Source: Candidatus Wallbacteria bacterium GWC2_49_35 (GTDB taxonomy: Bacteria > Muiribacteriota > UBA9980). From it: a DNA stretch of 36,402 nt. Made by a program: the position numbers and the translations under genes. The stretch covers positions 1 through 36,402 of the forward strand of contig MGFH01000251.1 of assembly GCA_001791795.1 (NCBI GenBank). The letters run 5' to 3'. Shown in pieces: positions 1 to 36,402 of this stretch (within the stretch, counting starts at the first letter, position 1; each line of letters starts with the position of its first letter). The notes under the pieces were generated by a model, which worked only from the letters and a program-made list of their open reading frames with translations, had not been told where the DNA came from and ran no database searches.

Positions 1-187
1 GATATCCCTCGTGGTGATAACGCTGTTCGTCCCCTGCGTGGCGAGTTTTTTTATGATCATAAAAGAGCGCGGCGCGAAAACCGCCCTGCTGATACTCGCT
101 TTCGTCACGCCTTACGCCTTCCTGGTGGGTTATTTGCTCAGGATCACACTCACATTCCTTTTCCCCGCTCTGACATACGCCCGATAA
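1..187 (+). CDS. feoB: Ferrous iron transporter FeoB, C-terminal end (partial)
   Basis: The open frame entering the window at base 2 encodes 61 residues and stops at TAA 185-187. It contains ITLFVPCVASFFMIIKERG followed by a second hydrophobic stretch, which is the usual end of FeoB: the conserved F-x-P-C-x-A-S/T turn and the last transmembrane helices. FeoB is an inner-membrane Fe(II) transporter with an N-terminal GTPase domain, and that domain lies outside the window. The gene converges on the kelch lipoprotein gene with only 16 bases between the stop codons, and no terminator hairpin is visible in that gap. The identification rests on motif recognition of a short fragment. Confidence 0.85.
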   Translation, partial: ISLVVITLFVPCVASFFMIIKERGAKTALLILAFVTPYAFLVGYLLRITLTFLFPALTYAR

Positions 188-203
188 CGCGAGACGTATA
201 ATA

Positions 204-3200
204 TTACGGCTCGAAATAATAGCACATGTCATTTACCGCTTCTGATTTAGAATTCTTTCCGCCGATAATGTATATTCTTCCGTTTTTATCGATTACGCTT
301 GAATGGCCTGTTCGCGCTGAAATCCCGGGCATTTTGGCCGCCATGATCCAGTTCGAAAAATCGGCGGTATACCAGACGTCGTTCACGGGCGTTCTTATCT
401 GGTCCGAGCCTCCGATAACAAATGTTCTTCCCTTTGAATCGACGACGCTCGAATGGCCGTAACGCATTGAAAATTCAGGGGTCGATACGTTAAATTTCCG
501 CCATTTTACCCCGCCGTCATCGCTGTACCATGTTTGAGGACTCGAGCCTCCGATAACATATATCCTTCCGTTTTTATCGATAACGCTTGTATGATCGGAA
601 GTCGGCGGGAACGACGGATAAACTATTTCAGCCTGCCCTGAAGCGGCGGGGCTTTTTAAAATCGTTTGAAGGTTAGGATTTACAATCACCCATGTGGCCC
701 CGAAATCTTCTGAAACCCAGGTATCGTTATACTCGTAGGCGTTTGAATTATCGAATATATACCTGGCGCCGCCTATGACCCACATTTTGCCGCTGGAATT
801 CACGACGCTCGAATGGCGCGCCCTTGCGCTGAATTTTTTCTTCTCAGGGGTATCTTTGGTGATATCGGCCCAGGTGGCGCCGTTATCGCTCGAGCAAAGC
901 ACGTCGTTAAGCACTCCCGTGTTGTCGCCTCCGCCCGTGACATATATTTTTCCCTGATATATAAAACTCGAATGGCCGTAACGTGCGGTGAACTTTTTAT
1001 CGTAAGGCGTGTCTTTATTGGCTTCGACCCAGGCAGCGCCCGAATCGTCCGAATACCAGACGTCGTTCAAATAATTGCCGAAATTGCCGATGCCGCCGAT
1101 TATGAAGATGCGGCCGGAATCGGAGATAACGCTCGAATGGTTATATCTCGGGCAGGGCCTTATGTGATCGATACCCGGATTTTTCCAGCTCCGGCAAAAA
1201 TCTTCGGAATACCATGTGTCGTTAAAAACATTTATGCTCCTTCCGCCCATTACATAAATTTTATTTTTCGAGTCGATAACGCTTATCAGTGCGTATCTTG
1301 ATTCAAAAATATCGCTTTGCGGATTGATCCGGGTTAAAGAATAACTTGAAGTATCGAAACAAAAAATTTTATTGTTTCCCCTTCCGTCATTTACATCGCT
1401 TTTGCCTCCGATAATATAGATTTTACCGCCCGGCCCCATAACGCAGGTCTGATAAGCGCCGGTTTCAAATTTTTCGCCCGTTGCCGCGACTTTTTGCCAG
1501 GACAGGCCGGCGGTATCAAAGCGCCATATTTCATCGAGCGATTTGTCGGAAGAATCGAGGCCTCCAAAGCACCATATTTTACCGGTGGAATCAATGACGC
1601 TCGCGTGGCGGTATCTGGGAGTAAACGCGCCGCCGCCGGCTGTTATTTTTTTCCATTCTAAAATTTTAGTGTCGAGGCGCCAGATCTCGCAGGAAACGGT
1701 ACCGCCGGTTTTTCCCCCGACGCTCCAGAGCATGCCGCCGGCGTCGATCGAAGCTGAATGACCGTAACGCGCGCTAAACGCTTCACCCGTTGCAGTTATT
1801 TTTTTGCGGCTCGATGATGCCGTATCGATCTGCCAGATATCGTCAGTCGGCGCTCCGTCAATCCTTCCTCCGACGATCCATATTCTGTTTTCCGAATCTA
1901 TCGACATCGAATGCGATTCTCTCGCCGCGTAATTTTCAGCCGTATCGTCGTCAGACGGGGTGATGCGGGTCCATTTATTGACCTCAGCGTCAAAGGTCCA
2001 AAAATCGTCTAAAGTTTTACCGCTTTCATTCATACCGCCGGCGATCCACATTTTATTGCCGGAATCCACAACTGCGGCATGGTAATATCTTTTATCCGGA
2101 AGAATATCCGGGGAAGCGCTATATTCAAAAGTTTTAGTGAACGCGACCGGATTATTGACGTTAAATAAAGGGGATATCGATTCAATCCCGTTATTTTCAG
2201 AATCGTTCGGCGATATTATTATCCTTACGTTTTTAATGTATCCCGAAAGATCGTTCCTGCTTTGCCAGCCGATACTTTTCCGGGTTCCGGGCGATACGTT
2301 TTTGATATCGCCGGTAAGGCCGGCGGTAATTTCGGTCGTGCCGGCGTAATCGATCGAAAAGTAAACCTTTATATCGCAGAGGTGATTATTTTCGGCGTAC
2401 AGATTATAATTGATTACGGTATCGCCTGAAATTTCAGACGACTGGAGCGTGATATTGGAGACAACCAGCTTATGCCCGGTTTCCGCCGGCGCCGAAAAAA
2501 GCCGGGAATATTCGGACACGCCGATGGTTTTCGCGTCGGACGGGCATAATTTTATTTTATAATTATTGAATTTGCTTAAATTGTCCGCCGATGATATTTT
2601 CCACGTTATCGTTTTATTGGCGCCGGAAGTTACCTCAGATATATCTCCGCTTAAATATTGCGCGCCGATGGCCGTTTCAAGGCTGTCGAGCACGAGAAAA
2701 ACTTCGACGCTGCACTTATCGCTGTCGGCGTCAAAAAGATCATAATTCACGACGATATTCTCAAAGCCCGGTATTACTGAGACATTGCTGATTACCGGCG
2801 GGTGATTTATCGAAGCTGAAACCGAATCTTTATTTATAATATCGCCGTTGACCATAATACCTTGACTAACATCTACCTTCGCATCGGAAATTATCTGCCT
2901 GATTTTTTGTGAGGCGATCGGGCCGAGTTTAGAATCTCCGCCGGCGCTTATTTTCAGTATATCGATAAAATTTTTAACGACCGTCCGGCAATTATCGTTC
3001 CCGGAAAAATTCAGCGAAGCTTTCAGCCCGGTATCACTTATGGCGCGGGATAATATTTCAACGGCCTTTTTTAATTCGGATATATTAGCCGGGCCTAATT
3101 TACTTTCCAGCGTTTTTTCAAATTCCGTTTTGCTTTTAGACGCGTCGTTCTGATCGAGTTCAATGTTATCAAGCGCGATCGGAACCGCGGGAACGGCATT

Positions 3201-3686
3201 TTTATTTTCGAGCGCCAGAAGCGTTCTGGCCGTAGAATAATCATTGACCGTGACATTTTTGACGGTAATAATATTTCCGCTGATTTCAGACGCTTCTGGG
3301 ACCCTTCCGAGCAGGTTTTTATAAAGCGTTCTGCCGGCGAACCTTTCCTTCACATTAATCAAGGCGTATCTGACGGTTTCCGAAAGAGGGACGGAGGCCG
3401 TAAAAGAAGCGTTAACTAAAACCGCCGAGCCTATCGTCGCGGATTCGTCATCGATGCCGGTGATTGTGACGATGTAATCATCGCCTCCGCCGGCGGTTGT
3501 TTGCTTCGAGGGCGGATCCGCCGAAGCGGATCCCGGGGCAATTATATTTCCGGTTATAACGATCGATTTTTGCGCGGCCGAAGGCGCGGCGTCGCCGCCG
3601 TCTCCGCCTTCTGAAAGGCAGCCGGACAGGGAAACGCTTACTAATAGAAAAAAGAGAAATATATAATTTTTATATGTAGTTTTCAT
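204..3686 (-). CDS. Large kelch-repeat surface lipoprotein
   Basis: This 1160-residue protein has a lipoprotein signal peptide with lipobox LSGC (lipidated Cys23) and a Gly/Ser-rich linker. A mixed region lies at about 40-290, followed by two related beta-sandwich-like repeats of about 105 residues (roughly 295-400 and 405-510). From about 530 to the end there are 12 kelch-type motifs of the form (I/M)(Y/W)xxGG, such as MWIAGG, IYIIGG and FVIGG. Each motif is linked to a RYGHSS-like strand, which is enough for two six-bladed propellers. Some blades also carry S-x-D-x-G-x-x-W (Asp-box-like) motifs. It probably sits on the cell surface as a binding or adhesion protein; the ligand is unknown. 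The start has SD GAGGTGG 7 bases upstream. It lies 57 bases downstream of the clostripain gene, so the two are probably cotranscribed. Confidence 0.85.
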   Translation of the reverse strand: MKTTYKNYIFLFFLLVSVSLSGCLSEGGDGGDAAPSAAQKSIVITGNIIAPGSASADPPSKQTTAGGGDDYIVTITGIDDESATIGSAVLVNASFTASVPLSETVRYALINVKERFAGRTLYKNLLGRVPEASEISGNIITVKNVTVNDYSTARTLLALENKNAVPAVPIALDNIELDQNDASKSKTEFEKTLESKLGPANISELKKAVEILSRAISDTGLKASLNFSGNDNCRTVVKNFIDILKISAGGDSKLGPIASQKIRQIISDAKVDVSQGIMVNGDIINKDSVSASINHPPVISNVSVIPGFENIVVNYDLFDADSDKCSVEVFLVLDSLETAIGAQYLSGDISEVTSGANKTITWKISSADNLSKFNNYKIKLCPSDAKTIGVSEYSRLFSAPAETGHKLVVSNITLQSSEISGDTVINYNLYAENNHLCDIKVYFSIDYAGTTEITAGLTGDIKNVSPGTRKSIGWQSRNDLSGYIKNVRIIISPNDSENNGIESISPLFNVNNPVAFTKTFEYSASPDILPDKRYYHAAVVDSGNKMWIAGGMNESGKTLDDFWTFDAEVNKWTRITPSDDDTAENYAARESHSMSIDSENRIWIVGGRIDGAPTDDIWQIDTASSSRKKITATGEAFSARYGHSASIDAGGMLWSVGGKTGGTVSCEIWRLDTKILEWKKITAGGGAFTPRYRHASVIDSTGKIWCFGGLDSSDKSLDEIWRFDTAGLSWQKVAATGEKFETGAYQTCVMGPGGKIYIIGGKSDVNDGRGNNKIFCFDTSSYSLTRINPQSDIFESRYALISVIDSKNKIYVMGGRSINVFNDTWYSEDFCRSWKNPGIDHIRPCPRYNHSSVISDSGRIFIIGGIGNFGNYLNDVWYSDDSGAAWVEANKDTPYDKKFTARYGHSSFIYQGKIYVTGGGDNTGVLNDVLCSSDNGATWADITKDTPEKKKFSARARHSSVVNSSGKMWVIGGARYIFDNSNAYEYNDTWVSEDFGATWVIVNPNLQTILKSPAASGQAEIVYPSFPPTSDHTSVIDKNGRIYVIGGSSPQTWYSDDGGVKWRKFNVSTPEFSMRYGHSSVVDSKGRTFVIGGSDQIRTPVNDVWYTADFSNWIMAAKMPGISARTGHSSVIDKNGRIYIIGGKNSKSEAVNDMCYYFEP

Positions 3687-3743
3687 TTTAAATCCACCTC
3701 AATAATAGATAAAATCGTTAATATGAAAGATAACCGGAAAAAT

Positions 3744-5630
3744 TTAATCGGCGTTGTAATTAAGATACTTTTCTATTAATTCGGGCCATTTTGTGTTTAT
3801 ACTGAAATCAATTGATTTATATTGATTTTTCCATTTGTCCCAGTTGGATTTGTCGGGTATAAAAATGGCAATGCCCTTGACCGGCCTGTTGTACTGATAA
3901 TAGCCGTTGCTGCGGTTATAAACGATTATTTTATCTCGGAAGGAAAAAATTCTGTCCGCTAATTTTCCGATTTGATGGTTCGGCCCGAAACATTCTTTAA
4001 GGCAGACCATAAAATCAAAAAAATCCACATAGCGCCTATAAAAATTATTCTCATCCATAGCCGTAGAACTGCCGTCTATGGATAATTTCAGCAGATCAAA
4101 AAAGTTTTTATTTTTGCCGTCCAGATTTTCAATGACGATCGCTGCGAGTTCATCGATCATGCCGGTGAATTCATCGGTTTTTGAAAGGTCGGTGACGCAG
4201 ACGCTGGTATTGCCTCCGCCGAGAGTTTCCGAATCTATATAGGCATCAACCATAGCTTTACCGACGTTTAAAGGCGATTTATCGGAAAGCTTTTTGAATT
4301 TATCGGAAAAAAGGGCCCAATCCATTCCATATCCGGTGATCGTCCTCATCGATGAAACGGCGTAATCGGCTTCATCCTTTAACTGGTAAGCGATTTCGAC
4401 CATATTCATGAGGCACGCGTCAAATAAGACAATGTCAATTTTTTTGCCGCCGATTTCTTTCTTTAACCCGGAACACACTCTTTTGAACTCGAGGACGTTA
4501 AGCGAATCCATTGAATGATCGTCATATCCTAGCGAATAATTCGGGGCCCCATATTCTTTTTTCGACTGATCGTCCATTGAAATCACGCCCGAGCCGTGAC
4601 CGCTGATCGACAATAAATAATGTTCGGCCGGAAACATTTTGACGGCCCATTCGCAAAAATCGTTCAAATTATTCTCGTCGCCGGTGTTTATAGTCTGGTT
4701 TTCGAATAACCGCGCGACCTCGAATTTCGAATTATTTAAATATAACCTTCCCGGCTGGCTGTACTTGGGATCGGCGACGAACTGGATCACGATATTCATG
4801 TCCCGCTCGATTCCGCTGTATTTCAAACTCAGAAATTCATAATCAGCCGCCAGACTCATAAAATCATCCGTGCGTCCGCATATATAACAAATGGCGGTCC
4901 ACTTTTTTTTGCGGGCGGAGTAAGTAAGTCCGCCGGCCTCGCCTGAAACGATGGTCGTTTCGGCTAGAGGCGAAACATGACCGGAAACGAAGTACTGCCT
5001 GTGGACGGGGCCGGCGTTTTTCACCAGATAAATTACCGTTCTGGAAATTTCCGTCTCGACGGTCTGGACCTGATATGTTATCTCGAATTTAAGCGCGTTA
5101 TTAAAATCGGCGGGCGGCGTGGAAATATTTTCACAACCCCAAAATTTGCAAACGGCTTTGATCTTAACTTCGCCCGAAGATATTTCATTTGTGACGAACT
5201 GCTCGTTCATCGCCGGCGATTTTGATGACAGCATGATTTTTTTATCGTAGACGGCGTTCTGGTTTCCGCATAGATAAAGGCCCGTATCGTCAATATAATA
5301 CAAATCGAATATTGCGGCGTTGCCCAGTTTAACGGCCCTGACGCCGCAAGCGTCGATTTCGCCCATATATCCGGACTCATATATGTAATCGCCGTTTGAA
5401 TACGCGAATTTATCGCCGGGCCTTATCGGAAAATATTGGCAAATATCGATCGCGCCCGAAGGCTGCGTCAGACCGCGGTTCGTTTCAACCGCTCCCGTAT
5501 CGCCGCCGGTTAGTATTGCCTCAACCGCCCCGCCGCCGCTTCCGCCGCAGCCGGATGCCGCTGACATAAAAACCAGAAACGTGAATAAATATAAAAATAA
5601 GCCGTTTTTACGGCCGCTGTTATAAAACAT
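3744..5630 (-). CDS. Clostripain-family (peptidase C11) lipoprotein
   Basis: This 628-residue secreted cysteine protease has a lipobox ASGC (Cys28) after a hydrophobic signal, then a Gly-rich linker. The catalytic pair of family C11 is visible: His345 in SISGHGSG and Cys406 in IVLFDACLMNM. An SSMRTITGYGMDW segment follows, as expected for this clan. Clostripains cleave after basic residues, often Arg, and this one is presumably anchored to an outer surface. Residues 30-260 before the protease domain match nothing I recognise. SD AAAGGAGC lies just before the ATG, and a promoter with a 17-base spacer lies upstream at 5674-5702. It is probably the first gene of a two-gene operon with the kelch lipoprotein. 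Confidence 0.88.
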   Translation of the reverse strand: MFYNSGRKNGLFLYLFTFLVFMSAASGCGGSGGGAVEAILTGGDTGAVETNRGLTQPSGAIDICQYFPIRPGDKFAYSNGDYIYESGYMGEIDACGVRAVKLGNAAIFDLYYIDDTGLYLCGNQNAVYDKKIMLSSKSPAMNEQFVTNEISSGEVKIKAVCKFWGCENISTPPADFNNALKFEITYQVQTVETEISRTVIYLVKNAGPVHRQYFVSGHVSPLAETTIVSGEAGGLTYSARKKKWTAICYICGRTDDFMSLAADYEFLSLKYSGIERDMNIVIQFVADPKYSQPGRLYLNNSKFEVARLFENQTINTGDENNLNDFCEWAVKMFPAEHYLLSISGHGSGVISMDDQSKKEYGAPNYSLGYDDHSMDSLNVLEFKRVCSGLKKEIGGKKIDIVLFDACLMNMVEIAYQLKDEADYAVSSMRTITGYGMDWALFSDKFKKLSDKSPLNVGKAMVDAYIDSETLGGGNTSVCVTDLSKTDEFTGMIDELAAIVIENLDGKNKNFFDLLKLSIDGSSTAMDENNFYRRYVDFFDFMVCLKECFGPNHQIGKLADRIFSFRDKIIVYNRSNGYYQYNRPVKGIAIFIPDKSNWDKWKNQYKSIDFSINTKWPELIEKYLNYNAD

Positions 5631-5673
5631 TTAAAGCTCCTTTAATAAAAATTTAAATTTACTCAAAAAAATG

Positions 5674-5702
5674 ATTTTAACAAAAAATAAATTTAAAGTC
5701 AA
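5674..5702 (-). promoter_or_regulatory. Sigma-70-type promoter of the clostripain-kelch operon
   Basis: On the minus strand TTGACT (5702-5697) and TAAAAT (5679-5674) are separated by exactly 17 bases, about 40 bases upstream of the ATG at 5630. It is divergent from the promoter at 5734-5762. Confidence 0.7.
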
Positions 5703-5733
5703 TGAAGTCTTATCTATTGTCAACTATTATCTA

Positions 5734-5762
5734 TTGAATTAATTGTCCTTTTCTGTTATAAT
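5734..5762 (+). promoter_or_regulatory. Sigma-70-type promoter of the small membrane protein gene
   Basis: TTGAAT (5734-5739), a 17-base spacer and TATAAT (5757-5762). The expected transcription start is near 5769, only about 2 bases before the ATG at 5771, so the mRNA would be nearly leaderless. Confidence 0.65.
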
Positions 5763-5770
5763 GTTTTATT

Positions 5771-6031
5771 ATGAATTTATTCAACGCGCTGTTAGACATC
5801 CTCATATTCGTCATTAAACGAAAGCTTTATTACGCCGTCAGGTTCGTCCTGATGCTCTCGCGCCTGTCCTTCAAACTTTCGCTTTTCATAACGGGGGTTT
5901 TGAATAAAATGAACGCCGATTCGTTCATATTCGCCGTCATTTTTTTCGCTCTCGGATTTTTCATGTACGGCGACAAATTCCGGCCCGATCCTTCCCCGAA
6001 GCGCCTTCCCCGCGAGACGCATTCAAGATGA
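5771..6031 (+). CDS. Small membrane protein of unknown function
   Basis: This 86-residue protein belongs to no family I recognise. Codons show the C/G-ending third positions typical of genes in this window, which supports real coding. Hydrophobic segments lie at about 4-16, 24-42 and 50-66, followed by a basic, Pro-rich tail. No SD precedes the ATG, but a strong promoter ends 8 bases upstream, so a nearly leaderless transcript is likely. A shorter product starting at the ATG at 5910 is possible; GGGGG lies 11 bases before it. It sits between divergent lipoprotein genes and the pseudopilin operon, which has its own promoter, so a link to either is not shown. Confidence 0.6.
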   Translation: MNLFNALLDILIFVIKRKLYYAVRFVLMLSRLSFKLSLFITGVLNKMNADSFIFAVIFFALGFFMYGDKFRPDPSPKRLPRETHSR

Positions 6032-6090
6032 AATCCGTCTGTGTTCGCGCGATTATTTTCCCGCAGCAATGATTAATTCGGCGTTCTTAG

Positions 6091-6119
6091 TTGACATATA
6101 TCGATATATTTTGTAAAAT
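6091..6119 (+). promoter_or_regulatory. Strong sigma-70-type promoter of the pseudopilin operon
   Basis: A perfect TTGACA (6091-6096), a 17-base spacer and TAAAAT (6114-6119). The start of transcription should be near 6126, directly at the SD GAGGA (6126-6130) of the first pseudopilin gene. A TTG inside the -35 box opens the longest reading frame but cannot be the translation start if this promoter is used. Confidence 0.75.
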
Positions 6120-6138
6120 TAAATCGAGGAACATAAAA

Positions 6139-6675
6139 TTGCGTAAATATGGATTTTCCACAATCGAACTGATTCTATCGATGATGATATTTTCGCTGGT
6201 GGTAGCTGGTTTTTACGGCGTCATGCAGCTGAGCACGGCCGCCGGCAAGTCCTCTTTAAAAGATAAAGTGGAGCTTCAAAAAAACACCAGGCGCGCCCAG
6301 ATGAAACTTATCGACGAAATTTCCTGCGCCGGCGAGGTCGTCAAGCCCGAGATCGGCTCTTCCGCGCCGTTCCTGGTTCTCGTCGATAAAGAAGGAAAGA
6401 TCAGCGTTTATTATCAGAAAGAGCATACATACAAGCTCGAAGACAATAAAACCGAAGTGAAAGGCTATAAACTTTTCTCCGTGACGAAAAACCCGACCAC
6501 CGGAGCGGTGAGCCAGGAGAAAGAAATTGTCGGAAACATCAAAAGGCTTATTTTCACTACCGTATCCGAAGGTTCCGTATCGGTGAACCTCCGCCTTTTT
6601 TCGAATAAGGAAGAAACCGACCTGATAACGCAGGTAACGCTTAAAAATTATTACGCGGGCGAGTTCATACATTAA
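6139..6675 (+). CDS. Type IV pilin-like / pseudopilin protein
   Basis: I place the start at TTG 6139: SD GAGGA lies 8 bases upstream, and the promoter at 6091-6119 rules out the longer frame. The 178-residue product then begins M-R-K-Y-G followed by FSTIELILSMMIF. This is a textbook class III prepilin leader: two basic residues, Gly at -1, Phe at +1 and Glu at +5, then a hydrophobic helix. A prepilin peptidase would cleave after Gly5. The globular part (about 40-178) is beta-rich and has no assignment. The length and position resemble minor pseudopilins (GspJ-like) of type II secretion or type IV pilus systems. It is the first of three genes, and the pilus ATPases and secretin are not in the window. 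Confidence 0.8.
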   Translation: MRKYGFSTIELILSMMIFSLVVAGFYGVMQLSTAAGKSSLKDKVELQKNTRRAQMKLIDEISCAGEVVKPEIGSSAPFLVLVDKEGKISVYYQKEHTYKLEDNKTEVKGYKLFSVTKNPTTGAVSQEKEIVGNIKRLIFTTVSEGSVSVNLRLFSNKEETDLITQVTLKNYYAGEFIH

Positions 6676-6713
6676 AACACCGGAAAACGATTTTAAAAAG
6701 CAGGGTGATATAT

Positions 6714-7847
6714 ATGCGTATTGCTGAGTTTAAGGGTAAAAAAGCCATGGCGACCTATCTTGTGATAGTCCTGATCGCTTTCGTGGGGCTTTCGCTTTCC
6801 AACGTCACCATATTGAACCGCGGCGAAATGGGACAGATCGTTAAAAGCGAGGCGCTTATCAAGGCCGACCTGGCCGCGCGCGCCTTATATCAGAAGTTCA
6901 GCTGGCGGCTGAAATGTCTCACCTACGACAACCGCCCCTGCAAAGACTCCGCCTACAGCGAACTCTTCGAGTTCGAAGGAGTCAAATGCGAGCTTCTCTG
7001 CTACGATTCCGAAGACGAATCCGAATCGCTCGACATCTGGGTGCTCGCCAAAAGCGAGGCGGCGAACCGCGCCGTTTTTTACCGGGTCAAATACCAGCAG
7101 AGCCTGGTGAATAGTTATAATAAAATAACGCCGTCCTATTCGGCGTATTACAATATCGACGAGTTCCCCTCGAATAAAACCTCGCCAAAAACTCCGCAAA
7201 AAATACTCGACATTCTCAAAAATATGCGCGAGAACTTGAAAAATAAATCGTCCATAGTCAAATCGCTCGAAAACACAAACAACATAAATCAGATCCTTCA
7301 GAAACTCAACGGTCCTAACGACCCGACTATATTGAACCAGATCCCCAAAACCACCGACGGGCAGCAGCGCATGGTCAACGTGGCGCCGCCCAATCAGCAG
7401 AACTCAGATCTGCTTACACTCAACGCCCTGAAAAAAACCGACAATTCAATGCTTCTGGCTAACGCGACCACTATCGCAGGCAATTCAAATATAATAGACG
7501 CTCCGCCGCCTGACGACGCCCCGCCGGCGGCCTCCGTCGGAGCGAACCAGCCGGCCCAGAACGGCGCGAACCTCGGCCAGGGAGGCCAGGACGCCCAGGG
7601 CGGCGGAAACAATACGCCGAATAAACCCGCGCCTTACAGCAAGAGAGTCGCGGCATGGGCGAAGGCCGGCCTGGCGAATCTGTCTTTCGGCATTAAGCGT
7701 TTTCTCGGCGCCGCCAACGACGAGGACAGGGACAAAGCAAACGCCGCCACCAAAGATTATCTCGCAGTTTCAAAGCCGAACAGCATCTCCGCGTCTATCG
7801 CTAAAAAATACAACGAAGCGATCAATAATAATTATTCCAAGAAGTGA
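6714..7847 (+). CDS. PilX/GspK-like minor pilin component
   Basis: The preferred start is ATG 6714, with SD AGGGTG 6 bases upstream; a GTG 9 bases earlier overlaps that SD. The product of about 377 residues begins with a short basic leader (FKGKKA), then a hydrophobic helix MATYLVIVLIAFVGLSLSN without the Glu at +5. The lack of Glu+5 is typical of GspK and PilX, which sit at the pseudopilus tip. The C-terminal half is low in complexity, rich in Asn, Gln, Pro, Ala and Gly (about 215-310). It follows the first pseudopilin by 38 bases and precedes the next by 13, so the three are almost certainly cotranscribed. The family call is inferred from N-terminal features and context. Confidence 0.65.
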   Translation: MRIAEFKGKKAMATYLVIVLIAFVGLSLSNVTILNRGEMGQIVKSEALIKADLAARALYQKFSWRLKCLTYDNRPCKDSAYSELFEFEGVKCELLCYDSEDESESLDIWVLAKSEAANRAVFYRVKYQQSLVNSYNKITPSYSAYYNIDEFPSNKTSPKTPQKILDILKNMRENLKNKSSIVKSLENTNNINQILQKLNGPNDPTILNQIPKTTDGQQRMVNVAPPNQQNSDLLTLNALKKTDNSMLLANATTIAGNSNIIDAPPPDDAPPAASVGANQPAQNGANLGQGGQDAQGGGNNTPNKPAPYSKRVAAWAKAGLANLSFGIKRFLGAANDEDRDKANAATKDYLAVSKPNSISASIAKKYNEAINNNYSKK

Positions 7848-7860
7848 TCAATAATCGATT

Positions 7861-9273
7861 ATGAATATGATATTCCGCAAAACTCCTTTAAAAATATCCC
7901 CCGGCGAAAAAGCGTTTTCGTTCATCGAAATGATCGTGGCGATAACGATACTCATGTTCGCCATAACCTTTATCATGACCATCGTCAGTTCCAACAATGC
8001 CGAACGCGAAAAGGTCCTGAATTACTACGTTGCGATGAGCATCGCGAACAAGATCGCCGAGGACATAGACAATACCATCCGCGAAAACCCCTATTTTTTA
8101 AGCGAAATTTCGACCTATAACAAAAGTTATAAGATCCTGAGCACCGATTCGCCTTTTTTCATGTCCATAGAAGATTTCAACCTCGACGGGAAGCTCAACG
8201 ACGACATAAAAAACTACTCTTCGGTCTTCGACCTTAAAAAGGTCGAAAATTTCGAATACAGTATCTCAGCTAAAGAGATCGAAGGGCACGAAGGCCTCTC
8301 CGAGCATATCGCGCGCGTCACGATAACGGTTAAATGGCCGGACGGCCAGAAAAATAAAGATTATTCGTTTTCCACCATATTTTCCGGCGTCCCCATCGTC
8401 TGCGCGTCTTCAGAACCGGAGTTCGAAGCCACCGTCACGCCCGGGGTCGTCGCCAGCCTTAAAACCGCGCTGAACTCTCCTTCGACCGATTTCAAGGCTT
8501 TTGCCGAATCGCTCGGCGACGATTACGAATCGCTCTATAACCTTGGTCTGCTGTCGGTCTTCACCGAAGCCGTCAAGGAACGCGTTCAAAAAATAGATAT
8601 CGAAATACAGAACCTCAAATCGTCCCCCCAGCATGACTTATATTCTAAAATAGCCCTGGCGGGGCTTTATGAAAAAAAATCCATACTTCTGATGCAGAAT
8701 CTCAACTACATCAAGTTCCCCGCTTCCGCACTTTTAAAACGGCTTAAAGACGGCGCTTATAAGATCGACGGTTTTTCGGCCGCCAACCAGCCGCGCGTTC
8801 AGAAGATCAAAACAAATATAGGCCTGCTGCGCAAAACCGATCCGCTTACGAACTCGCCCGTGGCGGCTTCGTTCGTCAATATGTTCTCCGATTCCCTGCA
8901 CTCCGCTTTTTTAATTTATCTGAGCCTGCTGTCGGAGCCTTCCGTCGAATCGAAATTAAACCTGCGCGAGCGGCAGAGCGTTTTCCTGAAAATAATAGAC
9001 CTGGGCAGCGCGATGATACTCAACAGGAACGAGTCGGTCATAGTCAATATCGGAAATTATCCGCTCTCGGTAAAACAGACCGTCAAAAACACTCTCCGAA
9101 ACCTTCAGCTATACTACGACCTGCGCAATATCGCAAGGTCGAAATTCGTCGGGCTGCTCTTCGAAAAGGTCAATCTCGGACTGAAACTTCCGGCCGAAGA
9201 GGAACTCGAAAAAAAATACGACGACATGACCACGCTCGCGAAATTCTGCGAGCGCCTCTACACGATGCTGTGA
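7861..9273 (+). CDS. Pseudopilin with large C-terminal domain
   Basis: This 470-residue protein has an 18-residue leader ending in EKA, followed by FSFIEMIVAITILMFAITF. Phe is at +1 and Glu at +5, so it is a prepilin-like N-terminus with Ala rather than Gly at -1, which some prepilin peptidases accept. About 150 residues resemble an ordinary minor pseudopilin, ending in a VTVKW strand. The remaining 270 or so residues are mostly helical with no assignment, far longer than standard pseudopilins (150-250 residues). No clear SD precedes ATG 7861, so translation may be coupled to the gene 13 bases upstream. It ends the operon, ahead of a terminator at 9312-9360. Confidence 0.72.
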   Translation: MNMIFRKTPLKISPGEKAFSFIEMIVAITILMFAITFIMTIVSSNNAEREKVLNYYVAMSIANKIAEDIDNTIRENPYFLSEISTYNKSYKILSTDSPFFMSIEDFNLDGKLNDDIKNYSSVFDLKKVENFEYSISAKEIEGHEGLSEHIARVTITVKWPDGQKNKDYSFSTIFSGVPIVCASSEPEFEATVTPGVVASLKTALNSPSTDFKAFAESLGDDYESLYNLGLLSVFTEAVKERVQKIDIEIQNLKSSPQHDLYSKIALAGLYEKKSILLMQNLNYIKFPASALLKRLKDGAYKIDGFSAANQPRVQKIKTNIGLLRKTDPLTNSPVAASFVNMFSDSLHSAFLIYLSLLSEPSVESKLNLRERQSVFLKIIDLGSAMILNRNESVIVNIGNYPLSVKQTVKNTLRNLQLYYDLRNIARSKFVGLLFEKVNLGLKLPAEEELEKKYDDMTTLAKFCERLYTML

Positions 9274-9311
9274 CAGATCCCTTATAAACAAAAACTTTAA
9301 TCAGCGATAAT

Positions 9312-9360
9312 AAAAAAAAGGCCGCCCGGCAATTTTCATCCGCGGCGGCTTTTTTATTTT
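9312..9360. terminator. Bidirectional intrinsic terminator
   Basis: The stem GCCGCC (9321-9326) / GGCGGC (9344-9349) is flanked by eight A on the left and a T run on the right, so U-tracts form on both strands. It lies between the convergent pseudopilin operon and slipin gene and can serve both. Confidence 0.8.
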
Positions 9361-9398
9361 TGAGTTACAGTTACAGCATTTATCGGGGTTTGCGTCTT

Positions 9399-10361
9399 TT
9401 ATTTTTTAGCCTCTCCCAGGGCGGCGCCGATCTTTTTGAGAGCGTCGCTCAAATCGAGCGGGAAAAGTACGACGGTATTCGAAGGACTCGAGCCGAGGCC
9501 GTCGAGCGTCTGAAGCGTCCTCAGGTGCATCGCGCCGGGGCTTTTTTCCATCATCGTCGAAGCGTCGACCAGGCTCGAGGCAGCCTGTTTGTCGCCTTCA
9601 GCTTTGGTTATAGTGGCGCGTTTTTCGCGCTCGGCCGAGGCCTGACGCGACATCATTTTCTTAAGATCTTCGGGCAGGGCTATATCGAGCAGCCTTATCG
9701 AATCGACGTGAATTCCCCATTCCTGGATCCTCACTTCGACGATTTTAGCTATCTGCTGCTGGATGCTTTCGCGCTCGATCAGCAGATCGTCGAGTGAAAG
9801 CCCGCCGATCACGTCGCGAAGCACGGCCTGAGCGTACTGCGATATGGCGAATTTAAAGTCTTGAATCTTGACTATGGCCTTTTCCACGTCCATAACGAGA
9901 AAAAACAATACTCCGTCGATCTCGGCCGGAACGTTGTCGCGCGTTATGACTTTCTGGCTGGGAATATTGAGCGCCTGTATGCGCGTATCGACGAACTGGA
10001 TATAGTCTACCACCGGCGCCACGAAGATCAGGCCGGGCCCTTTGATCGACTCAAACCTGCCGAGACGCAGAACGATGCCGCGCTCCCACTGAGCGGCGAT
10101 CCTGATCGTGTTGATCAGTACGCCGTATAGTATAATGCCGATGAGCGCCTCAACCACGAAAAGCGGATTCAGCCAGAGTTCTTTCATGATCGTGTAGCCT
10201 GTGGCCGCTAAAACCGGGATCCAGAAAAGCACCCTGCGGATAGGAGAGCCGAGAGAAACGTGAGCCCCCGCGGGTTTCGCAAAAAGTTTCGATATGTCTT
10301 TAAAAACGTCGTTGGTCGCCTGTCTTACCTCTCTTTGTTCGTTGTGATAACCTTCGCTCAT
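9399..10361 (-). CDS. Slipin / stomatin-like SPFH-domain membrane protein
   Basis: This 320-residue protein has hydrophobic segments at about 43-58 and 64-86, then an SPFH/band-7 domain starting at QWERGIVLRLGRFESI. Further family marks are the GPGLIFVAPVVD turn, LNIPSQKVITRDNVPAEIDG, and the SRQASAEREKRATITKAEG coiled region near 240. Bacterial slipins form membrane-bound rings and are tied to membrane microdomains and protein quality control. The usual partner gene, an NfeD-like or membrane protease gene, is absent here. Instead it lies 14 bases after a hybrid kinase gene, whose TAG stop overlaps the SD region TTTAGGCGG, so cotranslation is likely. Confidence 0.9.
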   Translation of the reverse strand: MSEGYHNEQREVRQATNDVFKDISKLFAKPAGAHVSLGSPIRRVLFWIPVLAATGYTIMKELWLNPLFVVEALIGIILYGVLINTIRIAAQWERGIVLRLGRFESIKGPGLIFVAPVVDYIQFVDTRIQALNIPSQKVITRDNVPAEIDGVLFFLVMDVEKAIVKIQDFKFAISQYAQAVLRDVIGGLSLDDLLIERESIQQQIAKIVEVRIQEWGIHVDSIRLLDIALPEDLKKMMSRQASAEREKRATITKAEGDKQAASSLVDASTMMEKSPGAMHLRTLQTLDGLGSSPSNTVVLFPLDLSDALKKIGAALGEAKK

Positions 10362-10375
10362 TTAATATGCACCGC

Positions 10376-11911
10376 CTAAACGACTATATTTTTTATGAAT
10401 GACGATATTTTATCGGCCTCGAAAGGTTTTTCGAGAAAGCCGAGCGCGCCCGCCTCGAGCGACTGGCGCTTCTTCTGCTCCTGCATGGAGGCCGATATCA
10501 TTAAAACGGGTATGGCCGAATATTCGGGGTTGTTTTTGAGCATTTTGCATATCGATATGCCGTCGAGATCGACCATGTTGATGTCGAGCAGTATGAGCGA
10601 GCAGTCTTTATGGATCTCGAGCGCCTTGAACATGGAATATGCCGAATTGGTCACCACGACGTTATAATCGGAATCGAGAATGGTCGACAGAAGCCCTATG
10701 CAGTCGGCATCGTCGTCGACTATGATGAGTTTGCGTCTGCCGCCTTTTTTTACACGGTCGCCCTCATTCAAGTATGAAATGTCTTTTTCTATATAAAGCG
10801 GCAGGTTCACGGTGATCGTCTGCGTATCGCCGGCCTCGTCCTTGTTTATTTTAACGACGCCGCCGTGGAGCATGATTATTTCGGCTATCAGCGTAAATTC
10901 AACGTTGAGACCGCTTTCGGCTGCGTTGGTCGTCTGGAAAAAGCTCGCGAGCTTCGAGTCGAGGTTCGCGTTATCGCGCAGTACGCTGACGGGAGTGAAA
11001 TTTATAGTTATATCGTTATCGGTATGCGAATAAGTTATGCCGAATCTGGAATTTTTTTCCTGGGTCTTGATTATTTCGTTGACCATGGTAGTGAACACGT
11101 AAGATATCTGTGAAAAATCGGCGCTTACGAAAAACGGTCTCGAAGCCAGGCTGAAATCGATGGCTATGTTCTTTTCGATCGACTTGGTGGCAAGGGCCGC
11201 CACGGCCTCTGAAACCACTCCGATAACGTCGATCTTGCGGATGTTCGAAGAATTTTTATAATGCTGGATCTTTGAAAAATCGGACAGTTCGTCGATGAGC
11301 ACGAGCATTTTATCGGCGTTCTTAAGGACTACGGAAAGCGCGTTAGTCTGCTTCTGGTTGATCTCGCCCATCTTGTTCTTCAAAACGAGTTCGGTATAGC
11401 CCCTGATAGAAGAAAGCGGGGTTCTGAGCTCATGGCAGAGGTTTTCGATCAGTTCGGTCTTTATATTTTCGACTTTTTTGATCTCGGTGTTGATCTTATC
11501 TATCTGGCCGGAAAAAGCGGCCTGCGAATGAATATTTTTCTGATGTTCAAGAGCGAGAACGGTATTTTTAAACAATACCACGGGGTAATTTCCGGTTTTG
11601 GCGACGTAATTGAACTGGGCGCCTTCCAGAAGTTCCGACGCGTTTTCCTCGTTTGAGACGCCCGATAAGAGCACGAAAGAGCTGTCAGGGCATTTTTCCG
11701 CGAGTTCTTTCACGACGGTACGGGCCCCCTCTTCGTCCAGGTCGAGCACAACCACGCCGAAGCCGCTTTCGTTCAATATCGCGCCGACCGCGTTATAATC
11801 CTGCTCGAATATTACTTCGATCGGATAATTTTTTTTCTGTAACTGGCTGACCAATTCGTCGGCGACGCTGCGGCTGCCGGCGACTAATACCCTGTTTGCT
11901 GAAATATTCAT
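10376..11911 (-). CDS. Hybrid histidine kinase, REC-HisKA-HATPase(degenerate)-REC
   Basis: This 511-residue protein has a receiver-like domain at 1-120 (Asp57 in VVVLDLDEEG, Lys in VAKTGNY). A HisKA helix follows with His160 in NLCHELRTPLSSIRGY. An ATPase-like domain lies at about 215-375, and a second receiver at 390-511 (DDD near the start, Asp443 in LILLDINM, Lys in LEKPF). There is no membrane segment, so it is cytoplasmic. The ATP-binding domain is unusual: the N-box Asn is there (MVNEII), but DxGxG and the Gly-rich lid are not recognisable; ESGLNVEFTLIAEIIMLHGG stands where the lid should be. It may act as a phosphatase or phosphotransfer scaffold. SD GAGGTG lies 5 bases before the ATG. 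The leader is about 267 nt. Confidence 0.85.
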   Translation of the reverse strand: MNISANRVLVAGSRSVADELVSQLQKKNYPIEVIFEQDYNAVGAILNESGFGVVVLDLDEEGARTVVKELAEKCPDSSFVLLSGVSNEENASELLEGAQFNYVAKTGNYPVVLFKNTVLALEHQKNIHSQAAFSGQIDKINTEIKKVENIKTELIENLCHELRTPLSSIRGYTELVLKNKMGEINQKQTNALSVVLKNADKMLVLIDELSDFSKIQHYKNSSNIRKIDVIGVVSEAVAALATKSIEKNIAIDFSLASRPFFVSADFSQISYVFTTMVNEIIKTQEKNSRFGITYSHTDNDITINFTPVSVLRDNANLDSKLASFFQTTNAAESGLNVEFTLIAEIIMLHGGVVKINKDEAGDTQTITVNLPLYIEKDISYLNEGDRVKKGGRRKLIIVDDDADCIGLLSTILDSDYNVVVTNSAYSMFKALEIHKDCSLILLDINMVDLDGISICKMLKNNPEYSAIPVLMISASMQEQKKRQSLEAGALGFLEKPFEADKISSFIKNIVV

Positions 11912-12032
11912 CGATACACCTCGAAAAATGTGCTTTTATAAATTTAAAAAAATCGTTGTTTAAGTTCGTCCGTTAAAATTTTATGATTTTTTAAAACTAT
12001 AGTAAGCGAAATTTGTTAGTTTACATCAGCAA

Positions 12033-12118
12033 GGCCGTCAATAATTTTTCGGAGCGAAGCCTCCGCAGGCGCCGTAGGCGCCGAGGACCAGCGAGCGGAG
12101 AAAAGATTATTGACGGCC
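12033..12118. repeat. GC-rich palindromic element with nested hairpins
   Basis: A perfect 13-base inverted repeat, GGCCGTCAATAAT (12033-12045) and its complement (12106-12118), encloses further pairing. CTCCGC (12061-12066) pairs with GCGGAG (12095-12100), and two GGCGCC copies (12068-12073, 12077-12082) are 3 bases apart. A short CGGAG/CTCCG hairpin lies on the left. The surrounding DNA is very AT-rich. No second copy was seen in the window. It resembles REP-type or MITE-like palindromes. The rest of the 381-base gap (11912-12292) is AT-rich and holds only the promoter at 12185-12213, plus a weak outer inverted repeat of GATTTTTTAA at 11985 and 12154. Confidence 0.75.
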
Positions 12119-12184
12119 GGCAAATTTATGTCTTTTACAATATATTAAAAATCTTAAAAAATCAATTCTGACTAAAACTACAGT

Positions 12185-12213
12185 ATTATAGTAAAAATTA
12201 AAATAAATGTCAA
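12185..12213 (-). promoter_or_regulatory. Consensus sigma-70 promoter upstream of the hybrid kinase operon
   Basis: A perfect TTGACA (12213-12208), a 17-base spacer and a perfect TATAAT (12190-12185) on the minus strand. The expected start is near 12178, giving a leader of about 267 nt that runs through the palindrome at 12033-12118 before the kinase ATG at 11911. Confidence 0.75.
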
Positions 12214-12292
12214 TATAATTTGTTAAAAATATCGATATAGCGTAGAAAAGATCGCCCGGCCCGCGACAATTTCACCGAATGTAAATGAACGG

Positions 12293-13636
12293 TCAATAGT
12301 TTTCATATTGAGTGCCGAGCACCAGCACCTTTACGGGCGCAGCGGCAGGCGCCTTGAAAACGTGGAGCTGTGGCGCGGTCAGCCCTACTCCGCCGGCGAC
12401 GATTATATCGACGCGGCCGTCGCCGTCGAGATCTGCCACGGTAGGCGTCGAATAAGTTTTTCCGATATATTTGGGGAACCCTGGCAGCTGCTCGCCTTTC
12501 GAATTGAGCACGTTCACGTATCCGGCTTTTTCGCGGGCTTCGTCGTTGAACGAAGTGAAAATAAAATCGGGATCGCCGTCGCCGTCGATATCGGCGATCT
12601 GCGGAACGCATTTTATGTAGCGGCCGGCTTTTTTCGGCCAGCCGGGCAGCGACTGCCCTTTCTGGTTGCGCACGTCTATGAACGCGCCCTTATTATCGGC
12701 GTGCGTATAAGTCAAAACCATGTCCAGCTCGCCGTCTTTATCGATATCCACCATGCGCACCTGAGAGTGCGATTCGGCGGGTATCGGCTGGCTGTTCTTC
12801 AGATTGCCGTCCGAGTCGAATGTTTTAACGGAATATGGAGCGGTCGTCTGGCTGATGATCTCGGAACGGCCGTCCTTGTTTATATCGACGACGTTGACCT
12901 CGAAGGGCCAGTAGCCGGTATTTCCGCCGAAACTCTGCGGCCATCCGGCTTTGAGCTGGCCGTCGCGATAGACGCTGACCTTGCCACTCGTGTCGCGCAC
13001 TACGACGTCGGCCTTTCCTTTGTTATCGATATCGAGCACCCTCACCGGGGCGCTTATGGGCGCGCCAGCGTTGGCCTGCCACTCGACATTCCCTTCTTCG
13101 TCGAGCCTGACGACGCGGCCGGAGTTGGAGCCTATATAAGTTTTAAGTTTTCCGTCGGCGCTTTCGTAGAGCTGGGGGCTCGAAAAAGCTGTGTTGCCCT
13201 TGGTGTCGTAGGTCCACTCGGTCTTGCCGTAAAGGTCGAAGCAATACACCTTGCCATCGAGGCTTCCGGCTATGACCTTGGCTTTTCCCTTGTCGCTGAC
13301 GGCGACCGAAGACAATATCGGCCCGCCCGTCTGCTTCGGCCACAGTCCGAATCTTTTTTCCTTGCCGTCGGCGCCCACTATGTGGACCATGCCATCGGAA
13401 GAGCCGAATATCATCTCGTTTTTGCCGTCGCGGTCGAGGTCGGCCACCTTTATCTGGCCGTATATGTCGCCGGTCACCGAAACGGGAAACCCCTGGCTGT
13501 ATTCAGTCTTCGAGTCGTCCGCGCAAAGCGGGCCGGCGGCCGCGGCGGCCGAAACCGCTAAAGCAGTTAAAAGCAAAGCGCTTTTATATAGCATCCGCCC
13601 GAACGAGGGCTTAAAACCTGATTTTATTAGACCCAT
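12293..13636 (-). CDS. Secreted FG-GAP/VCBS-type beta-propeller protein
   Basis: This 447-residue protein has a long signal region (hydrophobic stretch about 18-37, likely cleavage near CADD). The rest is built from repeats with Ca-binding-like D-x-D-x-D/N-G motifs: ADLDRDGKNEMIFG, VDINKDGRSEII, VDIDKDGELDMV, ADIDGDGDPDFI and ADLDGDGRVDII. In between are blades resembling PQQ-type propellers (GKVYCFDLYGKTEW). The fold should be a seven- or eight-bladed propeller similar to integrin-alpha FG-GAP repeats, which bind ligands or polysaccharides outside the cytoplasm. SD GGAGGA precedes ATG 13636. It is the last gene of a three-gene operon with a pilin-like protein and a metallo-beta-lactamase-fold protein, so a surface or pilus-linked role is possible. 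Confidence 0.85.
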   Translation of the reverse strand: MGLIKSGFKPSFGRMLYKSALLLTALAVSAAAAAGPLCADDSKTEYSQGFPVSVTGDIYGQIKVADLDRDGKNEMIFGSSDGMVHIVGADGKEKRFGLWPKQTGGPILSSVAVSDKGKAKVIAGSLDGKVYCFDLYGKTEWTYDTKGNTAFSSPQLYESADGKLKTYIGSNSGRVVRLDEEGNVEWQANAGAPISAPVRVLDIDNKGKADVVVRDTSGKVSVYRDGQLKAGWPQSFGGNTGYWPFEVNVVDINKDGRSEIISQTTAPYSVKTFDSDGNLKNSQPIPAESHSQVRMVDIDKDGELDMVLTYTHADNKGAFIDVRNQKGQSLPGWPKKAGRYIKCVPQIADIDGDGDPDFIFTSFNDEAREKAGYVNVLNSKGEQLPGFPKYIGKTYSTPTVADLDGDGRVDIIVAGGVGLTAPQLHVFKAPAAAPVKVLVLGTQYENY

Positions 13637-13667
13637 GCCTTCCTCCGTACAATTTGCGTTCCGGCCG

Positions 13668-14189
13668 TCAGTATCTGACCTTCTCTTTTATCACTTTGAC
13701 CAATGATGTCAATTTGACGCGCGTTTTTGACGACGGCACCTCGCCCATCGAGGTTATCCTGTAAACGTCGTACTTGCCGTATTCCGCGTCGCCTATTACA
13801 TACTGGGCGTTGTGGAATGTTCGGTTTATAGTTTCATAAGGGGTTTTGAGGTCCCTTACGATCTCCACTTTCAGAAGTTTATAATTTCCGTCGCCAAGGG
13901 CCCTTTCCATCTGATTAGCGGGCGTCACCTTCTGCTCGGGATATCGCCAGTCGGTCTTTCCGGCCGCGTACTGGTGCTTCAGCGTTATAAGCGCCTTCTG
14001 ATAGGCCGCGTAGGCGAGGTTGCGCGCCTTGATACGGTGGGCCTGAACGATTATGCCGTCGACCGACTGGAGCGAATATTTAAGGTAGATTGCGCCCACG
14101 GCCAGCGAAACAGAAAGTATCAGAATGACTATTATTTCTATCATCGCGCCGACGCGGCGGCGGGGTTCATTAAAGCACCGATTTATCAT
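13668..14189 (-). CDS. Pilin-like membrane-anchored protein
   Basis: I start this at ATG 14189, which has SD AGGTGG 5 bases upstream. A GTG 9 bases earlier is part of that SD. The 173-residue protein has a basic stretch PRRRVGA, then one hydrophobic helix MIEIIVILILSVSLAVGAIYL, and then an extracytoplasmic region with Arg, Tyr and Lys-rich strands. The basic leader, Gly-Ala and early Glu resemble a prepilin or PilX N-terminus, although Glu falls at +4 rather than +5 if cut after Gly. The spacing to the upstream gene is 14 bases and to the FG-GAP gene 31 bases, so they form an operon. Assignment to a pilin system is inferred. Confidence 0.6.
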   Translation of the reverse strand: MINRCFNEPRRRVGAMIEIIVILILSVSLAVGAIYLKYSLQSVDGIIVQAHRIKARNLAYAAYQKALITLKHQYAAGKTDWRYPEQKVTPANQMERALGDGNYKLLKVEIVRDLKTPYETINRTFHNAQYVIGDAEYGKYDVYRITSMGEVPSSKTRVKLTSLVKVIKEKVRY

Positions 14190-14203
14190 GTTATCCACCT
14201 TTA

Positions 14204-14977
14204 CTATAGTTTGAACAGGTAAATGGATTCTTCCTTTGGAAGATCGTTCAGCTTGATCTCGCAGCTTCCGCCTTCGAAATAAGTGAGGTTCGAGCGGCCC
14301 GAAATAAATTTATCGACGGTGTCTATCGGTATCCTGGGATCGAGCTTTTCCGTTTTATAGTGCATCGGTATTATTATTTTCGGGTTAAGGCTGCGGACGA
14401 TCTCCCACGCGTCGTAAGCGTCGATAGTGTAGTAGCCTCCGACGGGTATCATCAATACGTCGATACGTCCCAGGCTTTTCAGAAGGGCGGCGTCATATGC
14501 GCCAAGGTCGCCCAGGTGTGCGAAACGCACGCCGTCGTATTCGAAAACGCTTATATGATTGATGCCGCGGTCGGCGCCCATTTTACGGTCATGGAAACTT
14601 TTTATCAGCTTCAGGTTCACGCCGCAAACGTTTGAAACGCCTTCGGAGTCTTTAAGCGTGTAAGCGCCGCCGACTATGTTCAAATTTGAGTGGTCCGCGT
14701 GCTTATGCGACAATACGCATATATCACAGCTAACCGGCCGCAGCGGCAAAGGATAGCCGATATCGGAATAAGGGTCGAAAAGTATCTTCACGCTTTCGAA
14801 TTCGATCAAAAACATCGAATGGCCGAACCATGTTACACGGGCCGTCCTTTCGCCGGATTTTTTTTCGCCCGGGCCGTCTGAAACTTCAGCCGTATCTGCC
14901 GCGAAAACTGTGCCGCGAAAGAGAATAAGAACGATTAAAATAAATGGCAAAAGCAGGTATAATTTTATTTTTGTCAC
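14204..14977 (-). CDS. Exported metallo-beta-lactamase-fold hydrolase (UPF0173-like)
   Basis: The likely start is GTG 14977 with GGGG about 8 bases upstream; TTG 14992 is the alternative. The protein of about 257 residues has a signal peptide (hydrophobic 6-24, cleavage near VFAAD). The MBL-fold metal site follows: HKHADH at about 91-96, the HLGDLG motif and a late IPMHY. The spacing and the TWFGHSMFLIEF opening match the UPF0173/YtkL group, whose members are usually cytoplasmic and about 225 residues long. An exported form is therefore slightly unusual. The natural substrate is not known. It leads a minus-strand operon driven by the promoter at 15026-15055. Confidence 0.8.
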   Translation of the reverse strand: MTKIKLYLLLPFILIVLILFRGTVFAADTAEVSDGPGEKKSGERTARVTWFGHSMFLIEFESVKILFDPYSDIGYPLPLRPVSCDICVLSHKHADHSNLNIVGGAYTLKDSEGVSNVCGVNLKLIKSFHDRKMGADRGINHISVFEYDGVRFAHLGDLGAYDAALLKSLGRIDVLMIPVGGYYTIDAYDAWEIVRSLNPKIIIPMHYKTEKLDPRIPIDTVDKFISGRSNLTYFEGGSCEIKLNDLPKEESIYLFKL

Positions 14978-15025
14978 GGGCTGCGCCCCCAATATTAAAG
15001 ATACACGGGATTATATGATCTTTTA

Positions 15026-15055
15026 ATTTTACTAAATTTAAAGGCAGGTTGTCAA
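15026..15055 (-). promoter_or_regulatory. Sigma-70-type promoter of the MBL-fold/pilin-like/FG-GAP operon
   Basis: TTGACA (15055-15050), an 18-base spacer and TAAAAT (15031-15026) on the minus strand, about 50 bases upstream of GTG 14977. Back to back with the HD-GYP promoter at 15088-15116. Confidence 0.65.
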
Positions 15056-15087
15056 TACAATAATTTTTAAAATAATTATAATATATC

Positions 15088-15116
15088 TTGCAAACCCTAT
15101 TTTTTTCTGGTATAAT
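15088..15116 (+). promoter_or_regulatory. Sigma-70-type promoter of the HD-GYP gene
   Basis: TTGCAA (15088-15093), a 17-base spacer and TATAAT (15111-15116). Transcription should start near 15123, leaving a leader of about 136 nt before the ATG at 15259. Confidence 0.65.
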
Positions 15117-15156
15117 TATTATAAAATTATCAAGTTGACCAATAAGGTTATTAATT

Positions 15157-15193
15157 GAAATAGAGGAAACTGGCTGTTGGTTTTCTCTATTTT
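15157..15193 (+). other. Long hairpin in the HD-GYP mRNA leader
   Basis: AATAGAGGAAA (15159-15169) pairs with TTTTCTCTATT (15181-15191), with one G-U pair and an 11-base loop. Two more outer pairs extend it to about 13 base pairs. A T-rich stretch is part of the right arm, so it could act as a weak terminator or attenuator, but no clean U-tract follows. It matches no riboswitch class I recognise. Confidence 0.4.
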
Positions 15194-15258
15194 GCCATAT
15201 TGCCTCAAGCGCTTCATTTGTTTTAACTAAAAAGACGTCAACACCGTGTGGAGAAAAA

Positions 15259-17529
15259 ATGGCAGACAAAAAATGGAAGCATGAAAAAATTATAAGGCTC
15301 GCCGACCTGAAAAACCTTATGCTCAATTTTCAGCTCGCGACGAATATCAGCGTCGCCCTCCGCGACGAGTCTTTCAGCATCATATTCTCCCGACAGCCCG
15401 TCAAAAAGATCTGCGGTCTTTTTTTAGAGCAGGCCAACGTGACCGAAGGCTGCTGCGACACCGTCGGAGACAGCACTTTTTCATTCGGCGTCGAAGGATT
15501 CTGCGTCATTAAATGCGGACGCGGCCTTTCTTTTTTCGTTATACCCATCAATATAGAAAAAAACACCCTCATTGGTTATATCACAGGCGAAGCCGTGTTC
15601 ATTACGCGCGAAGACAAGCAGGCCTTCCTCGATAAACTTAAATACAACCGCGACCTTCGGCTTAATTTCGAAGAAATCCGCGACTATCTGCGCGACATCG
15701 AACTTATATCACTTCAAAATTATACGGCTAAAGCCAATTTTCTTATGACCTCGGTCAATATGCTCATACAGAACTCGATACAGAAGTATGAAATCGAAGA
15801 GGCGTCATCGCTTCTCGCCGACAACTACAAGCTCAGGAGCAAAGCGGAAGAAAGGGTTAACCGGCTCTCCGCGCTTAACAAAGTGTCGAGCATCGTCAAT
15901 TCGACGCTCGACCTTAAAACGCTTCTGAAGAACACCATCACGCTGATATCTGACGTCATGGGCGTTGAAATATGCTCTCTCATGCTGCTCGAAGGCGATC
16001 CGAAGACGCTGAAGATCGTAGTGGCACACGGGCTCGACGAAAACATAATTAAAAACGCCCAGATAAAGCCCGGCGACGGCATAGCGGGATATGTAGCAAA
16101 AAACGGGAAACCCCTCCTGATTACGGACATTTCCAGGGACCCCGTTTTTTCTAAATACTCAAAAACCGGCGCTGACTACAAAACGAAATCCGTGCTCTCA
16201 GTGCCCCTGATCATAAAAGATAAAGTCATCGGCGTCATAAACGTCAACAACAAGACCACATCCGACGTGTTCAACGATTCAGATCTTCAACTTCTGGAAA
16301 CGCTTGCCACCCAGATCGCCACCGCTATCGAAAACGCCAGGCTGTACGCGCAGAAAGAACAACGGCTGGTCGAAATCACCATGCTTAATAACCTCGGCCT
16401 GGCCCTCAATTCCTCGCTCGAGCTCAAAAATATCATAGCGCGCATCATCGACAGCATGAAAAGCATTTTCAACGCCGATATGGCCTCGATCATGCTCTGG
16501 GATGAAAAGCGCGAAAAACTAAAGATCATAGCCCATATCGGCCTGCCCGAAGAATACATACACGAGCTAACTTTCGCGCCGGGCGAAGGCGTGGCCGGCG
16601 GAGTTGTCAAAAACGGCAAACCCCGCCTGATCCCAAATACGTTTCTCGAGCCCGCTTATAAAAAGCACAATATACTGCACGACGAAAAACCTAAATCGCT
16701 CGCCTGCGCTCCGATAGTCGTCAAAAACCGCGTCGAAGGCGTAATATGCTGCGAGCGTCTGCTCGAAAACGGCGGTTCGTTCACTGCCGACAACCTCAAC
16801 CTTTTGACGACACTCTCATGCCACGCCGCGGTGGCGATCGAAAATTCGAACCTTTACAACGACCTGCTGCGCGTATATCTCGAAACCGTCCAGAGCCTCG
16901 CGGCCGCCCTCGACGCGAAAGACTCCTATACCCACGGCCACTCGCGCCGCGTCACCGGGCTCGCGCTCGCCATAGCCCGCGAAATAGGCATCACTGAAAA
17001 CGAGATCAACACTCTGAAGCACGCGGCGCTTCTTCACGACATCGGAAAGATCGGCATCTCCGAATCCATACTGCAAAAGCCGTCGCGCCTGACCGACGAA
17101 GAGTTCGACTGCATCAAGTCACACCCTATCACCGGCGCGCACATACTCGAATCGGTCGAGTTTCTTCAGAGCGTCTGCCTTCAGATCAAGCACCACCACG
17201 AACGCTTCGACGGCAAAGGTTATCCCGGCAATCTCAAGGGCGGCATGATCCCCCTGGGCTCGCGCATAATCGCGCTCGCCGACACGTACGACGCAATGAC
17301 ATCCACCAGGCCCTACCGTAAGGGATTATCGCATGAAACAGCGCTCGAAGAAATCAAAAACTGCGCCGGCAGCCAATTTGACCCTGACATAGTCGAAATA
17401 TTCGTAAAAATTTCTGATAAATGCAAAAAAATTAGTGAAGATATCGAAATTGCGAACGATAATATTATTAACATATCCGGAATTAAATCGATGGTTGACG
17501 GAATAATCAAGCCGATCAATTTGTTTTGA
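15259..17529 (+). CDS. PocR-GAF-GAF-HD-GYP c-di-GMP phosphodiesterase
   Basis: This 756-residue cytoplasmic signalling protein has a PocR-type sensory domain at about 10-160 (LNFQLATNISVALRDES, C-rich CCDTVG). A short helix precedes two GAF domains at roughly 195-360 and 370-530; both show the GEGVAG/GDGIAG strand. An HD-GYP domain lies at about 545-720 with His593-Asp594 (LLHDIGKIG) and HHHERFDGKGYPG from 645. The HHExxDGxGYP signature and all metal-binding residues are present, so it should hydrolyse c-di-GMP to pGpG or GMP under control of a small ligand or redox signal. SD GGAG precedes the ATG by 6 bases. It is followed after 37 bases by a secreted phosphatase gene. Confidence 0.92.
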   Translation: MADKKWKHEKIIRLADLKNLMLNFQLATNISVALRDESFSIIFSRQPVKKICGLFLEQANVTEGCCDTVGDSTFSFGVEGFCVIKCGRGLSFFVIPINIEKNTLIGYITGEAVFITREDKQAFLDKLKYNRDLRLNFEEIRDYLRDIELISLQNYTAKANFLMTSVNMLIQNSIQKYEIEEASSLLADNYKLRSKAEERVNRLSALNKVSSIVNSTLDLKTLLKNTITLISDVMGVEICSLMLLEGDPKTLKIVVAHGLDENIIKNAQIKPGDGIAGYVAKNGKPLLITDISRDPVFSKYSKTGADYKTKSVLSVPLIIKDKVIGVINVNNKTTSDVFNDSDLQLLETLATQIATAIENARLYAQKEQRLVEITMLNNLGLALNSSLELKNIIARIIDSMKSIFNADMASIMLWDEKREKLKIIAHIGLPEEYIHELTFAPGEGVAGGVVKNGKPRLIPNTFLEPAYKKHNILHDEKPKSLACAPIVVKNRVEGVICCERLLENGGSFTADNLNLLTTLSCHAAVAIENSNLYNDLLRVYLETVQSLAAALDAKDSYTHGHSRRVTGLALAIAREIGITENEINTLKHAALLHDIGKIGISESILQKPSRLTDEEFDCIKSHPITGAHILESVEFLQSVCLQIKHHHERFDGKGYPGNLKGGMIPLGSRIIALADTYDAMTSTRPYRKGLSHETALEEIKNCAGSQFDPDIVEIFVKISDKCKKISEDIEIANDNIINISGIKSMVDGIIKPINLF

Positions 17530-17566
17530 TTTATCCGAAAAATATATTTATAGTATTGATGGTGTT

Positions 17567-18445
17567 ATGAACAAAAATAATTTTTATTTCTTAATTCTTA
17601 CTCTGGTCTTTATTTTACTTTTGATACCCCAATCTCCCTCATTCGCGGGTGCCTTTGCGTCTGAAAACCGTATCGCGTCCGTGTCGCACGTCGAAAAAAG
17701 TCCATATCAGAACTATTTTTACCGTGACCGCCAGGACGAAGTAACCGCCGACGGATTTTCCGGCGGCGATATCGATGAGGCGAAGACGACTGACGACGGC
17801 GACCTGAAAGCCGCCCTTCAAAGCGCGGAACCGAGCTCCTGCATTAAATTCGACGACGTCAAAGGCTCCGGGAAATATCCCTACAACTTCAGGGTTATCG
17901 ACAATAAACTTTTCGCGGGCGGAAATCTTTTCAATCCCCTGACGCTTTCCAACAGCACCGAGCGGGTAAAAAAATACCTCATGCTGATTAAGGTCATAGG
18001 CGCGAAAAATATCATAGCCCTCAACGTTCCCGCGACGCAGAACCGCGAACTTAAAATGGTGAAACAGCTGTGCGCCGAACTCGGCCTTAATTTCTATGCC
18101 TGTCGGATGAATTCCGAAACGGTTCCCGACGACGAACAGACCGACACTCTTATGCGCCTTATCGATGAAGGCGCTTATGTCCACTGCAACTGGGGCTGCG
18201 ACCGCACGGGCGCGGTCATCGCCAAATATCTCGTTCTTAAAAAAGGCTACAGCGGCGAAGAAGCTTTCAAGGCCGTCATTTCAAAAGGCAGCCACAGCGG
18301 GCCGCTCGGCGGCCTCAAACAGACGCCGACCTATAAAAAACTCGTGCTCTACTTCTGGCCTGAAATAGCCGAACAGGACCCGAACGCGGCGGACAAATAC
18401 CAGATCGGATACGCCGCGGACGAAGCGCCCGCCAGCGTAAGATAA
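17567..18445 (+). CDS. Secreted dual-specificity/tyrosine-type cysteine phosphatase
   Basis: This 292-residue protein has a signal peptide (hydrophobic 8-25, then SFAGAFA). The catalytic P-loop of Cys-dependent phosphatases is HCNWGCDRTG, with nucleophile Cys207 and Arg213 (C-x5-R). Asp residues in ETVPDDEQ about 25 residues upstream could supply the general acid. The HC-x-x-G-x-DRTG form fits bacterial DSP/Y-phosphatase-3 or PTP-like phytase groups. An exported enzyme would act on phosphoproteins, inositol phosphates or similar in the periplasm. A second Cys (211) within the loop is unusual and might form a disulfide with Cys207. It follows the HD-GYP gene and is closed by a strong terminator. 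Confidence 0.82.
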   Translation: MNKNNFYFLILTLVFILLLIPQSPSFAGAFASENRIASVSHVEKSPYQNYFYRDRQDEVTADGFSGGDIDEAKTTDDGDLKAALQSAEPSSCIKFDDVKGSGKYPYNFRVIDNKLFAGGNLFNPLTLSNSTERVKKYLMLIKVIGAKNIIALNVPATQNRELKMVKQLCAELGLNFYACRMNSETVPDDEQTDTLMRLIDEGAYVHCNWGCDRTGAVIAKYLVLKKGYSGEEAFKAVISKGSHSGPLGGLKQTPTYKKLVLYFWPEIAEQDPNAADKYQIGYAADEAPASVR

Positions 18446-18513
18446 GCAGTCCCGGCAGCTTATCGAATTCAGGACTTGCAGCATAAAAAAATCATAAAAA
18501 ACATATTTTAGTC

Positions 18514-18553
18514 AAAAGAGAGGAAAGCGCGGACAGCCCTTCCTCTCTTTTTT
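18514..18553 (+). terminator. Intrinsic terminator after the HD-GYP/phosphatase operon
   Basis: A perfect 12-base-pair stem AAAAGAGAGGAA (18514-18525) / TTCCTCTCTTTT (18540-18551) with a 14-base loop and a T run ending at 18553. Confidence 0.85.
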
Positions 18554-18601
18554 ATTGTCTCCGCCTGCGGAACGGCCCCTTAAAAATAAAATGATTTTTA
18601 A

Positions 18602-18630
18602 TTGATTTTTAGCTTTTTATATGTTAGAAT
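18602..18630 (+). promoter_or_regulatory. Sigma-70-type promoter of the seven-gene operon
   Basis: TTGATT (18602-18607), a 17-base spacer and TAGAAT (18625-18630). The expected start is near 18637, about 25 bases upstream of the ATG at 18662, with SD AGGGGG between. Confidence 0.65.
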
Positions 18631-18661
18631 TTGCCATATTTAATTTTAGGGGGTAATACAC

Positions 18662-19996
18662 ATGCGGCCTTATGATGTAATATTAAAGAAGAGGAACGGA
18701 GGCACATTATCCCGCGAAGAAATAGAATTCATGGTTTCTGGCTATGTAAGCGGCGAGATAAAAGACTATCAGATGGCGGCCTTTTTGATGGCCGTATACT
18801 TCAAATCGATGAACGCGCAGGAAACGCTTTACTTGACCGAAACAATGGCTAAATCAGGCGACATGATCGACCTGTCTAAGATAGAAGGCATAAAAGTAGA
18901 TAAACACAGCTCCGGCGGCGTCGGCGACAAAACGACGCTCGTGGTCGCGCCACTTTGCGCGGCGTGCGGAGTGCCGGTCGCTAAAATGAGCGGCCGCGGG
19001 CTCGGCCACACTGGCGGGACGCTCGATAAACTCGAGTCCATACCCGGCTTTCAGATAAACCTTTCGTCCGAGCAGTTCATAAATAACGTAAACAAATATA
19101 AAATAGCGGTGGTCGGCCAGACCGGAAATCTCGTCCCGGCCGATAAAAAAATGTACGCGCTGCGCGATTCGACCGGCACGGTCGATTCCATCCCGCTCAT
19201 CGCCAGCTCCATCATGAGCAAGAAACTCGCCGGCGGCGCCGACGCTATAGTCCTCGACGTCAAGACCGGCTCCGGCGCCTTCATGCAGACCCCGCAGGAA
19301 GCCATAGCGCTCGCGCGCTCGATGGTCGAAATCGGCACCGGCGCCAAACGCCAGACGATAGCGCTTATAACCGACATGGACCAGCCTCTCGGCCGCGCCA
19401 TCGGCAATTCAATAGAGGTCATCGAAGCTATCGAAACGCTTCGCGGCAGAGGTCCTTCCGACCTCGAAGAGCTCGCCATCGAGATATCTTCGCACATGCT
19501 CATCTGCGCCAACGTCTGCGGCAATTATAAAGATGCCAAATCGATGCTGCTTTCTGCGCTCGATTCCGGCATGGCATTCAACAAATTCAAAAACATGATC
19601 GAGGCGCAGGGCGGCGACCCTCTGGCGGCCGACGATTACGACAGACTGCCGAAGGCCAGATTCAAAGTGGAGGTCCTTGCGACCCACGAAGGCTACGTCG
19701 AAAAGATCAACGCCATGGAAATAGGTAACGCCGCGATGATACTCGGCGCAGGGCGCGCGACTAAAGAAGATAAGATCGACCCCGCGGTAGGCGTGACGCT
19801 CGACAAGAAAATCGGCGATTACGTCGAGTCGGGCACGAAGATCGTGACCATACACGCAAACGACATGGGCCTTGCCAAAATAGCCTACGACAGGCTTTTA
19901 AGCGCTTACCACTTCACCTCTCGCATGCCCAAGATCCAGTCTCTGATACATTATATAGTCAACGCTCAGGGCGTTTTCCCTTATGAATACAAATAA
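18662..19996 (+). CDS. pdp: Pyrimidine-nucleoside / thymidine phosphorylase
   Basis: This 444-residue enzyme catalyses phosphorolysis of thymidine, deoxyuridine or uridine to the free base and (deoxy)ribose-1-phosphate in pyrimidine salvage. The family signatures are clear: [18 protein letters not shown] (phosphate site), [16 protein letters not shown], and [23 protein letters not shown]. Length fits the Bacillus Pdp/DeoA group (about 430-440). Specificity for thymidine only or for both nucleosides cannot be decided by eye. SD AGGGGG and a good promoter lie upstream. The end overlaps the next gene by 14 bases, so it heads an operon whose other genes have no evident tie to nucleoside metabolism. 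Confidence 0.93.
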
Positions 19997-21194
19997 CAGC
20001 AGCGGCGGCGACGGCGGCATCAACGATAACGCCGCCGGCCCCGATACCGAAGAAAGCAAAAATTCAAATATAAACACCGACGTCAACCTCGCCAATTTTT
20101 TCAATCTGAGAACCGGCGAGGTCAACGTCAAATCTTTGCAGCCGGAAGAGATCAACGGCTACATCAACGATATAACGCTCATTATATCCAAACTCAAAGA
20201 CCTTTTTTACAACAGCGAAAATTATTCCTTCAAAGCGCCGCTCGAGGACAGTTTCGACACGAAAAAAGACTTCTGCGCCTTTCTCGACGACCTGCTGTTC
20301 TTCTTCAACGCGTTGAAGCGCAAATTCATTCTGCAGCACAAGGGCATCAACGCCACGTCGCTGTCGATCGATCCTACCGAATCAGGGTTTCCGCACTTCA
20401 CCGACCTGTGGAACTTTAAAATTGACCACGAATCCGCCGCCGCGCAGCTCGCCGCGCTTCCTCCGCTCGAAGACATCGTAAAAAGCGCCGTAGCTAATAT
20501 CTTCGACGGCGAATTTCCCATACGCGAGCAGCTCTCCTACGCCAAGCACAATTATTTTTCATATATCAAAGAAAAGGCAAGCATAATAAGCGAGTTCAAG
20601 CTCAACCGTCCGGAGCTTATCGGCTCCAAAGACGGCCAGAACCTTTATAAACTTATATTTTACGGCTTCGATGAGCGTTACAATATCTTCCATTTTTATT
20701 CGATGCTCGTGATGCAGGATTCCGGAAACCCCGACATGCTCCATCATCCGGGCAGCCACAAGTTCCTCGACGAGATCCAGAGTTACTACAAGCAGGACCT
20801 GTTCAGGCTTGCCCACCATCTGGACACCTTCGCCCCCGGCATCCATCCGAAGGTGATAATGAAATATACCATCGGCCCTTACTACTCGCCTGACACCATG
20901 AACGAGGAGGCGATCGACAAACTCATCGCCATGGAGCCTAAAAACCCGTTCATATTCAAATTCCAGGCGTCCGGCCTCGTTTCGATAAAAACCATTAAAG
21001 AGAGCTCGCTTTTCAAGAGTTTTTACAATAGCCTCTTTGGCTACGCCAACAGCCGCGAGATCTTTTCGGATAAATTCGTTTACAATTACATGATAGTGCC
21101 GTTCAAACTGAAACAGTTTCTTCGCGACAAAGACGAAGCCGGCAAACCCGCCAAAATTTATGGCCTTTTAGAAGGGGGAGAGTTGATTGAGTAA
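19983..21194 (+). CDS. Unknown soluble protein, first partner of the AAA+ operon
   Basis: This 403-residue protein belongs to no family I recognise. The N-terminal 35 residues are low in complexity (Asn, Ser, Gly, Asp). The rest looks globular and helical, with aromatic-rich segments such as [15 protein letters not shown] and [16 protein letters not shown]. There is a His-rich stretch at LHHPGSHKF and later LAHHLDTF. No signal peptide or membrane helix is seen. The ATG lies inside the end of the phosphorylase gene (14-base overlap), with AGGG 11 bases upstream. The stop overlaps the TTG start of the ATPase gene. This double overlap argues that its product is needed in step with the ATPase. 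Confidence 0.8.
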
Positions 21195-23082
21195 CGTGAG
21201 CGCGGCTAACAACGTTCATCCGATAACCGCGGAAGATTTGAAAAAACACCTCGAAGAGTGCGAATTCCGCATGACGAATATAATGTACAATCAGCGCAAG
21301 ATCAATCTTTTCGATTTCGTCATGAAGGTGGTGCCCGAAGAGCAGTATCTGCACACCTTCGAAGAGGCCGAAGCGCTTCGCGCCATCAGAAAGGGGCTCG
21401 GAGTTTACTTCGTCATATTCGACCTGCTCGAGGGCAAAACCGGCTTAAAGCACATGATAGACACGCCCGCGGGCCGCGACGAGCGCAAATTCCGCGACAC
21501 GCTCGAATTCACGACGACATATTCGCTGTTCGCCATGGCGAGCTATATTTCGATAAAAATGGGGCTCGTCCTGAGCGTCAGCTCGCGCGAGAACCTTCCG
21601 GCGGTGAAACTCGCCGAAGATTATTTCATATTCAGCAAAGGCAAGATCGACACTGTGGTCACGCTCCTTTGCGATTACGTACACGCGCTTAACACAGCCG
21701 ACGAATCAGGAAAGAAAATCATAATAGACTCGATCGACTACGTAGGGCTTTCGAATAATTTTTTCATTCTGCTTAAAAACGCATGCGTCGAAAACCGCAA
21801 GAAATTTTCGGACGAGCTTCTATCGTTCGTTTCGAACACCGTATTCAAGGTCGAAGGCGACGACATAAGCATCTCCAATTTCGACTCGCAGTATTCCACC
21901 GCCGATCAGAAGATCGAATTCGTGAAGGTAAGGCCGGAAGAAATAGTCGGAAACAGCGACTCGAAGCGCGGCGTCATCAGAAACGTCGACAGGCTGGCGC
22001 TTTTCGATCCGAAGGAATGCCTGAACCCGATCTCCGTGCTGGGCGGCCTTTCCTGGAGCGTGCTGTTCGACGGCCTCCCGGGCACCGGAAAGACCTCGCT
22101 TTTCAAACTCGCCATGTCGCGGCTGCAGGAGCGCGGCGAACAGACTGGCGTGCCGGTAGAGTTCATATCGGTCGACCAGCGCATAAAAGACGAATACTAC
22201 GGCAAGACCGGCAAGAACCTCCTCGACAGGCTCGATAAAACCAAACAAAAAAATAAATTGATGCTCGTGTTCTTCGACGACGTCGATCTGCTGCTGCTTT
22301 CGAGGGGCGATCCGAACATGGGCGGCTCCGACAAAGACGTTCTGAACATCACCATGCAGTTCCTCGACGGCATGTTCACAAAACCCATAGGCAACTGCCA
22401 GGTTTACGCGGCGACGAACGAGCCGACCTCGACCGATTCGGCCCTGAGACAGCGTTTTCACCAGCGATATCTCGTGGCCGGCCCCGAAACGTGGGAAGAC
22501 TATTCGAATCTTATTTACACCAAACTAAAGCCTCAGTTGAAAGCCGGCATCCTCAAAGTAGACGGCGGGCTCGAATTCATGAATCGTAAATCCCCCGCTG
22601 GCGAGCCTATCGCTTCTGATGCCGCCGGAGCGGACGCCGGAAAAGGCGGGGGCGGAATACTTTCGAGCTTCATCGCCGGAATTACCGGCGGCGGCAAAAA
22701 AGGCCTCGGCTGGGAAGACATAGGCCGGCTCTGCATCGAATTCAAAAAGAAGGACGAGCGCTTCACTGGCCGTCCGATACACAGTATAGCGGAGAATCTT
22801 AAGGAATATTCGGCCGATTTCGAAATTCCGGAGGACTTTTTCACCAAACCCGAAACGTTCCTCAAACTTAATTTCGTCGACAAGGTCAATAAATTGAAGG
22901 AACTTTATAAGCCGATAACGGCCGAAAAAGTGATGAGCGAGCTCGAGCGCTACTTCAACTCGGAGGCGCGCTACAGATCCGACGCTAAAACATCGGCGCG
23001 CGAGCGCATATTGAACTCGATGATAAACGAGTACGAGGCAAAAAAAGAATTCATAAAAATGTATGAAGGGCAAAAAGACTGA
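21187..23082 (+). CDS. AAA+ ATPase with novel N-terminal domain
   Basis: This 631-residue protein starts at TTG 21187, with SD GGGGGAG 6 bases upstream. About 285 N-terminal residues are helical and match nothing I know. A classic AAA module follows: Walker A GLPGTGKT (296-303), Walker B VFFDDVD (Asp364, Asp365), sensor-1 Asn in YAATNEP, and Arg residues in SALRQRFHQR (419 on) where the arginine fingers of FtsH/p97-type AAA proteins lie. The Walker B glutamate is replaced by Asp. A Gly/Ala-rich insert (SDAAGADAGKGGGG) near 480 precedes a C-terminal helical lid. It presumably remodels or unfolds a protein partner. The stop TGA overlaps the next ATG (TGATG). Confidence 0.88.
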   Translation: MSNVSAANNVHPITAEDLKKHLEECEFRMTNIMYNQRKINLFDFVMKVVPEEQYLHTFEEAEALRAIRKGLGVYFVIFDLLEGKTGLKHMIDTPAGRDERKFRDTLEFTTTYSLFAMASYISIKMGLVLSVSSRENLPAVKLAEDYFIFSKGKIDTVVTLLCDYVHALNTADESGKKIIIDSIDYVGLSNNFFILLKNACVENRKKFSDELLSFVSNTVFKVEGDDISISNFDSQYSTADQKIEFVKVRPEEIVGNSDSKRGVIRNVDRLALFDPKECLNPISVLGGLSWSVLFDGLPGTGKTSLFKLAMSRLQERGEQTGVPVEFISVDQRIKDEYYGKTGKNLLDRLDKTKQKNKLMLVFFDDVDLLLLSRGDPNMGGSDKDVLNITMQFLDGMFTKPIGNCQVYAATNEPTSTDSALRQRFHQRYLVAGPETWEDYSNLIYTKLKPQLKAGILKVDGGLEFMNRKSPAGEPIASDAAGADAGKGGGGILSSFIAGITGGGKKGLGWEDIGRLCIEFKKKDERFTGRPIHSIAENLKEYSADFEIPEDFFTKPETFLKLNFVDKVNKLKELYKPITAEKVMSELERYFNSEARYRSDAKTSARERILNSMINEYEAKKEFIKMYEGQKD

Positions 23083-24401
23083 TGGGCGATAAAAACGGCG
23101 GCGGCGCGTACGTCGACATGTACGCCGAAAAATATGAAAAAGACTCGGAAGACCTTCTGGAGCGGCTTTTTAAAACCGACCACATCTTCAAGCTCGACGG
23201 CTTCCTGCTGAAGCGCTATGTCGAAGTTCTGCGGAAGGTTTTCGGCTACGACCGCCTGCGCGAACTCCCGCAGGACAGGGTCTATCACATCGATAAGAAC
23301 GGGTTTTCATTCGAGATCGCCGATTTTCTGGGCAATCCCAATTATCTTTTCATGCCGCCTTCGACCTATTTTTCGGTGATCGTTTCGCCCGACCAGCAAG
23401 ACGCGCGGCTCTTAGACGCGCCTTTTTCCTTTTTAGAGGAATGCCTGGCGGCCGTCTATAAAAAGTACCGCGAAATAATAAAGTTTATAACCAAAGACGA
23501 CGCCGCGGTCATCCAGTATAAATTCAACCTCAGAAATTTCGACGACATCACCAGGATACACCGTCTCAGAAGCATTACCATGAGCATCGACACGACGGAC
23601 GAAAGGGTGGTCGACATCGCCCGCCTTCAAAAGTCCGCGCGCGGCCTCGCCGAAAACGATAATCTCCTCTCCGACGCCTATATAGCAGAAATGATGGAAC
23701 TGGTCAAAAAAACGGGGCGCGGCGTTAAAAACATTTTAAGCAAAGCCTATCTAGACGATATAACGGTGGCGCTACAGTCTTTTTACATTCAATATCCGCA
23801 GACTATTATCTCGCTTTTCGACGCCGCTAATAAAAACACTCTCCTTTTCTACCAGCACGGCGAATATACACCGCCCGAAGACGATACCGGCGGGGTTTAT
23901 CCGGTGGTCATCGGCGCAAAAAATATAATCGAGAACCTGGAAGCCCTCAAATTCATCGATTATCATACGAACCCGGCGTTCATTGCCGACAAGGCCGAGC
24001 TGCTCGAAGACATTTTCCTGTTCGAAAAAGGCTTCGACGTAAACCGGCTATCCAAATTCGAGATATCGCGCACGAAATCGGGGTTGGCCTCCTCCATGCC
24101 TGAAATAATAAATATTTTACACGAACTTAAAGGCGTATTCGAACAGCCCAGGGTTAACGCGAAAAAAGAACTGGCGAAGCTGCCCGTGACGGCCAAATTC
24201 ATTCTGGCTTACGCCAAATCGGAGTTCGGCATAGTCAATAAACTTCTCTGCCTTTTCGACCGGGCAAACTTCGTGCGCCGCTACTACAGCGATATCGCCG
24301 GACTCGAGCGCGATATCACGCAAATGCCTCCGGATAAAAGGTACTACGTATTAAAATATCTTTCACGCGAAATCAGAAGGAGTGATGTAATAAATGAGTG
24401 A
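23082..24401 (+). CDS. Unknown soluble protein, second partner of the AAA+ operon
   Basis: This 439-residue protein belongs to no family I recognise. It is charged and mainly helical, with no signal peptide or membrane span. Notable segments are VYHIDKNGFSFEIADFLGNPNYLF, LFDAANKNTLLFYQHGEYTPPED and a C-terminal RRYYSDIAGLERDITQMPPDKRYY. Its start overlaps the ATPase stop by one base (TGATG). Its own stop overlaps the ATG of the small membrane protein by 8 bases. Strict overlap with the ATPase suggests a complex. A substrate adaptor or structural partner is an inference. Confidence 0.8.
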   Translation: MGDKNGGGAYVDMYAEKYEKDSEDLLERLFKTDHIFKLDGFLLKRYVEVLRKVFGYDRLRELPQDRVYHIDKNGFSFEIADFLGNPNYLFMPPSTYFSVIVSPDQQDARLLDAPFSFLEECLAAVYKKYREIIKFITKDDAAVIQYKFNLRNFDDITRIHRLRSITMSIDTTDERVVDIARLQKSARGLAENDNLLSDAYIAEMMELVKKTGRGVKNILSKAYLDDITVALQSFYIQYPQTIISLFDAANKNTLLFYQHGEYTPPEDDTGGVYPVVIGAKNIIENLEALKFIDYHTNPAFIADKAELLEDIFLFEKGFDVNRLSKFEISRTKSGLASSMPEIINILHELKGVFEQPRVNAKKELAKLPVTAKFILAYAKSEFGIVNKLLCLFDRANFVRRYYSDIAGLERDITQMPPDKRYYVLKYLSREIRRSDVINE

Positions 24402-25002
24402 AGCCGCAAACTTTATATTAGCTTATTTCGTGGTGGCGCTTTTTCTAAGCGTGCTCGACAGATATTTTTCGGGCGAAGATTATAAAAAAAACGAGTGGAT
24501 AAACGGCAAAAGCTTCAAGTTCAAACTCGGCCTTTCCCTTTTAATAGTCGTGGCGCCTTTTCTTTTCACCGGTTTTTTTACTTCCGGTTTTTTTTACGCG
24601 CCTTTCAGCCTGCTGGGACTGATCATAGGCTTCACTACGGGCGATTTTTTCCTTAAATCCTACGACTGGGCATTTAAAAAGCCGGCGGTCGCTCCTTCGA
24701 CCGATAAAAAAGACGAGCCCGCGGCCTCCGACGCCGGCGGCGAAGACGGCGAAAAGAAAGACGAATCCGCAGGCGCCATCGGCGAAGACGACAAATCCCG
24801 CCAGTCAGTGGTGGACGCGATCCAATCCGCCGGCTCGAACATAAAGGAAGGCCTCAAATCGGTAGGCGAAGGCATAGCCAAAGCATCGGAGAACGTCTTC
24901 AGCGAAGGCGGCAAAGACGGCGAAAAAAAAGAGGGCGAGCCGAAAGATAAGAAAAATTACGAATCAAATAAAAAACTTGATGATAAATTGAATAATTATT
25001 AA
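24394..25002 (+). CDS. Multi-span membrane protein with charged tail
   Basis: This 202-residue protein has hydrophobic helices at about 5-24, 43-62 and 65-88 (YAPFSLLGLIIGFTTGDFF). A long hydrophilic tail from about 95 is rich in Lys, Glu, Asp and Gly. The tail contains one amphipathic helix, VVDAIQSAGSNIKEGLKSVG. The ATG overlaps the previous stop by 8 bases and has GGAG 11 bases upstream. It could anchor the ATPase or its partners to the membrane through the cytoplasmic tail, but no function is known. Confidence 0.8.
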   Translation: MSEAANFILAYFVVALFLSVLDRYFSGEDYKKNEWINGKSFKFKLGLSLLIVVAPFLFTGFFTSGFFYAPFSLLGLIIGFTTGDFFLKSYDWAFKKPAVAPSTDKKDEPAASDAGGEDGEKKDESAGAIGEDDKSRQSVVDAIQSAGSNIKEGLKSVGEGIAKASENVFSEGGKDGEKKEGEPKDKKNYESNKKLDDKLNNY

Positions 25003-25015
25003 TTAAGAGGTTCAA

Positions 25016-26470
25016 ATGACGTTAGGTGAAAGACTCGACAAAGTGCCGGTAGGGCTCAGAAAGTGGATAGTCGGCGCGTTCGGGCTGATAGTTTTCGGCG
25101 GGACGGTCGTCGGAATTTTTCTATACTTTTACCTGACATCGCGGCTTTCATATCCTGAAAGGAACGTCCTTTACAGAACGAACGAGACCGTGACGCAATA
25201 CGCTTCCAGCTCCTACCACAACGACCGCTCTTCGATAGCCTCCATTTCCGAGGGCAGCCTCATAGGCGGCGAATCCATGCAGGCGGGCGAAAGCGACGTG
25301 CGCGTCAAGGCGATCATGTGCACTTCGAAGCGCCGCGAGAAGGGCGATATCGACGAATACGAACTGCTTAACATGACCTACCAGAAAGTGGCGCAGGCCT
25401 CGACCAAATCGGAAAAATCCCGCGCCGTATTCGATATATCCAGGTCAAATTACATACAGAATGTGGCCGGCTTTATCGATCCGCGCGCGGCGACCGAAGA
25501 GATCAAATTAATAACTCTCGAAACGGCGCCGGAAATCGCGCGATCGGTCGACGCCGACACGTACATCATCGAAGACGCGTCTCAAAAGCCCGTGTGGCGT
25601 TACCGCCTGACCGACGGCCGAAGATATTTCGGCCTGCTCGGCGATAAGTACAGATACTCCACCAGGCAGTACGAAATGGAGGGCGGCGGATCGAAACTGA
25701 TCTATCATTCAGCCGAAACCGGCCTGTTCGGCATAATGCCGCAGGGCTCGAATTTTTATATGTTCAAAGAGATCCCCGGATATATCGAAAGCGCCCAGAA
25801 TTATTTCAGCGAAGTAAAAGACAGCTCCGAAGTATACTCATTCAAAATATCGCAGTACTGGGACGCTTTTCCATGGCGTATTTTAAACGGCGGCTACGTA
25901 TTATCCGACTCGAAGGGCGCCATCGCGAAGATAGCGTTCGAGGATTTCTGGTTCAACTACGCCGACGACTGCGTCTACTGGTATTACCTCGACCTGAACG
26001 GCGACGGGAAGATCGACGATACGACGGAGGTCATCGGCAAGGTTCTTTTTTCGAAAACGGAAAGCAAGGCGGCCTCTGAAGCGGGCGCCAAGGACGCTTC
26101 CTACACTATAAATTATTCCTTTATGGCCGGATTCAACGTTAAAAACGCCATGAACGAATTCGTGCTGTGCGGCGACATCGAGGCCATGATGCCCGACCAG
26201 ATATTCGACGGCTTCGGCCAGCATTCATATCTCGGCCTGGTCGAAGAAAAACGCGACGACATTATGCTCTACCTCGATAAAACCGTCGAAAACCTCGATC
26301 GCGCCATAAAAGAAGACGACACGCTCGGGTTCAAAACCTCCATTTTAAGGCTGCTTTTATACGCGAAAAGGCCCTACGTGAGCGAGCTGGCGAAAAAACT
26401 CTCTGAAAAAGCCGCCCCCGCGGCAAATCCGGCGCCCGCACCTCCGCCGGCGACGGGCGTGACCCGATAA
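25016..26470 (+). CDS. Single-span exported protein of unknown function with EF-hand-like loop
   Basis: This 484-residue protein has a short cytoplasmic N-terminus (MTLGERLDKVPVGLRKW), one membrane helix at about 18-41, and then a large domain expected outside the cytoplasm. A DLNGDGKIDD loop near 325 resembles the Ca-binding D-x-N-x-D-G of dockerins or EF-hands. Aromatic-rich strands such as FWFNYADDCVYWYYLD surround it. The C-terminus is Pro/Ala-rich (about 465-480). I recognise no family. SD AGAGG lies 5 bases before the ATG. It is 13 bases after the membrane protein gene, so it is part of the same transcript and may be the outward-facing part of the system. Confidence 0.8.
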   Translation: MTLGERLDKVPVGLRKWIVGAFGLIVFGGTVVGIFLYFYLTSRLSYPERNVLYRTNETVTQYASSSYHNDRSSIASISEGSLIGGESMQAGESDVRVKAIMCTSKRREKGDIDEYELLNMTYQKVAQASTKSEKSRAVFDISRSNYIQNVAGFIDPRAATEEIKLITLETAPEIARSVDADTYIIEDASQKPVWRYRLTDGRRYFGLLGDKYRYSTRQYEMEGGGSKLIYHSAETGLFGIMPQGSNFYMFKEIPGYIESAQNYFSEVKDSSEVYSFKISQYWDAFPWRILNGGYVLSDSKGAIAKIAFEDFWFNYADDCVYWYYLDLNGDGKIDDTTEVIGKVLFSKTESKAASEAGAKDASYTINYSFMAGFNVKNAMNEFVLCGDIEAMMPDQIFDGFGQHSYLGLVEEKRDDIMLYLDKTVENLDRAIKEDDTLGFKTSILRLLLYAKRPYVSELAKKLSEKAAPAANPAPAPPPATGVTR

Positions 26471-26472
26471 GG

Positions 26473-27114
26473 ATGATAAAGTTCATTTCAGAAAAACGCA
26501 ATATTTTCCTGGCCGCGCTGGCGCTTTTGACCGCCGTCACAGCCTCGCGCGCGGCGACCGGTTTCGACATAGCGCTGATCAAAGCCGCGCAGTCTTTTCC
26601 AAACGCCGTTTTCGACTATTTTTCGCTTTTTTTCACGGTGCTCGGAAGCGGCGAGGTTACAGGCGTTATAACGACGTCGCTCGCGGCATGGCTTTTCGCG
26701 CGCGGTCACAGAAAGGCCGCGTTCTATCTTCTTGTGTTCTTCGGGCTTTCGATCGCCATCGAACTCGCGATGAAATTCAGCGTACCGCAGCCGAAGGTCT
26801 TTCCCGAATTCAGACGGGGGCTCAAACTTCCCGTGCCGGTATATTCGCCGTTCACGCCGTTCGCCTATCCTTCGGGACACGCCACCAGAAGCGTTATTTT
26901 AACAATAGTGTTCTTCTACATGGCGCAGCTCAAAATAGCGGGAGACCAGGCGAGACGGGCCGCCAAGGCCGCGCTTGGCATTATCTGTGTTCTGATGCTG
27001 GTTTCGAGGGTTTATGAAGGGTCGCACTGGCCGCTCGACGTGCTCGGAGGCGTCTGCCTGGGTTCATATCTGGCGGCACTTATAATAAGGCAGTTTCAAA
27101 AAGACAATTTCTGA
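26473..27114 (+). CDS. PAP2-family membrane phosphatase
   Basis: This 213-residue protein has about six hydrophobic segments. It carries the acid-phosphatase triad motifs: YPSGHATR (133-136 is PSGH) and SRVYEGSHWPLDVLGG (Arg179, His185, Asp189). The first motif (K-x6-R-P) is degenerate, KFSVPQPKVFPEFRR. PAP2 enzymes dephosphorylate lipid phosphates such as undecaprenyl pyrophosphate or phosphatidic acid at the membrane. It starts 2 bases after the previous stop with no separate SD, so coupling is likely. Its 3' end overlaps the convergent methyltransferase gene by 19 bases. The link to the AAA+ genes is by position only. Confidence 0.88.
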   Translation: MIKFISEKRNIFLAALALLTAVTASRAATGFDIALIKAAQSFPNAVFDYFSLFFTVLGSGEVTGVITTSLAAWLFARGHRKAAFYLLVFFGLSIAIELAMKFSVPQPKVFPEFRRGLKLPVPVYSPFTPFAYPSGHATRSVILTIVFFYMAQLKIAGDQARRAAKAALGIICVLMLVSRVYEGSHWPLDVLGGVCLGSYLAALIIRQFQKDNF

Positions 27115-28028
27115 CACATAATGCCGTAGTTCTTATGGAAAATTACGGTTTCGAATCCGGCCTCGCGCAGGCGCATATTGATGCCGGCGTAATGCTTCTT
27201 GCCGAACGAAGAATGCGGATCGCCAATATAATGGAACATCTTTCCGCCGTGGCGCAGAACGCGGTAGGCCTCCCGGTAAAAATCGTACGAATATAATTCG
27301 CCGGCCAGCGAAAAGCGCGGCGGGTCATGAATGATGGCGTCGAAGCGCACCGCGGCGGATTTCGCGATCTCGTCATAAACGCTCGCCGTATGGGATTCGA
27401 TTACGGGATTTTCAAAAAATTCGACCGACCAGGGATTATAAGAGGCCATCTTGAGCACCGCCGGATTTCTTTCGAACGAGACGACCGAGCGGGCGCCGAG
27501 CTGAGCTGCGATCACTGCGGTATATCCGAGGCCGGTGCATGTGTCTAAAACGCTCATGCCGCGCTTGATAATATCGCGCGCCTTGCATTTGGAGTCGTCC
27601 CAGGGGCTTATTCCCTCGCTTCGGTGCATCTTTACGCCGTCGATCTCCATCGTCGGAGCATCGTGTGTCGCCGCAAGCTTTACGTTGCCGTATTCGGAAG
27701 CGAAATGCAGCGGAACGGCCTCCATCGTTAAAAAATCTATTGCGTAAACTTTTTCAGGCGTACTTTCGAGCAGAGCGACGAGCTTTTCATTGATCACGAT
27801 CTCGTCGGCCGCTTCCTCTTTTCCGAACGATATCTTATGGCGGTTATTGAGTATGTAGCGGCCGTCATCCACCGTGACCTTCATCTTCTGCGCGCTCTTG
27901 TTGAGATCGAGACTCAGCACGATATCGGCGGATCCGCCTGATTGGAGTTTTCTGGTCTCGCGCATTATCTTTTCGATGATGCCGTAGTGAAAAAACGCAA
28001 GGCCTCTATATAAATTGGTTATTGACAA
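27096..28028 (-). CDS. Predicted SAM-dependent methyltransferase, archaeal COG2521 type
   Basis: This 310-residue protein starts at TTG 28028, supported by SD AAGGTGG 6 bases upstream. The Rossmann methyltransferase motifs are VLDTCTGLGYTA (motif I, 160-171), an acidic Glu186 after beta-2, and IIHDPPRFSLAGELYS (motif IV, 232-247). Motif I with DTCTGLGYT and motif IV with HDPPRFS are marks I associate with COG2521, annotated as predicted archaeal methyltransferases. The N-terminal 150 residues are a separate domain. The substrate is unknown; an RNA or protein target is possible. It is downstream of the NHL gene by 42 bases and probably in the same transcript. Confidence 0.82.
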   Translation of the reverse strand: MSITNLYRGLAFFHYGIIEKIMRETRKLQSGGSADIVLSLDLNKSAQKMKVTVDDGRYILNNRHKISFGKEEAADEIVINEKLVALLESTPEKVYAIDFLTMEAVPLHFASEYGNVKLAATHDAPTMEIDGVKMHRSEGISPWDDSKCKARDIIKRGMSVLDTCTGLGYTAVIAAQLGARSVVSFERNPAVLKMASYNPWSVEFFENPVIESHTASVYDEIAKSAAVRFDAIIHDPPRFSLAGELYSYDFYREAYRVLRHGGKMFHYIGDPHSSFGKKHYAGINMRLREAGFETVIFHKNYGIMCQKLSF

Positions 28029-28070
28029 TCAAATCCACCTTCGTTTAACGACGCGTAGCGGGCCGGTCGA

Positions 28071-29120
28071 TTATTCAGTCTTTTCCAGTTCGTCAATCTG
28101 AATGTTTTTTCCATTGAATCTCGCGGCGTATACGCTGCCGGCCGCGGAATCGACGAAGAAAAAGCGCGTCGTGTCGAAATCCGGCTGGTTATGGGCGGCG
28201 AATTTCTCGATCTTTTTGCCGTCGCGCGAAACTCTTATTATTTCGATCGCGCCGCGGGCAAATGATTTAATATAAAGGCGGTCCGCCGAATCGACGCCTG
28301 TGAATTGAATGTTCTGATCGGGCGATTCGCGCCTGATCTCGGTTATCATCTTCTCGACCTCGCCGTCTTCGAAAGCCGCGAAAATTTTCCATGACTTAGA
28401 ATCTTCGTGAAATTCAAGGTACGGATGGGCGTTGTCGGAAAAGAAGCACAGACCGCTGTCTATGGATATTTCGCAGGTATATTTAGCGTCGCCTGAAAAC
28501 TGGAAAACCTTCTGCTGGACGTGGTCTTTTACATACAGATTTCCTTTTTTGTCGACAGCGATCTCGTTGACCTGTTTAAAGCCGGAAAATTCCTTTTCTT
28601 TAGCGCCGAAAACCTTTTCAGGCAGGCCGAGCGACGAGAATTTTACGACCGCGAGGTTCTTGTTGTCGCCGAGGTAGACCGAGCCGTCCTTCGTAACCGC
28701 CACATCGATCATATGCGCGATATGTTCCCTGTCCGTGAAGTAATTTATAGTTTTGATGAAATTGCACTTATCGTCGATATTAAAAACGCTCACACGGTAA
28801 TTTCTGCAATCGATTACGTAAAGGCGGCGTTTTTCATCGACGACAAAAGATGATGGCGCGTTGAACATGCCGAAGGGTATCTTGCCGCTGTGCGTTTTCA
28901 GCAGGCCAAGCTGGTTTTCTTCGGTGCCGGTTTCGAATTCGACGAGTTTGCGGCCGAATTTATTTTTCTGGTTCTGAGCGGCACTGTCGCCGATTCTCGT
29001 TCTCACTTTTTTGAGTTCCTCTTTTTCTGAAGCTCCCGCGAGCGATACGCCGTTACTTGCAGTCACAAAGATCGTAAACAATGAGCAGAGCAGCAATAAT
29101 TTAAATTTTCCCTGTAACAT
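28071..29120 (-). CDS. Exported NHL-repeat six-bladed propeller protein
   Basis: This 349-residue protein has a signal peptide (hydrophobic 7-21, cleavage near SLAGAS). A charged linker follows, then NHL-type propeller repeats from about 70: FNAPSSFVVDEKRRLYVIDCRNYRVSVF, MIDVAVTKDGSVYLGDN and VNEIAVDKKGNLYVKD. NHL propellers usually bind proteins or ligands, and some periplasmic ones are scaffolds. SD GGGAG precedes the ATG by 7 bases, within a 23-base leader almost identical to that of the upstream FmdB gene. It follows that gene by 31 bases. Confidence 0.82.
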   Translation of the reverse strand: MLQGKFKLLLLCSLFTIFVTASNGVSLAGASEKEELKKVRTRIGDSAAQNQKNKFGRKLVEFETGTEENQLGLLKTHSGKIPFGMFNAPSSFVVDEKRRLYVIDCRNYRVSVFNIDDKCNFIKTINYFTDREHIAHMIDVAVTKDGSVYLGDNKNLAVVKFSSLGLPEKVFGAKEKEFSGFKQVNEIAVDKKGNLYVKDHVQQKVFQFSGDAKYTCEISIDSGLCFFSDNAHPYLEFHEDSKSWKIFAAFEDGEVEKMITEIRRESPDQNIQFTGVDSADRLYIKSFARGAIEIIRVSRDGKKIEKFAAHNQPDFDTTRFFFVDSAAGSVYAARFNGKNIQIDELEKTE

Positions 29121-29151
29121 TTTAAAACTCCCGTTAAATATTTTTATTTAA

Positions 29152-29376
29152 TTAATGCGAGCAGGAACCGCAGTTATGAGACGAACAGGAACCGCAGCTG
29201 TGGCCTATCTGGGCGGAACTCTTGCCGCCGCCGGAACCCACGAAACCGAAATTCGATATGAGTTTATCGGTCTCGCCCGCGCCGCACTCCGGACATTCCG
29301 GGTTAGGCGCGCTTTTCATTTGAATTTTTTCGAACCTGCCGCCGCATTTTTTACAGACGAATTCGAATATAGGCAT
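29152..29376 (-). CDS. FmdB-family zinc-ribbon protein
   Basis: This 74-residue protein has an FmdB-type N-terminus, MPIFEFVCKKCGGRFEKI, with a second pair CPEC near 33-36, giving a CxxC-CxxC zinc ribbon. The C-terminus has extra Cys and His residues (CGSCSSHNCGSCSH), perhaps a second metal site. Family members are often called regulatory proteins, but no mechanism is established. SD GGGGG lies 7 bases before the ATG. It sits between RNase G and the NHL gene on the same strand. Confidence 0.88.
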   Translation of the reverse strand: MPIFEFVCKKCGGRFEKIQMKSAPNPECPECGAGETDKLISNFGFVGSGGGKSSAQIGHSCGSCSSHNCGSCSH

Positions 29377-29397
29377 TTAAAAACCCCCGTTAAATAT

Positions 29398-29530
29398 AGT
29401 GCAGAGTGGAGAGTGTATAGTGGAGAGTTGCGGATTTTTGATTTTTTTAAAATCGCTTGCCTGTAATAAAAACATTACCATATTATCAAAAAGTCCTTAG
29501 TTCTCCACTCTCAACTCTTAACTCTCAACT
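29398..29530. repeat. Inverted arrays of degenerate AGTGGAGAGT repeats
   Basis: The left array (29398-29430) reads as successive AGTGCAG, AGTGGAG, AGTGTATAG and TGGAGAGTTG units. The right array (29501-29530) is its inverse, with TCTCCAC, TCTCAAC, TCTTAAC and TCTCAAC units. About 70 bases of AT-rich DNA lie between, including a small GATTTT/AAAATC hairpin at 29440-29454. The arrays fill most of the 154-base gap between rng and the FmdB gene and could fold into one imperfect long stem in the transcript. They resemble the short degenerate heptamer repeats found between genes in several bacteria. Confidence 0.65.
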
Positions 29531-31006
29531 TTAAATGACGCTTACCTGCACCTGCTCGACGTGATACGTTTCGTCGGCGCGGACGAAAATCGTTTTTCCG
29601 AGCCTGGTCTCGAGCAGCTTGATGCGCTCGCCTTCTTCGCCCAGCAGATGCGCCGCGACGTCGGGATGGGTGTTCACGAGTATATTATTGGCTTCGGACA
29701 TTTTCGATATTTTCGCAATTTCGCTTCTGACCTTGTTGGAGATCAGTTTCGACGCGTAAACCTTGCCGGTGCCCTTGCAGTACGGGCAATGCTGTAAAAG
29801 CACTTCATTGATCGATTTGGACACACGTTCGCGGGTAATTTCAACAAGCCCGAATTCGGTGATTCCGATTATGGAATTTTTCGACTTATCTTTTTTGAAG
29901 TTTTCGCGCATTACTTCCATTATCTTGTTTTTGTGATCTTCTTTGATCATGTCGATAAAATCGACTATAATGATGCCGCCGATGCCGCGAATTCTTATCT
30001 GGCGGGCTATTTCGTAAGCAGCCTCCATATTGGTCTTAAACACCGTTTCTTCGAGGTCGTCCTGGCCGGTGAATTTGCCGGTATTGACGTCAATGGCGGT
30101 CAGCGCCTCGGTCTTCTGGATGATTATGTACCCGCCGCAGTTGAGCCATACGTGGGTTTTAAGCGCGCGGTCTATCTGACGGTCGACGCCCATCTTTTCG
30201 AAAATGAAAACCTCGTCTTTATAAAGTTTCAGCTTTTCAACCTCGCGCGGCGCCATGAATTCGAAATATTCGCGCAGTTTAAGATACTGCTCTTCGGAAT
30301 CGACATAAATTTCACTGACGTCGTGGGTGAACAGGTCGCGCAGGATCTTCATGGCGATATTAAGTTCGTTGTGAATAAGGGCGTAAACTCCGGATTTATG
30401 AATTCGTCCGACTATTTTATCCCACAATTGGAGAAGGAATTTAATATCGGTTTCTATCTCTTCTTCGGTTATTTCGCTTGTGGAGTTGGAAGCCGCGGTG
30501 CGGATGATCAGTCCCATGTCTTCGGGGCAGTACTTGTCGCCGAAGGATTTCAGTCGCGACCGCTCGCTTTCGTCGGTAATGCGCCGGGAAACATATATGC
30601 TCTTTTCGTTGAGCAGAAGCACGCAGAAGCGCCCGGGCAGAGTGAGGAATGTGGTCCCGCGCGCGCCCTTGGTACCCAGCGGGTCTTTCATTATCTGAAC
30701 GACTATTTCCTGGCCGACCTGCAGAACGTCCCTTATTGAAATATCTTTCATGCTTATCGCGTCGTCTTTTTCGACGCCTTCTATGTGGTAATCGTCTATG
30801 TGCAGGAATACATCCTTTTCAAGACCGACATCGACGAAGGCCGACTGCATGCCCGGAAGAACGTTCGAAACTTTGCCTTTATAAATATTTCCGACTATGC
30901 GCAGCGACTCTTCTCGCTCCACGTAAAACTCGGCCAGGCGGTTGTCTTCGAGAATGACGATCTGAGTTTCGTCTTCATCTACGTGAATAATAATTTTTTT
31001 CTCCAA
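29531..31006 (-). CDS. rng: Ribonuclease G (RNase E/G family)
   Basis: This 491-residue endoribonuclease cleaves 5'-monophosphorylated RNA in AU-rich regions and acts in rRNA maturation and mRNA decay. Length fits RNase G (about 489 in E. coli). An S1 RNA-binding region lies at about 35-125 (GNIYKGKVSNVLPGMQSAFVDVG). Catalytic Asp306 (AIDVNTGK) and Asp349 (IIIVDFIDM) are present, and the Zn-link is CPYCKGTG at 407-414. The C-terminal degradosome scaffold of RNase E is absent. The start is TTG 31006 with SD AAGGGG 8 bases upstream, and its own promoter lies at 31051-31079. RNase G commonly neighbours the radical SAM/DUF2344 pair, which is found here upstream of the sigma-54 activator. Confidence 0.94.
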   Translation of the reverse strand: MEKKIIIHVDEDETQIVILEDNRLAEFYVEREESLRIVGNIYKGKVSNVLPGMQSAFVDVGLEKDVFLHIDDYHIEGVEKDDAISMKDISIRDVLQVGQEIVVQIMKDPLGTKGARGTTFLTLPGRFCVLLLNEKSIYVSRRITDESERSRLKSFGDKYCPEDMGLIIRTAASNSTSEITEEEIETDIKFLLQLWDKIVGRIHKSGVYALIHNELNIAMKILRDLFTHDVSEIYVDSEEQYLKLREYFEFMAPREVEKLKLYKDEVFIFEKMGVDRQIDRALKTHVWLNCGGYIIIQKTEALTAIDVNTGKFTGQDDLEETVFKTNMEAAYEIARQIRIRGIGGIIIVDFIDMIKEDHKNKIMEVMRENFKKDKSKNSIIGITEFGLVEITRERVSKSINEVLLQHCPYCKGTGKVYASKLISNKVRSEIAKISKMSEANNILVNTHPDVAAHLLGEEGERIKLLETRLGKTIFVRADETYHVEQVQVSVI

Positions 31007-31050
31007 AATAGAGGCCCCTTTCTATAAGTTTTTAAATTAAAAATCAGGAT

Positions 31051-31079
31051 ATTATATTAAATAATTAGAAAAGTTTCAA
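31051..31079 (-). promoter_or_regulatory. Sigma-70-type promoter of rng
   Basis: TTGAAA (31079-31074), a 17-base spacer and a perfect TATAAT (31056-31051) on the minus strand. The start should be near 31044, 38 bases before the TTG start. It lies just after the terminator at 31125-31197, so rng is transcribed independently of what is upstream. Confidence 0.7.
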
Positions 31080-31124
31080 GAGATATATTTAGAAAAGAAA
31101 ATAAAAATATAGATGAAAAACGAG

Positions 31125-31197
31125 AAAAAAAAAGCCGCCGTGAACTTTCTCTATCGGAAGTGCTGAAAGTGCTTAATATTTCAGCTGTTCACGGCGG
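31125..31197 (-). terminator. Intrinsic terminator of the candidate small RNA
   Basis: On the minus strand CCGCCGTGAAC (31197-31187) pairs perfectly with GTTCACGGCGG (31145-31135). One base after the stem follows a run of nine T (31133-31125). The 41-base loop contains a 7-base-pair inner hairpin. Confidence 0.8.
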
Positions 31198-31222
31198 ATT
31201 AATTGGGTTCGTTAAGTGCCAC
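31125..31222 (-). ncRNA. Candidate sigma-54-dependent small RNA, about 98 nt
   Basis: It is bounded by a near-consensus -24/-12 promoter (31249-31233, start expected near 31222) and a strong intrinsic terminator ending in nine U (31133-31125). It has no open frame of note. The predicted RNA carries three GCACUU motifs (31219-31214, 31172-31167 and 31163-31158); the first is at the 5' end. An internal hairpin GCTGAAA/TTTCAGC (31185-31179 with 31168-31162) lies inside the terminator's outer stem. It sits directly downstream of a sigma-54 activator gene on the same strand, like crcZ after cbrB or qrr1 beside luxO. No sequence similarity to those RNAs is claimed. Confidence 0.6.
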
Positions 31223-31232
31223 ATTCTTTCTA

Positions 31233-31249
31233 AGCAACATTCATGCCAA
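31233..31249 (-). promoter_or_regulatory. Sigma-54 (-24/-12) promoter
   Basis: The minus-strand sequence TTGGCATGAATGTTGCT holds GG (31247-31246) and GC (31235-31234) with the required 10 bases between. It matches the TGGCAC-N5-TTGC consensus at all but one of the main positions (T for C after TGGCA). No sigma-70 hexamers overlap it. Confidence 0.7.
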
Positions 31250-31281
31250 GTTATCGCCAACCGCAAAGCACAGTAAAACTT

Positions 31282-31294
31282 ATGAACCGTTCAT
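31282..31294. promoter_or_regulatory. Perfect 13-base dyad ATGAAC-C-GTTCAT
   Basis: A complete palindrome around a central base, centred about 66 bases upstream of the predicted small-RNA start and between the sigma-54 promoter and the enhancer cluster. It could be an operator for a second regulator; that is inference. Confidence 0.35.
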
Positions 31295-31317
31295 TTTCCA
31301 CTTTATTTTTCAAACTT

Positions 31318-31357
31318 TGTAACCGTTACGCGTTACAAAATGTAACGATAGTGTAAC
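31318..31357. promoter_or_regulatory. Enhancer-like cluster of GTAAC/GTTAC half-sites
   Basis: Five half-sites occur in 40 bases: GTAAC at 31319, 31342 and 31353, and GTTAC at 31325 and 31332. They form the dyads GTAAC-C-GTTAC (31319-31329) and GTTACA-AAA-TGTAAC (31332-31346). The cluster is about 96-135 bases upstream of the predicted small-RNA start, the usual range for sigma-54 activator binding. It begins 37 bases after the stop of the activator gene. Confidence 0.6.
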
Positions 31358-31393
31358 TGGTGTATAATGTTCATATTTTTTTAAACCGGGAGG

Positions 31394-33625
31394 TTACTCG
31401 TCTTTGAGCAACCCGTATTTTTTCATGCGGCGCCATAACGCCATTCTGCTGATCTTTAAAAAAGCTGCGGTTTTGTTGCGATTATTATTGAAAAGTTCCA
31501 GCGATTTTAAAAGTTCGAGATATTCGTCATCAAACGCGGCAGAGCGAATGAGCGCCCTGTCCGGGCCGCCGTCGGCGATCTTGTAAGCGGAAGATGCTGA
31601 AGCTCCGGTTGGTGTAACGCCCGCGGTTATAGTTGGAGTTGCATTTTTTTTGTAAATTTCCAGATAATCTTCGGCAAGCTGTTCGATATCGATTATAATG
31701 TCGTTTGAAAACACGAACGCATGCTCGAATATATTGTAAAGTTCCCTTATATTGCCCGGAAAATTATACGAAAGAAGAAATTTTATAAAGTTGTCGGATA
31801 GCCGGTTGATATTCTTGCCGTATTTCTGGTTTAACTTTTTAATGAAATGCCTCGCTAAAAGCAGGATATCCTCTCTGCGTTCCTTCAGCGAAGGCACTTT
31901 GATATTAACTATTTTAAGCCTGTAATAAAGGTCTTCCCTGAATTTTTTCTGCCCGATGAGCTCGATCAGGTTTTTATTCGTCGCCGCAATTATCCTCACA
32001 TCGACCTTCTGCGGTTCATTCGAACCCAGAGGTTCGAACATCTTTTCCTCTATGACATGAAGAGTTTTTACCTGAAGATGAAGCGGCAGTTCGCCGATCT
32101 CGTCGAGCAGTATCGTACCCCCGGAGGCCATGGCGAATTTTCCTGGCTTGTCCTTTTTAGCGTCGGTGAAAGCGCCCTTGACGTAGCCGAAAAGTTCCGA
32201 TTCGATGAGGGCGTCCGGCAGCGCGCCGCAGTTAACGACGACGAACGGAGCGTTCCTGCGCTCCGAATTTTGATGAATGGTGCGCGCTATAAGGCTTTTT
32301 CCGGCGCCGGATGGCCCTTCGATGAGCACGTTGCAGCTGCTTTCGGATATCGAAGGAATGATCGCGAAAAGGTCGTTAATAAATTTGCTGTTACCGACGA
32401 GCGAGCTGCGCGCCTCGACGGAACTTGGAAAATTTTCTTTGGCCTCGGAATCATCTGAAAGTTCCACGGCGGATGCGTTATTGTTGAAAAACGCGAAAAT
32501 GCCCTTGACCCCCCCGAAATTATCGGTGAATTCACCGAGCGAGGCTTTTACGTAGATCTGTCTGCCGTTCTTGTGGTTTAACAGCAATGAGAACTGGCTT
32601 TTAACGCCTGCTCTCAAATTTTCGATGTTTTTATGAAAAAAAATGAGCTGGTCTTCATAAATATAGTCGACGATCGAATTAGCTTGAAGTTCTTCCGACG
32701 AATAGCCTATTATTTCGTTCATCTTCTTATTCACGAATACGGTCCTGAGATTGTTGTCGACCAGCCAGAAACCTTCGCTAAGGTTCTCGACTATTTCGCG
32801 GTATTTCTCCTCGCTTCTGACAAGCGCTTCCTCCGCCAGCTTCCGGTCGCTGACGTCGCGCCAGGCCGCGGCGAAACCGTCCTTGAGGTCAACGACCCTG
32901 AAGTCATAATAATGGAATGTTTCCGGCGAACGCCGTATAAGCATTTTAAAAGCATGTTTTATAAGAGGCATTTGGGCGTTCACCACGCGGCAGTATTCTT
33001 CGAAAAGTCCGTTTTCCCGGTATGAAGGCAGCGGTTCGCTGAGACTCCTTCCGATCATCTCCTCGCGGGAAATGCGGAAGTCCCTGCAGGCCGAATCATT
33101 CAAATATTGTATAATAAAATCCTTTATAACGCCGCCGGAATCCCTGACGGCGCTGAAGATGCCGAAACAGTCGAGCATGGTTTCGACCGAGGTCTTAAAG
33201 ATCTGTGTGCTTTCCTTGAGCCTGAGCTCGAGTCTTTTTCTGTTATAGGCCATCTCTACGGAAACGCAAAGCGACTCTTTGGTGAAAGGCTTGATTATAT
33301 ATCCGTAGGGCTCCGTCAACTTCGCGCGGCTGAAAACCTGCTGATGCGTATGCGATGTAAGAAAAATAACGACGGCCTCTATTTCGGGGTCGTTTTTTAT
33401 GAGCTCGGCGACCTCGACGCCCGCTTCGGCCTCATCGAGCGAAATATCCATAAGAACGATATCGGGCCTGAAAAGGTATATTTTTTCGAGAGCCTCGCGC
33501 TTGTTGGATGCGGAATCGATATCGCCGAAGCCGCCGGCCTTTAAAAAGGAAGCGATGGTTTTAGACTCGATTATGTTGTCTTCGACAATAAGGATTTTCA
33601 ATTCGAAATCATTTTCTTTTATCAT
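31394..33625 (-). CDS. Sigma-54-dependent activator, REC-PAS-PAS-AAA-Fis
   Basis: This 743-residue NtrC-type regulator has a receiver domain at 1-125 with Asp60 (IVLMDIS). Two PAS-like domains lie at about 145-270 and 275-390 (YREIVENLSEGFWLVDNNLRTVFVN). The sigma-54 AAA+ module at about 410-650 has Walker A GPSGAGKS (Lys443), LFGYVKGAFTDA (484-489 in place of GAFTGA), Walker B GGTILLDEIGEL and FREDLYYRLKI. A Fis-type helix-turn-helix lies at about 705-740 (NRNKTAAFLKISRMALWRRMKKYG). It activates sigma-54 promoters from upstream sites when phosphorylated. No histidine kinase partner adjoins it. A likely target is the small-RNA gene immediately downstream. Confidence 0.92.
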   Translation of the reverse strand: MIKENDFELKILIVEDNIIESKTIASFLKAGGFGDIDSASNKREALEKIYLFRPDIVLMDISLDEAEAGVEVAELIKNDPEIEAVVIFLTSHTHQQVFSRAKLTEPYGYIIKPFTKESLCVSVEMAYNRKRLELRLKESTQIFKTSVETMLDCFGIFSAVRDSGGVIKDFIIQYLNDSACRDFRISREEMIGRSLSEPLPSYRENGLFEEYCRVVNAQMPLIKHAFKMLIRRSPETFHYYDFRVVDLKDGFAAAWRDVSDRKLAEEALVRSEEKYREIVENLSEGFWLVDNNLRTVFVNKKMNEIIGYSSEELQANSIVDYIYEDQLIFFHKNIENLRAGVKSQFSLLLNHKNGRQIYVKASLGEFTDNFGGVKGIFAFFNNNASAVELSDDSEAKENFPSSVEARSSLVGNSKFINDLFAIIPSISESSCNVLIEGPSGAGKSLIARTIHQNSERRNAPFVVVNCGALPDALIESELFGYVKGAFTDAKKDKPGKFAMASGGTILLDEIGELPLHLQVKTLHVIEEKMFEPLGSNEPQKVDVRIIAATNKNLIELIGQKKFREDLYYRLKIVNIKVPSLKERREDILLLARHFIKKLNQKYGKNINRLSDNFIKFLLSYNFPGNIRELYNIFEHAFVFSNDIIIDIEQLAEDYLEIYKKNATPTITAGVTPTGASASSAYKIADGGPDRALIRSAAFDDEYLELLKSLELFNNNRNKTAAFLKISRMALWRRMKKYGLLKDE

Positions 33626-33687
33626 AAACGCCGCCCGATATTATTTTTTAATGACGATAAAAATTTTCAATTGCCGGAATCATGTTT

Positions 33688-34365
33688 TCAATTTTTATAT
33701 ATCAGTTTTTCCTTGCTTACGCCGGCGGAATAAATCATTTTTTCCTTATGTTCGCCCATTAAATAGCTTATCACCAGATGCGCTTTGATCGAGCTTCCGG
33801 CGATAAGCGCGGTATTGAGGCGGAAGCCTATTTTTTCGGGGCCTTCGGAAATCAGAGCGCACGATTCGATGTAGGGCTTTATGTCCCGGGACTTGCCGTT
33901 GTAGTCGACCGTCACGCTTTCGGCCGCCCCTATAGAGGCGATTCTGGATTTAAGCGAGTCCGCCGCCCCCGGAAATTTGTCGAATTCCGCCTCGATCTCG
34001 CAAGAATATTCGAAAGCCCTGATATTGGATATCGTCGTGTTGATGTCGCCGCCGGGATATTCGAGACGAAAGAATTTGATCCCCGGGGGAAACGATCTGT
34101 CGAGAGCCGAAAGCATAGCTCCGTCGGCCGCGATTTTGTTTTTCAGATAGATGTTGACAAATTCGCACTTCGACGAAACCCCGAGCGGCAGGGCCGGCGA
34201 AAAGGATAGTTTCGGTTTTCTGGTGAAGCCTTCGGTATAAAACACCGGAAGCGCCGCCCTCACGATGGAAATATAAAAAATATTTATCACGTCGCGGTGT
34301 GCCGTGTATTTGATCGTTCCGCTTTTTTCATACCATGCCTGCAATATGTATTCGTTATTTTGCAT
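33688..34365 (-). CDS. DUF2344 (TIGR03936) radical-SAM-linked protein
   Basis: The start chosen is ATG 34365, with SD AAGGCGG 5 bases upstream. Longer frames reach 34392 or 34632 but lack an SD or read through the radical SAM gene. The product of about 225 residues opens with AWYEKSGTIKYTAHRDVINIFYISIVRAALPVFYTEGF and KLSFSPALPLGVSS, the recognised DUF2344 pattern (a W/F-x-K-x-G-x-x-x-Y-x-S-H-x-D start). In many bacteria this protein is encoded beside, or fused to, the radical SAM protein that lies just upstream here. Its function is unknown, though RNA modification has been suspected. It follows the radical SAM stop by 20 bases. Confidence 0.85.
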   Translation of the reverse strand: MQNNEYILQAWYEKSGTIKYTAHRDVINIFYISIVRAALPVFYTEGFTRKPKLSFSPALPLGVSSKCEFVNIYLKNKIAADGAMLSALDRSFPPGIKFFRLEYPGGDINTTISNIRAFEYSCEIEAEFDKFPGAADSLKSRIASIGAAESVTVDYNGKSRDIKPYIESCALISEGPEKIGFRLNTALIAGSSIKAHLVISYLMGEHKEKMIYSAGVSKEKLIYKN

Positions 34366-34385
34366 ATATTCCGCCTTCGATTTAT

Positions 34386-36242
34386 TTAACATACTCCGCA
34401 GCGCTTGCATCTGTTCGGTTCGCAAGCCGGCGTCTTTTTCTCTTCTCGCGCCTTCGCGAACTCTTCGGCCAGATAGAGGCGGTTCACGCCGGCATCGACA
34501 ATCTCCCACGGCAGGCACTCTTCGAGGCCGATCTCGCGGGCGGCATAGGCGCCGATATCCAATCCGGCGCTCCGGAACGCCTCCTGCCATGCCGGAAAAT
34601 CGAGTTTTCCGTCCCAGGCGTCGAAGCGACATCCCGCCTTCAAGGCCGCAAGCAAAACTTTACCCAGAAGCCTCGAGCCGCGGGCGAAGGCCGATTCGAG
34701 AAGCGTCGTGTCAAAGCGGGTGAATTTCATGCACACCTCGCGGTGTTTTTTCAGTTCGTTCCTGATAAGCGACTGCTTTCTGAAAACCTCGTCGCGCCCG
34801 GCCTGGACCGCCCACTGAAAGGGCGTGTGCGGCTTGGGAACAAACGTCGAAAAAGTGACGTTGACCGAAAACCCGCGCGCCTTTTTTTCGCGCGCTATGG
34901 CCGTCACGCGGCTTATGGACCTGGCAATCGCGAGCAGATCTTCGTCCGTCTCAAAAGGAAGCCCTATCATAAAGTAAAGCTTTATAAGCCTGTAGCCCGA
35001 ATCGATCGCGGCTGAGGCCGTCGAATAGAGGTCCTGCTCCGTCACGTTCTTGTTTATGACGTCGCGCATCCTCTGCGAGCCAGCCTCGGGAGCGAATGTG
35101 AGCCCGGACTTGCGGTTCTTCGAAAGTTTCGATGCGAGCTCCACCGAGAAGGTCGAGATCCTCTGTGAAGGAAGCGATACCGAAAAAAGCGCATCTTTGA
35201 AACCTTCTTCGGTGTCGCTCAGCCCGAGAGTATAATCTATTAATTCGCCGAGCCCCGGATGGTCCGTCGCTGAAAGCGAGGACAGCGTGAACTCGGTGTA
35301 GCCAGTATTTAAAAATATGCTCCTGATAAGTCCCTTTATGTTTTCGACGCTCCGCTCGCGGTAGGGCCTGTAAATGAATCCGGCCTGACAGAAGCGGCAG
35401 GCGTTTTTGCAGCCGCGGGCAATTTCGACGACCCCGCGGTTGAATACAGTCTCGAAATTCGGGACCATCTGCCTCACCGGATGCCGGGCCTCGTCAAGGT
35501 TTGCAATCAGCCTGATCTTCACCCGGTCGGGGACGTCCTCTTTAAGTTTTTTAAAGCCGGTCTGAACGCCGGAAGCGTCGAATTCTGCCTGGTAATAAGA
35601 AGGCACGTACGAGCCTCTTATCCTCGAAAGGGCTTCTATCCTCGCAGCGCGATCGTCGCCTCTTTTTTTCGACTCGATGAGGACCTCGCATATCTCGCGC
35701 AGCGTGTCCTCGCCGTCGCCGACGAAGAAAACGTCTATAAAATCGGCCATGGGCTCGGGGTTCACGCATGCCGACCCCCCCGCTATTATTACGGGGTCGC
35801 ATTCCGCACGCTTCGACGATTCGAGAGGGATTCCGGCCAGATCGAGAAAATGAAGCACGTTGGAATAATTAAGTTCGTATTCGAGCGTAAAGCCTATGAC
35901 GTCGAATTTTTTTGCCGCTATCATATAATTAAGCGAGCTCAGCGGATAGCCGATCTTTTTCATCAGCGCGGCGCAGTCGTCCTCGGGGATGAAAGCCCTG
36001 TCGCACAGAACGCCTTCGATCGATTCGGCGATCTCGAAGAGGATTTTGACGGCGAAATTCGACATGCCTATTTCGTATGTGTCCGGAAAAGAAAGCATGA
36101 ATTTAAGCCGCCCGTCGATCGCGTCGGCGCTCAGTTCCTCTTTTTTCAGGCCGTATTCGCAACCTATGTACTGCTGCGGTTTCGACACGTTCTGCAGAAT
36201 GTATTCGAACGTATTAATTATTATCCCTCCAGTATTCTTCAA
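34386..36242 (-). CDS. B12-binding-type radical SAM protein (TIGR03960 family)
   Basis: This protein of up to 618 residues has an N-terminal cobalamin-binding-like domain (FPDTYEIGMSNFAVKILFEI, GGSACVNPEPM, FFVGDGE). It is followed by the radical SAM core with CKNACRFC (C-x3-C-x2-C) for the [4Fe-4S] cluster, then a C-terminal tail CEPNRCKRCGVC that may bind a second cluster. It matches the family usually paired with DUF2344. The reaction is unknown. The coordinates use TTG 36242, the first conventional start, but no SD precedes it. A strong SD GGAGGG (36230-36225) lies 6 bases before ATT 36218, which fits the family's N-terminus better; see findings. Confidence 0.9.
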   Translation of the reverse strand: MKNTGGIIINTFEYILQNVSKPQQYIGCEYGLKKEELSADAIDGRLKFMLSFPDTYEIGMSNFAVKILFEIAESIEGVLCDRAFIPEDDCAALMKKIGYPLSSLNYMIAAKKFDVIGFTLEYELNYSNVLHFLDLAGIPLESSKRAECDPVIIAGGSACVNPEPMADFIDVFFVGDGEDTLREICEVLIESKKRGDDRAARIEALSRIRGSYVPSYYQAEFDASGVQTGFKKLKEDVPDRVKIRLIANLDEARHPVRQMVPNFETVFNRGVVEIARGCKNACRFCQAGFIYRPYRERSVENIKGLIRSIFLNTGYTEFTLSSLSATDHPGLGELIDYTLGLSDTEEGFKDALFSVSLPSQRISTFSVELASKLSKNRKSGLTFAPEAGSQRMRDVINKNVTEQDLYSTASAAIDSGYRLIKLYFMIGLPFETDEDLLAIARSISRVTAIAREKKARGFSVNVTFSTFVPKPHTPFQWAVQAGRDEVFRKQSLIRNELKKHREVCMKFTRFDTTLLESAFARGSRLLGKVLLAALKAGCRFDAWDGKLDFPAWQEAFRSAGLDIGAYAAREIGLEECLPWEIVDAGVNRLYLAEEFAKAREEKKTPACEPNRCKRCGVC

Positions 36243-36402
36243 AGGTGTAATATGTGTTGTAAAGCGGGAGCGCGTTCAGGACGTCGCCCAGATACCTGGC
36301 GTTGATGAGCTTCGAGTCCGCTATTACCAGCAGGCCCTTTCCGTTCTTCTCGCCGATGCGGCCTATGGTCTGCTTTATTTTTAAAAGGGTTTTGGGCAGC
36401 AT
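36214..36402 (-). CDS. DinG/XPD-like helicase, C-terminal end (partial)
   Basis: The last 62 residues of a protein that continues beyond the right edge of the window. The segment LLKIKQTIGRIGEKNGKGLLVIADSKLINARYLGDVLNALP matches the end of DinG-type helicases: motif VI Q-x-x-GR-x-x-R, followed by V-x-x-x-D-x-R and the final LP. The motif VI Arg after GRI appears as Gly-Glu, so it is slightly degenerate. The stop TAA (36216-36214) overlaps the putative ATT start of the radical SAM gene. Confidence 0.65.
   Translation of the reverse strand: MLPKTLLKIKQTIGRIGEKNGKGLLVIADSKLINARYLGDVLNALPLYNTYYTFEEYWRDNN

Follow-up and report, generated by a model that had tools for sequence, protein, structure and literature searches.

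One question raised by the stretch of DNA considered here (the window, the 36,402-nucleotide contig 251 of a 3.67-Mb draft genome that is 77% complete) is what occupies the 387 bases, 31007-31393, between the gene for a sigma-54 activator and rng. The order of genes on the minus strand is a TIGR03960 radical SAM gene, a TIGR03936/DUF2344 gene, the sigma-54 activator, the gap and rng. The nearest named relatives of the source genome are the metagenome-assembled genomes JPNA_metabat.86, ADurb.Bin243 (unclassified in NCBI) and UBP16_UBA6123. A first-pass annotation had read the gap as a small RNA gene lying beside its own sigma-54 activator, and direct inspection of the sequence found the gap and all of the proposed elements at the positions given for them (Table 1). 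Along the minus strand these elements are ordered as half-sites, -24/-12 promoter, RNA unit, U tract and sigma-70 promoter of rng. Judged from sequence and its conservation, the locus probably encodes a stand-alone, trans-acting regulatory sRNA of a new family, transcribed by sigma-54 under the neighboring NtrC-type response regulator, a reading to which we assign a probability of roughly 85%.

Table 1. Positions in the window of the features in the gap and of the two genes that flank it
Feature	Positions	Strand	Remarks
Sigma-54 activator	31394..33625	-	Pfam: receiver, PAS domains, AAA+ sigma-54 interaction domain, AAA lid, Fis-type HTH
Enhancer-like cluster, five GTTAC/GTAAC half-sites	31319..31357	.	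Centers about -99 to -133 from predicted start
-24 element TTGGCATG	31242..31249	-	Sequence match, kept in genus, genome-wide pattern count
-12 element TTGCTT	31232..31237	-	GG-N10-GC spacing to -24
Predicted small RNA, 98 nt	31125..31222	-	Conservation, homologs in 3 same-genus genomes, no Rfam family
Unpaired 5' tail GUGGCACUUAACGAACCCAAUUAAU	31198..31222	-	First 22 nt invariant; candidate pairing region
Closing/terminator stem, 5' arm CCGCCGTGAAC	31187..31197	-	Two pairs changed on both sides, 100% of cells paired
Inner 7-bp hairpin GCUGAAA-UAUUAAGCAC-UUUCAGC	31162..31185	-	Loop invariant
Closing/terminator stem, 3' arm GTTCACGGCGG	31135..31145	-	Pairs with 5' arm
U9 tract at RNA end	31125..31133	-	T tract at same place in all four genomes
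Separate sigma-70-type promoter of rng, TTGAAA-17-TATAAT	31051..31079	-	11/12 matches; hexamers and spacing identical across the four genomes
rng, RNase G	29531..31006	-	TIGR00757 E 2e-140; TTG start

The putative promoter reads TTGGCATG-AATG-TTGCTT, a near-perfect -24/-12 match (TTGGCATG-N4-TTGCTT), with GG at 31247/31246 and GC at 31235/31234 exactly 10 bases apart and an expected +1 at 31222. A bare GG-N10-GC means little and is worthless as a criterion by itself, because simulated gaps contain 0.83 of them by chance. The strict pattern TTGGCAYGNNNNTTGCWT occurred in none of 20,000 simulated gaps, and in the whole source genome it occurs three times, against zero for a reversed control. The promoter coordinates of the first-pass annotation are thus right, and the pattern found there is beyond chance and conserved in the genus. 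The core TGGCACG-N4-TTGC with its GG-N10-GC spacing is accompanied by an enhancer-like cluster upstream, the combination of sequences expected of a sigma-54 promoter. The other two strict matches in the source genome stand before hsp20 and before small protein genes, so sigma-54 is evidently in use, and rpoN is present in the genome. Strict -24/-12 promoters lie ahead of hsp20 in three genomes of the genus (G000:C5:11677, G002:C2:98902 and G001:C515:6710), where hsp20 is oriented divergently to a gene for a protein with a conserved N-terminus. Tandem genes for very small cysteine-rich (CxxC) proteins of ~40-50 aa were also seen behind strict sigma-54 promoters, at G000:C117:16811 and G001:C312:7124.

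Counted from the expected start to the end of the U tract, the predicted RNA measures 98 nt, as first proposed, and the longest reading frame within it has 7 codons; the gap is non-coding. The computed fold (z=-2.7) consists of a 25-nt free 5' tail and one closed domain. The closing stem has 11 perfect pairs and encloses a 41-nt apical region that contains a second, 7-bp hairpin. The terminator of the first-pass annotation therefore holds in its 11 pairs and nine U, and fails only as a simple terminator hairpin, since the stem contains the inner hairpin. The same architecture explains why a generic terminator scan (loops of 3-8) lists no terminator in the gap. The hexamer GCACUU is present in three copies in the window RNA. 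Pairing is possible between part of the 5' tail, GUG(GCA)CUUAA, and the inner loop UUAAGCAC, both sides being invariant, and this may represent a pseudoknot or a dimer contact.

Searching with the DNA of the gap recovered each of the other three genomes sequenced in the genus, at E values of about 1e-30 to 1e-33, and gave only short, weak matches outside it. The complete set of elements is found in the same order in each of the three, making four of four with the source genome. Mean pairwise identity among the four is 38% in the upstream gap DNA, 86% in the promoter and 85% over the whole RNA; within the RNA it falls from 97% over the initial 25 nt to 91% in the region of the inner hairpin and 46% in the linker that precedes the 3' arm. 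Conservation thus rises again to a peak at the predicted +1, which lends independent support to that start. Two pairs of the stem carry compensatory changes (U-A to C-G, and C-G to U-A), and sliding the stem partners by one to three columns lowers pairing from 99% to 33-44%. Covariation in the stem is nevertheless modest and by itself does not clearly stand above column shuffles (58/500), because there are only four sequences and two of them are close.

Beyond the genus, the RNA seems to have no relatives among the genomes surveyed. A covariance model built from these four sequences recovered the homologs in the three same-genus genomes at E 2.5e-24 to 7.9e-23, and over 40 genomes of the phylum its only convincing matches were in the four genus members, with none in the 36 others. 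Matches elsewhere in the phylum had E values of 0.02-0.2, spanned ~50 bases and look like bare stems, and with filters off, the model found nothing below E 0.8 in 20 rng neighborhoods of other genera. In an 84,980-species collection (from which records of the source genome were possibly left out), exactly three records contain the 22-nt 5' tail, all of them from this genus. A covariance search against Rfam gave no match at the gathering threshold, Qrr and CrcZ included, and a permissive search (E<=10) gave one chance match, at E 9.2. The RNA is single copy. Orthologs of the activator are found in the same four genomes as the RNA and are absent elsewhere among the 40. Outside the genus, no credible sigma-54 promoters were seen upstream of rng, and in the readable rng neighborhoods of other genera the upstream gene mostly reaches rng or stops no more than a few tens of bases away from it. 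With rng directly against its upstream gene in most other genera, the activator and RNA look like a genus-specific cassette.

The Pfam matches of the activator (PF00158, E 5e-65; AAA_lid_14; HTH_8, E 7.7e-07) are those of an NtrC-type regulator (bEBP), and the orthologs of the protein in the genus are 72-73% identical. The phospho-acceptor D60, Walker A (437-444), the Walker B region (504-509) and the HTH are conserved in four orthologs, as is the loop GAFTDA (484-489), a variant of GAFTGA that has been reported to be able to activate (PMC4641369). Among the NCBIfam matches listed, the protein falls below the cutoff of every model for a named regulator.

Five GTTAC/GTAAC half-sites stand in the gap where 0.69 are expected (P=0.0005), arranged as GTTACA-n-TGTAAC-n-GTAACGGTTAC, which bears out the enhancer-like cluster of the first-pass annotation. 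The cluster is kept in all four genomes. Besides its place in the window, it lies, partly degenerate, at -105 to -149 in G003, and at about -226 to -264 in G001 and G002, so that it is ~100 bp upstream in two genomes and ~230 bp upstream in two. Retention of the array while its distance from the promoter shifts by more than 100 bp is the behavior expected of an enhancer. Adjacency, co-conservation and the shared half-site array together suggest that the neighboring activator drives the RNA promoter. The exact dyad GTTACA-N2-6-TGTAAC occurs in only two places in the source genome. The second, at G000:C242:2069, is a 27-bp perfect palindrome, AACGCAGTTACAAAATGTAACTGCGTT, which lies with additional GTAAC sites ahead of a lipoprotein-like gene; its vicinity showed no sigma-54 promoter. 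Directly downstream of a paralogous sigma-54 activator (G001:C231, about 41174) stand an array of these half-sites and a -24/-12 promoter, TGGCATGATTTATGC, in this case upstream of a gene for a CheA-like kinase.

An activator gene followed by a sigma-54 promoter and a non-coding RNA is therefore conserved as a unit in all four genomes, and with rpoN present and both promoter and stem conserved, the regulator-sRNA module of the first-pass annotation has computational support. We infer transcription of the predicted RNA, binding by the activator, dependence on Hfq and regulation by base pairing. The phosphorylated activator would bind the GTTAC/GTAAC array ~100 bp upstream (~230 bp in two species) and open the -24/-12 promoter. 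An RNA of 98-101 nt would then be made, ending at the long stem and U tract, and would base-pair through its unpaired 5' end and its inner loop, both invariant, probably with the help of Hfq. Two features expected of an Hfq-dependent base-pairing sRNA are found here, namely hfq in the genome (PF17209, E 1.4e-27) and a 3' tail of U8-9.

The position of the RNA unit, on the same strand and about 120 nt upstream of rng with no coding gene between, invites a different reading, in which the unit is a sigma-54-driven leader, its stem acts as an attenuator and RNase G expression is tied to the activator by read-through. Yet rng has a conserved promoter of its own between the U tract and its start codon. 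This TTGAAA-17-TATAAT promoter, also anticipated by the first-pass annotation, was located across the four genomes by direct search (the alignment misplaced it owing to length changes) and is present in each, and the distance from its -10 to the rng start varies from 43 to 106 nt. Moreover, the invariant 5' tail is unpaired in the computed folds, none of which extends into rng, so there is no evident competing antiterminator, and Rfam finds no riboswitch. A leader of rng is accordingly highly improbable. Still less credence can be given to a very short peptide encoded by the sigma-54 transcript. Sigma-54 promoters elsewhere in the genus do precede very small proteins, and three genomes have an ATG at nt 24, but the window copy has no ATG at all and no frame above 7 codons, the frames differ among species, and the changes follow base pairing rather than codons.

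It is also conceivable, though unlikely, that the RNA has no antisense role and binds a protein, as CrcZ does for Hfq/Crc or the Rsm RNAs for CsrA. The recurrence of GCACUU would fit such a sponge, as would the outcome of seed and seed-plus-ATG searches, which found no conserved mRNA target. CrcZ, the best-known relative in layout, is described as acting on Hfq (PMC4063720). Against this, the GGA motifs of CsrA sponges are missing, the other three genomes have GCGCUU in place of one of the three GCACUU copies, and a linear tail with 22 invariant nt bears more resemblance to a pairing region. Pairing with mRNA through the invariant tail and loop thus appears to be the likeliest mode of action, and a reasonably probable one, with protein sequestration second.

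Attempts to predict partners of an mRNA-pairing RNA had limited yield. A search with the 5' tail (14-mer, G-U allowed, one mismatch) gave matches only inside or antisense to coding genes, and pairing with the starts of rng, the activator and other neighbors was no better than with shuffled sequences. The one attractive match of the seed-plus-ATG searches is in G001, where a leader at G001:C485:11041-11077 starts with 17 nt complementary to the RNA inner loop (one G-U in that species). Judged from translations, the gene behind it seems to encode an Rrf2/IscR-like regulator, with a panB-like gene downstream, and an 11-bp match to the RNA 5' tail stands before panB. This leader is a weak lead as a target, because the matches in the other three genomes include no exact 10-nt loop complement ahead of such a gene, and because a comparable co-location, on G001:C63, falls inside a gene.

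The layout of the locus is of a known kind; the RNA family and the lineage are new. The analogies drawn in the first-pass annotation, to cbrB-crcZ and luxO-qrr, are apt, and pxrR-pxr and the DVU0679-sRNA pair are even closer. In Vibrio, the NtrC-type regulator LuxO acts with sigma-54 on Qrr1-5, Hfq-type sRNAs of about 100 nt, whereas the RNA here is single copy and has no Rfam Qrr match, and the activator scores 266 bits against a LuxO model whose cutoff is 800. In Pseudomonas and Azotobacter, the CbrB activator gene likewise lies beside a sigma-54 sRNA gene, but CrcZ is longer than the RNA here and is an Hfq/Crc sponge, while the latter has no match in Rfam. The CbrB half-sites, TGTTAC/GTAACA (PMC6296734, PMC8871633), match the GTTAC/GTAAC half-sites of the gap and differ in spacing, N12-14 and N15-19 for CbrB against mostly 1-6 bases here. 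LuxO sites lie about 100 bp upstream (PMC11407668). In myxobacteria, the NtrC-like gene for PxrR (Nla19) is directly upstream of Pxr, with an intergenic enhancer and a sigma-54 promoter, and Pxr is a multi-stem RNA of about 108 nt in a gap of 413 bp, followed by an unrelated gene (PMC5684412, PMC5568312). The adjacent upstream activator, enhancer, sigma-54 promoter and similar-sized RNA before an unrelated gene are all shared with the present locus. The differences are that Rfam shows no sequence relation between the two RNAs, that Pxr forms three stem-loops and the RNA here one long stem with an inner hairpin, and that the Pxr locus includes the kinase gene pxrK, no counterpart of which was seen here. 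DVU0679 and DVU0653 of Desulfovibrio, a different phylum, are sigma-54 response regulators with a target sRNA directly downstream of their own gene (PMC3333781, PMC4641369); the likeness considered here is one of arrangement.

The locus would add another pair of NtrC-type activator and adjacent sigma-54 sRNA, apparently independent of the others, in a lineage represented here solely by metagenome-assembled genomes. Such a case suggests that pairings of this kind recur as a design and are not a peculiarity of a few groups of proteobacteria. On balance, we lean toward viewing the RNA as the first representative of a new sRNA family, from a candidate phylum that is uncultured, and as the principal output of an orphan response regulator. 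In a single genus it would have been acquired or have formed, as a cassette that includes its activator, between the TIGR03936 gene and rng; the half-site would be common with CbrB by convergence or descent. In practical terms, the locus supplies a concrete predicted RNA with defined ends that can be sought in metatranscriptomes of the lineage. A minor point concerns the genes upstream of the activator, whose frames are listed at 33688-34632 and 34386-36242 of the window: as listed, the DUF2344 frame runs into the radical SAM gene, and the conserved start of the DUF2344 protein (M..NEYILQAWYEK) lies further inside that frame, near 34360.
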